Shown piece after piece: positions 1-64,000 of a stretch of 64,000 nucleotides of DNA. Each line of letters begins with the position of its first letter. Positions within the stretch are counted from its first letter, which is position 1. The stretch lies in contig NZ_JADYWF010000001.1 of the NCBI RefSeq assembly GCF_015864945.1, positions 372,378 through 436,377 of the forward strand, in the 5' to 3' direction. This DNA comes from Salinibacterium sp. NG253 (GTDB taxonomy: Bacteria; Actinomycetota; Actinomycetes; Actinomycetales; Microbacteriaceae). The position numbers were made by a program, and so were the translations under genes. The notes below the pieces were generated by a model. The model was not told where the DNA came from, did no database searches, and worked only from the letters and a program-made list of their open reading frames with translations.

Positions 1-2429
1 CCGAGAACAACGAGCGGAGTTTCCTCGGCTGCGTAGTTCTGAGCCGCGTCGTAGATGAACGACTGCTCAGCATCCGGCGTGGTGAAGTCACGGGTGTAAC
101 CACCCTCAACACCGTCAAGAAGCTGGTTCTTGAGACGGATGTTGGCGAAAGTTCCGCGAATCATCACTTCGTGGTTTCCACGACGCGAACCATAAGAGTT
201 GAAGTCCTTGCGGTCGATGCCGTGCTCGGCGAGGTAAATTCCAGCCGGGCTGTCACCCTTGATCGAACCAGCGGGGCTGATGTGGTCAGTCGTGACTGAG
301 TCGCCCAACTTGGCGAGAACGCGCGCACCGGTGATCGAGCTGACCGGAGTGATTTCCATGGTCATTCCCTCGAAGTACGGGGGCTTGCGCACGTAGGTCG
401 ACTTGTCATCCCACTCAAAAGTGGAACCAGTCGGCGTCGGAAGGTTCTGCCAGCGTTCGTCACCGTCAAAGACACCCGCATACTCGTGGGTGAACATTTC
501 ACGGTCAATCGACGAATCGATCGTCGCCTGCACCTCAGCGGCGTCGGGCCAAATGTCCTTCAAGAAGACATCTTTACCATCCTGGTCTTGGCCAAGAGCG
601 TCGTTGTCGAAGTCGAAGTTCATCGATCCGGCAAGCGCGTAGGCGATGACCAACGGCGGGCTCGCGAGGTAGTTCATCTTCACGTCGGGGTTGATGCGAC
701 CTTCGAAGTTGCGGTTACCCGAAAGAACGGCGGTTACCGCGAGATCGTTCTCGTTGATCGCGGTGGAGATTTCATCTTCCAAAGGACCAGAGTTGCCGAT
801 ACAGGTGGTGCAGCCATAGCCGACTGTGTAGAAACCAAGCGCTTCAAGTGACTCGTCGAGGCCCGACTTCTCGTAGTAGTCCGTGACTACCTTAGAACCG
901 GGAGCAAGTGTGGTCTTGACCCACGGCTTCGACTTCAGTCCCTTTGCGGCCGCGTTGCGAGCCAACAGGCCAGCGGCAAGCATCACCGAGGGGTTAGACG
1001 TGTTCGTGCACGAGGTAATTGCGGCTATCGCAACGGAACCGTGGTCGATCGTGAACGACTCGCCGCCGTCGACGTTAACCGAGGTCGGCTGCGAGACCGT
1101 CAGCGGCGGGTGACTCGCGTGGATTGTCGAGGGCATGTGCGCCCAGTCCTCATCCTGCGGAGTGGTACCGCTGGGGTCGGAAGCCGGGAACGAGCCTTCA
1201 ACGGCTGCGTCAACCTTGGTGTGATCCGTTGCTGCATAGTTGTTGAGATCGATTTCGAACTGGCTCTTCGCCTTCGTGAGCTCGATGCGGTCCTGCGGGC
1301 GCTTCGGTCCAGCGATCGACGGAACAACGGTGCCGAGATCCATTTCGATGTATTCGCTGTAGTTGGGCTCGACGCTCGGGTCGTGCCAGAGCTTCTGAAG
1401 CTTTGCGTACGCTTCGACGAGTTCGACCTGCTCTTCGCTGCGGCCGGTGAGACGAAGGTAGTCGAGGGTAACGTCATCGATCGGGAACATAGCGGCGGTC
1501 GAACCGAACTCGGGGCTCATGTTTCCGATAGTTGCACGGTTGGCGAGCGGCACTGCGCCAACTCCCTCGCCGTAGAACTCAACGAACTTGCCGACGACGC
1601 CATGCTGGCGCAACATTTGCGTGATCGTGAGAACAACGTCGGTCGCAGTGACGCCGGCGGGGATAGAACCCGTGAGCTTGAAACCGACAACCTTGGGGAT
1701 CAGCATGGAAACCGGCTGGCCGAGCATTGCTGCCTCAGCTTCGATTCCGCCAACGCCCCAGCCGAGAACGCCAAGACCGTTAACCATCGTGGTGTGCGAG
1801 TCGGTGCCGACGAGAGTGTCGGGGAATGCCCGAGTCTTGCCATCAACTTCGCGCGTGTAAGTGACTCGCGCGAGGTGCTCGATGTTCACCTGGTGAACGA
1901 TTCCGGTTCCGGGGGGCACAACCTTGAAGTCGTCGAAAGCGCTCTGGCCCCAACGAAGGAACTGGTAGCGCTCACCGTTGCGCTCGTACTCAAGTTCAAC
2001 GTTGCGCTCAAGCGCATTCTCAGAACCGAAGAGGTCGGCGATAACCGAGTGGTCAATCACGAGCTCTGCAGGCGCGAGCGGGTTGATCTTGGTGGGGTCT
2101 CCCCCGAGTTCAGCAACGGCCTCACGCATAGTGGCGAGGTCAACGATGCACGGAACGCCAGTGAAGTCCTGCATGACAACGCGCGCGGGTGTGAACTGGA
2201 TCTCGGTGTCGGGGTCTGCACTGGGCACCCACGATCCGAGGGACTCGATTTGCGACTTCGTGACGTTCTTGCCGTCTTCTGTGCGCAACAGGTTCTCGAG
2301 CAGAACCTTGAGGCTAAACGGTAGCTTTTCGTATCCCGCTACCTTGTCGATGCGGAACACTTCATAGTCGGACGAACCGACTGTGAGGGTGTCTTTCGAC
2401 CCAAAACTATTGACTGTCGACACTGTCAT
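1..2429 (-). CDS. acnA: Aconitate hydratase AcnA (3' end outside window)
   Basis: TCA-cycle enzyme that interconverts citrate and isocitrate with a [4Fe-4S] cluster. About 809 N-terminal residues are in the window; a full protein has about 900-940. The protein starts [15 protein letters not shown] at the ATG at 2429. The cluster motif [12 protein letters not shown] is read from about 830 down to 770, and the N-terminal region contains [19 protein letters not shown]. The sequence ends at the window edge inside [10 protein letters not shown], just before the usual GGKEYGSGSSRDWAAKG motif, so only part of the swivel domain is missing. No frame break is visible. It is transcribed away from the DUF3159 gene with a 175-bp gap upstream. 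Family assignment is secure. Confidence 0.95.
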
Positions 2430-2604
2430 CTCCCTTGCTACGGTTCTTCAATCCTTGCGCGGAGCGTGCGCTGCATCCAGCAAGGCAAGCCTAAGGCTGA
2501 ATCGCAAATAACGCGCTGCGATCGCGGCCAAAAGTATCTTGACGTCGAGATAAATATACACCATCGTCGTCCTGTCGCCTCGACGCCACGGCGATGAAGA
2601 AGAA

Positions 2605-3336
2605 CTACTCGGCGGTTGTGCGCCCGTAAGCAGTGCGCATAAGAAGCCACGTGACCCAGAGCACTCCCGCGTAAAGCGGAACACCGAGCAAGAGCTTCAT
2701 AGTTGCCAGCGCCTGAGTTGCCTCGGCGAAGTAAAGCGGAAGTTCGATTCCAAGCCGTACCGAGAACAAGCCTGCCCACAGCACGGTGGCGATTAACGCA
2801 ACACGGAACTTTGCCTTGTCTTCACGCCAATCGGCAGCTGTCGGCACCAGCAACGCCGCGATGAGGCCGACGAGCGGACGCCTCGCGATGACGCTCACCA
2901 CTATCGCTACCAAGAAAACTGCGTTGATGACGAAACCCAAAAGAAAGTTGTCTTCGGCGCGCCCCGTAAAGAGCGCAAGACCGGCGGAAAGAGCGACACC
3001 AACAACGCCCACAAGCGCAGACGACACCGGAGTTCTCGTCGCAAGACGAACAGCCACGAAGCCCAACGCCACAACAACAGGCGCCACGACGGACGCGACC
3101 AGTTCTTGAGTGATCGTGAAGATTACCAAGAACGCGAGCCCGGGCAGAATGGACTCCACTAAACCGCGCACACCACCCATCGCCTCGAGTAGAGCACCCG
3201 AAGTCGGAGCCTCCCCTGGCGCTACATGGCCTACGGCGGAACGACGAGCCGCAGCCGCTAGTGCTTCACGAACTGTCGGATCTGCGGTCACCTGATCATC
3301 TTCAGATTCACTCGACGGCTCGTCGACTGAACTCAC
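2605..3336 (-). CDS. DUF3159 family membrane protein
   Basis: A 243-residue membrane protein of the actinobacterial DUF3159 family; its function is not known. The first 35 residues are acidic and polar. They are followed by about six hydrophobic segments, for example ILPGLAFLVIFTITQEL and FLLGFVINAVFLVAIVVSV, and by a conserved-looking TAADWREDKAKFRVA loop. Its start overlaps the stop of the DUF3710 gene by 4 bp (ATGA), so it is probably translationally coupled as the last gene of dut-DUF3710-DUF3159. This trio sits together in many actinobacteria. No catalytic motif is evident, and a transport or envelope role is only inference. Confidence 0.85.
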   Translation of the reverse strand: MSSVDEPSSESEDDQVTADPTVREALAAAARRSAVGHVAPGEAPTSGALLEAMGGVRGLVESILPGLAFLVIFTITQELVASVVAPVVVALGFVAVRLATRTPVSSALVGVVGVALSAGLALFTGRAEDNFLLGFVINAVFLVAIVVSVIARRPLVGLIAALLVPTAADWREDKAKFRVALIATVLWAGLFSVRLGIELPLYFAEATQALATMKLLLGVPLYAGVLWVTWLLMRTAYGRTTAE

Positions 3337-3941
3337 GCCTGAGGTTCCTTCTCACCCGTTGCCGGCATGTGCAGCGGAATGAGGTCGCGAGGCGGCATCG
3401 GCGTCGTGCCACGGATTACAACGATCGAACGGAACAGATCCTCGATCTTGGTTGCTGCTTCCTGGCTCGTCAGAGCTTCACCGGCGATTACTCCCCGCAG
3501 GAACCAGCGCGGACCGTCAACGCCAACGAAGCGCGCGATGCGCTTCTCGCCGGGCTTGCCTGCAACAGGAATCTCGGCAAAAACCTCAGGGCCAAAGGGG
3601 CCGTCCGAGACTTTTGTAGTCCCGCCCTGCGAGTGAACCTGATTTATGATCTGCTGACGAATCTCGTGCCAAAGCCCGCTCGACCGCGGGGCCGCAAAGG
3701 GTTGGATTTGAAGCGTTGAACCAGCGTAGTCAAGCCCAACAGCGACGACGCGCTTGCTTGCTTCTTCAATTTCAAGTCGCAAGTGCAACTCTTGACGCGG
3801 AAGAATCTTCACTCCGCCAAGGTCAACATACGGACGAACAGCATTTGCTTCGCTCTCGTCGAGAGGACCATCGGTCGCACGATTCTCCGGTGCCGACTTG
3901 GGGTGATCCTGCGGCTGGTCGGTTTCAGTAGTGTCGCTCAC
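3333..3941 (-). CDS. DUF3710 family protein
   Basis: A 202-residue soluble protein of the DUF3710 family, of unknown function. The first 30 residues are polar and low in complexity. The core includes RPYVDLGGVKILP and RLEIEEASKRVVAVGLDY, then FAAPRSSGLWHEIR and the GPRWFLRGVIAG segment near residue 145. It lies between dut and the DUF3159 gene with 4-bp ATGA overlaps on both sides, so the three genes form one tight operon read on the minus strand. The link to nucleotide-pool cleaning is suggested only by this neighbourhood. The family call rests on the recognisable core and gene order. Confidence 0.85.
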   Translation of the reverse strand: MSDTTETDQPQDHPKSAPENRATDGPLDESEANAVRPYVDLGGVKILPRQELHLRLEIEEASKRVVAVGLDYAGSTLQIQPFAAPRSSGLWHEIRQQIINQVHSQGGTTKVSDGPFGPEVFAEIPVAGKPGEKRIARFVGVDGPRWFLRGVIAGEALTSQEAATKIEDLFRSIVVIRGTTPMPPRDLIPLHMPATGEKEPQA

Positions 3942-4402
3942 GAAGTGGCTCCTTGTTGTGTTGACTCTGCGCGGTATCCGGTCGAACCGAAGCCCGACTC
4001 ACCACGATGACTGCCCGGAAGGGTGGAAACGGGAATGAACCTAGCCCGAGAAACGGGCATAACGATCATTTGCGCGATCCTATCGCCCGGCGCGATCTCA
4101 AAAGTGGATGAACTATCAGTGTTCAACAACGTAACGCGAATTTCGCCTCGGTAGCCAGCATCCACAGTTCCAGGGCTATTGACGATAGTGATGCCGTGAC
4201 GGGCTGCCAGCCCGCTGCGAGGCACCACGAACGCTAAGTAACCGTCGGGCAGCGCGATCGACACCCCCGTCGCGATGGTGTCCCGTTGGCCGGGCGCGAG
4301 AGTGTAACTGCCTGCGGAATACAGGTCAGCCCCAGCGTCACCCGGATGCGCGTACGCAGGCGTCTGGCCTGCTGAGATGAGCACCTCTACGTTGTCAATC
4401 AC
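3938..4402 (-). CDS. dut: dUTP diphosphatase (dUTPase)
   Basis: Hydrolyses dUTP to dUMP and pyrophosphate, keeping uracil out of DNA and supplying dUMP for thymidylate synthesis. The protein has 154 residues, normal for the trimeric family. All five motifs are present: GDAGADLYS (21-29), PRSGLAARHG (61-70), GTVDAGYRGEI (78-88, with the catalytic Asp81 and Tyr84), GDRIAQ (106-111) and RGESGFGSTG (133-142). It is the first gene of the minus-strand operon with the DUF3710 and DUF3159 genes and is divergent from the DUF3093 gene 69 bp away. The complete motif set makes the call secure. Confidence 0.97.
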   Translation of the reverse strand: MIDNVEVLISAGQTPAYAHPGDAGADLYSAGSYTLAPGQRDTIATGVSIALPDGYLAFVVPRSGLAARHGITIVNSPGTVDAGYRGEIRVTLLNTDSSSTFEIAPGDRIAQMIVMPVSRARFIPVSTLPGSHRGESGFGSTGYRAESTQQGATS

Positions 4403-4471
4403 GAGTCGAGGCTAGTGCAGATAAGGCGTCAGCCCGAAACGCCCGGCGCAAAATCAGTGTGTAATGGATGA

Positions 4472-4927
4472 GTGACTTACTACCGTGAACGCTTGTGGCC
4501 CACAGCGTGGCTCTACATCAGCACCGCTCTCATCATTCCCGCGAGCATCTTGGTGTTCCTGCCGATCAATATCTTCGTGGGATACATCACCGCAGCAGTG
4601 CTCTATATCGGGATTGTGCTGTTCCTGCTGTGGTCTGCACCGACAATCACGGTAGACGACAAAGAACTTCGTGCGGGAAGCGCTCGACTGCCGATCGCTA
4701 TCATCGGCGACGTGACGAGCTACAACGGGGATGAAGCGACTCTCGAACGCGGGCAGCGACTGGATGCGCGTGCTTGGCTGATGATCCGAGGATGGGTCTC
4801 GCCGGTTGTCAAACTTGAGGTACTCGATGAGAGCGACCCGACACCGTATTGGTTGTTGTCGAGTCGCACTCCCGAATTGCTTGCTGGAGCGATCGCGCAG
4901 TCTAGGCTGCGCACTCCAGGCAAATAG
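4472..4927 (+). CDS. DUF3093 family membrane protein
   Basis: A 151-residue protein with two hydrophobic helices (about residues 12-33 and 35-55), followed by a soluble C-terminal domain ending in ELLAGAIAQSRL. This layout and the RERLWPTAWLY start fit the actinobacterial DUF3093 family, whose function is unknown. Translation starts at GTG 4472. No Shine-Dalgarno sequence is visible, but TGTAAT lies 6 bp before the start and could be a -10 box of a leaderless transcript. Its last 26 bp overlap the end of the convergent DUF4193 gene. The dut/DUF3093/DUF4193 cluster is common in actinobacteria. Confidence 0.82.
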   Translation: MTYYRERLWPTAWLYISTALIIPASILVFLPINIFVGYITAAVLYIGIVLFLLWSAPTITVDDKELRAGSARLPIAIIGDVTSYNGDEATLERGQRLDARAWLMIRGWVSPVVKLEVLDESDPTPYWLLSSRTPELLAGAIAQSRLRTPGK

Positions 4928-5195
4928 CGCCCAGCTTGGTTGTGTGGTCTACCTGCGAGCGGTGCTTCACAAGGAAGCAGCTCACGCAAGTGAATTCGTC
5001 CGCCTGAGGAGGCAGAACGACCACATCGAGGTCCAGGTCAGAAAGGTCTGCGCCGGCGAGCTCAAAGTTCGCCGGGTTGTCTGAATCGTCGACGTCAACC
5101 GAGCCCGACATTTTGTCAGGAACACGCTCTTTAAGAGCCTCGATCGACTCGGAGTCGTCGTCGGTCTTACGAGGTGCGTCGTAGTCGGTGGCCAT
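4902..5195 (-). CDS. DUF4193 family small zinc-ribbon-like protein
   Basis: A 97-residue acidic protein that starts MATDYDAPRKTDDD, typical of the DUF4193 family. An upstream in-frame ATG at 5201 would add two residues; I prefer 5195 because of the usual family N-terminus. The C-terminal part carries CVSCFLVKHRSQ and CLEC, a four-cysteine arrangement that could bind zinc. The family occurs widely in actinobacteria and has no assigned role. The 3' end overlaps the convergent DUF3093 gene by 26 bp, so the two mRNAs are complementary there. Confidence 0.85.
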   Translation of the reverse strand: MATDYDAPRKTDDDSESIEALKERVPDKMSGSVDVDDSDNPANFELAGADLSDLDLDVVVLPPQADEFTCVSCFLVKHRSQVDHTTKLGAICLECAA

Positions 5196-5394
5196 GCCCA
5201 TCCACTTCTGTTTTACGTTGAATCACCGGAATCGGCGGGCACAGTCTCCATGAAAGCGAGGCGAATTGCAAACCGCCGATTCTGCATCACTGTGCAGCGC
5301 CTGTGATAACTGTTCATGGAGGCGTGTTATTCCCAAAGAAACCGCCCAATGCGTGCGACCCTAAGGGGAATCGTGAGGGCTGGAGAAGTTCACT

Positions 5395-6405
5395 ATGGAA
5401 GACCTTCGGGTAATCGAAGTACAAGACGGTGCGCTGATCGTGTCGAGCAATGATGGAACGCGCTTCCGTCTCGCCGTTGATAACGTGTTGCAGTCGCGTT
5501 TGCGACAGAGCCGAGCCCAAACAGGCAGCGGCCCCAAGCTTGCTCCCCGGGAGATTCAGGCACATATCCGGGCAGGAATGTCCGCTCAGGACGTCGCGAA
5601 TCTCACCGGCGCTGACATCGACTACATCGAGCGTTTCGAGGGGCCTGTCGTCGCTGAACGCGAATTCGTCGTCAAATCTGCGCTCGGAGTGCCGGTGCAT
5701 GTTGCGGGTGAAACGGACTCGCTGACGTCGTCGCGCACTTTCGGATCCGCTATTCGCGAACGACTCGTCGACGTGAATGCTGCCAATGAGCGGTGGGCTA
5801 GCTGGAAAGATCCTGAGAATGGGTGGACGGTCAAGCTCTCGTTCAACTCAAACAGCATCGACCATGATGCACGTTGGCAATACGACCCCAAGCGCCAATC
5901 TCTTGTTCCGCTCAACAACGAAGCCAAGACTCTCTCCCAGCAGGGTGAAACGACCGGCGCTCTTATCCCCCGACTCCGCGCCGTTGCGCCCGCCGAAGGA
6001 ACTACGGACGCCGCACGCTTCGACAGCGGAGCGTTCGACGTCGATGAACTCCACGACGAGCCCGCGCCGATCAAGCCGGCGGAACTTCCTGTTATGCGCG
6101 ATCGCAGCGCAGAAGCGGGTGTTGGCAACCAGACCGCAGATTTGCTCGACGCTCTTCGTCGTCGTCGCGGCGAGCGGGAGCCCGCGAACTTTGCGGCAGA
6201 CGAGGATGAGACTGACACCACGACCGGTGCCGAACCGTCAATGCGCCTTCTCGATCCTCCCGCCGCAGAGCAACGCCGCGATGCACCAGCGCCGCCGCAA
6301 GCGACCGCACCACAGCCGACAGCGAAATCGCGTCGCCGTCGGGTTGCGATGCCGAGCTGGGACGACATCGTCTTCGGAACGAAGCCAGACGAAGACCCCG
6401 CTTAG
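5395..6405 (+). CDS. sepH: Septation protein SepH (DUF3071)
   Basis: A 336-residue homologue of SepH, an actinobacterial division protein known to bind FtsZ and promote its assembly. The N-terminal DUF3071 domain starts MEDLRVIEVQDGALIV and contains a helix-turn-helix around residues 50-82 (PREIQAHIRAGMSAQDVANL), followed by VVKSALGVPVHV and a conserved WTVKLSF segment. From about residue 180 onward it is a disordered Pro/Ala/Arg-rich tail ending in a short basic patch and MPSWDDIVFG, a C-terminal motif typical of the family. The stop overlaps the convergent phosphodiesterase gene by 4 bp. Confidence 0.92.
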   Translation: MEDLRVIEVQDGALIVSSNDGTRFRLAVDNVLQSRLRQSRAQTGSGPKLAPREIQAHIRAGMSAQDVANLTGADIDYIERFEGPVVAEREFVVKSALGVPVHVAGETDSLTSSRTFGSAIRERLVDVNAANERWASWKDPENGWTVKLSFNSNSIDHDARWQYDPKRQSLVPLNNEAKTLSQQGETTGALIPRLRAVAPAEGTTDAARFDSGAFDVDELHDEPAPIKPAELPVMRDRSAEAGVGNQTADLLDALRRRRGEREPANFAADEDETDTTTGAEPSMRLLDPPAAEQRRDAPAPPQATAPQPTAKSRRRRVAMPSWDDIVFGTKPDEDPA

Positions 6406-7541
6406 CGAGCGAAGGCACCGAACTTCAGAAGGGGAACACGAAGTTCTTCGTCTGACCAGGATCCGTGCTGGCCGATCATTTTTCTGCCGGAGTTATTGGT
6501 AACGCGGGAGTCGTAGTAAGCGATCCCTTTGCGTGCGGCGACAATAATGTCGCCAATGCGCGCCCCGACCTCCGGGGCGACCTCTCCAAACCAGCCAGCA
6601 GCAATTGCAGCGTCGCGGCTTGCCACCCACGAACGCTGACCTTCTGCGTGCTGCCAACGCTCAAGGACCGCTTCCCGCTCGGCAGCCGTCAGTTCAGGCG
6701 CGAGATGCAGCTGGAGGCAGCGTGGCTCCCCCGCAACATGCGCGATTCCCTCAATAAGTTCCGGCGCTGTATCGAAGAGCACGTGCGATTCAGGAAGAAC
6801 GTCAATCATTCCGTGATCGGCAGTCACGAGAAGCCCCTGGTCGTCAGCAAGTTCGCCCACCACGCTGCCCACCGCGGAATCGAGAGATTCAAGTGCGTGC
6901 GTCCACTGGGACGACTGCCAACCATTCGCATGACCAGCCATATCGAGCTCTGGCGCATAGACGTAGGTGAGCGAAGGTTCAGCGCTGGACTGTCCAACCG
7001 CCACCGCCACACGAAGCCGTTCTGCAAGAGAACCTGCAGCGACGTACCTAGCACCGCGTAGCACCGCCTGTGTAAAGCCAGAGTCTCGATAGCGAGCCGC
7101 TCCTACCGCCACCGCAGAAAAGCCACGTTCGGTTGCGCGTTCGAAGATCGTCGGAACCCGCTGCCAGGTCGACGGCTGCATGCGGGAATCCCATCCGGAA
7201 AGCTGATTGAGCACGCGATCGTTGAGCGGATCGAGAACGCTGTAGCCCACAAGACCGTGCTGTCCCGCTCTCGCTCCCGTGGTGAGACTCGCGATCGCCA
7301 CTGCCGTAGTGGTGGGAAATCCCGACTGAATCACGGTGTTCTTGGAGAAGGCTCCGGCCAAAGTTCTGGCATGCCCCAATCGCGCCTTAAGGTTGTGGGC
7401 CCCGAGTCCATCAACAAGCAACACGACAGCGTGACGAACGGGAGGCAAGCTCAGTCGATTATCCTCGCCCGCAATTGCCTGAAAGGAACTTGACAACACA
7501 TCGGTTAGGTTCGCTGAGTCTGGGTTGAGCGCCGGTAGCAT
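6402..7541 (-). CDS. Nucleotide pyrophosphatase / phosphodiesterase family protein
   Basis: A 379-residue alkaline-phosphatase-superfamily enzyme of the type I phosphodiesterase/nucleotide pyrophosphatase group. Metal and nucleophile motifs are visible: VVLLVDGLGAHN (Asp44), SGFPTTTAVAIASL (nucleophile Thr in 77-79), YAPELDMAGHANGW and VTADHGMIDV. No signal peptide is evident, so it is probably cytoplasmic; the substrate is unknown. I chose the ATG at 7541 because the longer open frame would run back into parC. A -10-like TAAGAT (7549-7554 on the minus strand) lies 7 bp before this ATG, so the transcript may be leaderless. The start codon is only 12 bp from the divergent parC start. Confidence 0.88.
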   Translation of the reverse strand: MLPALNPDSANLTDVLSSSFQAIAGEDNRLSLPPVRHAVVLLVDGLGAHNLKARLGHARTLAGAFSKNTVIQSGFPTTTAVAIASLTTGARAGQHGLVGYSVLDPLNDRVLNQLSGWDSRMQPSTWQRVPTIFERATERGFSAVAVGAARYRDSGFTQAVLRGARYVAAGSLAERLRVAVAVGQSSAEPSLTYVYAPELDMAGHANGWQSSQWTHALESLDSAVGSVVGELADDQGLLVTADHGMIDVLPESHVLFDTAPELIEGIAHVAGEPRCLQLHLAPELTAAEREAVLERWQHAEGQRSWVASRDAAIAAGWFGEVAPEVGARIGDIIVAARKGIAYYDSRVTNNSGRKMIGQHGSWSDEELRVPLLKFGAFAR

Positions 7542-7553
7542 TAGGGCAATCTT

Positions 7554-10013
7554 ATGGCTACTCCCACTAAACCCACCCCAGACTCCCCTGCCGGCGAACG
7601 CATTGAAGACATCGATGTCACGACCGAGATGCAGGGCTCGTTCTTGGAGTACGCGTACTCCGTCATCTATTCGCGCGCACTCCCCGATGCCCGCGACGGA
7701 CTGAAGCCCGTTCAACGCCGCATTCTTTACCAGATGAGCGAAATGGGACTGCGGCCCGAAAAGGGTCACGTCAAGTCATCGCGCGTCGTCGGCGACGTTA
7801 TGGGAAAGCTTCACCCCCACGGCGACGCCTCCATTTACGACGCCATGGTGCGCCTGACCCAGAGCTTCATCCTCCGGGTGCCGCTCATCGACGGCCACGG
7901 AAACTTCGGTTCGCTGGATGACGGCCCTGCCGCACCGCGGTACACCGAAGCCCGCCTGCAGGCGTCCGCGATCGCGATGACGGACGATCTCGATGAAGAT
8001 GTTGTCGACTTCGTGCCGAACTACGACAATTCCACAACCCAGCCCGAGGTCCTCCCTGCGGCCTTCCCGAATCTTTTGGTGAATGGCGCGAGCGGTATCG
8101 CTGTCGGCATGGCCACCAACATGGCTCCGCACAACCTCATCGAGGTCGTGGGGGCAGCGCGGCACCTGCTGGCTCACCCCGACGCAACGCTCGAAGAACT
8201 CATGCAGTTCGTGCCCGGCCCCGACCTCCCCACTGGCGGCAGAATCATTGGCCTCAGCGGCGTAAAAGACGCCTACGCTAATGGCCGTGGTGCCTTCAAG
8301 ACCCGCGCCACTGTGGCGGTGGAGTCGATCACGGCCCGCAAGATGGGTCTCGTGGTCACCGAGTTGCCATACTTGGTCGGTCCCGAACGCGTTATTGAGA
8401 AAATCAAAGACGGCGTCAATAACAAGAAGATCGTTGGCATCTCTGACGTTACTGACCTCACCGACCGTAATCACGGACTGCGCCTCGTTATCGGCATCAA
8501 AACTGGCTTCAGTCCGGATGCCGTACTCGAGCAGCTTTACCGTTTGACTCCGCTCGAAGATAACTTCAGCATTAACGCCGTGACGCTCGTCGACGGTCGC
8601 CCTCAGACCCTCGGCCTGAAGGCACTCTTAGAAGTCTTCTTGAAGCACCGCTTGCAGGTCGTCACTCGCCGCAGCAAGTTCCGTCTCGCTCGTCACCTCG
8701 AACGCCTGCACTTGGTTGAAGGCTTGCTCATTGCAATCGTCGATATCGACGAAGTTATTCAGGTCATTCGCCAGAGTGACGACAGCGATCAGGCTCGCAC
8801 GCGCCTGCGCGAAGTATTTGATCTGAGCGAATTACAAGCCGAGTACATTCTTGAGCTGCGACTGCGTCGACTCACCAAATTCAGCCGCATCGAGCTGGAA
8901 GCCGAGGCAGAGAAGCTTCGGGCCGAGATCGCTCGACTTCAGGCCTTGCTCGCCGATGACACTCTCATCCGAGCACTCGTCGGAGACGAACTCGACGCCG
9001 TGGCGGAGAAATTTGGAACGCCGCGACGCACGCTGCTGACAGAAGCTCCTGCCTCCATCGCCACAACATCACGTGCAGCTGCGCGCAAAAACCAGCCTGT
9101 GCTTGAGATCGCCGACGAGCCGTGCGTGGTGTTGCTCTCGACAACAGGTCGAATCATTCGAGTCGGAATCAGCGAAGGCGACACCGTTTTGGCCGGGTCG
9201 CGTCGATCGAAGCACGACGCAATCCGTTCACGCGTGACAACTACAAGCCGCACTGAGATCGGTGCGATCACGAACCGCGGCCGACTCATCCGCTTCACCG
9301 CAATAGACCTGCCCAATGTGCCGACGAGTTCTGTTCAGCTCGGTGCCGGCGCCAAGATTAGCGAGTACTTAACGCTCGACAAGAAAGAGCGTGTGCTGGC
9401 GATTGTGTCGCTTGAGAGTGATCAGCCCATTGCTCTCGCTACCCGCCAGGGCACCGTCAAACGCGTCACACCAGGCGTCTGGCCGTCAAAACCGGACTTC
9501 GAGATCATCTCGCTCAAGCCAGGTGACGAACTCGTTGGGGCGGCTCACAGCGCCGACGACGCTGAACTCACCTTTGTCACCTCCGACACCCAACTGCTGC
9601 ACTTTGCGGCTTCCGCTGTGCGCCCGCAGGGGCTCAGCGCGGGCGGCATGGCAGGTGTGCGGGTCAATTCTGGTTCCGAAGTGATTTTCTTCGACGCACT
9701 GGATGCTGACTCCGAAAACGTCGCGGTCACGATCTCAGGTTCGAGCGTCACCATTCCGGGCACAGATCCTGGTCGGGTGAAGCTCAGCGAATTTTCCCAG
9801 TTCCCGGCCAAGGGTCGCGGCACCGGTGGAGTTCGCGCTCATTCGCTACTGAAGGGCGAGGACGTCCTCACTCTCGCGTGGGTTGGCGCTGTGCCAGCGA
9901 CGGCCGTCGGACCGGATGGTGCCGTGCGCCAGCTGCCGACCGAACGTACCAAGCGAGACGGTTCGGGCATGCCGCTCGACAGCGTCATCGGATCCATCGG
10001 CTCTACGCCGTAG
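7554..10013 (+). CDS. parC: DNA topoisomerase IV subunit A (ParC/GyrA family)
   Basis: An 819-residue type IIA topoisomerase breakage-reunion subunit that works with ParE to decatenate and relax DNA. The catalytic Tyr130 is in [10 protein letters not shown], and the quinolone-determining region reads [14 protein letters not shown] (87-100) with Ala92 and Asp96. A long coiled coil around residues 440-485 ([17 protein letters not shown]) precedes the C-terminal beta-pinwheel repeats. It faces a GyrB/ParE-type gene across a shared terminator. It is called ParC rather than GyrA because the partner is a stand-alone ParE-like gene and no recF/dnaN-type neighbours of gyrA are present; this assignment is contextual. 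Confidence 0.9.
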
Positions 10014-10054
10014 GACCGCGGACTTCCGGCGGCACAGAACACAGCCGCACAGCC

Positions 10055-10095
10055 GAGAGGGCTGCCACCTGATCGATTCAGATGGCAGCCCTCTC
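10055..10095. terminator. Bidirectional hairpin between parC and parE
   Basis: A perfect 13-bp stem GAGAGGGCTGCCA / TGGCAGCCCTCTC (10055-10067 with 10083-10095) extends inward with a few more pairs, between the convergent ends of parC (10013) and parE (10154). It lacks a long T tract, as is common in actinobacteria. It could end transcription from both sides. Confidence 0.75.
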
Positions 10096-10153
10096 GCTGC
10101 TTCAGTCACCATCGGTGCCGCGGCGTCAATGACGCCCCGCATCCGCTTGGCTG

Positions 10154-12232
10154 CTAAATGTCAATACGGTCGCGGTCGAGACCCTGACCTTGAATGATGA
10201 ATTCCTTGCGCGGCGCAACCTCGTTGCCCATCAGCAGTTCGAACACGGTTCCGGCGCTTTCGGCATCCGAAATATTCACGCGGCGGAGAACACGGTTGTT
10301 GCGGTCCATTGTGGTGGTTGCCAATTGGTCGGCGTCCATCTCTCCGAGGCCCTTGTAGCGCTGGATTGGATCTTGATAACGCTTGCCCGACTTCTTGAGC
10401 CCGGCGAGCACGCCGTTGAGTTCCTTTTCGGAATAGGTGTAGATAGTTTCATTGGGCTTCGACCCAGGATTCATGACGACGACCCTATGCAACGGTGGCA
10501 CTGCGGCATATACACGGCCATCACGAATCATGTCAGGCATGTACCGGAAGAAGAGCGTGAGCAGCAAGGTGCGGATATGAGCACCGTCGACGTCAGCATC
10601 AGCCATGATGATGACCTTGCCGTACCGTGCTGTCGACAAATCGAAACTGCGTCCTGAACCGGCCCCGATGACTTGGATAATCGACGCGCACTCCGCATTC
10701 GACAGCATGTCGCTGATGGATGCCTTCTGAACGTTGAGGATCTTGCCACGGATCGGCAAGAGAGCTTGGTACTCGCTATCGCGGCCGAGCTTTGCCGTAC
10801 CGAGAGCCGAGTCGCCCTCGACGATGAACAATTCGCTGTTGGCCACGTCGTTCGAGCGGCAATCAACCAACTTCGCGGGAAGGCTCGAACTTTCGAGCGC
10901 GTTCTTGCGACGTTGCGTTTCCTTGTGAGCACGGGCAGAAATCCGCGACTTCATTTCGGCGACGACCTTGTCGAGCACGAGCGCCGCTTGCGACTTGTCA
11001 TCGCGTTTGGTTGACGTGAAGCGCTCTGAGAGCGCGGTCGCTACGACCTTGGCGACAATCGCACGCACCGCTGGCGTACCCAAGATCTCCTTGGTTTGAC
11101 CTTCGAATTGAGGCTCCGGAACGCGAACGGTCAGCACAACAGTGAGGCCCGCAAGCACATCGTCTTTGTCGAGCTTGTCGTTACCCAGCTTGAGCCGGCG
11201 CGAGTTCTTCTCTGTCTCAGCGCGCAGAAACTTGAGCAGGCTTTGCTCGAACCCTGCGAGGTGCGTTCCGCCCTTGGGCGTGGCAATAATGTTGACGAAG
11301 CTTTTGATCACGGTGTCGTAGCCGGTGCCCCAACGCAGTGCAACATCCACGACACAGTCGCGGGAAACCTCGGTGGAAACCATGTGGCCGTTGTCTTGCA
11401 GCACCGGAACGCTCTCAGTGAATCCGCCGGATCCGGTGAGGCGCCAAATGTCGGTGATGGGCGGATCGACGGCCAGGTGCTCGACGAACTCAGAGATACC
11501 ACCCTCAAAGGCGAACGATTCGTGGCGCGGCTCATCGCCACGCTCGTCCGTCACGTTCAGCGTGAGGTTGGGCACCAAGAACGCGGTCTGACGCAGACGG
11601 TCAATAAGCCCGTCGGATTGAAAACTCGCACCCTTGGTAAAGATCTGGCGGTCTGCCCAATACCGAACCCGGGTGCCGGTGCGCCCCTTGGGCACCTTGC
11701 CGATAACCCGCAACTCGCTGCCCGACACATAGGGGCTGAAGGGAGCATCCGGAGTCGGCTCCCCCTTATCGGCGAAAGTTCCTGGCTCGCCGCGATGGAA
11801 GGACATCGCGTACGTTTTGCCGTTGCGGTCAACCTCAACGTCGAGTCGCTCCGACAGCGCGTTTACGACTGAAGCACCTACGCCGTGGAGTCCACCCGAC
11901 GCGGCATAGGATCCTGAACCAAACTTTCCGCCCGCGTGCAACTTGGTGAACACAACTTCCACGCCGGTGAGACCCGTCTTGGGCTCGACATCGACCGGGA
12001 TGCCACGGGCCTTGTCACGAACCTCAACGCTCTCGTCGGCGTGCAGGATGACACTGATCTCCGAACCGTGCCCGTCAAGCGCCTCATCAACCGAGTTGTC
12101 GATGATCTCCCACAGGCAATGCATGAGCCCGCGTGAGTCGGTAGAACCGATGTACATACCTGGACGTTTGCGAACGGCTTCAAGGCCTTCGAGTACGGAC
12201 AGGTGACGGGCTGAGTAGTCAGAGCTCGCCAT
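10154..12232 (-). CDS. parE: DNA topoisomerase IV subunit B (ParE/GyrB family)
   Basis: A 692-residue ATPase subunit of the second type II topoisomerase. The GHKL ATPase shows WEIIDNSVDEAL (Glu42, Asn46), VRDKARGIPVD (adenine-binding Asp73) and GGLHGVGASVVNALS (113-127). The TOPRIM part shows EGDSALG near residue 470 and DADVDGAHIRTLLL near 546. The C-terminus has the usual QRYKGLGEMDADQL signature. The usual DNGRGIP motif reads DKARGIP here. The start at 12232 (MASSDYSARHLSVLEGLEAVRKRPGMYIG) is the normal family start. It is convergent with parC. Confidence 0.93.
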   Translation of the reverse strand: MASSDYSARHLSVLEGLEAVRKRPGMYIGSTDSRGLMHCLWEIIDNSVDEALDGHGSEISVILHADESVEVRDKARGIPVDVEPKTGLTGVEVVFTKLHAGGKFGSGSYAASGGLHGVGASVVNALSERLDVEVDRNGKTYAMSFHRGEPGTFADKGEPTPDAPFSPYVSGSELRVIGKVPKGRTGTRVRYWADRQIFTKGASFQSDGLIDRLRQTAFLVPNLTLNVTDERGDEPRHESFAFEGGISEFVEHLAVDPPITDIWRLTGSGGFTESVPVLQDNGHMVSTEVSRDCVVDVALRWGTGYDTVIKSFVNIIATPKGGTHLAGFEQSLLKFLRAETEKNSRRLKLGNDKLDKDDVLAGLTVVLTVRVPEPQFEGQTKEILGTPAVRAIVAKVVATALSERFTSTKRDDKSQAALVLDKVVAEMKSRISARAHKETQRRKNALESSSLPAKLVDCRSNDVANSELFIVEGDSALGTAKLGRDSEYQALLPIRGKILNVQKASISDMLSNAECASIIQVIGAGSGRSFDLSTARYGKVIIMADADVDGAHIRTLLLTLFFRYMPDMIRDGRVYAAVPPLHRVVVMNPGSKPNETIYTYSEKELNGVLAGLKKSGKRYQDPIQRYKGLGEMDADQLATTTMDRNNRVLRRVNISDAESAGTVFELLMGNEVAPRKEFIIQGQGLDRDRIDI

Positions 12233-12447
12233 AGTGATCTCCTAGGGTTTGACGACGGAAGGCCATCTTCTAGAGTACGTTCTCCGCCTGACATTGCCGC
12301 TCACCGACACCCGCGGCCGCACGCACGTCGCTCGCCGCCAGAAGCGCTACGCGCTGAGCGAAATGCCCGCAATGTAGGAAGAATCTTCAGGCACCCATGC
12401 TTGTATAGGCGTACGGAATAACAACCGCAAGCAAGAAGGAGTAGGCC

Positions 12448-12666
12448 ATGTCAAACATTGCAACCGAAGACACCCCAGTCGATGAGATGGACTACACCCT
12501 CACGGCGGCTGACCGCTGTGACAGTTGTGGCGCGCAGGCATACATTCGCGCGACCCTCGCCAGTGGCGATCTTCTCTTTTGCGCCCACCACGGCGCCAAA
12601 TTCAAAGACAAGCTGTTCCCGACAGCGATCAAGTGGCACGACGAGTCCAGCCGTCTGAATGCATAA
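12448..12666 (+). CDS. Small DUF7455-type zinc-binding protein
   Basis: A 72-residue protein with the layout of an actinobacterial family often found near sigA. It has CDSCGAQAYIRATL (two cysteines two apart), then FCAHHGAKFKDKL (Cys, His, His), which together could hold one zinc ion. Its function is unknown. AAGGAG lies 7 bp before the ATG at 12448. It is a single-gene unit divergent from parE. The 215-bp gap upstream holds its promoter and that of parE. Confidence 0.82.
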   Translation: MSNIATEDTPVDEMDYTLTAADRCDSCGAQAYIRATLASGDLLFCAHHGAKFKDKLFPTAIKWHDESSRLNA

Positions 12667-12739
12667 CGTAGCGTTGAGCATCATCAGATAGTTTGCTCGC
12701 CGCCGACACGTGTGTCGGTATGACCTTCGTAGGAGAACT

Positions 12740-13741
12740 GTGAAGCGCATCCGGCACTACGTGTCGCGACTTATCTCGCTCGACGTATCAAACATGCTCG
12801 CCGTCGCGCGAGCAATCAGCAAACGCAGCGGTACGCCCGTGATCGCGATCTTGCTGGACATGGTCTGGTGTTCCCTTGTCTACCAAGCGGGCTACCTCGA
12901 TTATGAAGAGTTCGAGTTCAACGTTCTCAGTCGTGCTGAGCGCCGCACGTGGATTACGAGCGGCAACGCCAACTCCATCGTGGTGAAGTACAACCAGCGC
13001 GAGTACCGCGAACGTTTCTACGACAAGCCGACGTTCAACACCACTTTTGACAAGTGGCTCGGTCGCGCCTGGCTCGACTTGCGAACAGCTTCCGAAGCAG
13101 ACTTCGTCGAGTTCGTCGCGCACCATGACCCCATCATGGTGAAGGTTGTCGACAGCATGAGTGGTGCAGGCATCGAAAAGCACGGCGGCAGTGATCTTGC
13201 TGACGCACCGGCCCTGTACCGCGAGTTGATGGACAAACGTCAGTTTCTCGTTGAAGCGTTCCTCGAACAGCATTCCGGCATGTCTGCGCTCTGCCCTACA
13301 AGCGTCAACTCACTACGAATGATCACCTTCTTCGACGGCTCCGACGTTCATGTGATGGAAGCGGTCCTGCGCATGGGCAATGGCGCCGAGGTCGACAACT
13401 ACGGCCGCGGTGGCATGTATACCGTGCTGGATGAAAAGACCGGAATCGCGAGCTACGGTGCCTTCGACAAGTTCGCGAACACCTTCACCGTGCATCCCCA
13501 AACCGGCACACCGATCGTAGGATTTCAGGTTCCGCTGTACGACGAAGTGCTCGCCATGCTCGACACTGTCAGCCGCATCATCCCAGAAATCCCCTATGTC
13601 GGGTGGGACGTCGCGATTACGCCGAACGGACCGGCGATCATCGAGGGCAACTACAACACGGGCGTCTTTCAGATGAAGCCGAGCCTCACGGGAATCAAGA
13701 CAGGCCTGTTGCCCAAGTTCCGCGAAGTCATCGACTTCTAG
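12740..13741 (+). CDS. Sugar-transfer associated ATP-grasp protein
   Basis: A 333-residue ATP-grasp enzyme resembling the family named sugar-transfer associated ATP-grasp, often seen near cell-surface sugar genes. Visible blocks are LVYQAGYLDYEEFEF, the LDLRTASEADF segment, MVKVVDSMSGAGIEKH (ATP-grasp lysine region), FLVEAFLEQHSGM, NSLRMITFF, and a C-terminal IPYVGWDVAITPNGPAIIEGNYN with the metal-binding Glu and Asn. I prefer GTG 12740 because AGGAGA lies just upstream; an in-frame GTG at 12710 would add ten unlikely residues. It is convergent with a CofE-like ligase 56 bp away. The substrate is unknown; ligation of a carboxylate to an amine is the family expectation. Confidence 0.8.
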   Translation: MKRIRHYVSRLISLDVSNMLAVARAISKRSGTPVIAILLDMVWCSLVYQAGYLDYEEFEFNVLSRAERRTWITSGNANSIVVKYNQREYRERFYDKPTFNTTFDKWLGRAWLDLRTASEADFVEFVAHHDPIMVKVVDSMSGAGIEKHGGSDLADAPALYRELMDKRQFLVEAFLEQHSGMSALCPTSVNSLRMITFFDGSDVHVMEAVLRMGNGAEVDNYGRGGMYTVLDEKTGIASYGAFDKFANTFTVHPQTGTPIVGFQVPLYDEVLAMLDTVSRIIPEIPYVGWDVAITPNGPAIIEGNYNTGVFQMKPSLTGIKTGLLPKFREVIDF

Positions 13742-13788
13742 GGCACGACTCCCCCGGCCAGTTCACCTTGCGGTGGCTGGCTCGTGCC
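13742..13788. terminator. Hairpin between convergent ATP-grasp and CofE-like genes
   Basis: GGCACGA (13742-13748) pairs with TCGTGCC (13782-13788), with further partial pairing inside (GGCCA with TGGCT). It fills the 56-bp gap between two convergent stop codons, so it is a plausible bidirectional terminator. There is no T tract. Confidence 0.5.
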
Positions 13789-13797
13789 GAAGTGGAA

Positions 13798-14496
13798 CTA
13801 AGCCCGGCGGATGACGCCGAGCGGGGTGCTCTGGTGGTCTTGCCCCAGTGGGTTGTCTTTCAACACTTTCAGCGCGAGCTCGCTGGTGGCCTTGTTTGAC
13901 GTCGACCCCAGGATGTTGCCGCCGAAGTCATTGATGTCTACGACGAGAACCTCAATGTTGCGGCCGAGAGCGACCTTGATGTCTTGCGCGACACCATCTG
14001 GACGCGCCGGGCCGAGTACGACGTGCGAGTTATACGGCGGAATCGTGTTCTTCGTCGGACCATCGATTGCACGAGCCTTGGGCCCGGCAATGCGATAGAA
14101 GTCGCCACGACGCCCCACAAGCTTCGTCACCGCTGCAACAGCAGCAGCGAACAGAATGCGCGGCGTACCGCACTCCCGCAACGCCATCTCCATCGTTTCG
14201 GGCATACCTAAACCGATGCCGTGCGACGTCTTCGTGACGTACTTCGAGAGGAATGTGGCAAGCTTGCGCGGCTCCACCTCGGAGATCGGGTATGCCCGCC
14301 CCTGAGTGATTCCCACAATCTTTTCGGTCACAAAGAGAAGATCGCCATCCTGAACGACATCCGCGGCGTACTCCGACACGACCTGAACGATGTCGTCTTC
14401 ACGAACCACCAACCGAGTCTTGATGGCAAGCCGTTCATAGACGACTCCATCAACCTCGACGGTGAGACTTTTTCCCGTGTTCGCTTCAGCACCCAT
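13798..14496 (-). CDS. Coenzyme F420:gamma-glutamyl ligase-like (CofE-like) protein
   Basis: A 232-residue protein resembling the CofE/FbiB ligase domain, which adds glutamate to F420-0. Supporting blocks are YERLAIKTRLVVREDDI at the N-terminus, QDGDLLFVTEKIVGITQGR, LSKYVTKTSHGIGLGMPETM and EVLVVDINDFGGNILG. No nitroreductase domain follows, and no other F420 biosynthesis gene is near. The gene lies 8 bp after the stop of the opposite-facing ATP-grasp gene's hairpin and 7 bp downstream of sigA's stop in the same direction, so it could be read through from sigA. The true acceptor substrate may not be F420. Confidence 0.7.
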   Translation of the reverse strand: MGAEANTGKSLTVEVDGVVYERLAIKTRLVVREDDIVQVVSEYAADVVQDGDLLFVTEKIVGITQGRAYPISEVEPRKLATFLSKYVTKTSHGIGLGMPETMEMALRECGTPRILFAAAVAAVTKLVGRRGDFYRIAGPKARAIDGPTKNTIPPYNSHVVLGPARPDGVAQDIKVALGRNIEVLVVDINDFGGNILGSTSNKATSELALKVLKDNPLGQDHQSTPLGVIRRA

Positions 14497-14503
14497 TATT
14501 GGC

Positions 14504-15844
14504 CTATTCGAGGTAGTCGCGTAGTGACTGCGAGCGTGACGGGTGACGCAATTTCGCCATCGTCTTGGACTCGATCTGACGGATGCGCTCGCGAGTTACG
14601 CCGAACGTGTCACCGATCTGGTCGAGAGTTTTCGGCATTCCGTCGCCGAGGCCGAAGCGCATGCGGATTACTCCGGCTTCGCGCTCCGAGAGGGAATCAA
14701 GGAGGCTCTCAAGCTGCTTCTGCAGCATCGTAAAGCCCACAGCATCCGCTGGTACGACTGCTTCGGTGTCTTCGATGAGATCACCGAATTCGCTGTCGCC
14801 GTCTTCACCAAGCGGTGTGTGCAGCGAAATAGGTTCGCGGCCGTACTTCTGAACCTCGACAACCTTTTCTGGCGTCATGTCGAGTTCGCGGGACAGCTCT
14901 TCAGGCGTGGGCTCACGGCCGAGGTCCTGAAGCATCTGGCGCTGTACACGAGCGAGCTTGTTGATGACTTCAACCATGTGAACAGGAATACGAATCGTGC
15001 GAGCTTGGTCGGCCATTGCGCGGGTGATGGCCTGACGGATCCACCACGTTGCGTAGGTAGAGAACTTGAAACCCTTGGTGTAGTCGAACTTCTCGACTGC
15101 ACGGATCAGGCCCAGGTTGCCCTCTTGAATGAGGTCAAGGAATTGCATGCCGCGACCGGTGTAGCGCTTCGCAAGCGATACAACAAGGCGGAGGTTGGCG
15201 CCGAGCAAGTGGCTCTTGGCACGCTGACCATCTTTCGCTACCCACTGAAGTTCGCGACCGAGCGTCGAGCGCACTTCGCCGGGGGCCATCTGGGAAAGCT
15301 TGTCTTCAGCAAACAGGCCAGCCTCGATACGCATTGCAAGCTCAACTTCTTGAGCAGCGTTAAGCAGCGCGACCTTACCGATTTGCTTCAAGTAGTCCTT
15401 GACCGGGTCAGCTGTAGCGCCAGTGATGGCGGCTGAATAGACAGGAACTTCGTCTTCATCATCAACAAGCGAAAGCACGAGCGCGCCCGTGGGCAATGCT
15501 TCATCTTTGCTCGTTGACTTTTCTTCTTGCTCGTCTTCGGCTTTTGACTCTTCGCCGTCTGCCTCAACGATCTCGGCGGCTGCTGCTGCGGCGGCCTTCT
15601 TGGTCCTAGTCGCTGGCTTTTTTGCTGCCGGCTTCTTGGCAGTTGACGCAGCGGCAGTCGACTTCGTCGTCGCAGCCTTCTTGGTCGTTGCCTTGGCGGT
15701 GGTGCTCTCGGCGCCTTCGGCGTCAGTCGCTACTTCTTCGACTGCAGCGGCAGCTTTACTGCGCGTGCCAGCCTTTGCTGCTGCTTTGGCAGGAGCCTTC
15801 TTTGCTGCGGGTGTGGACTCTGCAGCCTTCGTTCGGGTCGCCAT
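14504..15844 (-). CDS. sigA: Principal sigma factor SigA/HrdB (RpoD)
   Basis: The housekeeping sigma-70 factor, 446 residues. The start ATG at 15844 has AAAGGTG upstream; a longer frame starting at 15886 is not supported. Residues 1 to about 130 form an Ala/Lys/Thr-rich low-complexity head, as in other actinobacterial HrdB-type factors. Region 1.2 contains [16 protein letters not shown]. Region 2 contains [20 protein letters not shown] and [16 protein letters not shown], and region 4 contains [20 protein letters not shown]. It is followed 7 bp downstream by the CofE-like gene. A palindromic element and a -10-like box lie about 100 bp upstream. Confidence 0.97.
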
Positions 15845-15934
15845 CTGAACACCTTTCTGAGGTTTTCGGGCAGTACTAAGACCCATGTCAAGTCTCTGGC
15901 CCGTCTCACCGCATGGCGAAACAGATCTAGAAAC

Positions 15935-15959
15935 AAGACCGGGTCTTACTCCTATTATG
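15935..15959 (-). promoter_or_regulatory. Putative sigA promoter with palindrome at the start site
   Basis: On the minus strand a CATAAT -10-like box (15954-15959) is followed by a perfect palindrome AAGACC-G-GGTCTT (15935-15947), which would cover positions about +1 to +13. The palindrome could be an operator or a short hairpin at the mRNA 5' end. No good -35 was found, so this is a suggestion from sequence alone. Confidence 0.4.
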
Positions 15960-16057
15960 CCACGCTTTTCTCATGCTTCGCACCATGAGGGCGAACGAGC
16001 ACAGCACTGGGCGTGAGGGTGGCGCTGAGGCGCACTGTTGTTGCAGAACCGCGGCTA

Positions 16058-16993
16058 CTACAAAGGAAGTTCAGAGGCGCCGTCGGCATCTCCAGCTCGC
16101 TTGATAGCGAGGAACTTCTGCAACTCCGCGGCAATTTCATCTGCCGAGGGCAATTCGCCGGCTTCATCGGTCAACGGCGACCGCATGGGGTTTTCTTCCA
16201 TGTAATTGTCGTGCCGCTCCTCCAACGTTCCTACGAGGCGAGCGAGTTCTTGATTGCTATCAACTTGACCATCAATCTTCGCGACGAATTCCCGACCTTC
16301 TTCGCGAAGACGGTCAGTGGGGAAGATAAGCCCGGTTGCGGCGCTCACACTCTCGAGTGCCGTGACAGCAGCAGTAGGCCATTCAGTATCAGCCAGGTAG
16401 TGCGGAATCAGGAGAACGAAACCAGCAACAGGATGTTCGAGCTCCTGCAAGCGGTACTCGATCACGTGCATTGCGTTGGCAGGCACTTGGGTGTGTGGCT
16501 TCCAGACGGAGAGCGAGTCGATGAGTTCCGATCGATTGCCGCTCACGGTCACTCCGATGCTGCGAGTGTGCGGCACCGGCATCGGGATGGAACTGAGCCA
16601 CGTCGTCGACTTGACCTCAAGCTTCGAAATGAGTCTCAACACTGCTGCAGAGAAGCGCTCCCACTGGAAGTCAGGTTCGTAACCGGTGAGAAGCAAGAAG
16701 GGTTGCCCCAACTCATCCTTGGCCAAATAGAGTTCAAGCTTGGCTGGGCGGTAGTCGCTCAAATGGTCCTGATCGAAATAGATCATGGGACGACGTGCTC
16801 GGTAATCCAAGAGAGCGTCATTGTCGAAGGACGCAACAACGGTGCGCTCAAGGGTGTCGAGGAGGTATTGGCTTACTTGACTGACGGCACCACCGGCATC
16901 CGCAAAGCCCGTGAGTCCCGCTACAAGAGGGAGACCGCGCGGTACCCCAGCAACATCGGTGGCGATGTCATATAGGCCGGCTGGATCTCGCAT
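16058..16993 (-). CDS. PAC2 family protein
   Basis: A 311-residue member of the PAC2 family (named after a proteasome assembly chaperone; in actinobacteria the role is unknown). It shows VAGLTGFADAGGAVSQV near the N-terminus, MIYFDQDHLSDYRP, a FLLLTGYEPDFQWERF core and the SSIPMPVPHTR motif typical of the family. The C-terminal 60 residues are charged and helical. It lies upstream of sigA in the same direction with a 213-bp gap and is divergent from pepA 101 bp away. Confidence 0.85.
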   Translation of the reverse strand: MRDPAGLYDIATDVAGVPRGLPLVAGLTGFADAGGAVSQVSQYLLDTLERTVVASFDNDALLDYRARRPMIYFDQDHLSDYRPAKLELYLAKDELGQPFLLLTGYEPDFQWERFSAAVLRLISKLEVKSTTWLSSIPMPVPHTRSIGVTVSGNRSELIDSLSVWKPHTQVPANAMHVIEYRLQELEHPVAGFVLLIPHYLADTEWPTAAVTALESVSAATGLIFPTDRLREEGREFVAKIDGQVDSNQELARLVGTLEERHDNYMEENPMRSPLTDEAGELPSADEIAAELQKFLAIKRAGDADGASELPL

Positions 16994-17094
16994 GACTCCA
17001 CTCTAATCGCGGCCGCGGAGGCATCCCCCTGTTTCGGCTCCACAGCGTCAAGCTCCTAGCGAACATGAAGGCGGATGCTGGTTATCATGAGGAC

Positions 17095-18582
17095 ATGACC
17101 GTTGCTACGTTGCACTTGTCCACCGCGCCCGCCTCCGAAGTTGAATCCGATGTTCTCGTTATCGGGGTGGTGAAAACCGACACCGGGCCGAAGCTCGTGG
17201 ACACGTCGTCGCAACTTGCAACCTTTGAGCAAGCACTGAGTCTCATTGGCGCGACTGGTGCGGCTGACGAACTTCACCGCATCCCTGCGATCGGAATTGC
17301 TGCTCCTGCAGTCGCCTTCATCGGCCTCGGAGACGCTATCCCGACCGCCGAATCGTTGCGCTATGCCGCCGGTTCTGCCGCTCGCCAACTTCGCGGTGCG
17401 CCGCACATCACTCTTTCGCTCGGAGCCAAGTCGAGCGACGAAACGCTCGCGGTTCTCGAAGGCGCAGCTATTGGCGCCTACTCGTACGACGCCTACCGCT
17501 CTACTGCTCCCGACGCCAGCAAGAAACTCGCAAGCGATATCACCGTAGTGAGCCCCATCGACGATGCGGCGCTGATCGAGCGAGCAAACGCGATCGCCTA
17601 CGCCACCCACGTGACGCGTGACATGGTTAATGAGGCGCCGAAAGAGCTCTATCCCGCTACCTTCGCCGACCGCGCGACCGAACTCGCATCGCTCGACAAC
17701 GTTGAGGTCGAGGTTTACGCGGAAAAGGAACTCGAAGAGGGCGGCTTCGGCGGCATCCTTGGTGTCGGCCAAGGCTCCACTCGGGGTCCCCGCCTCGTCA
17801 AGATCAGTTACACCCCTTCTGATGCCGCGAAGCACTTGGCGCTCGTCGGCAAGGGAATCACTTTCGATTCGGGCGGGCTCTCCCTCAAGCCGGGACTCGG
17901 CATGATCGGCATGAAGTTCGACATGAGCGGAGCAGCCACCGTGATGGCGGTTGTCGAGGCATGCGCCAAGCTCGGCACAAACGTGCGATTGACCGCGTGG
18001 CTCTGCCTCGCCGAGAACATGCCTTCTGGCAGCGCAATTCGCCCGAATGACGTTTTGACGATCCGCGGCGGCAAGACCGTTGAGGTACTCAATACGGATG
18101 CTGAGGGACGACTCGTCATGGCGGACGGTTTGGTCGCCGCCAGCGAAGAAAACCCCGACGCCATCGTAGACATCGCGACACTGACCGGTGCCGCCGTTGT
18201 TGCCCTCGGCAACCGCTACGCCGGCACTATGGGCGATAAGGAACTCGTCAATCAAGTGGTTGCAGTTGCCGACCGTGTTGGCGAGCCTTTCTGGGCGATG
18301 CCCATCAGCCCTGAGCTCCGCCCGCTGCTCGCCTCCGATATTGCCGACATCGCCAATATCAAGCCGGGAAACACCGCGGGAGGCATGCTTATCGCCGCCG
18401 CGTTCCTCAAGGACTTCGTCGGCAAACGCCCCAACAGCACCGAAACCATCCCCTGGGCCCATATCGATATTGCGGGCCCATCAGACAACCGCGGCGGAGG
18501 CTGGGGTTACGTCGGCAAGGGTGCAACCGGAATCGGTGTTCGAACACTCATTGAACTGGCCGAGGAATTTTCTCGTCCGTAG
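17095..18582 (+). CDS. pepA: Leucyl aminopeptidase (M17)
   Basis: A 495-residue cytosolic metallo-exopeptidase that removes N-terminal residues from peptides. The M17 signature NTDAEGRLVMADGL (catalytic Arg region) and the metal-binding VGKGITFDSGGLSLKPG are present, as are KFDMSGAATVM and AWLCLAENMPSG. I take the ATG at 17095 because GAGGAC precedes it; the in-frame ATG at 17065 adds only ten unsupported residues. It is 99 bp upstream of lpdA in the same direction. The pepA-lpd-sucB order is common in actinobacteria. Confidence 0.94.
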   Translation: MTVATLHLSTAPASEVESDVLVIGVVKTDTGPKLVDTSSQLATFEQALSLIGATGAADELHRIPAIGIAAPAVAFIGLGDAIPTAESLRYAAGSAARQLRGAPHITLSLGAKSSDETLAVLEGAAIGAYSYDAYRSTAPDASKKLASDITVVSPIDDAALIERANAIAYATHVTRDMVNEAPKELYPATFADRATELASLDNVEVEVYAEKELEEGGFGGILGVGQGSTRGPRLVKISYTPSDAAKHLALVGKGITFDSGGLSLKPGLGMIGMKFDMSGAATVMAVVEACAKLGTNVRLTAWLCLAENMPSGSAIRPNDVLTIRGGKTVEVLNTDAEGRLVMADGLVAASEENPDAIVDIATLTGAAVVALGNRYAGTMGDKELVNQVVAVADRVGEPFWAMPISPELRPLLASDIADIANIKPGNTAGGMLIAAAFLKDFVGKRPNSTETIPWAHIDIAGPSDNRGGGWGYVGKGATGIGVRTLIELAEEFSRP

Positions 18583-18681
18583 TAAGGTTTTTTAAACGCG
18601 GGATCTTTCCGCACCATCCGGTCGCACTGACTACACATCGTGCGTGCCGACGAATAATTTCCTTACAGAGGAGCTGCTGTA

Positions 18682-20055
18682 TTGGCTGAGCACAATTTTG
18701 ACCTTGTCGTTCTTGGTGGAGGAAGCGGTGGTTACGCAGCTGCGTTGCGCGCCGCCGAACTAGGGATGACCGTTGGCTTGATCGAGAAGAACAAGCTCGG
18801 TGGCACTTGCCTGCACGTGGGCTGCATCCCGACCAAGGCACTCTTGCACTCCGCAGAAGTCGCTGACGTTACGCGCGAAGCAGCGAAGTATGGCGTCACC
18901 GCCACGCTCGACGGCATCGACATCTCTGCGGTAACCAAATACCGCCAAGACATCGTCGCGAGCAAATACAAGGGGCTGCAGGGCCTCATCAAGATGCGCG
19001 GTATCACCGTCATCGAGGGCGAAGGCAAACTCGTCGCGCCCAACACCGTTCAGGTTGGCGAAGACACCGTAGTAGGCAAGAACGTCATCTTGGCGACTGG
19101 CTCCTACTCTCGCTCGCTTCCGGGACTCGAAATCGGTGGCCGCGTCATCACCTCCGAGCAGGCACTTGAACTCGACTTCGTTCCGAAGAAGGTCGCCGTG
19201 CTCGGTGGCGGCGTCATCGGCGTCGAATTCTCGAGCGTCTGGAAGAGCTGGGGAGCCGACGTCACCATTATTGAAGGTCTCCCCCACCTCGTTCCTATGG
19301 AAGACGAGTCGGTCAGCAAGCAGTTCGAACGAGCATTCCGCCGTCGTGGCATCAACTTCCACACCGGCGTTCGCTTCAAGAGCGTCGAGCAGAACGACGA
19401 CGGCGTCGTCGTTACTTTGGAAAATGGCGAGACAGTCGAAGCGGAGCTTCTGCTCGTTGCAGTCGGCCGTGGCCCGTCGACCGCTGGACTCGGCTTCGAA
19501 GAAGTCGGCGTTGAGATGGACCGCGGCTTCGTTCTCACGAACGAGCGCCTCGCCACCAACGTTCCTGGTGTCTACGCCGTCGGAGACATCGTTCCCGGCC
19601 TCCAGCTCGCTCACCGTGGATTCCAGCAGGGAATCTTCGTTGTCGAAGAAATCGCTGGACTGAAGCCCATCGTGATCGATGACCTCCACATTCCGAAGGT
19701 CACCTACAGCGACCCCGAGGTAGCGTCCATCGGCCTCAGCGAAGCTAAGGCGATCGAAGCCCACGGTGCTGACAACGTCAAGGCCTACGACTACAACCTC
19801 AGCGGAAACGGTAAGAGCGCCATCATCGGCACTGCTGGTTCCATCAAGGTTGTTCGCGTAGTCGACGGTCCAGTCATCGGAGTTCACATGATCGGAGCTC
19901 GCGTTGGCGAACTGATCGGTGAAGCACAACTGATCGTCAACTGGGAAGCACACCCCGAAGACATCACTCCGTTGCTTCACGCACACCCCACCCAAAACGA
20001 GGCTCTCGGCGAGGCATTCCTCGCTTTGGCCGGCAAGCCGCTGCACGCGGTCTAG
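18682..20055 (+). CDS. lpdA: Dihydrolipoyl dehydrogenase (E3)
   Basis: A 457-residue FAD-dependent E3 component that reoxidises lipoyl groups of the 2-oxoacid dehydrogenases with NAD+. The FAD-binding GGGSGGYAAALRA is near the N-terminus, the redox pair Cys43/Cys48 lies in GGTCLHVGCIP, the NAD-binding AVLGGGVIGVEF is near residue 175, and the C-terminal dimer motif HAHPTQNEALGEA supplies the catalytic His. The start is TTG 18682, placed 8 bp after GAGGAG. It is 59 bp before sucB and presumably in the same operon. Confidence 0.96.
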   Translation: MAEHNFDLVVLGGGSGGYAAALRAAELGMTVGLIEKNKLGGTCLHVGCIPTKALLHSAEVADVTREAAKYGVTATLDGIDISAVTKYRQDIVASKYKGLQGLIKMRGITVIEGEGKLVAPNTVQVGEDTVVGKNVILATGSYSRSLPGLEIGGRVITSEQALELDFVPKKVAVLGGGVIGVEFSSVWKSWGADVTIIEGLPHLVPMEDESVSKQFERAFRRRGINFHTGVRFKSVEQNDDGVVVTLENGETVEAELLLVAVGRGPSTAGLGFEEVGVEMDRGFVLTNERLATNVPGVYAVGDIVPGLQLAHRGFQQGIFVVEEIAGLKPIVIDDLHIPKVTYSDPEVASIGLSEAKAIEAHGADNVKAYDYNLSGNGKSAIIGTAGSIKVVRVVDGPVIGVHMIGARVGELIGEAQLIVNWEAHPEDITPLLHAHPTQNEALGEAFLALAGKPLHAV

Positions 20056-20114
20056 GCTCCGCCTAACCACGGAACTAAGCTATTGATGACAAGCATCACA
20101 AAGGAGCAGTACTG

Positions 20115-21692
20115 ATGAGCGAATCCGTTAACCTTCCGGCACTCGGCGAGAGTGTCACCGAGGGCACGGTGACCCGCTGGCTGAAGCAAGTCGGCGAGCG
20201 TGTAGAGGTTGACGAGCCCCTGCTCGAGGTCTCCACTGACAAGGTCGACACGGAGATTCCTTCTCCCGTCGCCGGTGTCATCGAAGAGATCTTGGTTGCC
20301 GAAGACGAAACAGTTGAAGTTGGCACCGCGCTGGTAAAAATCGGCGACGGATCGGGTGGCGCAGATGCTGCTCCTGCCGCTGAGGAAGCGCCTGCTGAAG
20401 CGGCTCCCGCTGCAGCAGAAACTCCTGCGGAAGAGCCTGCCGCTCCTGCTACTGAAGCCCCTGCGACTGAAGCAGCACCTGCTGCCGCGGCGCCTGCAGC
20501 TGCTGTAGCCGAAGCACCTACTGCGACTGAAGCGCCCGCTGCCGAGCCCGTAGCTCCGGCCGCTGAAACTCCGGCTGCGCCGACTGAAGCACCTGTTGCT
20601 GAAGCTGCTCCTGCCGCTGAAGCGGCGCCCGCCGCTGAAGCCGCGCCCGCCGCCGAAGCTGCTCCTGCAGCCGAAGCCGCGCCCGCCACTGAGGCTGCTC
20701 CTGTCGCAGAAGCTGAGCCCGTTGCTCAGGCCGCAGCTGAAGCACCTGCTGCAGAAGAAGCACCTACTACGACCGACAGCGATGACTCGCAAGCCGGTTA
20801 CCTCACCCCTCTCGTACGCAAGCTTGCGAACGAGCGCGGCGTTGACGTCAGTACCCTCACCGGCACCGGTGTTGGTGGACGCATCCGCAAGCAGGACGTT
20901 CTTGCCGCTAGCGAAGCTGCGACTGAGGTTGCACTGGAAGCATCCGCTCCCGCGCCCGCTGCTCGGGAAGTGTCGCCTCTGCGCGGAACCACTGTTCCGA
21001 TGTCGCGACTGCGCAAGGTTATTGCCGAGCGTGCCGTGCTCTCGATGCAGTCGTCTGCTCAACTGACATCCGTCGTTGAAGTTGACGTCACTGCCGTTGC
21101 GAACTACCGCAACGCTGTAAAGGACGAGTTCCTGGCTAAGACCGGCACGAAGCTGTCGTTCCTGCCGTTCTTTGCTCTCGCTGCCGCGGAAGCGCTGACC
21201 GTTCACCCGATCGTCAATGCAACGATCGAAGACAACGCCATCGTTTACCCCGCTCAGGAGAACATGAGCATCGCCGTGGACACCGAGCGTGGATTGCTCA
21301 CGCCCGTTATCCGCGACGCTGCGTCACTTGACATTGCAGGACTTGCTGGCGAGATCGCAGATCTCGCGCAGCGCACCCGCGACAACAAGTTGACTCCTGA
21401 TGAGCTCTCGGGCGGAACGTTTACGCTGACCAACACTGGTTCACGTGGCGCTCTCTTCGACACTCCAATCGTGTTCTTGCCCCAGTCGGCAATTCTCGGA
21501 ACCGGAATCGTCACCAAAAAGCCTGTTGTGATCAGCGACGCAAACGGTGATTCCATCGGCATCCGTTCGATGGTCTACCTTGCGCTCAGCTACGATCACC
21601 GCATCGTTGACGGCGCGGACGCTGCTGGCTTCCTCGTTGATGTGAAGAACCGCCTCGAAGGCGGAGACTTCGCTGACAAGCTCGGAATCTAA
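20115..21692 (+). CDS. sucB: 2-oxoacid dehydrogenase E2 (dihydrolipoamide acyltransferase)
   Basis: A 525-residue E2 core enzyme that takes acyl groups from E1 to CoA. There is a single N-terminal lipoyl domain with Lys43 in [12 protein letters not shown]. Residues about 80-228 form an Ala/Pro/Glu linker made of imperfect PAAEA-type repeats. A peripheral subunit-binding domain (about 229-266, [18 protein letters not shown]) and the acyltransferase domain with SYDHRIVDG near residue 492 follow. It is usually named SucB or DlaT in actinobacteria; whether it serves pyruvate, 2-oxoglutarate or both is not shown here. A hairpin downstream lies inside the convergent neighbour. Confidence 0.92.
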
Positions 21693-21703
21693 GCACACGC
21701 AAT

Positions 21704-23197
21704 TCACTCCGGAAGCGTATAGCTTCTGATTCGCCAACCGGCCTCGCCCTTCACTAGAAGAAGCGAGGCCGGTTTGCTTTCGTCTGCAGCAGAAAATTCG
21801 AAGAGCACGCTATCGCCCAACCGTTGAATCTCAACAGCATCCCCCGCAGTTATGAGCACCTCCGGGGAGAGTTCCGCACCGTTCAGCACGTTCGTAATCA
21901 GAGCAGAATCTGCGGCGAAGGCCGGAGACTCGGCACGAGCAACCGCGGCAAGGCACTCAATAGACAGATCCCGTAAGCACAAGTTACGGGTGGTCAACAA
22001 CAATTCAAGAGCCTGGGCTGGGTCTGCCGGGAGGGCGTCCTGTGTGGCTTCCGGGTGTGCAGCTTCCGGGTCGGTCGGTGGCGATCGCACGGCGTCAGGT
22101 GCTGCCCCCATTGGCTCGCTTTCGTCCCCGGACGCCGCCGCCGAAGATTCCCCGCCTGTAGACGCAACGGCAGTCGATGTTTCCGTGTTCTCCAGAGATG
22201 CAACCACGACTGCCAGCACCACGCACAGTGCGCCGGCTGAGGCCAGCGCCCACGTGCGCTTTCGGATCGGGCGACACCAGTCGCGAAGCCCCACGATGCC
22301 GTTTGCTGCGCGGTGTTTGATTTCGGCCATAAGTTCCGCCAGCCGGCCCTGAAGCCACGGAGGAAGAGCCAGCACTGAATCGAGTTCGGTTCGAGGCTGC
22401 AGGAGAGCAGCATCCGCAAGCGCTCCACTGCTTCGTGTGAGCTGCGCAGAGTTGAGTGCTTCCGTTGCCTCAATAACACCCAAACGCACCGGTTCTGGGG
22501 CGCCCAAGGCGAACAGGCGTCGTTCACATTCGCCCTGCCAGTCGCTGGTGCGGAAATGAGTGTCGCTAGAAAGCCAGGACAGAAGCTCCGCCATGGGTGT
22601 GCGAACGTTATGTTCGAGCGAGACGGCAGCAAGAACACCACTCGCCACGACGGCATATGCCTGACGATCTTGGTGGAACCACGCGGAGTCGCACAGCTCG
22701 GCTGGCGTCGGAACGCTCCCGTGCAACCGCGCGGAGCTGAAGTCGACAAAGAACGGCGCACCGGCGCTATCGAAGTGCACAGCATCCATCGTCACGTTGC
22801 CGAGCGTGACCCCAGCATGGTGCACTCGGTTCAATGCCGCAGCCAACGGCGCAAGGATCGTGATCGCTTCCCCCGGACGCAGGGTTTGTCGTTCACGCAT
22901 GACTCGCCTTAACGTGCTCGCAGTCTGCCACTGTGTAATGAGCGCGGGCACACCATCCGGGGCTGCCCCGACATCTTCCACAGGGACGGTGTGATCGCCC
23001 TGGGCTAATGCCAAGCACTCGATCTCAGTAAGCATCTTGAGGGCGAGGGTGTCAGGTGAGAAACGCTTGATCGCGTACACGCTAGACGATTCATCTCGCT
23101 CCCCATCGCTGTGGGCGCGGGAGAGAACAAGTCGCGAGGAGGAAGATTCGGCGAGCGTCCGAATGCTGAGGTAGCCAGCTATTGAGTCGTCATTCAC
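21704..23197 (-). CDS. Membrane-anchored protein kinase-like protein (probable pseudokinase)
   Basis: A 497-residue protein with an N-terminal Ser/Thr-kinase-like domain, one membrane helix (about 314-336, SAGALCVVLAVVVASL) and an outer Ser/Ala/Glu-rich linker plus a small C-terminal domain. The VAIK-type lysine is present (VYAIKRF, Lys44). The catalytic loop HRD is replaced by LGN (132-134, in HHAGVTLGNVTMDAV) and the DFG motif reads DFS (152-154), so phosphotransfer is unlikely. The glycine-rich loop is not recognisable. The GTG start at 23197 follows AAAGGA by 7 bp; a longer open frame upstream is not supported. It sits between sucB and the DUF4191 gene, where lipB-lipA often lie. Confidence 0.75.
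   Translation of the reverse strand: MNDDSIAGYLSIRTLAESSSSRLVLSRAHSDGERDESSSVYAIKRFSPDTLALKMLTEIECLALAQGDHTVPVEDVGAAPDGVPALITQWQTASTLRRVMRERQTLRPGEAITILAPLAAALNRVHHAGVTLGNVTMDAVHFDSAGAPFFVDFSSARLHGSVPTPAELCDSAWFHQDRQAYAVVASGVLAAVSLEHNVRTPMAELLSWLSSDTHFRTSDWQGECERRLFALGAPEPVRLGVIEATEALNSAQLTRSSGALADAALLQPRTELDSVLALPPWLQGRLAELMAEIKHRAANGIVGLRDWCRPIRKRTWALASAGALCVVLAVVVASLENTETSTAVASTGGESSAAASGDESEPMGAAPDAVRSPPTDPEAAHPEATQDALPADPAQALELLLTTRNLCLRDLSIECLAAVARAESPAFAADSALITNVLNGAELSPEVLITAGDAVEIQRLGDSVLFEFSAADESKPASLLLVKGEAGWRIRSYTLPE
21736..21780 (+). terminator. Rho-independent terminator of sucB, inside the convergent gene
   Basis: A 12-bp stem AACCGGCCTCGC / GCGAGGCCGGTT (21736-21747 with 21763-21774) is followed by TGCTTT on the plus strand. 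Only 11 bp separate sucB from the convergent pseudokinase, so the hairpin lies within the last codons of that gene. Confidence 0.7.
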
Positions 23198-23362
23198 AGC
23201 TCTATCCTTTGTCGCACGCACAAAGTTCCGCTCACGCTGCGACCAGTTGTGGAGAAGCGCAACAGCAAGAATTCGCTGAGGACAAGACACTGGACACCGC
23301 GCAAGACACGCTGCCGAACGCCTAGCCGAAGAACTGCGAATCCACAGAAGCGCAAGAGGCCG

Positions 23363-23368
23363 TATCCT
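23363..23368 (+). promoter_or_regulatory. -10 box of the DUF4191 gene (leaderless)
   Basis: TATCCT ends 6 bp before the ATG at 23375 and no Shine-Dalgarno sequence is present, so the mRNA probably begins at or next to the start codon. Confidence 0.5.
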
Positions 23369-23374
23369 AGATGC

Positions 23375-24091
23375 ATGGCACGCAGCGAAAAGACTCCGAA
23401 GGCTCAAAAAGAACCCGGTCGCATCAAGCAGATGTACCAGGTTTTCCAAATGACGAGGCGCTACGACAACCTCGCAATCTGGTTCTTCCTCTTAGCATTC
23501 CTGCTGCCCATCGTGATCGGGCTCGTCCTCGCCTTCGTACTATCCGGAGACAACGTTTTCGGCTTTGTCCTCTACATCGTCGCCGGTGTAATGGCTGGCC
23601 TTCTCGCGTTCCTCATCGTTTTGGGACGTCGCGCTGAACGTGCTGCCTACTCGCAGATCGCCGGTCAGCCTGGTGCCGTCGGCGCCGTGCTCAAGAGTTC
23701 GCTCCGTCGCGGATGGACCGCGAGCGAAATGCCTGTTGCTATTAGCCCCAAGACGCAAGATGCTGTCTACCGCGCAATCGGCAAGGGCGGCATCGCACTC
23801 ATCGGTGAAGGCCCGCGCAGCCGCACACAGAAGATGTTGGAAGATGAGCGCCGCAAGATGAATCGCTTCCTGCCCAACGTTCCCGTGCACTTCATTTATG
23901 TCGGCCCCGACGCCGACTCCGTCGCGTTGCACAAACTCGCGCCGACGCTTGGCCGCCTGAAGAACGTTCTTCGCAAGCCCGAGATTCTCGCAATCTCCAA
24001 CCGGCTGACGTCGCTCGACAAGAACGGTCTCCCGATTCCCAAGGGCGTCGACCCGATGAAAGCGCGCGCACAGCGCTCACAACGCGCGTAG
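23375..24091 (+). CDS. DUF4191 family membrane protein
   Basis: A 238-residue protein that starts MARSEKTPKAQKEPGRIKQM, the usual DUF4191 N-terminus. Two membrane helices (about 35-57 and 60-85) are followed by a soluble domain with SSLRRGWTASEMPVAI and IALIGEGPRSRTQKMLEDER. The function is unknown; in actinobacteria it is usually next to lipoic-acid and glutamine synthetase genes. The longer open frame from 23249 lacks support. The transcript is probably leaderless. Confidence 0.88.
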   Translation: MARSEKTPKAQKEPGRIKQMYQVFQMTRRYDNLAIWFFLLAFLLPIVIGLVLAFVLSGDNVFGFVLYIVAGVMAGLLAFLIVLGRRAERAAYSQIAGQPGAVGAVLKSSLRRGWTASEMPVAISPKTQDAVYRAIGKGGIALIGEGPRSRTQKMLEDERRKMNRFLPNVPVHFIYVGPDADSVALHKLAPTLGRLKNVLRKPEILAISNRLTSLDKNGLPIPKGVDPMKARAQRSQRA

Positions 24092-24116
24092 GCATCCGCA
24101 ACAATCGTTGGAACTT

Positions 24117-24152
24117 CAGAGTCGACGAGCCATTTGGCTCGTCGACTCTGTT
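24117..24152. terminator. Bidirectional terminator between DUF4191 and RDD genes
   Basis: A near-perfect stem CAGAGTCGACGAGCC / GGCTCGTCGACTCTG with a short loop lies between two convergent stop codons (24091 and 24168) and is followed by a short TT on the plus strand. It is the strongest hairpin in this part of the window. Confidence 0.8.
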
Positions 24153-24167
24153 GCGTTAACCCACGGG

Positions 24168-24572
24168 TTAGCGTCGAACGAGCAGTGTGCCCGCGATGCG
24201 GTCGTGCATCCCTCGCTGATCGACATCCCAAATGACGGCGGGAATGACGAGTGCCATCAACAGAGTGCGCACGATGGGCCGCCAGATGCCGAGGTAGCCC
24301 CCAGCAAGGGGAACGACGCGCATCCCCGTGATCAGATGCCCGAAGCTGCCGTTTGTGGTGATCAGCACGACAATCTGTGCTGCGACAAAAACGCCGAGAG
24401 TGGCGAACGCGTCGTAGTCGAAGAACGCGATCGATACGAGGACTGCGAAACCCCAGTCGATCGCAAGGGCAACAAGCCTGCGCCCCAGTCGACCGATCGA
24501 ACGCGGGCCTTCCGCTGGGAGTCCAATGCGCTTGCCTGGCCATTCGTCGGGAGCTGATTGTTGCTGATTCAC
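24168..24572 (-). CDS. RDD family membrane protein
   Basis: A 134-residue protein with an RDD domain: LGRRLVALAIDWGFAVL supplies the first Arg and the Asp, TNGSFGHLITGMRVV is typical of the second half, and VDQRGMHDRIAGTLLVRR ends the domain. Three hydrophobic helices are visible. RDD proteins are small membrane proteins with no agreed function, sometimes proposed as transporters. Its divergent neighbour glnA1 starts 137 bp away, and the GlnR-type operator lies between the two, so nitrogen control could touch both. Confidence 0.86.
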   Translation of the reverse strand: MNQQQSAPDEWPGKRIGLPAEGPRSIGRLGRRLVALAIDWGFAVLVSIAFFDYDAFATLGVFVAAQIVVLITTNGSFGHLITGMRVVPLAGGYLGIWRPIVRTLLMALVIPAVIWDVDQRGMHDRIAGTLLVRR

Positions 24573-24599
24573 TGGATCAGCCTAACGAATCGTGGCTCC

Positions 24600-24637
24600 G
24601 TAACATGCCGGAAACAATTCGGAGATGATTGTGAAAT
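24600..24637 (+). promoter_or_regulatory. GlnR-type operator upstream of glnA1
   Basis: GTAAC (24600-24604), six bases, GAAAC (24611-24615), six bases, GAGAT (24622-24626), six bases, GAAAT (24633-24637). The first pair matches the known actinobacterial GlnR consensus gTnAc-n6-GaAAc exactly, and the four half-sites keep an 11-bp spacing. A possible -10 box TACCCT follows at 24648-24653. Confidence 0.65.
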
Positions 24638-24709
24638 CCATCTTCTGTACCCTAAGAGATGGTTGTAACGACAGCCGATCATCAAATGAACCCCTTGGAG
24701 TTCCACTCA

Positions 24710-26146
24710 ATGTCTCATCCGAAGTTTTCCAATTCGTCTGAGGTTCTTGATTTTATCAAGGACACAGACGTGAAGTTCGTCGACATCCGGTTTACCGATC
24801 TTCCCGGTATCCAGCAGCACTTCAACATCCCCGCCGCCTCAGTTGACGAAGACTTCTTCGCCGTAGGCCAGCTCTTCGATGGTTCATCGATCCGCGGTTT
24901 CCAGTCGATCCACGAGTCCGACCTCCAGTTGATTCCTGACGTCAGCACCGCCTACGTCGATCCCTTCCGCGTCGAGCGCACGCTCGTTATCATCTTCGAC
25001 ATCTACAACCCCCGCAACGGCGAGATCTACGCTCGCGACCCGCGCCAGGTTGCCAAGAAGGCCGAAAAGTACCTCACGTCGACCGGCATCGCCGACACCG
25101 CGTTCTTCGCCTCCGAAGCAGAGTTCTATATCTTCGACGACGTTCGCTACGAAGTCTCAGCCAACAAGAGCTTCTACGAAGTTGACTCCAGCGAAGGTGC
25201 TTGGAACAGCGGACGCACGGAAGCCGGCGGAAACCTCGCCAACAAGACGCCCTTCAAGGGCGGCTACTTCCCCGTCTCCCCCGTTGACCAGCACGCTGAC
25301 ATTCGTGACGACATCGTCATGAAGCTCATCGATGTTGGACTCGACGTTGAGCGCAGCCACCACGAGGTCGGCACCGCAGGCCAGGGCGAGATCAACTACA
25401 AGTTCGACACTCTCGTTCACGCTGGCGATGACATCCTCAAGTTCAAGTACATCGTCAAGAACACCGCCAACGAGTGGGGCAAGACGGCAACGTTCATGCC
25501 GAAGCCGCTCTTCGGTGACAACGGTTCGGGAATGCACACGCACCAGTCGCTGTGGAACGACGGAACCCCGTTGTTCTACGACGAAAAGGGCTACGGCGGA
25601 CTCAGCGACACTGCTCGCTGGTACATCGGTGGACTGCTCAAGCACGCACCTGCTGTGCTCGCATTCACCAACCCGACGGTCAACTCGTACCGCCGCTTGA
25701 TCCCCGGATTCGAAGCTCCCGTGAACCTCGTGTACTCGGCTGGAAACCGTTCGGCTTCCATTCGTATCCCGATCACCGGAACGAACCCCAAGGCAAAGCG
25801 CATCGAGTTCCGCGCACCAGACGCATCGGGTAACCCTTACCTCGCGTTTGCTGCTCAGCTCATGGCTGGCCTCGACGGCATCAAGAACAAGACTGAGCCG
25901 CACGAGCCCGTTGACAAGGACCTGTACGAGTTGCCTCCCGAGGAAGCACGCCTGATTCCTCAGGTTCCCGCCTCGCTCGAGGAAGCACTCGTTGCTCTCG
26001 AAGCTGACCACGAGTTCCTCATGGAAGGCAACGTCTTCACCAAGGACCTCATCGAGACTTGGATCGACTACAAGCGTACGAACGAACTGCTTCCGTTCGC
26101 ACAGCGCCCGCACCCGTACGAGTACGAACTGTACTTCGGCGTCTAA
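24710..26146 (+). CDS. glnA: Glutamine synthetase type I (GlnA1)
   Basis: A 478-residue dodecameric GS-I that condenses glutamate and ammonia with ATP. It starts [18 protein letters not shown] at ATG 24710, which has GGAG nine bases upstream; a longer frame from 24659 is not supported. Conserved blocks are [13 protein letters not shown], the metal-binding [29 protein letters not shown] and the adenylylation-site region [12 protein letters not shown] with its Tyr. It is therefore probably controlled post-translationally by GlnE in this window, and transcriptionally by the GlnR-like box upstream. A strong terminator follows. Confidence 0.97.
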
Positions 26147-26163
26147 GCGCTAACACAGCACGC

Positions 26164-26203
26164 AATAAGGGCCGCATCCTTCTGGATGCGGCCCTTATTA
26201 TTT
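26164..26203 (+). terminator. Terminator of glnA1 (also faces ugd)
   Basis: A 16-bp perfect stem AATAAGGGCCGCATCC / GGATGCGGCCCTTATT with a TTCT loop is followed by ATTT. Stem T/A ends make it work in both directions, and it lies between two convergent stop codons (26146 and 26216). Confidence 0.9.
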
Positions 26204-26215
26204 GTCCCGGCCGAG

Positions 26216-27664
26216 TCAGTAGGCACTCACGAGCTGGGGCGTGCGACGAGTCAAGTCCAGTCCAGTGCCATCGATTACAGGAGCACTCGACGACGACGCC
26301 CCTAGCCCGCTGAACGCCCAACCAGCAGCACGCCACGTTGCTGCATGGAGGCAATTGCGGGCATCGATCATGACGCGGCTGCCGACAATCTGCCCTAGCG
26401 CCACAGGGTCGCTGGCCTTGAATTCATCCCACTCCGTCAAGACCAAGAGGGCGTCCGAGCCCGCGGCAGCCTCGTCGACCGAGTCGACATAGGTGAGCGT
26501 GGGGAACATCCGCTGAGCCGTTTCGGATGCTTCGGGGTCGTAGACGACGACCTGAGCTCCCCTGAGATGCAGCGCGGCCGCAACGTTGAGCGCTGGAGAA
26601 TCCCGCACATCGTCAGTCAACGGCTTGAAGGCCGCGCCAAGGATGCCGATTCTGCGGTTGAGAACCGAACCACCACAGGCATCGATCGCGAGACCGATGA
26701 CTTGCAAGCGTTGGGACATGTTGATCTCATCGACCTGCTGCAGTAATGCCGCAGCTTTGGTAGCACCGAGCTCACTCGAACGGTGGATGAGCGCCCGGAT
26801 GTCCTTAGGAAGGCATCCGCCCCCGAACCCCAGCCCTGCGTTGAGGAACTGCCGCCCAATGCGCACGTCGTGACCGAGTGCGTCAGCCAGGACTGCTACA
26901 TCAGCGCCCGAGGCGTCACATACTTCGGCGATCGCGTTGATGAAGGAGATCTTTGTCGCCAGGAAGGCATTCGCGCTTACTTTGACAAGCTCCGCGGTCG
27001 GCAGATCGCACACGATCACCGGGGTTCCCGTCTCGATGGGAATGGCGTAGACCGCACGCATCGCTGTTTCAGAACGCGGTGATACTCCGCCAAGAACAAT
27101 CCGATCGGGGCGCAGCGTATCTTCGACTGCCTTGCCCTCTCGCAGGAACTCGGGGTTCCACACCAACTCGACGTTCACCTCTGCTGGGGCAGAATCGGCG
27201 ATGATGGATCGCAAGCGAGCTCCGGTGCCTACCGGCACGGTCGACTTGCCGACAATCAGACCGTCATGGGTCAGATAGCGGGCGACCTGTCGCGTAGCTT
27301 CCTCCACGTAATCGAGGTTTGCGGCGTTACTCCCCCGCTGCTGGGGCGTACCGACACAGATGAAGTGGATGTCGGAATTCGCGGTCGCTTCAGCAAGGTC
27401 GGTTGTGAATCGCAATCGCCCGCTCGCAACGTGGGTGCGGATGAGCTCCGGGAGTCCTGGTTCGAAGAAGGGAACCTTTCCTTCGCTGAGCTGTTTTACT
27501 TTGGCCGGATCGGTGTCGACGCCGATAACATCGAACCCCATTTCTGCCATAGCTGCGGCGTGAGTTGCACCAAGGTATCCGGTGCCGACGACGCTCAGTC
27601 GGGGACGTTCTGCGTCTCCATACTGACCGATGGTGTTCTGGGTTGAAGGTGCTGTGCTGTTCAT
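26216..27664 (-). CDS. UDP-glucose/GDP-mannose 6-dehydrogenase family protein
   Basis: A 482-residue NAD-dependent enzyme that oxidises a nucleotide sugar, typically UDP-glucose to UDP-glucuronate. The N-terminal Rossmann motif reads LSVVGTGYLGATHAAAMAE, followed by GVDTDPAKVKQL, STVPVGTG and the active-site Cys near residue 284 in GFGGGCLPKDIRALI. The C-terminal domain has LGAAFKPLTDDVRDSPAL. AAGGAG lies 6 bp before the ATG at 27664, which I prefer to the ATG at 27682. It follows the GH26 gene by 22 bp and is the last gene of a three-gene polysaccharide operon. Substrate (UDP-Glc, GDP-Man or other) is not settled by sequence. Confidence 0.88.
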   Translation of the reverse strand: MNSTAPSTQNTIGQYGDAERPRLSVVGTGYLGATHAAAMAEMGFDVIGVDTDPAKVKQLSEGKVPFFEPGLPELIRTHVASGRLRFTTDLAEATANSDIHFICVGTPQQRGSNAANLDYVEEATRQVARYLTHDGLIVGKSTVPVGTGARLRSIIADSAPAEVNVELVWNPEFLREGKAVEDTLRPDRIVLGGVSPRSETAMRAVYAIPIETGTPVIVCDLPTAELVKVSANAFLATKISFINAIAEVCDASGADVAVLADALGHDVRIGRQFLNAGLGFGGGCLPKDIRALIHRSSELGATKAAALLQQVDEINMSQRLQVIGLAIDACGGSVLNRRIGILGAAFKPLTDDVRDSPALNVAAALHLRGAQVVVYDPEASETAQRMFPTLTYVDSVDEAAAGSDALLVLTEWDEFKASDPVALGQIVGSRVMIDARNCLHAATWRAAGWAFSGLGASSSSAPVIDGTGLDLTRRTPQLVSAY

Positions 27665-27686
27665 GTTGTGCTCCTTATTCATCGGT

Positions 27687-29153
27687 TCAGCGTGCGGTGA
27701 GGGTGAAATCGCTGTCGGGTCGTGCCAAGCCCTCGATGAAGGCGGCTAGAGAATCTGTGCGAGAGTCGATGCGCCAGTCATTGGTCGAGCGCTCACCCTC
27801 GACATAGGTGGTCACCGCTAGGTTGAACCACGAGATCCCGATGATGTCGTCGTTCTCTGGCTTCGCCAGCGATTCGAAGAGACTGGTCACCCAGTCGGCT
27901 TTGTGGCCACCAGTCTCGGATGCTCCAATTTCCGTCAGGAAGATTGGCTTGTTGGTGATCCGGCGCAACTCGTTCAAACTTGCGTCAAACGTGTAGCTGA
28001 AGGTGAAATCGTTCTCCGGCTTGTACGCGGGGCGAAGGTACCCCGACAGTCCCACCCAGTCCACGTATTCGTCGCCCGGATACAGTCCGTCGAGGAAGCC
28101 CGACGATTGATGGGTCGCCGGAAGGTTGTTGATGATGTTGGGTGCCCAGATCCAGATCACGAGATCGTTGGCCCCCTCCTCGGCGAAGATTTCGTGAACG
28201 TGCTGCCACATCGTGACGAAGTCACCAACGCGGTTCTCGTTAATCGAATTGCCTTGGCCATCTGTCTCGGACCATGGATACCAGACACCGTTCATCTCGT
28301 GGTCCAGTCGGATGCCAAGAGGTAGTCCTGTCGCCACGATGTCCTTCGCGTACTGATGCAAGTAGTCATCGAAGGTTCCCGGCGTGCCCGTTTCAGGATC
28401 GCCGATGATAGCCGGCAACGTGTAGTCAGGCTCTTCTACCTGATCGTTGCCAGAACCGATTGGTCGTGACTCCCAGGTAAGAATCGGAAGTGTTTCCTTC
28501 TCCCACGAACGCGTAACCGCATTGGCTCGGAAGTCCTCATCCCAGCCGCCGAAGTAGCCGACCACGTTCGGGTTGCTGCCCAATTTGGTCGCGGTCGAGT
28601 CATAGGTTGCCCAGTTAAACGGTGCCTGCTCGGTATAGAGACCGAAATACGTCGAGGCGGGATTAACAATTTCTGCCTTCGATGGAGCGGTGATCACCGT
28701 GGGGCCGGACGAGGTGTTCGGCTTACTCGCCGGAGAGGGTGCAGCAACAGTCGAGCTTTCAGCTCGGCTGGCCTGGAGAGCCTTCAAAGTGCCTTCGACA
28801 GACCACAGTTCTTGTTGAATCGCTGCTGATTGCGCGTTCGTTTCTTTGAGATTGTCTTTCGCGATATCAATCGACGACTCAAGCTCGTCTATCTCCGAGA
28901 GCAGATTCTCTTTTTCTGCCTCCCACTCAGCACGCTCCTCAGCCAAGCTATCGGCTTCGAGTACTGTCTTAGCCGCGGTGGTGAGCGTTTGGTTCACCGT
29001 GCTGCTGGGTGAAATCCAGACAAATGCGCTTGTAGCGCCGAGCGTAAGCACGAGCGCGGCACTGCCGACGCCCGTCCAGCGGGTTCGGCTGCTGCTGACC
29101 GCCCACCACGCTGCTGCACCGTTTCGAACATGGGAACTACGAGAAGAAAACAA
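27687..29153 (-). CDS. Membrane-anchored GH26-type glycoside hydrolase
   Basis: A 488-residue protein with a cytoplasmic basic start, one membrane helix (about 28-48), an extracellular coiled coil (about 67-130, rich in Glu/Leu), a Ser/Pro/Thr linker, and a catalytic domain from about 165. It resembles glycoside hydrolase family 26 (mannanase/glucanase type): the acid/base Glu286 is in IRLDHEMNGVWYPW and the nucleophile Glu408 in PIFLTEIGASETGG. Its start overlaps the stop of the GT2 synthase gene by 17 bp. It probably trims or processes the polymer made by that synthase, outside the membrane. Substrate is unknown. Confidence 0.82.
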   Translation of the reverse strand: MFSSRSSHVRNGAAAWWAVSSSRTRWTGVGSAALVLTLGATSAFVWISPSSTVNQTLTTAAKTVLEADSLAEERAEWEAEKENLLSEIDELESSIDIAKDNLKETNAQSAAIQQELWSVEGTLKALQASRAESSTVAAPSPASKPNTSSGPTVITAPSKAEIVNPASTYFGLYTEQAPFNWATYDSTATKLGSNPNVVGYFGGWDEDFRANAVTRSWEKETLPILTWESRPIGSGNDQVEEPDYTLPAIIGDPETGTPGTFDDYLHQYAKDIVATGLPLGIRLDHEMNGVWYPWSETDGQGNSINENRVGDFVTMWQHVHEIFAEEGANDLVIWIWAPNIINNLPATHQSSGFLDGLYPGDEYVDWVGLSGYLRPAYKPENDFTFSYTFDASLNELRRITNKPIFLTEIGASETGGHKADWVTSLFESLAKPENDDIIGISWFNLAVTTYVEGERSTNDWRIDSRTDSLAAFIEGLARPDSDFTLTAR

Positions 29154-30666
29154 TGGAAACCGCCTCTACTGCAAAAATTGAAAAACCGATCACGTAAGGC
29201 CAGGCGGCCTTGGGGTTGAGCCGACGTCGCTGCGGCGTCGGAGCTGTAGCTGCTCGCGTTGACCGCCTCGGAGGTGCTTCCAGCACGGCAACAGCTCCAG
29301 TAGATGTGCTTGGTTCGAAGTCCAGGTCAGCGATCGTCGCACTATCTTGGTCGAGCTGTCCGACGATGAGATCGTTGGAACTGCCTCCCGCATAGGCCCC
29401 AGCCCGGGTGCCCCAGCCGCTGGCGTGGCCCATTCTGAAGAAGCCGATGAGTCGGATAGGCATCAGGAAAGCTGTCGACACGATGATGAAGGCCGGTAAC
29501 CGGAAGAAGTCCATCGGCTTTTCGGAGAGATGCCGAATCTGTCGGATCGCCATGCTCAGTACCGAAGACACCACCATGAGCGCGAGCACGAGAAGCACTC
29601 CACTTTGCACGCCATACTCCGAGAGGAACCCTTCGTAGAAGTTGTACCCCTGACCGCTAATGGCTCGATAGATCCAACCGGCGATAACTCCGGCCAAAAG
29701 GAACGGAAGGATGATGTCCATCAGAAAGAAGACGGCCAGCACGGGAGCGTGCCCCAGCATCCACGGCAGCATGCGAAGCGTGTTGTACTGGCTGCCTCGA
29801 GCCCAGCGCAGTTGCTGCTTGTAGAGCTTCTTGACCTCAAGCGGCGCATCCGTGTAGACGAGTGAGGTGTGCTGGTACACCGTGCGGTGGCCCTCTTGAA
29901 GAGCGAGGTTGGTGAGAGTGCGATCGTCGCTGACTTCAAGAAACACGCCCATGAAACGTTCGTTCATGAAGCGATCCATAACCCGCGTCATGATCGAGCG
30001 ACGGAAGGCAATGGTGCGCCCTGGCAAGCAGCCGACCTGCCCGAGCACGCTTTGAGCGGGCATCGAGTAGAGAGCGCGCGAGTTCTCCAGCCAGTCAGCC
30101 CAGCGAGTGATCCAGCTTCGCTCTGGTTCCAGAATGCGCTGTCGTGTCGTGACGCCACCGACCTTCGCATCAGCGAAGGGCCGCACCAGCTCCGAGAGAG
30201 TGTTTTCGGTCCACACGGTGTCGGAATCGACAAGAACGGTGATGTCGCCTGTCGACAGCTCCGTACCGATCATCACTGCGTTGCGCTTACCGGGAATTGG
30301 CGTGTGCACCCAGCGCACCAACGGAGCGAACTCTTCACTGATGCGTTCCAGCGTGGGGTTCGGCGCACCGTTGATGACGACGATAATCTCCGACGGTTGC
30401 TGTTCGACCATGCGAGCGAGGACATCCCGAAAGAGATCCTCCGGCTCATCGAGCACGGGCACCACTACGCTCGTCGTTCCGGTGAACGTGCCCGTATACG
30501 GACGGTAGCGCGACGACAACACGACTTTGAGCAACCACAGCGCCCAGATGAGCGATGAGTAGATTGCGAACATGTAGATCTCGGGGTGACCCTCGATCAT
30601 GTGGCGAAGTTGCAGAATGAATATGAACACGGATGCCCCCGACATTGTGATTGGAAAGGTGATCAT
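29137..30666 (-). CDS. Membrane glycosyltransferase family 2 (processive polysaccharide synthase type)
   Basis: A 509-residue synthase resembling hyaluronan/cellulose-synthase-like GT2 enzymes. Two N-terminal helices (about 8-20 and 33-50) precede the GT-A domain, which carries SVVVPVLDEPEDL, the donor-binding DSD (147-149), SDDR (246-249) and QQLRW (284-288). Four to five membrane helices follow, then a roughly 80-residue polar cytoplasmic stretch and a final helix ending in VEAVSIVFFS. It starts the operon with the GH26 and Ugd genes. No Shine-Dalgarno sequence is visible; the ATG overlaps the stop of a small upstream ORF. The polymer is not predictable, but the Ugd partner suggests a uronate-containing product. 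Confidence 0.86.
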   Translation of the reverse strand: MITFPITMSGASVFIFILQLRHMIEGHPEIYMFAIYSSLIWALWLLKVVLSSRYRPYTGTFTGTTSVVVPVLDEPEDLFRDVLARMVEQQPSEIIVVINGAPNPTLERISEEFAPLVRWVHTPIPGKRNAVMIGTELSTGDITVLVDSDTVWTENTLSELVRPFADAKVGGVTTRQRILEPERSWITRWADWLENSRALYSMPAQSVLGQVGCLPGRTIAFRRSIMTRVMDRFMNERFMGVFLEVSDDRTLTNLALQEGHRTVYQHTSLVYTDAPLEVKKLYKQQLRWARGSQYNTLRMLPWMLGHAPVLAVFFLMDIILPFLLAGVIAGWIYRAISGQGYNFYEGFLSEYGVQSGVLLVLALMVVSSVLSMAIRQIRHLSEKPMDFFRLPAFIIVSTAFLMPIRLIGFFRMGHASGWGTRAGAYAGGSSNDLIVGQLDQDSATIADLDFEPSTSTGAVAVLEAPPRRSTRAATAPTPQRRRLNPKAAWPYVIGFSIFAVEAVSIVFFS

Positions 30667-30932
30667 CCGCCACGCTGAGGATGCTTCTCAGCGGTGAGTT
30701 GCTTGATTATTGCCCGATGGATTTGCCCACCGCAATACGTGCATTTCGTCGCATTACGGCTCGAGGTGGTCTCACTGGGGTCCGGAGTTCGACGAGCGTG
30801 TCGGCACTTACGCTGTCGCATTTTGCGCCAAATTTTGTACCCCACCACGCGGAAGCGAACTGCTCGGCTCACAGTGCGAACGGACCCAGCGCGGAGTTCG
30901 TCTGACTTTGGGAAAGTGCACGTCAGAATCAC
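30663..30932 (-). CDS. Possible small zinc-ribbon-like leader protein
   Basis: A frame of 89 residues starting at GTG 30932, or about 52 residues from ATG 30821. It ends in KCTYCGGQIHRAIIKQL, a Cys-x2-Cys knuckle with a preceding RKCRHARR, so it could bind zinc. The evidence for reality is its stop codon, which overlaps the GT2 start codon in the ATGA arrangement typical of coupled genes here. Against it, codon use is not clearly biased, Shine-Dalgarno support is weak, and no family is recognisable. It could be a regulator or leader peptide of the polysaccharide operon, or chance. Confidence 0.25.
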   Translation of the reverse strand: MILTCTFPKSDELRAGSVRTVSRAVRFRVVGYKIWRKMRQRKCRHARRTPDPSETTSSRNATKCTYCGGQIHRAIIKQLTAEKHPQRGG

Positions 30933-31175
30933 TTTTCGAGACGGTGCGGCATCCCCAACGAGGGTAGAATAGGTCGTCTGCCTCTAGCGCTCGAGGTGAC
31001 GTTTCCCGACGATGCATGCCCCCGCCGCCCCACGATGGGGTACACGGTTTTTCGACCACCGGGGGACGCTCATTGGCACCATAAGTGGTTACAGGTTTAA
31101 CGCGCCCGTAACATTCGCAGTGGTTTCAGGGCAGCCCGTGCCTCTGGCCGGAACAGCGCGGATATGCCTCAGGCG
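30933..31175. other. Non-coding stretch upstream of the polysaccharide operon
   Basis: A 243-bp gap between glnE and the small ORF with no convincing gene. It should contain the promoter of the GT2/GH26/Ugd operon; TATTCT on the minus strand (30965-30970) is a possible -10 box but no good -35 is evident. A GTTAC...GTAAC inverted repeat with 15-bp spacing (31088-31112) may be a regulator site. Nothing else is supported. Confidence 0.4.
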
Positions 31176-34109
31176 TTACGACCGCGGCACATTGGCGACC
31201 CCATAAAAGCGGCGTTCGAAGACGCGTCGAGCACGACGTGTGGCACGCAGATAGTCCTCTTCGAGCTTGCTCGCTGAGCCCGGCGGATATTCGAGCATGC
31301 GGGCGACGCCTTCGAGTTGAAGTCGATCCGTGGGTAAGACATCCGAGGTCTTCGAGGTCCACAGCGTGATTGCCGACCGTGCGCGGGAAGCGAGAACCCA
31401 CGCTTCACGGAGGCGAGCCGCGTCAGAGGCTGTCACGAGCTTCTCAGCGACAGCGGCATCCAAAGCATCGAGAGTCGAGGTCGTGCGCAGTCCCTCGACT
31501 GTGGCACCGTGCTGGAGTTGCAAGAGCTGCACGAACCATTCGACGTCACTGAGCGAACCCCGGCCTAGTTTGAGGTGGCGGGACGGATCGGCGGCCTGAG
31601 GAAGACGCTCAGACTCCACGCGCGCCTTAATCCTCTTGACCTCACGCACGTCCTGCGGCGAAATCACGGAGGGGTAGCGCACGCGGTTGGCGAGTGCTTC
31701 GAAATCAGTGAGCAATGCTGCGTCGCCGGCGACGCCACGGGCACGCAAGAGCGCCTGGGCTTCCCACGTGAGCGACCAGCGGGCGTAGTAGGCCGCATAC
31801 GAATCGAGGGATCGCACGATGGCGCCATTCTTGCCCTCGGGGCGGAGGTCGAGATCAAGGTCGAGCGGAAGCTTTACGTCCTCAGTGATGCGAGTGAGCC
31901 CCTTGGCGAGCTTGTCGGCTCGTTTGGCAGCTTCTTCGTTAGTACCGTCCGTCGCTCGGTAGACGTACATGACATCAGTGTCGGAGCCGAAACCTGCTTC
32001 GGCTCCCCCGTAGCGGCCCATGGCGATAATCCCGAACTCTATTCCGTCAGGTTCTGGACGGAGAATTGCCAACGCTCCTTCGAGCATCATCGTTGTGACA
32101 TCGCTGAGTCCGCGGCCCAGCTCTTGAATCGTGGTCATCCCCACGATTGAGCCGATGGCCAAACGTAAGATCTCACGGCGACGTGCTGTGCGCAACGCCT
32201 TGGCCGCGGCATCCTCGTGCCCTTTATGCCTCGCCACAATGGCCCGGGCTTCGTCTTGCAACACCGCAAGAGAACGCGGCTTGAGCTCTTTGTCGTGTTC
32301 CAGCCACGCAGCGGCTTCAGGAATCCGCTCGAAAAGCCCGCCCACATATTTGGATGCCGAGAGCACATGAGTCAGTCGCTCTGCGGCCCCGGACGAATCA
32401 CGAAGCATTCGCAAGAACCAGTACGCCTCGCCGAGAGCTTCGCTGAGCCGGCGGAACGCGAGAAGCCCGTAGTCAGGATCGGCACCGTCTGAGAACCACT
32501 GCAGCATCACGGGAAGCAGAGCTTTCTGGATGGTGGCCCGGCGCGAGACTCCCCCGGTGAGCGCCGCAATGTGCGCTAGCGCCCCCTTGGGGTCGAGGAA
32601 GCCAATGGCGGCCAGTCGAGCCACTGCTTGCTCGCTAGAGAGCGCGAGCCCTTCCTCGGGCAGTGCGGCCACAGCCGAGAGCAACGGTCGGTAGAAGAGG
32701 CGCTCATGCAGTCTGCGGACCGCAATCTTGGTGCGCTGCCACTGTTCGGTGAGGTCTTTCGCACTCGTGGCGATACCGGTCGCACGCGCCAGTACACGAA
32801 GTTCATCTGGATCGCGCGGCATGAGGTGAGTGCGGCGCAGCCGGGACAATTGGATGCGGTGCTCCAGCAGCCGGAGAAAACGATAGTCTCGCGCGAACTC
32901 GCCGGCTTCTGTTCGGCCGATGTAGCCGTGCTCGGCAAGCGCGATGAGAGCGCGGAGACTCGAGGTTTGACGCACGCCTTCGTCGCTTTGCCCATGAACA
33001 AGTTGCAGCAATTGCACAGTGAATTCAATATCGCGAAGCCCACCAGGGCCAAGCTTGAGTTGCACGTCTCGTTCCTGCGGCGGAATGTTTTCGGTGACGC
33101 GCTCGCGCATCCTCTGCACCGATGCCACAAAGTTTTCGCGGGACGCGCTCGACCAGACCAGCGGGGCAACGCCCTCAATGTAGCGGCCACCCAGTTCACG
33201 GTCTCCCGCAAGCGGTCGCGCCTTCAAGAGAGCTTGAAACTCCCAGCTCTCTGCCCAACGGTCGTAATACGCCAGATGTGACTCGAGCGTGCGCACAAGA
33301 GCACCGTCTTTGCCTTCGGGGCGAAGGTTGGTGTCAACTTCCCACAGCGCTGGTTCAACCGTGAGGTCTTGGATGCCGCGGATGGTTTGTACCGCCAGAG
33401 GCGTAGCGATCGTGACGGCACGGTCGGCACTTATGCCGTCGGGTTCCGTGACGAAGATGACGTCAACATCCGACACATAGTTCAGTTCTCGCGCGCCGGC
33501 CTTACCCATGCCAATGATGGCAATTCGGGTGGCGGCGATATCGGCCTCCGGGAAATTCACGGAGCGGCGAGCGACGGAGAGTGATGCTTCAAGAGCGGCA
33601 CCCGCCAAATCAGCCAACGCCATCGCCACGCGGTCGACGGCTGCAAGCGGATCTTCTTGCGCAAGATCCCACGCAGTCAGTTTCGCGAGCTCTCGGCGGT
33701 AGCGCACCCGCAAAGCAACCCAGGCGTCTTCGCCCTCGAGATCGTTGGTGACTTCGGTGAGGAGCTCAACGTATTCCTCGGGCGAGTAGGGCTGCGCGAT
33801 GGGTGAACACATCGCGTCGAGTTCTTGCGGGTGCCGTACAAAGAAGTCGCCAAGCCCCGAAGACGCGCCAAGCACCCGCACCAGTCGCACGGCCGCCTCG
33901 TCATTAGCCAACACCGGGCTGAGCTGCTGCGGGGACCCCTCAGAGAGCTCCACGACGAACCGGAGGGCTTGATCGGGGTCCGCGGCGCGCGAAAATAGCG
34001 CTGCAGGCACTTCGGTGCGGTCGAGCGCGAGAAGACGCTCTCGGGCCTCGCTGAGTTCCAAGAAGCCCAGTTTGGCGAGTTCGGTGAGAGTGTATGGCGA
34101 CGTCGACAT
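31176..34109 (-). CDS. glnE: Glutamine synthetase adenylyltransferase/deadenylase GlnE
   Basis: A 977-residue two-domain enzyme that adds AMP to, or removes AMP from, GlnA1 and thus sets its activity with nitrogen status. Two nucleotidyltransferase sites are visible: GARELNYVSDVDVIFV near residue 210 (deadenylation half) and AGFGSDTDVMYV near residue 710 (adenylylation half). Each is followed by the family block, PPQERDVQLKLGPGGLRDIEF in the first half and RHLKLGRGSLSDVEW in the second. It begins 13 bp downstream of glnA2, so the two form an operon. The length is normal for actinobacteria. Confidence 0.95.
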   Translation of the reverse strand: MSTSPYTLTELAKLGFLELSEARERLLALDRTEVPAALFSRAADPDQALRFVVELSEGSPQQLSPVLANDEAAVRLVRVLGASSGLGDFFVRHPQELDAMCSPIAQPYSPEEYVELLTEVTNDLEGEDAWVALRVRYRRELAKLTAWDLAQEDPLAAVDRVAMALADLAGAALEASLSVARRSVNFPEADIAATRIAIIGMGKAGARELNYVSDVDVIFVTEPDGISADRAVTIATPLAVQTIRGIQDLTVEPALWEVDTNLRPEGKDGALVRTLESHLAYYDRWAESWEFQALLKARPLAGDRELGGRYIEGVAPLVWSSASRENFVASVQRMRERVTENIPPQERDVQLKLGPGGLRDIEFTVQLLQLVHGQSDEGVRQTSSLRALIALAEHGYIGRTEAGEFARDYRFLRLLEHRIQLSRLRRTHLMPRDPDELRVLARATGIATSAKDLTEQWQRTKIAVRRLHERLFYRPLLSAVAALPEEGLALSSEQAVARLAAIGFLDPKGALAHIAALTGGVSRRATIQKALLPVMLQWFSDGADPDYGLLAFRRLSEALGEAYWFLRMLRDSSGAAERLTHVLSASKYVGGLFERIPEAAAWLEHDKELKPRSLAVLQDEARAIVARHKGHEDAAAKALRTARRREILRLAIGSIVGMTTIQELGRGLSDVTTMMLEGALAILRPEPDGIEFGIIAMGRYGGAEAGFGSDTDVMYVYRATDGTNEEAAKRADKLAKGLTRITEDVKLPLDLDLDLRPEGKNGAIVRSLDSYAAYYARWSLTWEAQALLRARGVAGDAALLTDFEALANRVRYPSVISPQDVREVKRIKARVESERLPQAADPSRHLKLGRGSLSDVEWFVQLLQLQHGATVEGLRTTSTLDALDAAVAEKLVTASDAARLREAWVLASRARSAITLWTSKTSDVLPTDRLQLEGVARMLEYPPGSASKLEEDYLRATRRARRVFERRFYGVANVPRS

Positions 34110-34122
34110 GGTGACGGAGGGT

Positions 34123-35466
34123 CTAGAGGATCTCTAGGCTGCTCTCCAGTTCGTAAGGGGTGACCTGTGCTCGGTAGGCCTTCCACTCGCGACGCTTGTT
34201 CAGCAGCACGAAGTTGAATACCTGCTCGCCGAGCGTCTCCGCAACGAGCTCGGAGTTTTCCATGATGCTCAGCGCGTGGTTGAGGTTCGACGGAAGCTGC
34301 TCGTAGCCAAGCGCACGGCGTTCGTGCTCCGAGAGGTCACCGACAGCATCTTCGGCTTCGAGCGGGAGCTCATAGCCTTCCTCGATGCCCTTGAGCCCCG
34401 CAGCGAGCAAGAGAGAGTATGCCAAGTAGGGGTTCGCCGCCGAGTCGAGAGCACGATATTCGATACGTGCGCTCTGCCCCTTGCCCGGCTTGTACAACGG
34501 AACGCGCACGAGTGCCGAACGGTTGTTGTGGCCCCAGGTAACGAAACTGGGCGCTTCGTCGCCGCCCCAGAGGCGCTTGTAGGAGTTCACGAACTGGTTC
34601 GTCACTGCCGTGATCTCGGGGGCGTGCTTGAGAACGCCAGCCATGAACTGGCGGCCGACCTTAGACAGCTGGTAGTGACCGCTCGCATCGTAAAACGCAT
34701 TCTGGTCGCCTTCGAAAAGCGACATATGGGTGTGCATTCCCGAACCGGGCTGGCCAGACATCGGCTTCGGCATGAATGTCGCGTAAACACCCTGCTCGAT
34801 GGCGACCTCTTTGATCACGGTGCGGAACGTCATGATGTTGTCCGCCGTGGTGAGGGCGTCGGCGTAGCGAAGGTCAATCTCGTTCTGGCCAGGGCCGGAC
34901 TCGTGGTGGCTGAACTCCACCGAGATACCGAGGTCTTCGAGCATCCGCACCGAACGGCGACGGAAGTCGTGCGCCGTGCCGCCAGGAACGTTGTCAAAGA
35001 AGCCAGCGGAATCAACTGGCTGCGGGCTGCCATTCTTGAGCTTGCTCGACTTGAGAAGGTAGAACTCGATCTCAGGGTGAGTGTAGAACGTGAAGCCGCG
35101 CTCGGCCGCCTTCTCGAGGGTGCGCTTGAGCACATTGCGAGGGTCGGATGCTGCGGGCTGGCCGTCCGGCGTAGTGATGTCGCAGAACATGCGGGCAGTG
35201 GGATCGATCTCTCCACGCCACGGCAGAATCTGAAAAGTGGTGGGGTCTGGGTGCGCGAGCATGTCTGCTTCGTACGCACGTGTGAATCCCTCAATGGCGG
35301 AACCGTCGAAGCCAAGGCCCTCAGCGAATGCACCTTCGATCTCCGCAGGAGCAACGGCAACGCTCTTGAGCGTTCCCACAACATCTGTGAACCAGAGTCG
35401 AACAAATTTGATGCCACGTTCTTCAATTGTGCGAAGAACGAAATCGCGCTGCTTGTCCATTGACAT
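34123..35466 (-). CDS. glnA2: Glutamine synthetase family protein GlnA2
   Basis: A 447-residue GS-like enzyme, the second glutamine synthetase of the GlnA2 type in actinobacteria. It starts MSMDKQRDFVLRTIEERG at ATG 35466, six bases after GAGGA, with a second in-frame ATG two codons later. It carries GLGFDGSAIEGF, HPEIEFYLL, GSGMHTHMSLF and NRSALVRVP. It lacks the DLYELPPEE adenylylation tyrosine region of GlnA1, with LPLEAEDAVGDL at the corresponding place, so GlnE may not modify it. The physiological role may be glutamine or another amine. It forms an operon with glnE. Confidence 0.92.
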   Translation of the reverse strand: MSMDKQRDFVLRTIEERGIKFVRLWFTDVVGTLKSVAVAPAEIEGAFAEGLGFDGSAIEGFTRAYEADMLAHPDPTTFQILPWRGEIDPTARMFCDITTPDGQPAASDPRNVLKRTLEKAAERGFTFYTHPEIEFYLLKSSKLKNGSPQPVDSAGFFDNVPGGTAHDFRRRSVRMLEDLGISVEFSHHESGPGQNEIDLRYADALTTADNIMTFRTVIKEVAIEQGVYATFMPKPMSGQPGSGMHTHMSLFEGDQNAFYDASGHYQLSKVGRQFMAGVLKHAPEITAVTNQFVNSYKRLWGGDEAPSFVTWGHNNRSALVRVPLYKPGKGQSARIEYRALDSAANPYLAYSLLLAAGLKGIEEGYELPLEAEDAVGDLSEHERRALGYEQLPSNLNHALSIMENSELVAETLGEQVFNFVLLNKRREWKAYRAQVTPYELESSLEIL

Positions 35467-35518
35467 TAATGTTCCTCGATCCGTGCTTTGCCGCGAGAGT
35501 GCGACATCGATTCTGCCG

Positions 35519-35530
35519 CTCTAAGGGTAC
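35519..35530 (-). promoter_or_regulatory. GTACCCTTAGAG element upstream of glnA2
   Basis: On the minus strand GTACCCTTAGAG (35519-35530) is nearly identical to GTACCCTAAGAG at 24647-24658 before glnA1. The TACCCT part could be a -10 box. Just upstream a CTAAGG-N9-CCTTAG inverted repeat overlaps it. Seeing it at both GS genes suggests shared control. Confidence 0.35.
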
Positions 35531-35599
35531 TTGTTCCTTAGGGTCTCTGCAGCGCACTCGCCGCCGCAGTAGCCCAATTGAACCCTGCGTCGGTGTCAT

Positions 35600-35605
35600 T
35601 AGACT
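35600..35605 (+). promoter_or_regulatory. -10 box of panB (leaderless)
   Basis: TAGACT ends 7 bp before the panB ATG at 35613, with no Shine-Dalgarno sequence. The same hexamer occurs 6 bp before map. Confidence 0.45.
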
Positions 35606-35612
35606 GGCGGAC

Positions 35613-36443
35613 ATGACTGACTCTGCCGCCGCTGAAGCCCAAGCCAAGCTCAAACGAGTTCGCACTCGCCATTTTCAGACGGCGAAAGAGAACGGAATCA
35701 AGATTGTTGGGCTCACCAGTTATGACCAACTGACTGCGGGAATCTTCGACGAGTCAGGCATCGACTTCCTACTGGTTGGCGACTCCGCTGGCAACAATGT
35801 CTATGGCTACGACACCACCCTGCCGGTGAGCATCGATGATCTGATCCCCCTGACGCGCGCCGTTGCCGGCGCTGTCACGCGAGCCTTTGTCGTGGCTGAT
35901 ATGCCCTTCGGATCCTACGAAACAGGTTCCGAGGAGGCATTACACACCGCGTTCCGCTTCATGAAGGAGACCGGGGCACACGCCGTGAAACTTGAAGGCG
36001 GTGTGCGCAGTGCCGAACAGATCCGACGCATCGTGGACGCCGGTATCCCCCTGATGGCTCACATCGGGTTCACTCCCCAGAGCGAGCACGGCCTCGGTGG
36101 CCACGTCATTCAAGGTCGCGGAGAAGGCTTTGAGCAACTGCTCGCCGACGCTCTCGCCGTTCAAGAGGCCGGCGCCTTTGCTGTCGTGCTCGAGATGGTG
36201 CCCGCGGATGCCGCCGCCAAGATCACTGAAGCACTGTCGATTCCGACGATCGGCGTTGGCGCAGGCCCACACGTTGATGGGCAGCTTCTGGTCTGGACTG
36301 ACTGGGCGGGCCTTACCAAAGGACGCATCCCGAAGTTCGTTAAGCAGTACGCCGATTTGCGCGCAACGCTCGCGGGCGCTGTCGACGAGTACCGCGCCGA
36401 TGTCGCTGCGGGCACGTACCCGACAGAGGAGCACTCCTACTAG
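35613..36443 (+). CDS. panB: 3-methyl-2-oxobutanoate hydroxymethyltransferase
   Basis: A 276-residue enzyme of pantothenate synthesis that makes ketopantoate from 2-oxoisovalerate and methylene-THF. Motifs of the PanB barrel are visible: VGLTSYDQLTAGIFDESGID, LLVGDSAGNNVYGYD (metal-binding Asp), AHTAVKLEGG-like HAVKLEGGVRSAEQI, GHIGFTP-like MAHIGFTPQS, and TIGVGAGPHVDGQLLVW. The start MTDSAAAEAQAK at 35613 fits the family; the open frame that runs back to 35427 lies under a divergent promoter region. Leaderless expression is likely. Confidence 0.95.
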   Translation: MTDSAAAEAQAKLKRVRTRHFQTAKENGIKIVGLTSYDQLTAGIFDESGIDFLLVGDSAGNNVYGYDTTLPVSIDDLIPLTRAVAGAVTRAFVVADMPFGSYETGSEEALHTAFRFMKETGAHAVKLEGGVRSAEQIRRIVDAGIPLMAHIGFTPQSEHGLGGHVIQGRGEGFEQLLADALAVQEAGAFAVVLEMVPADAAAKITEALSIPTIGVGAGPHVDGQLLVWTDWAGLTKGRIPKFVKQYADLRATLAGAVDEYRADVAAGTYPTEEHSY

Positions 36444-36485
36444 AAGTCTCCTCCGCCGGGAACGGCCCCGGAATGCTCCGAGCGT

Positions 36486-36653
36486 CTAGTCTTCAGAATC
36501 TTCGCTTGCCCACTTGCGTGCGCGCTCCGCGATAATTTGCGGGGCGTGTTCTGCTTGAGCCCGAGTATCGAATGGGCCATCGCGATCTACGGCTAGCGAC
36601 TGCGGTCCTTCTTCGACTTCGCCGGTCTTGTGGTTGTACCACCATTGCTCCAT
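36486..36653 (-). CDS. Small SPOR-like protein of 55 residues
   Basis: A 55-residue protein with MEQWWYNHKTGEVEEGPQ at the N-terminus and GPFDTRAQAEHAPQIIAE, ending in RARKWASEDSED. The WWYN.KTGEVEEG and GPFDTRAEAE-like pattern matches a small actinobacterial protein often annotated as SPOR-domain-like and found next to map. Its role is unknown. AAGGGA lies about eight bases before the ATG at 36653. It is divergent from map with a 49-bp gap and convergent with panB. Confidence 0.75.
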   Translation of the reverse strand: MEQWWYNHKTGEVEEGPQSLAVDRDGPFDTRAQAEHAPQIIAERARKWASEDSED

Positions 36654-36690
36654 GCGGTTCGTCCCTTCGTCGTGAGCAAGGCTACGCCGT

Positions 36691-36696
36691 TAGACT
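36691..36696 (+). promoter_or_regulatory. -10 box of map (leaderless)
   Basis: TAGACT ends 6 bp before the ATG at 36703 and no Shine-Dalgarno sequence is present, so transcription probably starts at the initiation codon. Confidence 0.5.
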
Positions 36697-36702
36697 GCTG
36701 AA

Positions 36703-37569
36703 ATGCCTCGGAATAACTCTGGTCACCTCGTTCCGGGAGTAATCCCACCTCAACTTGCCGTTCCCTCGGCAATAACCCGCCCCGAATACGTGGGCAAGAA
36801 GGCGCCGCGCACCTTCACAGGTTCGGATGTCTACACCGCCGAAGAAGTCGACCGCATCCGCGCGGCAGGAAAGATTGCGGCTGGCGCCGTCGAAGCGGTT
36901 GGTGCGGCGATCGCACCGGGCGTCACCACCGCGCAACTGGATCAGATTGCTCACGAGTACATGGTTTCCCGCGGCGCGTACCCCTCGACCCTCGGCTACC
37001 GGGGCTTCCCCAAGTCGTGTTGCACGAGCATCAACGAAGTAATTTGCCACGGCATTCCTGATGACACCGTGCTCAACGACGGCGACATCATCAACATTGA
37101 TATCACCGCCTACAAAGACGGTATGCATGGCGACCTCAACAAGACTTTCCTTGTCGGCAACGTGTCGGAAGAGGCCCGCAATCTGGTTGAGCGCACCCAG
37201 GAAGCCCTCAACCGGGGAATCAAGGCCGTTGCCCCCGGCCGCCAAGTCAACGTTATTGGGCGAGCCATTGAGTCCTATGCGAAGCGGTTTGGGTACGGCG
37301 TGGTTCGCGACTTCACCGGGCACGGCGTAGGCCGTGCCTTCCACACCGGTCTGATCATCCCCCACTACGACTCTGCGCCACAGTTCGATGATGTCATCGA
37401 GGTAGGCATGGTCTTCACGATCGAACCCATGCTCACGCTCGGCTCCCACGATTGGGATTTGTGGGCTGACGACTGGACCGTCACTACCCGCGACAAGAGC
37501 CTGACCGCTCAGTTCGAACACACCATGGTTGTCACCGAACGTGGCACCGAAATTTTGACCCTCCCGTAA
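36703..37569 (+). CDS. map: Type I methionine aminopeptidase
   Basis: A 288-residue enzyme that removes the initiator methionine from new proteins. Metal ligands are in [15 protein letters not shown] (two Asp), GHGVGRAFH (His), TIEPML (Glu) and the last Glu in FEHTMVV. It has an N-terminal extension of about 40 residues that contains PPQLAVP and PGVIPP, a proline-rich feature known in the MetAP1c class of mycobacteria. It begins a short plus-strand run with ppgK and the VIT1-like gene. Confidence 0.95.
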
Positions 37570-37606
37570 TACCCTGACGCTCCCTAACCACGCGAAAGAG
37601 GACAGC

Positions 37607-38353
37607 ATGACTCAGGCTCTAGGAATCGACATCGGTGGCACTGGCATCAAGGGCGCCATCGTCGACACGGACACCGGCAAGCTGGTGAGCGAACGCATGA
37701 AGATCGCGACGCCCAAATCGGGCAAGCCTGACGCAATCGTCAAGGTCGTCATCGAACTCATCGAGAAGCTCGGCGGAATTCCGGAATCCATGCCAGTAGG
37801 CGTATGTTTTCCCGCAATCGTTCGAAACGGTAAGACGATGTCCGCCGCAAACATCTCCAAAGAGTGGATCGGCCTGGAGGCTGAGACTCTCTTCGAGAAG
37901 GCTCTCGGCCGCGACATCCATTTCGTCAATGATGCGGATGCTGCAGGCGTTGCTGAAGTGCGCTACGGTGCCGCGAAAGGCGTTTCCGGTCTAATTCTGC
38001 TGACCACGCTCGGCACGGGCATAGGCAGCGCGCTCATTTACAACGGAACCCTCGTGCCAAACTCTGAGCTTGGTCATCTCACCATCGGGCGGCGGGATGC
38101 GGAGAAGGGTGCCTCTTTCTCGGCAAAGGAACGGCAGCGCCTCAGTTGGAAAGCCTGGGCAAAGCGCCTCCAGCGCTATTACACGCACCTTGAACTGCTC
38201 TTCTCGCCCGACCTCTTTCTGGTCGGTGGCGGTGTTTCAAAGAGCTACGAGAAGTTTTTGCCGCTGCTCAAGCTAAAAACCCCTATCGTGCCGGCCAAAC
38301 TACGCAACAACGCTGGCATCCTCGGCGCTGCAGCACTCGCGGTGAAGGAATAG
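37607..38353 (+). CDS. ppgK: Polyphosphate glucokinase
   Basis: A 248-residue ROK-family kinase that phosphorylates glucose using polyphosphate (and usually ATP). The phosphate-binding GIDIGGTGIKGAIVDT is at residues 6-21, VNDADAAGVAEVRYG gives the sugar-binding Asp, and the TTLGTGIGSALIYNG and LVGGGVSKSYEKF segments are present. Length and the ERQRLSWKAWAKRLQRYY part are typical of PpgK. AGAGGAC lies upstream of ATG 37607. It is 37 bp after map and 2 bp before the VIT1-like gene. Confidence 0.93.
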   Translation: MTQALGIDIGGTGIKGAIVDTDTGKLVSERMKIATPKSGKPDAIVKVVIELIEKLGGIPESMPVGVCFPAIVRNGKTMSAANISKEWIGLEAETLFEKALGRDIHFVNDADAAGVAEVRYGAAKGVSGLILLTTLGTGIGSALIYNGTLVPNSELGHLTIGRRDAEKGASFSAKERQRLSWKAWAKRLQRYYTHLELLFSPDLFLVGGGVSKSYEKFLPLLKLKTPIVPAKLRNNAGILGAAALAVKE

Positions 38354-38355
38354 CA

Positions 38356-39066
38356 ATGAGCTTTCATACGAACGAACCGCACTCCGGTGATATTGCCGGA
38401 CGACTGAACTGGCTCCGTGCCGGGGTTCTTGGCGCGAATGACGGCATCGTCTCGGTTGCCGCCATCGTCGTCGGTGTGGCGGGAGCAACATCCGCTATCG
38501 CTCCCCTGATCACCGCCGGAGTCGCCGGACTCGTCGGCGGTGCTATCTCGATGGCGCTAGGAGAATACGTCTCTGTGAGCAGCCAGAGCGATAGCCAGCG
38601 GGCGCTCATTGAGAAAGAGCGTCGCGAACTTGCCGAGATGCCAGAAGAGGAACTCGCCGAGCTTGCGGCTATCTACCACGCCAAAGGTATCAGTGCGGAA
38701 ACAGCCCAACGTGTAGCCGAGGAACTCACCGAACACGACGTTCTCGCAGCCCACCTTGAAGCAGAACTCGGTATTACCGAGCACGCCGTCGTGAGCCCGT
38801 GGGAAGCGGCAGGCGCATCCGCCCTAGCGTTCACGATCGGTGGAGTGTTGCCCCTCGCCGCCATCTTGCTCGCGCCAGAACCCGTCCGCGTCCTCGCGAC
38901 CTTCATCGCCGTCTTGACCGCCTTGGTGATCACCGGAGCACTGTCGGCCCGTGTCGGCGGCAACAGCTGGGTGCGCCCAACGCTGCGAATTGTGATCGGC
39001 GGAGCGCTCGCGCTCGCCACAACGTTCCTCATCGGTACCCTGTTGGGCACGTCGGGAGTCGTCTAG
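38356..39066 (+). CDS. VIT1/CCC1 family iron/manganese transporter
   Basis: A 236-residue integral membrane protein of the VIT1/CCC1 family, which moves Fe2+ or Mn2+. It shows LNWLRAGVLGANDGIVSVAAI, GGAISMALGEYVSVSSQSDSQ and the charged cytosolic helix with EKERRELAEMPEEELAEL, all family features, and then three C-terminal membrane helices. GAAGGA overlaps the ppgK stop and starts translation at 38356. The ion is not predictable from sequence. Confidence 0.9.
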   Translation: MSFHTNEPHSGDIAGRLNWLRAGVLGANDGIVSVAAIVVGVAGATSAIAPLITAGVAGLVGGAISMALGEYVSVSSQSDSQRALIEKERRELAEMPEEELAELAAIYHAKGISAETAQRVAEELTEHDVLAAHLEAELGITEHAVVSPWEAAGASALAFTIGGVLPLAAILLAPEPVRVLATFIAVLTALVITGALSARVGGNSWVRPTLRIVIGGALALATTFLIGTLLGTSGVV

Positions 39067-39129
39067 AGCTGCTGCTCTAGGAACACCAGTGTGAGCCGAG
39101 CGCCGCTCGTGGAGCGAAACCTAAGACTG

Positions 39130-39508
39130 AGGAATGGGCCGGCTAGTACGCCGGGTTCTGTTCACACGAAATCGAAATCCCATGCTGGACGGTCATCTAT
39201 CTACGATGTACGTTGCCGCACACCTCTAGCGATCTACCCGAAGACTCGGCGAGCAGCCTTAGCGTCTTCTGTCTGATCTTGCTCCGGACGAGGTTTACCT
39301 AGCCGACCGAGTCACCCCGGCCGCTGGTGGTCTCTTACACCACCGTTTCACCCTTACCCCAGGCCGAAGCCCGTGGCGGTCTGCTTTCTGTTGCACTGTT
39401 CTCGCGGGTTGCCCCGGGTGGGTGTTACCCACCATCCTGCTCTGTGGAGCCCGGACGTTCCTCGGTACCCTTTATGGATAACGCGACCGTCTTGCCGACC
39501 CATTCGAC
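39130..39508 (-). ncRNA. rnpB: RNase P RNA (type A)
   Basis: The RNA subunit of RNase P, which matures tRNA 5' ends. On the minus strand the conserved CCGGGCTCCACAGAGCAGG, ACAGAAAGCAGACCGCC, GGTAAGGGTGAAACGGTGG and GTGTAAGAGACCACCAGC blocks are visible, and the 3' end holds CAGAACCCGGCGTAC. The terminal helix P1 pairs GAATGGG (minus strand, 39499-39505) with CCCATTC (39132-39138). Exact ends are uncertain by about ten bases. Confidence 0.95.
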
Positions 39509-39533
39509 CTCAAGCTTAGCCTTCAGAAAGGGC

Positions 39534-40280
39534 TTAGAGTCCCGACTCGTTCGTGCGCACGAGAATGCCCTCGCTGCTGGCACACATGATTACGGCGTCG
39601 GGCGCTGCGGCCCGGATCTCTTGCATTTCGTTCTCGAGCAGCTTGACACCGGATGCCAGCGAGACTCCGCCACGCAGCAACGAAGCGCCGACACCATAAC
39701 GCTCACGCTGGCGTTCGTAGAGCGCCAAAAGATCGTCGGGGATGGTGGCCTGCAACGCGGTACGACCGGTGCGGGTCGCGCCCAGCTCCGTCTCGATCAC
39801 AACAAGAGCCTCATCGCGGCTGGCCTCGAGCTCAGCAGCCTGAGTCCGAAGATTGTCGGCCTGTTCCGCAAGGTTGTCGACGACCTTCTGCTGAGCTTCG
39901 AGCTTCTCCATAACCGCGAGCTCAATGTCTTCGAGGTTGCTCAACCGGGTGCGCAGCGCGGTAAGTTCCTGCTCGAGCGCAGCGACATCCTTCGCCGACG
40001 AACTAGCGTCCAGTCGCGAAGTGTCCCGAGCAATGCGAGCTTCTACCACTGTGACATCCGACTCAATACGGCTCATCTCGAGCTCAATATCTTCTTTGAT
40101 CCCACGCTCTTCGAGCATCGTCAGCTGAAGCTTGTCGCGGTGCTGCTTCAGTTCGGTAAGTTTTTCGTGCTCAGGAAGCTTCTTCGCACGGTACTCCAAC
40201 TGGGCAATCTTCGTGTCAAAGGCCTGCAGGTCGAGGAGCAGCGCTTGGTCAGCGGGGCTAGCGGTCAATGCCATAGTCAT
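39534..40280 (-). CDS. Zinc-ribbon family coiled-coil protein with lost zinc ligands
   Basis: A 248-residue protein of the family usually annotated as C4-type zinc ribbon domain protein (found beside Nif3 in actinobacteria). A long coiled coil covers about residues 20-175. The C-terminal part should hold Cys-x2-Cys pairs but reads GGVSLASGVKLLENEM and DAVIMCASSEGILVRTNESG with one cysteine only, so zinc binding is probably lost. Role unknown. It follows the Nif3 gene by 24 bp in the same direction. Confidence 0.85.
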   Translation of the reverse strand: MTMALTASPADQALLLDLQAFDTKIAQLEYRAKKLPEHEKLTELKQHRDKLQLTMLEERGIKEDIELEMSRIESDVTVVEARIARDTSRLDASSSAKDVAALEQELTALRTRLSNLEDIELAVMEKLEAQQKVVDNLAEQADNLRTQAAELEASRDEALVVIETELGATRTGRTALQATIPDDLLALYERQRERYGVGASLLRGGVSLASGVKLLENEMQEIRAAAPDAVIMCASSEGILVRTNESGL

Positions 40281-40304
40281 GTTTCTCTCTGTATACCGGT
40301 GTGC

Positions 40305-41123
40305 TTACTGCACAACCGCAAAATCCCAAGGGTCGGTGCGCAGTTCGCTCACCGTAATCGTTACGTCTGGTAGCAGTGCCCGCAACTCTTCGGCTGCAGC
40401 GTCGAGCCACAACCATTCACTCGCCCAATGCGAGACATCGATCAACGCCGGGCCATTCAGGAGCCGAGCATTCTCACGAGCTTCAGACGCCGGATGATGC
40501 CGCAGATCACTCGTGATGTAGACATCCGAAGCCAACACGGCAGGCTCGTTCAAGTATGCGTCACCCGCTCCCCCGCACAATGCCACCGACTGAACCAGTT
40601 GATCAAAATCGCCAGCAACACGCACGCCGGTAGCGGTAGGCGGGAGAATTTCTGCGATGAGGCGAGCAAGACGACCGAGCGTCATCGGCTCCGGCAGTTG
40701 CCCCGTGCGGCCAATGCCGCGATCCGGAGTCTGACCGGCAACGATGGGGGCGATCGACGACAAGCCGAGCTTGGTGGCGAAGCGACCCGACGTTCCGTTT
40801 TCTACGACATCCGCGTTCGTGTGTGCGGCCAAGAGAGCGCACTCAGCACGCACAAGCTTGGTCAACACCGCTCCTTTGTAGCGGTCGCTGGCGATCGAGG
40901 TAACCCCGCGCAAGAGCAACGGATGGTGCGTGATGAGCATGTCCGCGCCGCCATCGATCGCCTCGTCAACGGTGTCCATCACGGCATCTACGGCGAGAGA
41001 AACCGTGGACACCGGGGCGTCGAGGTCTCCTGCGACTAACCCCACGGCATCCCAGGACTCGGCACCGGATGCGGGCCAGAGCCGTTCGGCCGCGGCAAGG
41101 ACATGAGCGACAGTAGTAGACAC
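40305..41123 (-). CDS. Nif3-like dinuclear metal-center protein
   Basis: A 272-residue member of the Nif3/YbgI family (annotated as GTP cyclohydrolase I type 2-like in some databases). Metal-binding features are MLITHHPLLLRGV near residue 62 with two His, AAHTNADVVENG, and the C-terminal LIDVSHWASEWLWL with His and Glu. The physiological function of the family is uncertain. It precedes the coiled-coil zinc-ribbon gene and lies 9 bp after the giant NCS1 gene in the same direction. Confidence 0.92.
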   Translation of the reverse strand: MSTTVAHVLAAAERLWPASGAESWDAVGLVAGDLDAPVSTVSLAVDAVMDTVDEAIDGGADMLITHHPLLLRGVTSIASDRYKGAVLTKLVRAECALLAAHTNADVVENGTSGRFATKLGLSSIAPIVAGQTPDRGIGRTGQLPEPMTLGRLARLIAEILPPTATGVRVAGDFDQLVQSVALCGGAGDAYLNEPAVLASDVYITSDLRHHPASEARENARLLNGPALIDVSHWASEWLWLDAAAEELRALLPDVTITVSELRTDPWDFAVVQ

Positions 41124-41132
41124 GCGTTCAGT

Positions 41133-44100
41133 CTAGGCGGGACGCGGTGCGCGCTCAGGCTGCTCGGCCTCTTGACGACGAATCGCGGGAATACCTGCCA
41201 CCAGCGGCGTCAGAATTCCGAGGCCAAGCGCGACGAGCACACCGAGGTCGGTTCCGGCAAGGTCAGAACTCAGATCAATGCCGAGTGCTGTGAAGCCGTA
41301 ACCCTGCCACGAAAGCCAGCTGATCGTCGCACTCGTCAGAGCAAAGCCGATCACCGAGATAACGATGTAAGCACCGAGGTTGACCCAACGAACATCGGCA
41401 TAGACGCCACCGCGGGCAAGGAGCCCAGCGCTGTCGAGCTTGCGAGTGCGAATCATCGTCTCGGAGGCGAAGATACCTGCCCACGCAGCGGTAGGTACAG
41501 CGAGCGTGGTTGCGACATCCCGGAATAGTTCATTGATGCCACCATCAACACCGAACGCGAACAGGATGCCAAGAGCACCCAGCACGACTCCAACGATCAC
41601 GATCGACCATTGGCGCGGCACGCGCACCCCAATCGCCTGAAGCGCGAACCCACCGGAGTAGAGGCTCAGCGTGATACCCGAAAGCAGGCTCAGTGCGGCA
41701 GCCAACAGCAGCGGAATGGGGTACCAGCTCGGCAGCAAAAGCAGCAGCGTGTCGAGCGGAGAAGCGAGGAACCCGCGAGCAATCGCCGGGTCGGATGCGG
41801 CAAGAAGTGCACCGTATGCGATCAGCACGAAGGCGGGAAGCGCCGCACCGAACGTTGCAGACAGCATCGACGCGGGACCGCTCGACGACGGACGCTGGTA
41901 GCGAGCAATGTCGGCACCGCTGTAGGCCCAAACCAAACCGAGGAAGCTGAAGACAAGCACGGCACCGGTTACTGTCAGCAACCACGAACCATCAGGAGTC
42001 GTGAGCGCCTGCGACACGTCGATGTACTGAGCAGTGAAACCAATGAGGCCGACAATCAGCACTCCCGAAATGATGCTCAGAATCAACTGGATGCGCGCAA
42101 ACAGCGGGTAACCAGCGAACGCAATCACGAGTGCAATAAGGAAGGACAATGCCAGGGCGATGAGAAGCAGTTGCCGGTCACCGAGACCACCATTGAGGTC
42201 AGAGCCGACCAGCACAATTGCGACCGACGAAGCTAATACCCACAACAGTACTGCGCCCCAGAAGAGTCGAGCCACGAGAGCGACGACCGAGGGCGCAATG
42301 TTGCCGAGGACACCAAACGTTGACCGCGAGACCACCATTGTTGGCTGACCACTGCGCTTGCCGGCAAGAGTCGTGAGGCCCAAAGGAATGAACGAGAGCG
42401 CGACACCGGCGAGAATGGCGACGATCGACTGGCGAAGGCTCATCCCCACGGCGAACACTGCAGCACCAAGACCGAGGCTCACAATGGACGAGTTTGCAGC
42501 AAACCAGAGCCAGAAGAGACGTGCAGCATGACCGATGCGTCGGTCTACCGGAGTCGGCTCAAGGCCGCTCTCTTCGAGGCTAAACACGCGCTGCGCGGTG
42601 GGAGCAACCTCATCTAGACCGAGCGGCTGCTGAGCCACCACAGCGGTCGAATGAGCAACAGGCTGCGGCATCGAGTCGACAGGAGCAGCAGCAGCAGCGC
42701 TCGTTTCGGATGCAACAGGTGCAGCGAGAGGTGCCGGAGCGCCGGTCGGCGCTGGCTGAGACGCGAGTGAAGCGCCAGCAATGGCAGCACCGCCAAGAAT
42801 CGCGGCGCCCGTCGCGCCAGCGGCGAAGGGAATCACATCGTCTTCACTGTCATCGTCGTCATCACTATCGAGAACGGCAGCGTCCGCGGAGGCAGTACTG
42901 ACATCAGCACCGAGTGCGGCAGTGGAAAGCTCAGCCGGATACGACAGACGGTCGCTGTCGTCGACAGCCTCATCCGACTCTGAATCTTCTACTCCAGCTT
43001 CGAATGCGGCCTGGGCGACGGGCATCGAGCCGGTCTGCACCTCCGAGAGTGGATCGCCGTGCAGCGGCGGCGCTGCGTTAGCAAGAAGTGCCTGCAACGG
43101 GTCAACATCCGCGTCATCAGCGTCGGAATCGATGTCCGCGTCGACAATGTCGTCGGTCTTCAGCAGATCGTCAAAGCTGATGGGCTCGGGGGCAACATAC
43201 TTGGGTGTTTCGCTCGAGGCAAAGCTGAACGCTGCGGCAGCATCCGCTGGGGCTGCCTCGACGGCAACGTCAGCGGCTGCGTCGTCAGGACTAGATTCGA
43301 CAACCGGCTCGGAGGTCGCAGCAGGTGTTTCTGAGACACCCTGGTCAGGCGCTTCCTCAGCTGCAGCCGCAGCCAACGGCGTTTCGGGTGCGCTCGGAGC
43401 GTCCGCTTGGAGATCGAAGGCGAAGGGTGCGTCGTTTTCCGGGGCGGCCGGCTCGGCAGCCGAAGCCGCGGAATCAGCAGCGCTGGTGTCATCAGAGGTG
43501 ACCTCTGCCGGCGGCGGGGCGAATCCGAAGTCGCCGAAGGAGACATGCTCATCCAAATTCGAACGTGGAACGCTTGGCGCAACATCCGGCTCTACAAGGG
43601 CTGGCGGAGCAAACTCGACCTCGTCGTAGTCACCATCTTCATCAGCCGGGAACTCGGGTGCTGACTGAATATCGAAAGCAGTCGGCGCCGCGAAGGATTC
43701 AGGCACGGCCGGAGCTGCGGGAGCATCCGGAACTGCAGAGGCTTCGGCAGCGGCTTCGGGAACCTCAGGACTATCACCCAAGCGAAGGAAGCCGGAGTTG
43801 GCATCGAACTCAGAAGGTGCTGGCTCGGACGCTGGCTCAGCAAGTCCTGCTGCAACGTCAGGTTCTGCCGGTACTTCAGCAGCAGGTGCTTCTGGTGCCA
43901 CGTGCGCTTCAGGCGCGGCGGGAGCAGCGGGTGTTTCGGACTCAACTGCGGGAGCGGCGAATGATTCTGCGGTCGGCGCAGCGGGAACCGAAGGCTGCTC
44001 AGGGACGTCCTCCACCACGGGAAGGGTGAGTGACTCGGTCGGATCAGCGTGAGCGGCGAAGGGAATTTCGTCGTCGAAGTCAGCCGGGGGCGACCACGAT

Positions 44101-47100
44101 TCGCTGGGTGGCGGGACATCCCATGCGGGCAATTGTGCTGCGGCCGCAGCAGGTGCTGATGCGGGTGTCGAATCTTCCGGTGCCTCAGCGAGAGCATCCG
44201 GTGTCTCGCTCGCGGTTTCGGGCGTTTCAGGCTCGGGCTGAGCTACCGCCTGATCTGCGGACTCTGCCTGAGGCTCGACTGGCGCGGGAGTCGCATCCGC
44301 TGCGGCGGCAGCGTCATCTCGCTTCACGACATCAGCAAATTCAGACCGAACCTGCTCGATAACCTGATCGGCGACAGGGCCACCTCGAGAGCGGAACGTG
44401 GTTTCCCACTCGCGGTATTCGCGAGCTTCTTCTTCACGCAAACGCAACTGAGCTTCGAGAACCTCAATGACGCTCAGCGTTCCCGTTGACTGACTCTCGG
44501 GGCTATCAGCCCAGTTAAGAATGTCTTTGTCAGCCATCGAACGGCGGGTGGGAGGTGTAGGAACGTCATCCTCTGTCGCTGTTTCTGCAGCCGCTGGCTG
44601 TTCTTCGGCAGCAGGGTGTTCTTCGGAAACTGTCGCCTGATCCGCCAAAGGAGCGATTGGGGCCGCGGGGATCTCATCCACCGCAGGAGCTGGTTCCGCG
44701 ACCGGTGTGAAGGACGCTTCCGGAGCGAAGCTCGAGACGAACGGTGCTGCGGGAGCGGGGCTTGCCTCGACTGTTTCGGCAGGTTCTTCTAGCGTGGCAG
44801 ATTCTTCTGGCGTGGTGGGTTCTTCTGACTGAGCGAACTCAGCGACCGGCTCCACCGCGAGATCTGGCGCGGGGGCGGCGATGTCAGCAACCGCCTCGGA
44901 GATGATGGGGGCATCCAGCGGCTCAGGAGCAGCAGGAACTTCTGTAGTCGCTGGAACTCCTGTAGTCGCTGGAACTTCTGCAGTCGCAGGAACCTCTGGA
45001 GTCGCAGGAACAACGTTGTCGAATGTCTCTTTGGCTTCATCCGAAACCGGGGCAGGCTGCTCTGCTGGTACCGGGAACTCGGCCGGTGCTGCCAGCTCTT
45101 CTGACGGCGCGATGAACGATTCACGGTGAGCAAAGAGCGGTTCCGCGACCGCTGATTCGGCAGGACCGGCGGGTTCGGCTGATTCGGCGGGTTCCGCAGA
45201 ATCGTCGGTCGCTGCCTCGTCGGAGAAGGTCTGAGCAGGCGACTCGAAAACAGAGTCTGCTGCCGGAGCGGGGAAGAAATCGTCGAGAGGCTGTTCGGCG
45301 ACTGGCTCGGACACCGTTGCGGCGGTCTCGACTGGAGCAGCGGGCTCGTTGAGCTCAACCGGAGCAAAAGGCTCGGCGGGCTCTACTGGCTGAGCGGACT
45401 CGGCGGGCTCTACTCGCTGAGCAGGCTCAACGGGCTCAGATTCGAGCGCGCTAGCGGGTTCGCTCGTCGTTTCCGACTCTGCCGGCAGTTCTGGTGCCGC
45501 AGCGTAGTCGGGCTCGATCGCAGATTCGGGCGCGGGCGGTGCAAGAAACTCGCTCGTCGTAGGCTCAGCCGAAGTCTCGGGAGCAACGACGGCCTCTCGG
45601 AAAGCTGCGTCAAGATCAAAAGCAGCAACGCTCTCGACCGGTGGCACACTTGCGGCCTCCGGTGCTTCTGTGGTGTCCGCTTCGTGACCGATAGGTAGGT
45701 CCGCAACCACAGGTGCGGCCGCCAAGGATGCCGCAGCATCAGTGCCAGCATCGCTGTCGGTGTCGGCGTCGACATCAGTGACAGAGTCGTCGGTGTCGGC
45801 GTCGACATCAGTGACAGAGTCGTCGCTGTCGACGTCCGAATCGTTGGTCGCGGCAGGGAGCACGTCATCGAGCGAAAGGAATCCGTCGCTGCCGAGGCTC
45901 GGCGCGTCTACGACTGCTGGTGCATCCTGGCCATCGAGGTTCCACATCGGGGCACCGTCGATGACGTCCTCCACCGGAAGCGGAGATTCTGCCGCAGCCT
46001 GCGGTTCGACGGGCGTGGGTTCAGGAGCAGAACCCTGCACGTTGGGTTCGAGTGGTCCGAGCTTCCAAATGTGGTTCGCGGGCGCATCCGATTCAGCTGA
46101 AATCGGGTCAGAGCTGTCACCAGCAACCGGGGACACTTCAGCCCAGGGTGCGTCTCCAATCGGTGAGTCGTCCGCGGCTGCGTTAGTTGCTTGCGGTTCT
46201 GGTTCTTGAGTACCAAAAAGCGATTCGAAGCTGAATTCTTCGGAATCGTCTTCAGCGTCAACTGCGCCGAGATCGAATGCACCGAGATCGTGATCAAAGT
46301 CAGATGCCGCTGGCATGACGGGCTCAGAAACAACGGGAGCAGGCTCGATCGGGGCAGACTCGATCGGCGCAGGCTCAACCGGCGCAGACTCGTCCGGCGC
46401 GAAATCAACAGGTGCAGAAGCCACGATCTCGTTCTCGACGGCCTCCGCCTCGACCGCTGAAGGCTCGATCGGCGTGGGCTCACCGGCAGCTGCAGCTTCG
46501 CCCGCTGCGAGAGCGGCGGCTAGTGCGTCGTTCTCCGCGTCTACTGCCGCAGCCTGCGCTTCCATCTCCTCAGGTGTGCGTCGTCGCGAAATACGCGAAG
46601 CAAAGAAATCGGGTGTCGTGTAATCGGCCGGAATTTGGTACGGGTCATCGTCGTCGTCGTGAGACGCAGCGGACGGTGAAGCGGGCTGTTCTCCCTCACT
46701 TCCGCTTGGCGCATCGAGTTGCGAAACGGCTTGCGTTGGATCAGGAGCAGGCGCCATGGCCCACGGGGGCATTCCTTGGTCGAGTGCGTCTGCGACGTCG
46801 GAGCGCTGGAACTCTTCGTTGAGATCAATAGGCGCAAAACCCGACGCGCCTACGGGCTGCGTGGGCGGCGTGACAGGGTCTACGGGCGGCGCAACCGGCA
46901 GGGACGCGTCTGCGTTGAGCGCAGCATCCAGATTGAATATGCCCTCAGTGGATGCTTCGCTCAGGTCGACAAGACCGTCAGCGGTCGTGTCGGGTGCCGA
47001 ATCTGAACCGGAAGAATTACCGGTCGCAGGCTTCGGAAAAGGTAGTTCGAACTCATGCTCTGAAGACGTTTTGTCGTTCGCATCGTTTGCGTCGTCAACG

Positions 47101-47117
47101 TCGTCGTGGAATGCCAT
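41133..47117 (-). CDS. Giant NCS1-family permease with ~1,500-residue low-complexity N-terminus
   Basis: A single open frame of 1,994 codons. Residues from about 1,530 onward form an NCS1 (nucleobase:cation symporter-1, cytosine-permease-like) transporter with about twelve helices; LFWLWFAANSSIVSLGLGA, RSGQPTMVVSRSTFGVLG and WAYSGADIARYQRP are typical. The first 1,500 residues are rich in Ala, Glu, Pro, Ser and Asp, very poor in Lys and aromatic residues, and acidic. One segment (about 857-935) looks ordered, with RRSMADKDILNWADSPES and LEAQLRLREEEAREYREWET. Short FDL-type motifs recur. The ATG at 47117 has TAGGAT 6-7 bp upstream and no Shine-Dalgarno sequence. It precedes Nif3. No frame break or stop interrupts it. 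Confidence 0.8.
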   Translation of the reverse strand: MAFHDDVDDANDANDKTSSEHEFELPFPKPATGNSSGSDSAPDTTADGLVDLSEASTEGIFNLDAALNADASLPVAPPVDPVTPPTQPVGASGFAPIDLNEEFQRSDVADALDQGMPPWAMAPAPDPTQAVSQLDAPSGSEGEQPASPSAASHDDDDDPYQIPADYTTPDFFASRISRRRTPEEMEAQAAAVDAENDALAAALAAGEAAAAGEPTPIEPSAVEAEAVENEIVASAPVDFAPDESAPVEPAPIESAPIEPAPVVSEPVMPAASDFDHDLGAFDLGAVDAEDDSEEFSFESLFGTQEPEPQATNAAADDSPIGDAPWAEVSPVAGDSSDPISAESDAPANHIWKLGPLEPNVQGSAPEPTPVEPQAAAESPLPVEDVIDGAPMWNLDGQDAPAVVDAPSLGSDGFLSLDDVLPAATNDSDVDSDDSVTDVDADTDDSVTDVDADTDSDAGTDAAASLAAAPVVADLPIGHEADTTEAPEAASVPPVESVAAFDLDAAFREAVVAPETSAEPTTSEFLAPPAPESAIEPDYAAAPELPAESETTSEPASALESEPVEPAQRVEPAESAQPVEPAEPFAPVELNEPAAPVETAATVSEPVAEQPLDDFFPAPAADSVFESPAQTFSDEAATDDSAEPAESAEPAGPAESAVAEPLFAHRESFIAPSEELAAPAEFPVPAEQPAPVSDEAKETFDNVVPATPEVPATAEVPATTGVPATTEVPAAPEPLDAPIISEAVADIAAPAPDLAVEPVAEFAQSEEPTTPEESATLEEPAETVEASPAPAAPFVSSFAPEASFTPVAEPAPAVDEIPAAPIAPLADQATVSEEHPAAEEQPAAAETATEDDVPTPPTRRSMADKDILNWADSPESQSTGTLSVIEVLEAQLRLREEEAREYREWETTFRSRGGPVADQVIEQVRSEFADVVKRDDAAAAADATPAPVEPQAESADQAVAQPEPETPETASETPDALAEAPEDSTPASAPAAAAAQLPAWDVPPPSESWSPPADFDDEIPFAAHADPTESLTLPVVEDVPEQPSVPAAPTAESFAAPAVESETPAAPAAPEAHVAPEAPAAEVPAEPDVAAGLAEPASEPAPSEFDANSGFLRLGDSPEVPEAAAEASAVPDAPAAPAVPESFAAPTAFDIQSAPEFPADEDGDYDEVEFAPPALVEPDVAPSVPRSNLDEHVSFGDFGFAPPPAEVTSDDTSAADSAASAAEPAAPENDAPFAFDLQADAPSAPETPLAAAAAEEAPDQGVSETPAATSEPVVESSPDDAAADVAVEAAPADAAAAFSFASSETPKYVAPEPISFDDLLKTDDIVDADIDSDADDADVDPLQALLANAAPPLHGDPLSEVQTGSMPVAQAAFEAGVEDSESDEAVDDSDRLSYPAELSTAALGADVSTASADAAVLDSDDDDDSEDDVIPFAAGATGAAILGGAAIAGASLASQPAPTGAPAPLAAPVASETSAAAAAPVDSMPQPVAHSTAVVAQQPLGLDEVAPTAQRVFSLEESGLEPTPVDRRIGHAARLFWLWFAANSSIVSLGLGAAVFAVGMSLRQSIVAILAGVALSFIPLGLTTLAGKRSGQPTMVVSRSTFGVLGNIAPSVVALVARLFWGAVLLWVLASSVAIVLVGSDLNGGLGDRQLLLIALALSFLIALVIAFAGYPLFARIQLILSIISGVLIVGLIGFTAQYIDVSQALTTPDGSWLLTVTGAVLVFSFLGLVWAYSGADIARYQRPSSSGPASMLSATFGAALPAFVLIAYGALLAASDPAIARGFLASPLDTLLLLLPSWYPIPLLLAAALSLLSGITLSLYSGGFALQAIGVRVPRQWSIVIVGVVLGALGILFAFGVDGGINELFRDVATTLAVPTAAWAGIFASETMIRTRKLDSAGLLARGGVYADVRWVNLGAYIVISVIGFALTSATISWLSWQGYGFTALGIDLSSDLAGTDLGVLVALGLGILTPLVAGIPAIRRQEAEQPERAPRPA
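44935..45006. repeat. Four 18-bp tandem repeats in the giant gene
   Basis: Units at 44935, 44953, 44971 and 44989, each near GGAACTTCTGTAGTCGCT with one to three changes. They encode PATTEV-like hexapeptides on the minus strand. The period is a multiple of three, so changes in copy number keep the frame. Confidence 0.85.
45757..45822. repeat. Two perfect 33-bp tandem repeats in the giant gene
   Basis: 45757-45789 and 45790-45822 are identical, and partial copies flank both sides. Each encodes the 11-residue unit DDSVTDVDADT on the minus strand. Exact identity suggests a recent duplication or slippage event. Confidence 0.85.
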
Positions 47118-47123
47118 GCATAA

Positions 47124-47129
47124 ATCCTA
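47124..47129 (-). promoter_or_regulatory. -10 box of the giant NCS1 gene (leaderless)
   Basis: On the minus strand TAGGAT ends 6 bp before the ATG at 47117, without a Shine-Dalgarno sequence. Confidence 0.4.
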
Positions 47130-47326
47130 AGGCGATACCAATGTTTTGCGGGTATGCCGAGCCGTACTCAGAACAGATAGTGCAACAAATATGAGGGATA
47201 TGCCGATCCAGAAGACTGCGGTTTACGCCTCTCCCCCAGTGTGGACGCGCCGATGAACGCAATCGGCCCGACTCTGATGGCTGCAGTTGTCGACATGGTG
47301 CGAGCGTATGGCCACGGAACCGAGCG

Positions 47327-48715
47327 TCAGTGCAGACCGCGAAAGAGGGAAAGAATCGCGGAAGCGCTTCGCGAAACGTCTTCTGCTGAAGTAGCCCAGT
47401 TGGTGACCGATACGCGCATCGCGGCGTGGTCGTTCCACGTTGTTCCGCTCACCCAGCAGGTTCCTTCTCTTTGAACTCCCGCCACCACCGCCCGCGTGAT
47501 GTCATCATCGTTGGCGAAACGCACCAGCACCTGGTTCAGAACAACATCGTTCAGTATCCGCACTCCGGCATCCTGCCCCAACAACGCAGCCATTTCCCGA
47601 GCTCGTGCGCAGCCACGATTAACGAGATCGGCAATACCGTCGCGCCCGAGCGTGCGCAGAGCCGCATAAATGGGAATCGCTCTCGCCCGTCGCGAAAGTT
47701 CAGGAACCCAATCGATCGCATCCCGCTCAACTCCGTGAGTTTGGATGAGGTATTCAGCCGACGACGTCATCGAGGCACGATGATCCGCCGAATGCCTCAC
47801 AATCGCGAGCCCGCTGTCATAGGGAACGTTCAACCACTTATGCGCATCCGTCGACCAAGAATCTGCGAGATCAATTCCATCCGCGAACGGGGCGAGCTCT
47901 GCGCTCGCTCGTGCCCACAAACCGAATGCTCCATCGACGTGCAGCCACGCACCGGCATCCCGAGCAATCTGTGCAATTTCTCTCACCGGGTCGAAGCACC
48001 CGCTATTGACATTGCCGACTTGGGCACAAATGATCGTCGGCCCGTCGAGCGTCGCCACAAGATCGCGCAGACGATCCGCACGCATCCGTCCCTGACCATC
48101 AGATTCAACGACATTTAGTGAGCGAGTGCCGTACCCGAGATAACGAAATGCAACATCAATAGTGACGTGAGCCCCTGCCCCCACCACCAGATTCACGTGC
48201 GGCGCCCCCGCAACGCCGTCGAGTTCGACATCCCACCCGACGCGCCTCAACACGTTGTGTCGCGCCGCTGCAAGACACGTGAAGTTCGCCATTTGGCCGC
48301 CGGTAACAAAACCGACAGAGGATTCGCGCGGGAGATCGAGCAGTTCCAGCATCCATTCGGCAGCAATTTCTTCTATCGCTGCCGAGAACGGTGAGATCAC
48401 ATGGATGCCGGCATTCTGATCCCAGGTCGACACGAGCCAGTCTGCAGCGAGGGCGACCGGTTGCGTGCCACCGATCACGAAGCCGAAGTACCGCGGTGAG
48501 CTACATGCCGTCATGCCGACATCAGCCTGACTCGCCAGCAGATCGATGACCGCCGAGGGGTCCTCTCCCGTCACCGCAAGCGGTGTGTGCAAGTTCGCCA
48601 TCATCTCGTCGCGACCGTGCTGACTTCCGACATGTCTGGTGGCTAGTCCGTGGAGATACCTGGTGGCGTGATTGCGTGCCGTTTCCAGCACAGGATCCAG
48701 TGACTCATTCGACAT
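47327..48715 (-). CDS. Pyridoxal-dependent decarboxylase (group II type)
   Basis: A 462-residue PLP enzyme of the aromatic-L-amino-acid/glutamate decarboxylase family. The PLP lysine is in STDAHKWLNVP near residue 290, FVTGGQMANFTCLAAARH fits the family's TSGGSxAN loop, and GAWLHVDGAFGLW carries the cofactor-binding Asp. The start ATG at 48715 has GAGGTGGGAC upstream; the longer frame to 48778 is unsupported. Substrate is unclear. It is flanked by a terminator and tRNA-Val upstream and a 209-bp gap before the giant gene's start downstream. Confidence 0.85.
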   Translation of the reverse strand: MSNESLDPVLETARNHATRYLHGLATRHVGSQHGRDEMMANLHTPLAVTGEDPSAVIDLLASQADVGMTACSSPRYFGFVIGGTQPVALAADWLVSTWDQNAGIHVISPFSAAIEEIAAEWMLELLDLPRESSVGFVTGGQMANFTCLAAARHNVLRRVGWDVELDGVAGAPHVNLVVGAGAHVTIDVAFRYLGYGTRSLNVVESDGQGRMRADRLRDLVATLDGPTIICAQVGNVNSGCFDPVREIAQIARDAGAWLHVDGAFGLWARASAELAPFADGIDLADSWSTDAHKWLNVPYDSGLAIVRHSADHRASMTSSAEYLIQTHGVERDAIDWVPELSRRARAIPIYAALRTLGRDGIADLVNRGCARAREMAALLGQDAGVRILNDVVLNQVLVRFANDDDITRAVVAGVQREGTCWVSGTTWNDHAAMRVSVTNWATSAEDVSRSASAILSLFRGLH

Positions 48716-48803
48716 GATGTCCCACCTCGCAAGGCGACGTCGACCCGAGTGTATCGACGTCAATCGTGCACGGAGCATACCGCTGAAAACGACCGGAAAA
48801 CGA

Positions 48804-48834
48804 AGAAAACCCCCGTCAGTGACGGGGGTTTTCT
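48804..48834 (-). terminator. Terminator of tRNA-Val
   Basis: Stem AGAAAACCCCCGTC / GACGGGGGTTTTCT with a three-base loop, 8 bp after the tRNA 3' end on the minus strand and followed by T-rich sequence. The A/T flanks make it usable in both directions. Confidence 0.85.
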
Positions 48835-48841
48835 GTTGCGG

Positions 48842-48914
48842 TGGGCCCTACCGGGATCGAACCGATGACATCCACGGTGTAAACGTGGCGCTCTACCAGC
48901 TGAGCTAAAGGCCC
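48842..48914 (-). tRNA. tRNA-Val (anticodon UAC)
   Basis: A 73-base cloverleaf on the minus strand. The acceptor GGGCCTT pairs with AGGGCCC (one G-U), the anticodon stem-loop CACG-TTTACAC-CGTG gives TAC, and the T loop is TTCGATC. Discriminator A is followed by CC, so CCA is not fully encoded. Confidence 0.97.
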
Positions 48915-48989
48915 GCAGCGACGCAATGCGAAGCAGCGCTCGATAATGTTACACGGCTTTTGACGGCCCGTTACACACACCCACAAAAT

Positions 48990-49466
48990 CTATGAATCAG
49001 CGGCGGAAGTGAGCGCCACAATTGCCTGCTCGTAGTCAGAAAACGCTCGTGCTTCCCCCAACGCCGACTCGATAACGCTCTGCACAACACCATTGCGATC
49101 GATGAGAAAACTGGCTCGACGAGCAAATCCCTTGTCCTCCAGAAATACCCCGAACTGCTTCGCGACCGCGCCATGAGGCCAAAAATCCGACAGCAGCGAG
49201 AGGCGGAAGCCCGTGTCATCCGACCACGCCCGCAGCGTAGCCACAGAGTCAACCGAAATCACCACAACTTCGACACCCGCGCTGGCCGCGATGTCATGCC
49301 AGTCGTTAAACTGGGCGACCTCAGCGGCACAGACCGGCGAAAATGCGAGAGGGATGAAGACAACGAGCACCGCGCGCCGCGAAAGCAACTCCTGCAAACT
49401 GACCGTCTGCCCGTGCTGATTGCGCAACTCGAAATCGGGCGCAACAGCCCCTCGCGTGATTGTCAT
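48990..49466 (-). CDS. AhpE-type peroxiredoxin
   Basis: A 158-residue thiol peroxidase that reduces peroxides. It starts MTITRGAVAPDFELRNQHG, with the peroxidatic Cys46 in FIPLAFSPVCAAE (Ser replaces the usual Thr). No resolving Cys is obvious, consistent with a one-Cys AhpE-like enzyme. The ATG at 49466 follows GGGGAAGG. It is divergent from aceE with a 178-bp gap, a pairing known in actinobacteria. Confidence 0.9.
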   Translation of the reverse strand: MTITRGAVAPDFELRNQHGQTVSLQELLSRRAVLVVFIPLAFSPVCAAEVAQFNDWHDIAASAGVEVVVISVDSVATLRAWSDDTGFRLSLLSDFWPHGAVAKQFGVFLEDKGFARRASFLIDRNGVVQSVIESALGEARAFSDYEQAIVALTSAADS

Positions 49467-49644
49467 ACGAAACCTTCCCCAGAAAACCGTCGAAATCGCC
49501 CACAATTGCGGGAGAAAATGGCCCGGTTCGAATCTTGCCGCATTCGACAACTAGAATCGATGGGCGTAGTCGATCCCATCACATCCGCAACCCGGTAGTG
49601 CCTCGACTCGCACGACTCTGTTCTCTACACGAAAGAGGTCAACG

Positions 49645-52371
49645 GTGACGGTAAACGACCAGGACCCATACTCGGTAACCAACACCGATAAGGACCCGGA
49701 GGAGACCGCCGAGTGGAACGAATCACTCGACTCCCTCGTTGCAGCACAAGGCCACGAGCGCGGTCGCGAGATCATGCTCAGCCTTCTCAAGCGTTCTAAA
49801 GACTTGCACCTTGGTGTGCCGATGGTTCCGACAACGGACTACATCAACACCATCGCCAAAGAAGATGAGCCCGACTTCCCGGGTGACGAAAAACTCGAAC
49901 GTCGCTACCGTGCGTGGATTCGCTGGAATGCCGCAATCACTGTGCACCGCGCACAACGACCCGGTGTGGGCGTTGGTGGGCACATCTCGACGTACGCGTC
50001 GTCTGCTGCCCTCTACGAAGTAGGGCACAACCACTTCTTCCGTGGTGCAGACCACGAATCTGGTGGAGACCAAATCTTCTACCAGGGCCACGCCTCCCCC
50101 GGTATGTATGCTCGCGCCTTCCTCGAAGGTCGCATGAGCGAAGACCAGCTGAAGGGCTTCCGTCAAGAGAAGTCACAGGCACCGAATGGCATCTCGAGCT
50201 ACCCGCACCCGCGCCTCATGCCGGAGTTCTGGCAGTTCCCCACGGTCTCGATGGGTCTCGGCCCGATCAACGCGATCTATCAGGCCCAGAACAACAAGTA
50301 CATCAGCAACCGTGGCATCAAGGATGTGTCAGAGAAGCAGGTCTGGGCATTCCTCGGTGACGGTGAGATGGACGAGGTCGAAAGCCGTGGCGCCCTCCAG
50401 TGGGCAGCCAACGAGAAGCTCGACAACCTCAACTTTGTCATCAACTGCAACCTGCAGCGCCTTGACGGCCCCGTTCGCGGTAACGGCAAAATCATTCAGG
50501 AGCTCGAGAGCTTCTTCCGGGGTGCCGGCTGGAACGTCATCAAGGTTGTCTGGGGCCGCGAGTGGGATGACCTGCTCGCCAACGACACTGAGGGCGCACT
50601 GCGCGACCTCATGAACCGCACTCCCGACGGCGACTACCAGACCTACAAGGCAGAGTCTGGCGCTTACGTTCGCGAGAACTTCTTCGGTCGCGACCCGCGC
50701 ACGCTCAAGATGGTTGAACACCTCTCGGACGACGATGTGTGGAACCTCAAGCGTGGTGGCCACGACTACCGCAAGGTCTACGCCGCGTTCAAGGCAGCCA
50801 GTGAGCACAAGGGGCAGCCGACGGTCATCCTCGCGAAGACGGTCAAGGGCTACGGCCTCGGCCCCAGCTTCGAGGGCCGCAATGCGACCCACCAGATGAA
50901 GAAGCTCACGCTCGACAACCTCAAAAAGTTCCGCGACGAAATGCACATCCCGATTACGGATGCCGCGCTCGAAGCAGATCCGTACCAGCCCCCGTTCTAC
51001 CACCCGGGTGAAGACGATGAGGCCATTCAGTACATGCAAGAGCGCCGGCGTGAACTTGGCGGCTATGTGCCTGAGCGTCGCACCAAGTACACGCAGCTCG
51101 AGCTTCCCGAAGCAAAGACCTATGACGTCGTCAAGAAGGGCTCCGGCAAGCAGGAGATCGCCACCACCATGGCCTTCGCCCGCCTGCTCAAGGACCTCTT
51201 GCGCGACAAGTCCATCGGTAACCGCATTGTGCCGATCATCCCGGATGAGGCACGCACGTTCGGCATGGACGCCTACTTCCCCACGGCGAAGATCTACAAC
51301 CCCGCCGGGCAGCACTACACCTCGGTAGACCGCGAGCAGTTGCTGGCCTACAAGGAGAGCCCGCAGGGCCAGATCGTGCACGTTGGCATCAACGAAGCAG
51401 GAGCATTTGCTGCTTTCACGGCCGTCGGCACTTCCTACGCCACCAACGGCGAGCCGCTCATCCCGGTCTACGTCTTCTACTCGATGTTCGGGTTCCAGCG
51501 CACGGGCGATGCCATGTGGGCTGCTGGCGACCAGATGGCGCGCGGTTTCATCATGGGCGCCACTGCCGGTCGCACGACGCTGACGGGTGAGGGACTGCAG
51601 CACGCTGACGGACACTCGATTCTGTTGGCATCCACCAACCCCGCAGTGGTTAGCTACGACGCTGCCTACGGCTACGAGCTCGGCCACATTGTGCGCGCTG
51701 GTATCGAGCGGATGTACGGCGGCAAGCACGAAGACCCCAACGTCATGTACTACCTGACCTTGTACAACGAGCCACTTGTTCAGCCTGCTGAGCCGGAGAA
51801 CTTCGATGTCGAGGGTGCACTGAAGGGTATTTACCACCTGTCGTCGCCGACTATCACTGGCCCCAAGGCTCAATTGATGGCATCCGGTGTCGCAGTGCCG
51901 TGGGCGCTAGAAGCGCAGCAGATTCTGGCCTCGGACTGGGGCGTTGCAGCCGATGTCTGGTCGGTCACGTCCTGGACGGAGCTTCGTCGCGATGGAATTG
52001 CTGCTGAAGAGCACAACTTCCTTCACCCCAACGAAGAACCTCACATTCCCTACGTCACGACAAAGCTCGCGGATGCCAAGGGCCCGTTTGTTGCGGTCAC
52101 CGACTTCATGCACGCGGTCCCCGATCAGATCCGGGCGTTCGTTCCCGGTGAGTTCGCGACTTTGGGTGCTGATGACTTCGGTTTCTCAGACACACGAGCT
52201 GCTGCACGCCGCTTCTTCAAGATCGACAGCCACTCGATGGTCGTTCGCACTTTGGAGATGCTCGTGAAGCGCGGCGAGATGGATCCTGCTGTTCCGGCTC
52301 AAGCGATTGAGAAGTACAGCCTTCACGACGTCAACGAAGGCACCACCGGTTCCGCCGGCGGCGAAAGCTAG
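49645..52371 (+). CDS. aceE: Pyruvate dehydrogenase E1, homodimeric
   Basis: A 908-residue ThDP enzyme that decarboxylates pyruvate and acetylates the E2 lipoyl group. The N-terminal part contains [20 protein letters not shown], and the ThDP-binding motif [14 protein letters not shown] with [20 protein letters not shown] lies near residue 235. The middle part contains [13 protein letters not shown] and [16 protein letters not shown]. The GTG start at 49645 follows AGAGGTC. Actinobacteria use this E1 with the LpdA and E2 proteins found earlier in the window. It precedes the fasR-fab operon. Confidence 0.97.
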
Positions 52372-52380
52372 GTCGCAACC

Positions 52381-53571
52381 ATTCCCCCGGTACAAAAAAC
52401 TAAGGCGCAAACACTCGCCTGGTTACGTGTCATCACGGGCGAACTCTCGACTGCAACGCTCAAACGGCTTGAGGACACGCTGCCCTGGTATAGCAAAATG
52501 CCACCAGGGCGGCGTTCCGCTGTCGGTTTAGTTGCTCAGGCTGGCATCACGAGCTTCATCAGCTGGTTTGAAGACCCGACGACGACGCCGTGGATTGCGG
52601 CGGACGTGTTTGGGGCTGCCCCGCGAGAACTTTTGCGTTCGGTTTCGCTGCAGCAAACGCTTCAACTGATTCGGATCGCCGTCGAAGTTGTTGAAGCGCG
52701 CGTGAAAGCGGATGACGACGTCTTGCGGGAAGCGATCCTGTTGTACTCGCGGGAAATCGCGTTTGCCTCGGCAGATGTCTACGCTCGTGCGGCAGAAGCT
52801 CGAGGACTCTGGGATGCCCGCCTTGAAGCCCTCGTCGTGGACTCGATTCTGAGTGGCGAGTACGACAACGAGCTTCCGAGTCGCATCGCAGCGCTGGGAT
52901 GGAATGGTCACGGCGAGGTCTGTGTTCTCGTCGGAACGTCTCCACGCCAGCTCGACGTCGATCAGCTTCGGCGAACAGCTCGTCATCTCGACGCTGACGT
53001 TCTCATCGGGGTGCAGGGCAGTCGACTTGTGCTCGTTATTGGTCGCGCAGCTCCCCGTTCAGAAAAGGCGGAAGATGCTGAGCCCCTACCGTTCATCACG
53101 ATCGCCGAGCAGCTCGAGCCGGGATTCGGAAGCGGGCACCTTGTGCTCGGGCCGGAAGTGCCGAGCTTGGTCGACGCTTCCAAGAGCGCAAAAGCTGCTC
53201 TTGCCGGCTTTGCGGTAGCGCGGTCCTGGCGTAACGCGCCTCGACCGACTATGGCCGACGACCTGCTGCCGGAGCGCGCGTTCGCGGGCGACCCGTTGGC
53301 ACGGTCGACTCTCATCAACAAGATCTACAAACCGCTGCAGGCACACTCGACCGATCTACTGACGACTCTGTGGTGCTACCTCGATAATGGTCGCTCTCTT
53401 GAAGCCACTGCTCGCGAACTCTTTGTGCACCCCAACACGGTGCGCTATCGCTTGAAGCGAGTCAGCGAAGTGATTGGCTGGGATGCGACTGGTGCACGGG
53501 AGGCGTTGATTCTGCAAGCGGCTCTCATCGTGGGTTCCATTTCTGATCCCGAGCCGGGACGCGCCCGCTAA
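52381..53571 (+). CDS. fasR: FasR-like PucR/CdaR-family activator of the fab operon
   Basis: A regulator of about 396 residues with a C-terminal PucR-type helix-turn-helix (TLWCYLDNGRSLEATARELF, then HPNTVRYRLKRVSEVIGWD). Homologues upstream of fabD activate fatty-acid synthesis genes in Streptomyces. The first ATG (52498) begins only at MPPGRRSAVGLVAQAG. The conserved helical region AQTLAWLRVITGELSTATLK and LEDTLPWYSK lies before it in the same frame, which is open back to the aceE stop at 52371. The only plausible early start I see is ATT 52381, giving IPPVQKTKAQTLAW. No ATG, GTG or TTG lies in between. The start is therefore uncertain. Confidence 0.8.
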   Translation: MPPVQKTKAQTLAWLRVITGELSTATLKRLEDTLPWYSKMPPGRRSAVGLVAQAGITSFISWFEDPTTTPWIAADVFGAAPRELLRSVSLQQTLQLIRIAVEVVEARVKADDDVLREAILLYSREIAFASADVYARAAEARGLWDARLEALVVDSILSGEYDNELPSRIAALGWNGHGEVCVLVGTSPRQLDVDQLRRTARHLDADVLIGVQGSRLVLVIGRAAPRSEKAEDAEPLPFITIAEQLEPGFGSGHLVLGPEVPSLVDASKSAKAALAGFAVARSWRNAPRPTMADDLLPERAFAGDPLARSTLINKIYKPLQAHSTDLLTTLWCYLDNGRSLEATARELFVHPNTVRYRLKRVSEVIGWDATGAREALILQAALIVGSISDPEPGRAR

Positions 53572-53663
53572 CCATCCCGCTTTGGTGAGTTCACACAACG
53601 ATCCCTCCAAGCTTTGGTGGGCTTATCCAAGCGATTCCGACGAAAGATTGGCAGACTAGCTAA

Positions 53664-54584
53664 GTGATTGTTGTAGTAGCGCCCGGACAGGGCTCCCAGA
53701 CCCCCGGTTTTCTCGAGCCATGGCTCGAAGATTCCTCTCTGCGCGACCAACTCGGCGCGATCTCAGAAGCCGCCGGCATCGACCTGATCGCCCACGGAAC
53801 GACGTCGGATGCCGACACCATCCGTGACACCGCAGTCGCTCAGCCACTCATCGTCGCCGCTGGACTACTCACGTTGAGCGCACTGACGGCAGGCGACCGC
53901 CGCAAGCACATCGGTGCGGTCGCTGGACATTCAGTCGGCGAGATCACGGCCGCCGCGGCATCCGGAATTCTGTCCGAAAGCGATGCGATGCGCTTTGTCG
54001 TCGAGCGTGGTGCGGCAATGGCTTCCGCCGCCGCACTGGAATCAACGGGCATGTCCGCCGTCATCGGCGGAGACGAAGAGGCGCTGCTTGAGCGTCTTGC
54101 CGAGCTGGGACTGCAGCCAGCGAATTTCAACGGTGGCGGACAAATCGTTGTTGCCGGAGCGCTGGATGCTCTCGCGAAGCTCTCCGAAGACCCCCTCAAG
54201 GGAACGCGGGTAATTCCGCTTCAGGTCGCGGGAGCCTTCCACACCCGCTACATGCAACCAGCTGTCGCCCACCTCGAGACATTCGCTGCGACCCTCACGG
54301 CGCACGACCCCACGTTGCCGATCTACACCAACCGTGACGGTTCGCTCATCGAGAGCGGGTCGCACTTCGTCGATCTCCTGGTGGGGCAAGTGTCGTCGCC
54401 GGTTCGTTGGGATCTCACGATGAACTCACTGGCGGATGCCGGCGTCACCGGAATTATTGAACTTGCGCCCGCTGGCGCTCTTGTTGGCCTCGCCAAGCGC
54501 GGACTCCGGGGCATCCCGGCCGTCGCCGTGAAGACACCAGACGATTTATCCGCAGCATTTGACCTGATGGAGGCCAACGCATGA
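53664..54584 (+). CDS. fabD: Malonyl-CoA:ACP transacylase
   Basis: A 306-residue enzyme that loads malonyl groups onto AcpP. The start GTG 53664 gives MIVVVAPGQGSQTPGFL. The active-site Ser90 is in GAVAGHSVGEITAAA and the catalytic His region is VAGAFHTRYMQPAV. GTG lacks a Shine-Dalgarno sequence. It is the first enzyme gene of the fab operon, and its stop overlaps the fabH ATG (ATGA). Confidence 0.95.
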   Translation: MIVVVAPGQGSQTPGFLEPWLEDSSLRDQLGAISEAAGIDLIAHGTTSDADTIRDTAVAQPLIVAAGLLTLSALTAGDRRKHIGAVAGHSVGEITAAAASGILSESDAMRFVVERGAAMASAAALESTGMSAVIGGDEEALLERLAELGLQPANFNGGGQIVVAGALDALAKLSEDPLKGTRVIPLQVAGAFHTRYMQPAVAHLETFAATLTAHDPTLPIYTNRDGSLIESGSHFVDLLVGQVSSPVRWDLTMNSLADAGVTGIIELAPAGALVGLAKRGLRGIPAVAVKTPDDLSAAFDLMEANA

Positions 54585-55585
54585 CCGCACCCACCCTCAC
54601 CCAGTCCGCCGGGTCACAGTTCACCAAGATTTACAGTTATGGCGCTGCCCGCGGTGACCTGGTTGTGGACAACAATCAGCTCGTTGAAGCAATCGACTCG
54701 AGCGATGAGTGGATTCAGCAGCGCACCGGCATGATCACCCGCCGTCGCGCGTCAGCGGGCATCCTCGCGGTCGATCTCGCCACAGATGCCGCTCGCGAAG
54801 CGATTGAGAAGTCTGGCGTCGACCCGTCGGAGATCGACCTCGTCATCATCGCGACGATCAGCAATGTTCTGCAGACACCCTCGATGTCTGCAGTTGTCGC
54901 CGACCGCGTGGGAGCCAACCCTGCCGCGGCGTACGACGTGAACGCTGCCTGCGCGGGCTTCAGCTACGCGGTCACTCAGGCTGATGCTTTGATTCGCGCG
55001 GGAGCGGCCACATACGCTCTCGTAATCGGCGCCGAGAAGCTCTCTGATCTTGTCGATCCCACCGACCGCAGCATTTCCTTCCTTCTGGCTGATGGTGCCG
55101 GCGCTGTTGTTATTGGCCCGAGCGACACCCCCGGTATCTCGGCTCCGGTTTGGGGCTCGGATGGCTCGAAGGCTGACGCGATCAAAATGAACGCAACGCT
55201 CGTCGACTTTCGCGAGGGCGAAGCAGCGTGGCCGACCCTCCGCCAAGAGGGCCAGACCGTTTTCCGTTGGGCAGTCTGGGACATGGCAAAGGTTGCCAAG
55301 GAAGCGTTGGATGTCGCGGGTATCACCGCAGAAGACCTCGCTGCGTTCATCCCTCACCAGGCCAACATGCGCATCATCGACGAGTTCGCGAAGCAACTGA
55401 AGCTGCCCGAGTCTGTAGTTATCGCTCGCGACGTTGCCGACATGGGCAACTCGTCGGCAGCATCCATCCCGCTCGCGACACACCGTCTGCTCGAAGAACA
55501 CCCCGAATTGAGCGGCGGCCTCGCCCTTCAGATCGGTTTTGGCGCTGGTCTCGTCTTTGGCGCGCAAGTAATCGTTCTGCCGTAG
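54581..55585 (+). CDS. fabH: 3-oxoacyl-ACP synthase III
   Basis: A 334-residue initiating condensing enzyme that joins an acyl-CoA starter to malonyl-ACP. The triad is visible: Cys124 in NAACAGFSYAV, His in FIPHQANMRIID and Asn in DMGNSSAASIPLATHRL. In actinobacteria it often uses branched starters. The start overlaps fabD by 4 bp, so the two are coupled. Second enzyme gene of the operon. Confidence 0.95.
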   Translation: MTAPTLTQSAGSQFTKIYSYGAARGDLVVDNNQLVEAIDSSDEWIQQRTGMITRRRASAGILAVDLATDAAREAIEKSGVDPSEIDLVIIATISNVLQTPSMSAVVADRVGANPAAAYDVNAACAGFSYAVTQADALIRAGAATYALVIGAEKLSDLVDPTDRSISFLLADGAGAVVIGPSDTPGISAPVWGSDGSKADAIKMNATLVDFREGEAAWPTLRQEGQTVFRWAVWDMAKVAKEALDVAGITAEDLAAFIPHQANMRIIDEFAKQLKLPESVVIARDVADMGNSSAASIPLATHRLLEEHPELSGGLALQIGFGAGLVFGAQVIVLP

Positions 55586-55653
55586 TACCCCCGCTCGACG
55601 CGGCTGCTGGCCTACACTGGCTAACGGTCAATTTACATCCCAAGGAGAAAAAC

Positions 55654-55902
55654 ATGGCACTGTCCACTGAAGAAGTTATGGCCGGATTGGCTGAGCTCAT
55701 CAACGACGAGACCGGCATTGCGACCGACACTGTTGAGATGGGCAAGTCGTTCACCGATGACCTCGACATCGACTCCATCTCGATGATGACGATCGTTGTT
55801 AACGCCGAAGAGAAGTTCGACGTCAAGATCCCCGACGAAGAGGTAAAGAACCTCAAGACCGTCGGTGACGCAGTGAACTTCATCACCAACGCTCAGGCGT
55901 AA
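55654..55902 (+). CDS. acpP: Acyl carrier protein
   Basis: An 82-residue carrier with Ser41 in DLDIDSISMM, the site of the phosphopantetheine arm (DSIS in place of the common DSLD). AAGGAGAA is 6 bp before ATG 55654, the best ribosome binding site in this operon, consistent with high expression. It carries growing acyl chains between FabD, FabH and FabF. Confidence 0.96.
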   Translation: MALSTEEVMAGLAELINDETGIATDTVEMGKSFTDDLDIDSISMMTIVVNAEEKFDVKIPDEEVKNLKTVGDAVNFITNAQA

Positions 55903-55920
55903 CACCCGCTCGACGTGGAT

Positions 55921-55947
55921 GGCCAACCGCACTCGCTGCGGTTGGCC
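55921..55947 (+). terminator. Hairpin between acpP and fabF
   Basis: An 11-bp perfect stem GGCCAACCGCA / TGCGGTTGGCC with a five-base loop, but no T tract. It lies 18 bp after the acpP stop. It could partly terminate transcription or protect the acpP mRNA 3' end. Confidence 0.55.
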
Positions 55948-56015
55948 TCCGCGCAGCACTGCAGAAGTCTGCCGTTGGCGGGCTTTCTGAGCCATGCACT
56001 CAAAAGGAACGTGAA

Positions 56016-57251
56016 ATGACCAAAAAGATCGTTGTCACCGGTATCGGTGCCACTACGCCCATCGGCGGAACCGCGACCGAGTCGTGGAACGCCCTTCTCG
56101 CTGGCGAATCCGGAGCCCGCTCTCTCGAGCAGGACTGGGTCGAAAAGTATTCTCTCCCCGTAACGTTTGCGGCGCAGGCAAAAGTGCGCCCCGAAGAGGT
56201 TTTGGAGCGCGTCGAGTACAAGCGACTCGATCCTTCCAGCCAGTTCGCCCTCATCTCGGCACGCGAAGCGTGGGCCGATGCGGGCTCACCTGACGTCGAC
56301 CCTGAGCGTATTGGTGTTGACTATTCCACCGGTATCGGCGGACTCTGGACGCTCCTTGACGCGTGGGACACCCTGCGCGAAAAGGGTCCACGCCGCGTTT
56401 TGCCGATGACTATTCCGATGCTGATGCCGAACGCTGCTGCAGCCGCCATCAGCATGGCGATCCCGTCACGTGCCTATGCTCGCACCGACGTTTCTGCGTG
56501 TGCCTCCAGCACCGAGGCTCTCGCCAACGCCTACGCTCACCTTCAGGCAGGGCTTGCGGATGTCGTGATTGCCGGTGGAACGGAAGCAGTGGTTCACCCG
56601 CTTCCTATCGCCGCGTTCGCGTCGATGCAGGCACTCTCGAAGCGCAACGACGACCCGGCGACGGCTTCGCGCCCCTACGACGTCTCCCGCGATGGTTTCG
56701 TTCTCGGCGAAGGAGCCGCAACGCTCGTTCTGGAGACCGAAGAACACGCTCTTGCTCGCGGCGCACGCATTTATGCTGAGCTCGCCGGTGGCGCTGTCAC
56801 GAGTGACTCGTACCACATCACCGCTCCCGACCCCGAGGGAACCGCCGCAGCACGCGCCGTGCGCGACGCCCTCGAAGCTGCCGGAGCAACGCCAGAAGAC
56901 GTTACCCACATCAACGCGCACGCCACGAGCACGCCCGTTGGCGATATTGCCGAGTACAAGGCGCTCCTGCGCATTTTTGGTGACCACCTGCCCAACATTC
57001 CGGTTTCCGCCACCAAGGGCGCGACCGGCCACCTCCTGGGCGGCACAGGGGCACTCGAGGCGATCTTCACGGTGCTGGCACTCCATCACCGCACGGCTCC
57101 CCCGACCATCAACCTCACGAACCAAGACCCCGAGATTCCGCTGGACGTCGTCACGTCGCCCCGCGATCTCGGCTCAGGCCCCCAGCTGGCCATCAGCAAC
57201 TCGTTCGGCTTTGGTGGACACAACGCTGTCGCCGCATTCCGTTCGGTTTAG
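56016..57251 (+). CDS. fabF: 3-oxoacyl-ACP synthase II
   Basis: A 411-residue elongating condensing enzyme. The active-site Cys (near 163) is in DVSACASSTEALANAY; the two His are in NAHATSTPVGD and KGATGHLLGGTGAL. The C-terminus SNSFGFGGHNAVAAF is typical. It is the last gene of fasR-fabD-fabH-acpP-fabF, followed by a strong terminator. Confidence 0.96.
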   Translation: MTKKIVVTGIGATTPIGGTATESWNALLAGESGARSLEQDWVEKYSLPVTFAAQAKVRPEEVLERVEYKRLDPSSQFALISAREAWADAGSPDVDPERIGVDYSTGIGGLWTLLDAWDTLREKGPRRVLPMTIPMLMPNAAAAAISMAIPSRAYARTDVSACASSTEALANAYAHLQAGLADVVIAGGTEAVVHPLPIAAFASMQALSKRNDDPATASRPYDVSRDGFVLGEGAATLVLETEEHALARGARIYAELAGGAVTSDSYHITAPDPEGTAAARAVRDALEAAGATPEDVTHINAHATSTPVGDIAEYKALLRIFGDHLPNIPVSATKGATGHLLGGTGALEAIFTVLALHHRTAPPTINLTNQDPEIPLDVVTSPRDLGSGPQLAISNSFGFGGHNAVAAFRSV

Positions 57252-57288
57252 TCACGGAGCTGGCTCGGCCGCTTTAGCGAGTTGAGTG

Positions 57289-57340
57289 TTAACGAAGAAT
57301 CGCCCGTCCGATCAATGATCGGACGGGCGATTCTCGTTAA
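57289..57340. terminator. Terminator after fabF (bidirectional)
   Basis: A 17-bp perfect stem GAATCGCCCGTCCGATC / GATCGGACGGGCGATTC with an AAT loop (57297-57333), and an outer TTAACG/CGTTAA pair around it. It lies between the convergent fabF and SDR genes. Confidence 0.9.
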
Positions 57341-57380
57341 GCGTTGTCAGTGCGTGAACACGCTCCGCTAGGTTCGAGCG

Positions 57381-58118
57381 CTAGTTGACCGCGCCGTCGC
57401 CCGCGAGAACCCCACCGTCGATGATGAATTCAGATCCGGTCGAGTAACTTGCGTCCTCGCTGGCGAGGAAGAGAACCATTTTGGTGACTTCTTCCGGCTC
57501 TCCGAGACGAGGAATCGGCGTGCTTGAGTCGTCGGTCTCCAAGCCATCAGTCATGGGAGTGCGGATGTTACCGGGGTGAACAGAGTTGACTCGCACACCC
57601 TGGTGTCCGAGTTCCATGGCGACAGACTTCGTCAAGCCGCGAAGGCCAAACTTGGAGGCTGTGTAGCCGTGGAGGGCGGCGAAGCCCTGCATGCCAGCCG
57701 TCGACGAGATGTTCACGATAGAGGAGGTCTCGTTCTTGACCAATTCGGGTGCCGCCGACTTGATGCCGAGGAAGGCGCCGGTGAGGTTAATCCCGATGAT
57801 CAGCGACCAATCCTTAGCGGTATAAGTGTCGAGAGTGCCGAAGTTTGCGATTCCGGCGTTGTTGATCAGGACGTTGAGGCCGCCGAAGGTGTCGACCGCA
57901 AGCTTCACAGCCGCAAGCCACTCTTCCTCGTTGGTGACATCGAGGTGGGCATAGACGGCACTCTCACCAAGTTCGTCCGCGAGAGTCTGGCCCTCAGCAT
58001 CCAAAACGTCGGTGATGACAACCTTGCCACCCTCGGCGACAATGGCACGACTGTGGGACTCGCCCATTCCGCGGGCACCACCGCTAATGAGAACTACTTT
58101 TCCGTCAAAACGAGACAT
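57381..58118 (-). CDS. Short-chain dehydrogenase/reductase
   Basis: A 245-residue classical SDR. The cofactor motif GGARGMG is at 13-19, with LDVTNEEEW (an Asp that fits NAD(H) better than NADP(H)) and NNAGIANFG. The catalytic Ser138/139, Tyr152 and Lys156 are in NISSTAGMQGFAALHG and GYTASKFG. The start ATG 58118 is preceded by GGAAGGAA; a longer frame to 58220 is unsupported. It resembles 3-alpha-hydroxysteroid or glucose dehydrogenase-like SDRs, but the substrate is unknown. Confidence 0.86.
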   Translation of the reverse strand: MSRFDGKVVLISGGARGMGESHSRAIVAEGGKVVITDVLDAEGQTLADELGESAVYAHLDVTNEEEWLAAVKLAVDTFGGLNVLINNAGIANFGTLDTYTAKDWSLIIGINLTGAFLGIKSAAPELVKNETSSIVNISSTAGMQGFAALHGYTASKFGLRGLTKSVAMELGHQGVRVNSVHPGNIRTPMTDGLETDDSSTPIPRLGEPEEVTKMVLFLASEDASYSTGSEFIIDGGVLAGDGAVN

Positions 58119-58470
58119 GATGTTCCTTCCAAATCCTGAAATAGTTTCAGCCGGAAGAACAAGGTCCGAGGACCCGGGAACGGTCCGTTGTGGCAACCGT
58201 GCCCGAAAACTTCCGGCCACGTCTTAACGCTACGCCGGGAGTCTGCTGGAAGCTACCTGAACGGCACGCTCGCAGCGAACAATCAGTCGCACAAATGTGC
58301 AGACCGAGGGAATTAGAGGATGGAACGACATCCATCATGGAGAGAGCACTCTCCATCAAAAGTCGAATCGACGGAATCGAGCACGACGTCAACGCAGTCA
58401 TGCCATTCGATGAGTGGAATCCGAGTGTCAACCGCAACTTCTGGGAGAGCCGTGCGTTCGGAAATCATCG
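58119..58470. other. Gap upstream of the SDR gene
   Basis: A 352-bp stretch between the SDR start and the DUF3145 stop, both on the minus strand. Open frames in it lack codon bias and start signals. It should hold the SDR promoter, but I see no clear -10/-35 pair. Confidence 0.4.
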
Positions 58471-58974
58471 TCAACCTACCTTGTGAAGCCACACAACTGC
58501 AGAATCTTGACTGGCGTGACGGAACGACTCAAGTTCGTCGTCCCACGCCTGGCCGAGAGCAAGGCGAAGTTCGCGGTGCAGCTCGAAAGCATCGGAACCC
58601 GCAGCTTCCATCGCGTAGCGCAAGCGGTCTTCCGGAATCACCATGTTGCCGACGCTGTCGGTCTGCGCGAAGAAGATGCCGAGGTCGGGCGTGTGCATCC
58701 AGCGACCGCCGTCCGAACCCGGACTCGGGTCTTCGGTGACTTCGAAACGGAGGTGTTCCCATCCACGCAGGGAGGATGCAAGCGTGGCACCGGAGCCCTG
58801 CGGCCCCTCCCAATAGAACTCAGCACGCTGAGAACCTTTGAGCACGGGTTGATCATCCCAGTCAAAGTTCACGGCACGTTCAAGGGCGCGACCAGCAGCC
58901 CACTCGATGTGTGGGCAGAGCGCGCGAGGAGCAGAGTGCACGTAGAGCACTCCGCGAGCGTTTTGTGCAGTCAC
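58471..58974 (-). CDS. DUF3145 family protein
   Basis: A 167-residue protein with TAQNARGVLYVHSAPRALCP at the start, EWAAGRALERAVNFDW, FYWEGPQGSGATLAS and the GRWMHTPDLGIFF segment typical of actinobacterial DUF3145. It has no known function. The GTG start at 58974 follows GGAG by about five bases; a longer frame upstream lacks support. Confidence 0.87.
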   Translation of the reverse strand: MTAQNARGVLYVHSAPRALCPHIEWAAGRALERAVNFDWDDQPVLKGSQRAEFYWEGPQGSGATLASSLRGWEHLRFEVTEDPSPGSDGGRWMHTPDLGIFFAQTDSVGNMVIPEDRLRYAMEAAGSDAFELHRELRLALGQAWDDELESFRHASQDSAVVWLHKVG

Positions 58975-59169
58975 GATATCTCCGTTCCGTTGGATGCGAC
59001 TTCCCCATCGACCCACGAACGGTGCCTGTGACGGCACGGAGCTGTTAAATTGTGCGGCGAACCGCTTGGGGACATTATCCCCGAATAATCCGCCAAAACA
59101 CAAGCGTGTAGTTACATTTACGCAATTTGGGCGCAATCGTACCCACTCGAGAGGAACCGCTGACGCGGA

Positions 59170-60012
59170 TTATGCGCGGTCGAGGGCCTCAGGAAGCGTC
59201 ATCCGCCACTCTTCTGGAGCGTCTGCAGCCGGTGCAGCAGGCAGGTTGCCCTTGCCATCAGGCTCGGGAATCGCCGAGATGAGCGCTCGCGTGTACGGAT
59301 GCACTGGGTCATTCCAGATCAGATCCGAAACGCCAGATTCGACGATCTTGCCGCGGTACATCACCACGGTGCGGTCGGCGATGAGGCGCACGATAGCGAG
59401 GTCGTGAGAGATGAAGAGCAACCCCGCGCCGGCATCGAGCGCGAGCTTGCGCATCATGTCAGCGACGGATGCCTGGCTGGACGCATCCAGAGCAGAAATC
59501 GGTTCGTCGGCGACCAAGAGATCGGGGCGCGCAGCCAAGGCGCGAGCGATAGCGACACGTTGACGTTGCCCACCCGAGAGTTCGTGAGCGTAGCGCGACA
59601 CCATCTCGATGGGGAGCCCGACACGTTCGAGCCATTCTTCGGGCTGCGAGCCTTCATCGCCACGTTCAACGGCAGCGCGGATGCCTTCTGATATCTGCTG
59701 CCCCACGCGAATCCGCGGGTTCAGGGATGAGTTGGGATCTTGGAAGACCATCTGGATCGATGTGAACTGTGCGCGACGACGGCGAACACCCAACAACGGA
59801 ACTTCAGAACCGCGATAGGTCACAGCGCCGGCACGAGGCTTTTCCATTCCCACAACAGCGCGGGCCAAGCTCGACTTGCCACAACCGCTCTCCCCCACGA
59901 GAGCCAGCACTTCGCCGGGAGCAATCGTGAGCGAAACCTCGTCGACCGCGCGTACGACAGTCGCACCGTGGTACTCAATAACGAGGTCTGAAACCTCAAG
60001 CAGTTCACTCAT
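59170..60012 (-). CDS. Oligo/dipeptide ABC transporter ATP-binding protein (DppF/OppF type)
   Basis: A 280-residue ATPase subunit. Walker A is GESGCGKSS (40-48), the signature is LSGGQRQRVAIARALA, Walker B is LLVADEPISALD and the switch His is in LLFISHDL. The C-terminal extension with HPYTRALISAIPEPD is typical of the Opp/Dpp family. Its start overlaps the upstream ATPase gene by 4 bp (60009-60012). It is the last gene of the operon. Confidence 0.9.
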   Translation of the reverse strand: MSELLEVSDLVIEYHGATVVRAVDEVSLTIAPGEVLALVGESGCGKSSLARAVVGMEKPRAGAVTYRGSEVPLLGVRRRRAQFTSIQMVFQDPNSSLNPRIRVGQQISEGIRAAVERGDEGSQPEEWLERVGLPIEMVSRYAHELSGGQRQRVAIARALAARPDLLVADEPISALDASSQASVADMMRKLALDAGAGLLFISHDLAIVRLIADRTVVMYRGKIVESGVSDLIWNDPVHPYTRALISAIPEPDGKGNLPAAPAADAPEEWRMTLPEALDRA

Positions 60013-60863
60013 TCGCTTGCCTCCTCGAAGCCAGCAGCGCCCGGTAGTGACGCAAGCAGCTCGCGCGTGTACGCGTGCTGCGGATTCACGAAGATTTCGC
60101 TGCGCACATTCGACTCCACAATCTCGCCATGACGCATCACCGCAATGTCATCCGCAATCGCGCTCATCACCCCGAGGTCGTGGGTTACGAGCAGCACTGC
60201 GAGTTGGCGCTCATCGGCCAGATCACGCAGAAGGTGCAGGATGCCCGCCTGAACGGTCACGTCGAGCGCCGTAGTCGGCTCATCGGCGAGCAACACGATC
60301 GGATCGCAGGCCAAAGCGATGGCGATAGCGATGCGCTGGCGCTGGCCGCCCGAAAACTGGTGCGGGTAGCGGGCAAGAGCCTCAGCCGGATTCGGGACTC
60401 GAACCCGATCGAGCAGCTCGATAGCGTGCGCCCGTGCCTGCTTAGCGGACATCTTCAAATGGCGCTTCACGTGATCAGTGAGCTGCGTGCCCACCGTCAA
60501 CTGCGGGTGCAGACTCGACGAGGGGTCCTGGAAGATCATCGCAATACGACGCCCACGAATATCGTTGAGCTGCCGATGAGTCATTCCCACCAACTCGGTG
60601 TCGCCCAAACGAATCGAGCCCCCGACGACGGCGTTGCTCGGCAACAATCCCAACATCGCGAGCGACGTGACCGTCTTGCCCGAGCCCGACTCCCCCGCGA
60701 GACCCTGGATGCGTCCGGGGGTAAGCGCGAGGCTGATGCCCTTAACGATGGACTTCAGGTTCTTACGCGAGCCGATGCCGATAGTGAGGCCGGCGACCGT
60801 GAGCACCGGCGTGGTGCTTGCGGCTGCGGCATCCGCAGTCTGAGGTGTTGTGATGTCGCTCAT
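60009..60863 (-). CDS. Oligo/dipeptide ABC transporter ATP-binding protein (DppD/OppD type)
   Basis: A 284-residue ATPase with Walker [10 protein letters not shown], signature [16 protein letters not shown], Walker [13 protein letters not shown] and switch His in [23 protein letters not shown] at the C-terminus is the Opp/Dpp family end. A short Ala/Thr-rich stretch precedes the domain. It is coupled by 4-bp overlaps to both neighbours. Confidence 0.9.
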
Positions 60864-61714
60864 GACCGTGCCCCCGCTCGCGATACCTGGGAGGTGGGAT
60901 CGAAGATGTCTCGCAGTGAGTCACCCACGAAGTTGAACGCCATAACGACGGTGAGGATGGCCAGCCCAGGGAACAACCCGATCCACCAGCTGTCGAAGTT
61001 TTGGATGGCGGCAGAAATCATGGAGCCCCACTCGGCCGTCGGCGGCTGCGCACCGAGACCCAGGAACGAGAGGCCAGAAAGCAACAGGATCGCGGTTCCC
61101 ACATCGAGGCTCGCGAGAACCAGAATCGGACCAACCACGTTGGGCGCGATATCGACGCGCAAAGTTTTGAACGGCGAGAAGCCCATAAGACGGCCAGCCA
61201 TGACGTAGTTCTGCGTTCGCAACCCCAACACGATACTTCGCGTCATTCGGGCATATTGCGGCCACGAGACCACAAACGCGGCGATGACGGCGTTGAAAAG
61301 CGACGGACCAAGAGCAGCCGCAACGACCATCGCGAGGATGACCGTGGGGAAAGCCATGACGAGGTCCGTCAGCCGCATGAGCAACTCATCGACCCACTTG
61401 CCGAAGTAGCCGGCAATGGCGCCAATGAGGGTTCCCACGACGAGCGACATCAGCACGAGCATGAGCGCCAGCGGGATCGTGACGCTGGCACCGGTCATCA
61501 GGCGGGAGAAAATGTCACGGCCGAGAGCATCCGTGCCCATCAGAGTGTCGATACCGGGGGCCTGCAGTCGCGGCAAGTCTTGCGACAGCGGATCGAAAGG
61601 AACCCACAACCGCGCAGTGAAGGCGATGCCCACCCACGTGATGGCGATAACGGCACCAATGACGCCGAGCGGAGTAATCCACGCGGCGGGAATCTTTAGC
61701 CAACGCTTTCTCAT
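60860..61714 (-). CDS. ABC transporter permease (DppC/OppC type)
   Basis: A 284-residue membrane subunit with six helices. It starts MRKRWLKIPAAWITPLGV at ATG 61714, overlapping the DppB stop by 3-4 bp. The N-terminal LMGTDALGRDIFSRLMTGA and EAA-loop region with GRLMGFSPFKTLRVDIAPN are typical of OppC/DppC. The long upstream frame to 61870 lies inside DppB and is not used. Confidence 0.88.
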   Translation of the reverse strand: MRKRWLKIPAAWITPLGVIGAVIAITWVGIAFTARLWVPFDPLSQDLPRLQAPGIDTLMGTDALGRDIFSRLMTGASVTIPLALMLVLMSLVVGTLIGAIAGYFGKWVDELLMRLTDLVMAFPTVILAMVVAAALGPSLFNAVIAAFVVSWPQYARMTRSIVLGLRTQNYVMAGRLMGFSPFKTLRVDIAPNVVGPILVLASLDVGTAILLLSGLSFLGLGAQPPTAEWGSMISAAIQNFDSWWIGLFPGLAILTVVMAFNFVGDSLRDIFDPTSQVSRAGARS

Positions 61715-62772
61715 GCGAGCCTCACCCTCGGGTCGAGTACACCGTAAAGAAGGTCGACGGCGAAGTTGATAGACAGGTAGACAACGCCAACGACGAGACC
61801 GACGCCCATGACGCCGGGCAGATCGAGGCTGGTTGCCGAGTTGTAGGCGTAGCTGCCGAGGCCGGGCCACGCGAACACTGCCTCGACGAGCACAGTGCCC
61901 GAGAGCAGCGTTCCAAACGCAAGACCCACGATCGTGAGGATGGGCAGCGATGCTCCGCGAAGCACGTACCCGAAGAGTAGGCGGGGACCGCTGAGCCCCT
62001 TCGCACGGCCGGCACGCACATAATCGGCATCCAACACCTCGAGCACAGAAGTGCGAACGAAGCGCGTCAGGAGCCCAATTGTGAAGAGCGACAACACGAA
62101 GACGGGAAGCATAAGGTGCGCGAGCGCATCAGTGAATGTCACCCACTGGCCGGCCAGGAGCGCATCGACCGTGTAAAAACCAGTCACGGTGGGCGGCGGC
62201 GCGAGGGCCGGCGAGAGACGCCCCGAACCGGGCGCGATGCGCAGTTGCAGGAAGAAGAAGTTGAAGCTGACCAGTGCCATCCAGAATGTGGGGATGCTGA
62301 GGCCGATCAGCGAAAACACGCGAACAAGTTGGTCGCTGATCTTGCCGCGGCGGTAGGCCGCGAGCGAACCGAGCGCAACACCAACACCAAGGCTCACGAC
62401 GATGGCCAGCAGAGCAATCTCGACCGTGGCGGGAACGGCCTTAGCAAGGTCGTCGGCCACCGGCTGGGTAGTGCGCAGTGAGATACCCATGTCGCCGTGG
62501 AACAGGCCGCTGATGTAGTTGGCATACTGCACCGGGAGCGGCTGGTCGAGGCCGCGCTCCTTGATATACGCCTCGACGGTGGCGGGGTTGCTCGCCGCCC
62601 CTTCACCGAGTGCTGCCGCAATGGGGTCACCCGGCACCAGGTTCGCGAGAGCGAACGTGACAATAGTGACTCCGAAGAGGAGCAGGACTGAGGTTCCGAG
62701 GCGACGAAGCAGGTACCCGACCAGAGGTGATCTGGCCGAGTACCTGCGGGTCGCGCGGGGTGTATTTCCCAC
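61711..62772 (-). CDS. ABC transporter permease (DppB/OppB type)
   Basis: A 353-residue membrane subunit with the N-terminal LLRRLGTSVLLLFGVTIVTF helix, LVPGDPIAAALGEGA segment and the cytoplasmic EAA-loop RAGRAKGLSGPRLLFGYVLRG, all typical of OppB/DppB. It follows the binding-protein gene by 14 bp and precedes DppC. Confidence 0.88.
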   Translation of the reverse strand: MGNTPRATRRYSARSPLVGYLLRRLGTSVLLLFGVTIVTFALANLVPGDPIAAALGEGAASNPATVEAYIKERGLDQPLPVQYANYISGLFHGDMGISLRTTQPVADDLAKAVPATVEIALLAIVVSLGVGVALGSLAAYRRGKISDQLVRVFSLIGLSIPTFWMALVSFNFFFLQLRIAPGSGRLSPALAPPPTVTGFYTVDALLAGQWVTFTDALAHLMLPVFVLSLFTIGLLTRFVRTSVLEVLDADYVRAGRAKGLSGPRLLFGYVLRGASLPILTIVGLAFGTLLSGTVLVEAVFAWPGLGSYAYNSATSLDLPGVMGVGLVVGVVYLSINFAVDLLYGVLDPRVRLA

Positions 62773-62786
62773 GCTAGAGATTCTTT

Positions 62787-64000
62787 CTACTTAGCTTGCA
62801 GTTCAGCGATGTCCATCGTCCACGTGGAGTTGTAGGCAACTCCATCAATGTACGAGGCGGTCGCAATGTTCGAGCCGGGAACGATCAACGGAACGAACGG
62901 GCCACGCTGCTGCAGCGCTTCAGCGAAGTTGCTGAAGGCAGTCTCGCGCTCGTCGAAGTTCGTGGCGTTCTCTGCTGCTGCAGCGAGGTTCACCACGTCG
63001 CTGTCTTGGTCTGCGGTCCAACCAGCGCGCAGTCCGACCTTCTGTCCGGCCGAGAACGGCAGGAAGTTAGCGGAGTCGGCGTAGTCAGGGCCCCAGAACC
63101 AGATGCTGAAAGCTTCGGTTCCGTTGACGTAGCTATCGATCTGGGTGGTGAACGGCGCCGGAGCGAGTTCGATGGTGATTCCGGCATCCGCAAGCTGCGA
63201 CTGAACGCGCTCGGCGAGCGGGGTGAAGCTCACTCCACCAACCGGGTAGTCGTTCGGGTATTCGAGCGTGATGCTCTCACCGTCGTAGCCGGACGCTTCG
63301 AGCGATGCTGCTGCAACGTCGAGGTCTTGCGCCACACCGTTCTCCAGCGCGCCGAGGAATGACGGCGGGATAACACCGGTTGCCTGCTCAGAGCCGGCAC
63401 CAGCAAGTTCGAGCAGTGCCGGGTAGTCGAGTGCGTAACGAACCGCATTCGCGAAGTCGGCGTTGGCGGTAACGCCACCTACCTCTTCGCTCTGGTTGAT
63501 CAGAAGGAAGATCGTCTGAGCCGACGGTGTCGAGAAGATGTTGATGCCATCGCTCAGGCTCGCGACCTGGTCACCGCTGAGGTCAACGGCTACCTGCGAG
63601 TCATCGCCCTCAAGGTTGATCTTCTGGGTTGCGGCCTCAGAAACGTTGCGGATAACAACGCGAGTGAAGTCGATGTCTTCCTCACCGTTATAGTTCTCGT
63701 TCTCGGTGAGCACTACCTGGGACTCGAAGTTGATCGAGTCGAGGATGTACGGGCCGGAACCAGCGGACGTCTCGTTCAAGAATGCTTCAGCAGCATCCGA
63801 GTCATCGGTCGTTCCGCCGTTTTCGATAACGAGAGCGGAGTTCAGGATGGCGAGCGACGGGTTCGTCATGAGGGCGGGGAGCTTGAGCGACGGGGTCTCC
63901 GTGCTGAGCTCAACGGTCATGTCGTCGATCTTGGTGACGGTGATGCCGTTCATCAAGAAGTTCGCCTTGCTCTCGGTCATTCCCGCAACGCGGTTGAGCG
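62787..64000 (-). CDS. Extracellular substrate-binding protein, SBP_bac_5 type (5' end outside window)
   Basis: The C-terminal 404 residues of the solute-binding protein of the Opp/Dpp-type transporter; the N-terminus with its signal peptide is beyond the right edge. The frame is open through the ATG at 63980, which is internal (it reads NRVAGMTESKANFLM across it). ANAVRYALDYPALLELA and SIWFWGPDYADSANFL are typical of family 5 binding proteins. It is the first gene of the five-gene operon. Ligand (di/oligopeptide or other) is unknown. Confidence 0.88.
   Translation of the reverse strand, partial: LNRVAGMTESKANFLMNGITVTKIDDMTVELSTETPSLKLPALMTNPSLAILNSALVIENGGTTDDSDAAEAFLNETSAGSGPYILDSINFESQVVLTENENYNGEEDIDFTRVVIRNVSEAATQKINLEGDDSQVAVDLSGDQVASLSDGINIFSTPSAQTIFLLINQSEEVGGVTANADFANAVRYALDYPALLELAGAGSEQATGVIPPSFLGALENGVAQDLDVAAASLEASGYDGESITLEYPNDYPVGGVSFTPLAERVQSQLADAGITIELAPAPFTTQIDSYVNGTEAFSIWFWGPDYADSANFLPFSAGQKVGLRAGWTADQDSDVVNLAAAAENATNFDERETAFSNFAEALQQRGPFVPLIVPGSNIATASYIDGVAYNSTWTMDIAELQAK

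Follow-up and report, generated by a model that had tools for sequence, protein, structure and literature searches.

A nif3-adjacent gene of Microbacteriaceae joins a long acidic head to an NCS1-like permease, and the head persists where the permease decays

The yeast protein Ssy1, a eukaryotic member of another transporter family, carries a long N-terminal cytosolic extension. According to a passage of one report, it is an amino acid receptor that evolved from transporters and is complexed with cytosolic partners (PMC12958826). Within the NCS1 family, one section of a study describes the termini of prokaryotic members as shorter than those of eukaryotic ones, the prokaryotic transporters having short tails or none; the same section ascribes to all members an N-x-D/S-hydrophobic-x-P motif about 10 residues before TM1 (PMC6597760). 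In CodB, as an excerpt of one account puts it, two aromatics, Trp108 and Phe204, sandwich the base (PMC9379551). GlpR of Corynebacterium is portrayed, in part of one paper, as a membrane protein with cytoplasmic disordered regions and 3 predicted helices that binds Glp and Wag31 (PMC10522489). Among the matches listed from open-licence full texts (on NCS1 extensions and disorder, on Microbacteriaceae, on disordered transporter anchors and scaffolds, and on Nif3 with zinc ribbon and RNase P), no title or opening of an abstract described the protein reported here, and no experiment on it was found.

This protein is encoded in a 64,000-nucleotide stretch of the Salinibacterium sp. NG253 genome (the window; Table 1). 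It resembles Ssy1 in being a transporter-derived membrane protein with a long N-terminal and presumably cytosolic arm; unlike in Ssy1, the membrane part decays in some relatives while the arm remains. With GlpR, likened by description only, it shares an actinobacterial membrane protein plan with putatively disordered cytoplasmic regions, but GlpR differs in its 3 predicted helices. FurE is likewise an NCS1 protein with a functional cytosolic N-tail; that tail, however, is given in the section cited as 38 residues long and acting on its own transporter, and the short prokaryotic NCS1 termini described there contrast with the heads of 179-1,700 residues found here (PMC6597760). The likeness to Mhp1 and CodB lies in the sequence profile, in the fold match of a modelled relative (L061) and perhaps in two conserved tryptophans.

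Table 1. Features of the gene and its neighbours in the window (residues refer to the 1,994-residue protein)
Feature	Residues	Window positions	Strand	Basis
Whole gene, 1,994 aa, head and NCS1-like permease		41133..47117	-	ORF, Pfam, dN/dS
N-terminal segment MAFHDDVDD...ELPFP, conserved in the window's sub-clade	1-28	47034..47117	-	relatives
Acidic low-complexity head, net charge -295	1-1509	42591..47117	-	composition, coding evidence
FDDLL-type motif FSFESLFG	295-302	46212..46235	-	motif scan
Ordered island, ~70-residue domain without Pfam family	858-927	44337..44546	-	conservation, model of L061
Conserved short motif LPAWDVPPPSESWSP	996-1010	44088..44132	-	relatives
FDDLL-type motif ISFDDLLK	1313-1320	43158..43181	-	motif scan
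NCS1 permease domain PF02133	1521-1930	41328..42557	-	Pfam, profile, fold via L061 model
nif3-like gene, constant neighbour, downstream of the permease gene		40305..41123	-	
C4-type zinc-ribbon/coiled-coil protein, third gene of the run		39534..40280	-	
RNase P RNA gene rnpB		39131..39502	-	RNA family scan

The gene is a single frame of 1,994 codons with an ATG start and no internal stop, and Pfam finds one family only, the permease, in the whole protein. Against the three closest relatives (L040, L037 and L039, in this order), dN/dS is 0.30, 0.16 and 0.18 in the head and 0.017, 0.010 and 0.024 in the permease, and a third-position excess is seen in head and permease alike. The low dN/dS together with this excess in both parts indicates that the frame is coding; the fusion is no artefact, and the uninterrupted frame joining a head to a complete transporter, as the earlier note had read it from the letters, stands. 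The dN/dS values further indicate that purifying selection acts on the head. Among full-length members the permease is nevertheless far more conserved than the head.

The earlier note had also described some 1,500 residues rich in Ala, Glu, Pro, Ser and Asp, and composition agrees (1,509 residues; A 22%, P 14%, E 11%, D 10%, S 9%). The extreme length holds for the window but not as a conserved property, since head length is elastic, ranging from 179 to 1,700 residues across the family and from 487 to 1,700 within the genus. Outside the genus the first ATG/GTG of the frame was taken as the start, so some lengths (e.g., L059, L130, L139) are overestimated; a frame of 1,729 residues (L058) that looks like a GC-rich run-on was left out. 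The MAFHDDVDD start is common to the window and its nearest relatives. From its composition and from the predicted linker of the short relative L061, the window head is probably disordered, and we infer that it faces the cytoplasm.

Short motifs recur in the heads, namely RRSTFTPP, DDxLAxAL and FDDLL. Counted over the 41 of 57 heads present in the tree and compared with 200 shuffles, DDxLAxAL occurs in 25 heads and RR[ST]x[FYW]xP in 21 (shuffled maximum 1 in each case), and F[DE][DE][LIV][LIVF] in 16 (shuffled maximum 4). The FDL-type motifs singled out by the earlier note are enriched in the window head, where 5 copies of F[DNE]L compare with a mean of 0.56 after shuffling, and 0 of 1,000 shuffles reached 5. 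Family-wide, however, their excess is weak (15 over the 41 heads against a shuffled mean of 6.0 and maximum of 13), and it is the other motifs that stand out. The pattern [FW].[FLMI] shows no enrichment over the same heads (83 against 82.2).

The one ordered island suspected in the head was recovered by conservation, its fold being predicted on a relative: in the AlphaFold2 model of L061 it forms three helices with a pLDDT of about 90, while the linker is mostly under 50. Judged by sequence and model, this three-helix segment of about 70 residues appears to be a new conserved domain. Against Pfam it gave chance-level matches only (nine families with best E 0.009-0.17, none of them hit by more than two of 14 members), and against the PDB the best E was 0.23 (anti-CRISPR AcrF3, prefoldin). 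In an order-wide sample of 248 genomes the island was found at E 0.001 in one, the window's own; at least 17 of the non-matching genomes belong to the same family. Its score is clear in 42 of the 57 complete full-length proteins and under 15 bits in the other 15; the same-genus L054 and L057 have no island score, and L052 and L053 have a weak one. Conserved docking-like elements are present in the low-confidence arm, given the motifs above chance and an island clear in those 42 proteins only.

The C-terminal part is a complete NCS1-type permease, as the earlier note had it. PF02133 matches at 99.8 bits (curated cut-off 23.5) over positions 1-415 of 440. A family permease profile matches Mhp1 (E 1.4e-8); the window permease sequence alone found nothing in the PDB at E 0.01, so that the profile was needed. 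The modelled permease of L061 has its best matches in Mhp1 (4d1a, E 8.2e-9) and CodB (7qoa, E 1.3e-8) and, as predicted, has the LeuT-type fold of known NCS1 structures. Two NCBIfam models score below their cut-offs (ncs1, 61.6 bits against 353.1; CytX, 31.5 against 309.85). In place of the motif described for all NCS1 members before TM1 the family has G-x-E-P-T-P, in which the final P alone agrees. With a motif said to be universal missing, while profile and fold still place it there, the permease is best seen as an outlying NCS1 member. W110 and W220 are each retained in 34 of 35 permeases; in the profile alignment W110 aligns with Mhp1 W117, and W220 lies three columns off Mhp1 W220. The retention of both, together with 99% amino acid identity of the permease at dS 0.64 (window against L037), makes it probable that transport is important in this genus, and in most species the permease is probably still a transporter of a small-molecule substrate. 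Plasmid records gave 34 matches, all below 60% identity and, among the matches listed, to the permease part only.

Head and permease lie directly upstream of nif3 in 26 of 26 same-genus (Salinibacterium) genomes sampled, genus names being taken from the best 80 of 137 named matches. They share one frame in 24; in G014 and G018 a contig end divides them, and in G018 the contig with the head stops just before TM1, where the permease contig resumes. The earlier note had named, as a refuting case, orthologues with a permease that begins on its own near residue 1,500; none occurs among 57 complete head-bearing loci: in every one, at least 179 in-frame residues (first ATG/GTG as start) precede the permease. 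Head-bearing permeases form one clade (SH-aLRT 98), next to which headless NCS1 relatives form another; the lone row without a head in the fused clade (L029) comes from the L035 gene, of which it is a cut piece. Both this tree and the tree of nif3 with the zinc-ribbon gene come from quick searches with SH-aLRT support only, and long branches are borne by L202 in the former and by L203, L098, L095, L097 and L202 in the latter.

Also as the earlier note had it, the gene adjoins nif3 and not nucleobase genes; the gap is 10 bases, and rnpB lies nearby. The neighbour is presumably nif3, and the next gene presumably encodes a C4-type zinc-ribbon/coiled-coil protein. The roles of Nif3 and of the C4 zinc-ribbon protein are poorly understood. 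Among island-bearing genomes, 39 of 45 have nif3 within 5 kb on the same contig; two others have it on another contig, and four fall outside the matches listed. A scan of 30000-56000 for an RNA element ahead of the gene that might hint at the substrate gave only rnpB and one tRNA at gathering score. At 36 of 87 family loci outside the genus the nif3-adjacent place is held by some other gene, which suggests that these lineages can do without the protein; as the choice of the gene upstream of nif3 was a mechanical one, this class may hide some strongly changed relatives.

In further Microbacteriaceae the nif3-adjacent gene keeps the head, while of the permease about four helices, two, one or none remain, as counted with a simple hydropathy window. 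Four remnants (L093, L130, L139, L200) have 3-5 hydrophobic segments each, and their joint profile matches the C-terminal part of the permease (E 1.4e-14). L129 has two segments and L089 one, their membrane parts giving no significant permease score; in L199, L155, L197 and L137 none was counted, one Ala/Val/Pro-rich segment flagged in L137 not being taken as a helix. All four heads classed as helix-free end in a Trp/Arg-rich C-terminus, which may serve as a peripheral membrane anchor. Island scores of these reduced forms are weak in L137 (13.1 bits) and L089 (14.0 bits) and not significant in L155 (3.7) and L197 (4.3). The genomes G034 and G214 have no PF02133 match at all, and the head is present in both. 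At least four changes are required on the nif3 and zinc-ribbon tree; a parsimony count by itself does not distinguish gains from losses, and the direction, loss of the permease, rests on the remnants and on the fused permeases forming a single clade.

Each of two within-genus remnant pairs shares 60 of 69 island positions (87%), against 66 of 141 and 74 of 144 in the membrane part (47-51%), whereas in seven of eight full-length pairs the membrane part is equally or better conserved; the pairs were hand-picked, and L140 is in two of them. Small acidic nif3-adjacent proteins with neither membrane part nor Trp/Arg tail (L179, L180, L183, L189) also occur; if they are truly related, membrane tethering is not universal. 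Forms with 12-13 segments (L192, L201, L203) were considered as permease relatives and are counted apart, homology being not proven: the L201/L192 profile reaches E 0.018 over 366 columns and L203 0.089, where controls gave 0.27 (shuffled sequence) and 0.46-0.5 (two unrelated membrane sets). For L201 the model is of low quality (mean pLDDT 56, best PDB match E 0.007) and is biased toward the NCS1 fold by NCS1 rows in its alignment.

That the arm survives decay of the transporter in several relatives suggests that it has a job of its own and that the transporter is partly its anchor. A competing view, by analogy with yeast transceptor tails and Ssy1, is that the head is the output or control arm of a working, regulated NCS1 transporter. 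The very strong purifying selection on the permease, its two retained tryptophans and its never being headless in 57 of 57 complete loci all agree with this, as does FurE, in which, according to part of one study, the tails govern gating and specificity (PMC6597760). Yet the head persists on a few helices or none, two genomes keep it without any NCS1 match, and the gene neighbours are nif3 and rnpB rather than nucleobase genes; we consider this view rather unlikely, though the most serious competitor. Taken over the whole family, a reading as a "permease with a regulatory head" probably inverts the relation, since it is the head that lasts longer.

Less probable still is mostly neutral growth, in which an old small acidic protein was fused to a permease and its low-complexity DNA then expanded by slippage, the added length being functionless. 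The elastic head length speaks for it both in the family and in the genus, as do short in-frame tandem repeats with periods of 15-33, an aligned-residue identity of only 46-55% with hundreds of gap columns between the window head and five further relatives, and the 15 of 57 proteins with a missing or weak island. This may be true for much of the extra length, but it does not account for the conserved content: island and three motifs lie far above shuffles or chance, head dN/dS is well under 1, and the island is the best-conserved part in remnants. That head and permease are separate products of internal translation start or proteolysis seems very improbable. Of 24 anchored same-genus loci, 23, the window included, do have an ATG, GTG or TTG in the 80 codons ahead of TM1 (the exception, L047, is cut by a contig end); however, internal starts that carry a Shine-Dalgarno-like sequence are not conserved (3 of the 24 loci have any), a scan for sigma-70-type promoters in 41000-47500 found none, and a headless orthologue is absent among the 57.

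In our opinion, the evidence tips, by a little, toward a membrane-tethered disordered docking scaffold, for which the permease serves in part as anchor, while probably remaining a transporter in most species. In most members, a long acidic arm on the cytoplasmic side would present a single folded docking island of three helices together with a few short linear motifs; this content, not arm length, would be what is conserved. The NCS1-like permease would hold the arm to the membrane and would, in most species, probably still transport a small molecule; in several lineages transport would have been lost and the arm kept, on an anchor of a few helices, one helix or perhaps a Trp/Arg-rich tail. 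The scaffold or docking surface proposed by the earlier note is thus favoured through island, motifs and low-confidence linker, its partners being putative only; of that first reading the fusion, acidic head, island and nif3 neighbour are kept, and the weight given to length, the FDL motifs and the roles of permease and head are modified.

More tentatively, and with rather more doubt than belief, the protein could be a membrane hub specific to Microbacteriaceae, built when an acidic disordered arm, bearing motifs and a new three-helix domain, recruited a once ordinary NCS1 transporter to hold it at the membrane. Selection would then act on the arm, and transport, now optional, would have disappeared on at least four occasions, with remnant helices, a single helix or an amphipathic tail taking over as anchor. 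The place next to nif3 would have stayed unchanged (confirmed in 39 of 45 island genomes), which points to a pathway shared with Nif3 and the zinc-ribbon protein. In much of an actinobacterial family, a transporter and a very long acidic arm are one protein. Where the transporter has decayed naturally the two functions come apart, and the role of the arm is therefore directly testable in strains without the transport part; the gene position, in turn, makes the protein a candidate partner of Nif3 and of the C4 zinc-ribbon protein.

The joining of a long acidic head to an NCS1-like permease in a single reading frame is not an artefact. The head (residues 1-1509) abounds in Ala, Pro, Glu, Asp and Ser, with 324 acidic versus 29 basic residues, and its tandem repeats are short, with periods of 15-33 bases, every one a multiple of three. 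Comparison of the window with its three closest relatives gave dN/dS values of 0.30, 0.16 and 0.18 for the head and 0.017, 0.010 and 0.024 for the permease; the former values, together with a third-position excess, indicate that the head is translated. In a search of 60 relatives, PF02133 was present in all 26 same-genus genomes, 24 of which carry head and permease in one frame; the two exceptions, G014 and G018, are broken at contig ends. The G018 head runs for 766 residues up to the contig end, stopping just before TM1, from where the permease contig continues, while the G014 head frame stays open as far as its contig end. Apart from PF02133, no Pfam family matched the fusion protein at E 1.

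Features of the fusion locus, in window positions unless residues are stated
Feature	Position	Strand	Remarks
Fusion gene	41133-47117	-	1,994 codons without a stop, ATG start
Permease domain	residues 1521-1930		PF02133 (NCS1 permeases), Pfam match
PLP-dependent decarboxylase-like gene	47327-48778	-	judged by eye; between tRNA and fusion gene
tRNA	48842-48914		

A 10-base gap separates the fusion gene from nif3 downstream; next in line are a gene for a zinc-ribbon/coiled-coil protein and rnpB, and the four share one strand. Both nif3 and the zinc-ribbon gene lie downstream of the permease in 26/26 same-genus loci, and in the three other-genus loci first examined; rnpB was located in 25 of the 26. 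By its constant position alone, Nif3 is the first partner candidate. Upstream genes differ between loci. The decarboxylase-like gene looks like an accessory insertion, since the fetched stretches contain it at just six of 26 same-genus loci. Among the best 80 of 137 matches, the named ones come from Salinibacterium, Rhodoglobus, Leifsonia, Glaciihabitans, Lacisediminihabitans, Galbitalea, Microcella and other Microbacteriaceae, with numerous metagenome bins; the closest of these 80 are Salinibacterium sp. SWN167 and SWN248 (99% over the permease).

Most orthologues share an ordered island of 58-70 residues, for which a profile was built from obvious copies; R1, S3, Q33, L36, R37, E43, W47 and A59 are invariant across 14 aligned rows. 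A 199-genome family sample spanning 85 genera yielded the island at E 0.01 or better in 45 genomes, which belong to 22 of the genera; G077 reached only 0.002. By match coordinates or locus data, at least 39 of these 45 have nif3 no more than 5 kb away and on the contig that carries the island, a count that leaves aside second island matches in G130 and G077; nif3 is on another contig in G071 and G236, and four island genomes (G179, G183, G192 and G209) have no nif3 position among the matches listed. No island relatives were found in Pfam or PDB. A model of L061, a short-headed relative of 711 residues (22-row alignment, mean pLDDT 76, pTM 0.68), has helices at 16-24, 30-64 and 67-80 (pLDDT near 90), a linker at 86-233 (mostly below 50) and a permease (mostly 80-97), with Mhp1 and CodB as its best structural likenesses.

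Short motifs also recur. Measured in 41 heads against 200 shuffles, DDxLAxAL (25 heads), RR[ST]x[FYW]xP (21) and F[DE][DE][LIV][LIVF] (16) occur far above expectation and LPxW is more weakly enriched (10 versus a shuffled mean of 1.8, maximum 6); W..P, PxFxP and [FW].[FLMI] showed no enrichment. The DNA pattern for RR-S/T-T-F/Y-TPP occurs as a single copy in each of 13 of 60 genomes; its reversed control had zero matches. The window's sub-clade lacks RRSTFTPP and DDxLAxAL and retains the island, LPAWDVPPPSxxW and FDDLL-type motifs.

Heads persist at loci where the permease has decayed or gone. The gene upstream of nif3 was classified at 121 loci of a wide family set, window included; two lacked nif3, two lacked upstream sequence and three came from other families. 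Among the 87 non-genus family loci, 34 have a head and a full permease, two of these being truncated where the contig ends, six have one to five hydrophobic segments, four were classed as helix-free, three have 12-13 segments outside permease-profile recognition, four encode small acidic proteins and 36 have some other gene. Heads span 179 to 1,700 residues in the 57 full-length proteins that are complete, a set that counts the window's own and leaves out four more cut by contig ends; the island scores at least 15 bits in 42 of the 57 and lower in 15.

A joint profile of the remnants L093, L130, L139 and L200 matches the closing stretch of the permease, at columns 335-463 of 503, with E 1.4e-14 against 0.27 to 0.5 in controls. 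L129 has two segments and an island of 58.9 bits, its permease score not being significant; L089 has one C-terminal helix, an island of 14.0 bits and the motifs RRSTYRPP, DDELARAL, LPVWQ and SFDSL. Four permease-less heads (L137, L199, L155 and L197) terminate in tails rich in Trp and Arg, which resemble an amphipathic membrane anchor; the island is clear in L199 only (25.5 bits), weak in L137 (13.1) and without a significant score in L155 and L197. In L137 a hydropathy scan also picked up one segment rich in Ala, Val and Pro. The small acidic proteins (L179, L180, L183 and L189) have no membrane part and end in [ST]FD[DE][LIV][LV]xG, which resembles the FDDLL motif found in heads; they are perhaps a pre-fusion or stripped form of the head protein. 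L192, L201 and L203 combine the island with their unrecognised segments; either their permease has diverged to an extreme degree or their membrane domain has been exchanged for another. PF02133 had no match in the genomes G034 (one helix), G214 (remnant), G130 or those of the four small acidic proteins; the other eight permease-poor genomes, as well as G116 and G231, have NCS1 genes elsewhere.

In the 99-row nif3 and zinc-ribbon tree (support in brackets), a five-row remnant clade (99) is nested in a larger clade (99) of 46 rows, most of them full-length, inside which L137 and L199 are paired (100). L089 and L133 (other gene) fall among the full-length L135, L156 and L177 (97), L197 in a nine-row clade that includes full-length rows (96), and L155 in an eleven-row clade (87). 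Permease presence changes at least four times among head-bearing rows, five with the small acidic proteins and seven with the unrecognised forms. In the permease tree, head-bearing permeases form one clade (98) beside a clade (99) of six headless relatives; the frames of three measure 493-505 residues, and those of the other three are longer, with an extra part not established as a head. Since the head-bearing permeases form one clade and the tree requires these changes, fusion most likely occurred once and the permease was then lost repeatedly, the direction being inferred.

Two within-genus remnant pairs are 87% identical in the island, versus 47% and 51% in the membrane part, and two cross-genus remnant pairs give 57/37 and 61/41; among eight pairs of full-length proteins, seven have a membrane part conserved at least as well as the island. 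These few, hand-picked pairs suggest that selection follows the head once the permease decays.

In the window's species the permease probably still works, because no other part of the protein is as well conserved and because it keeps two tryptophans at or near the substrate-clamp places, each retained in 34 of 35 rows. Conservation of the permease domain (41136-42587) is unusually strong, with 99% amino-acid identity to the relative L037 at dS 0.64. The fusion protein falls far below the NCBIfam cut-offs for both ncs1 and CytX, and the N-terminal NCS1 motif was not found in it; a review of transporter tails (PMC6597760) calls that motif, located before TM1, universal in NCS1. The same review describes prokaryotic transporter termini as shorter, and almost absent in some families; by that standard the head is exceptional in kind. 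The two nearest working analogies are the yeast receptor Ssy1 and the Corynebacterium membrane protein GlpR (PMC10522489). On the simplest account, the fusion protein would be a scaffold tethered to the membrane, with its ordered island serving to dock putative partners.
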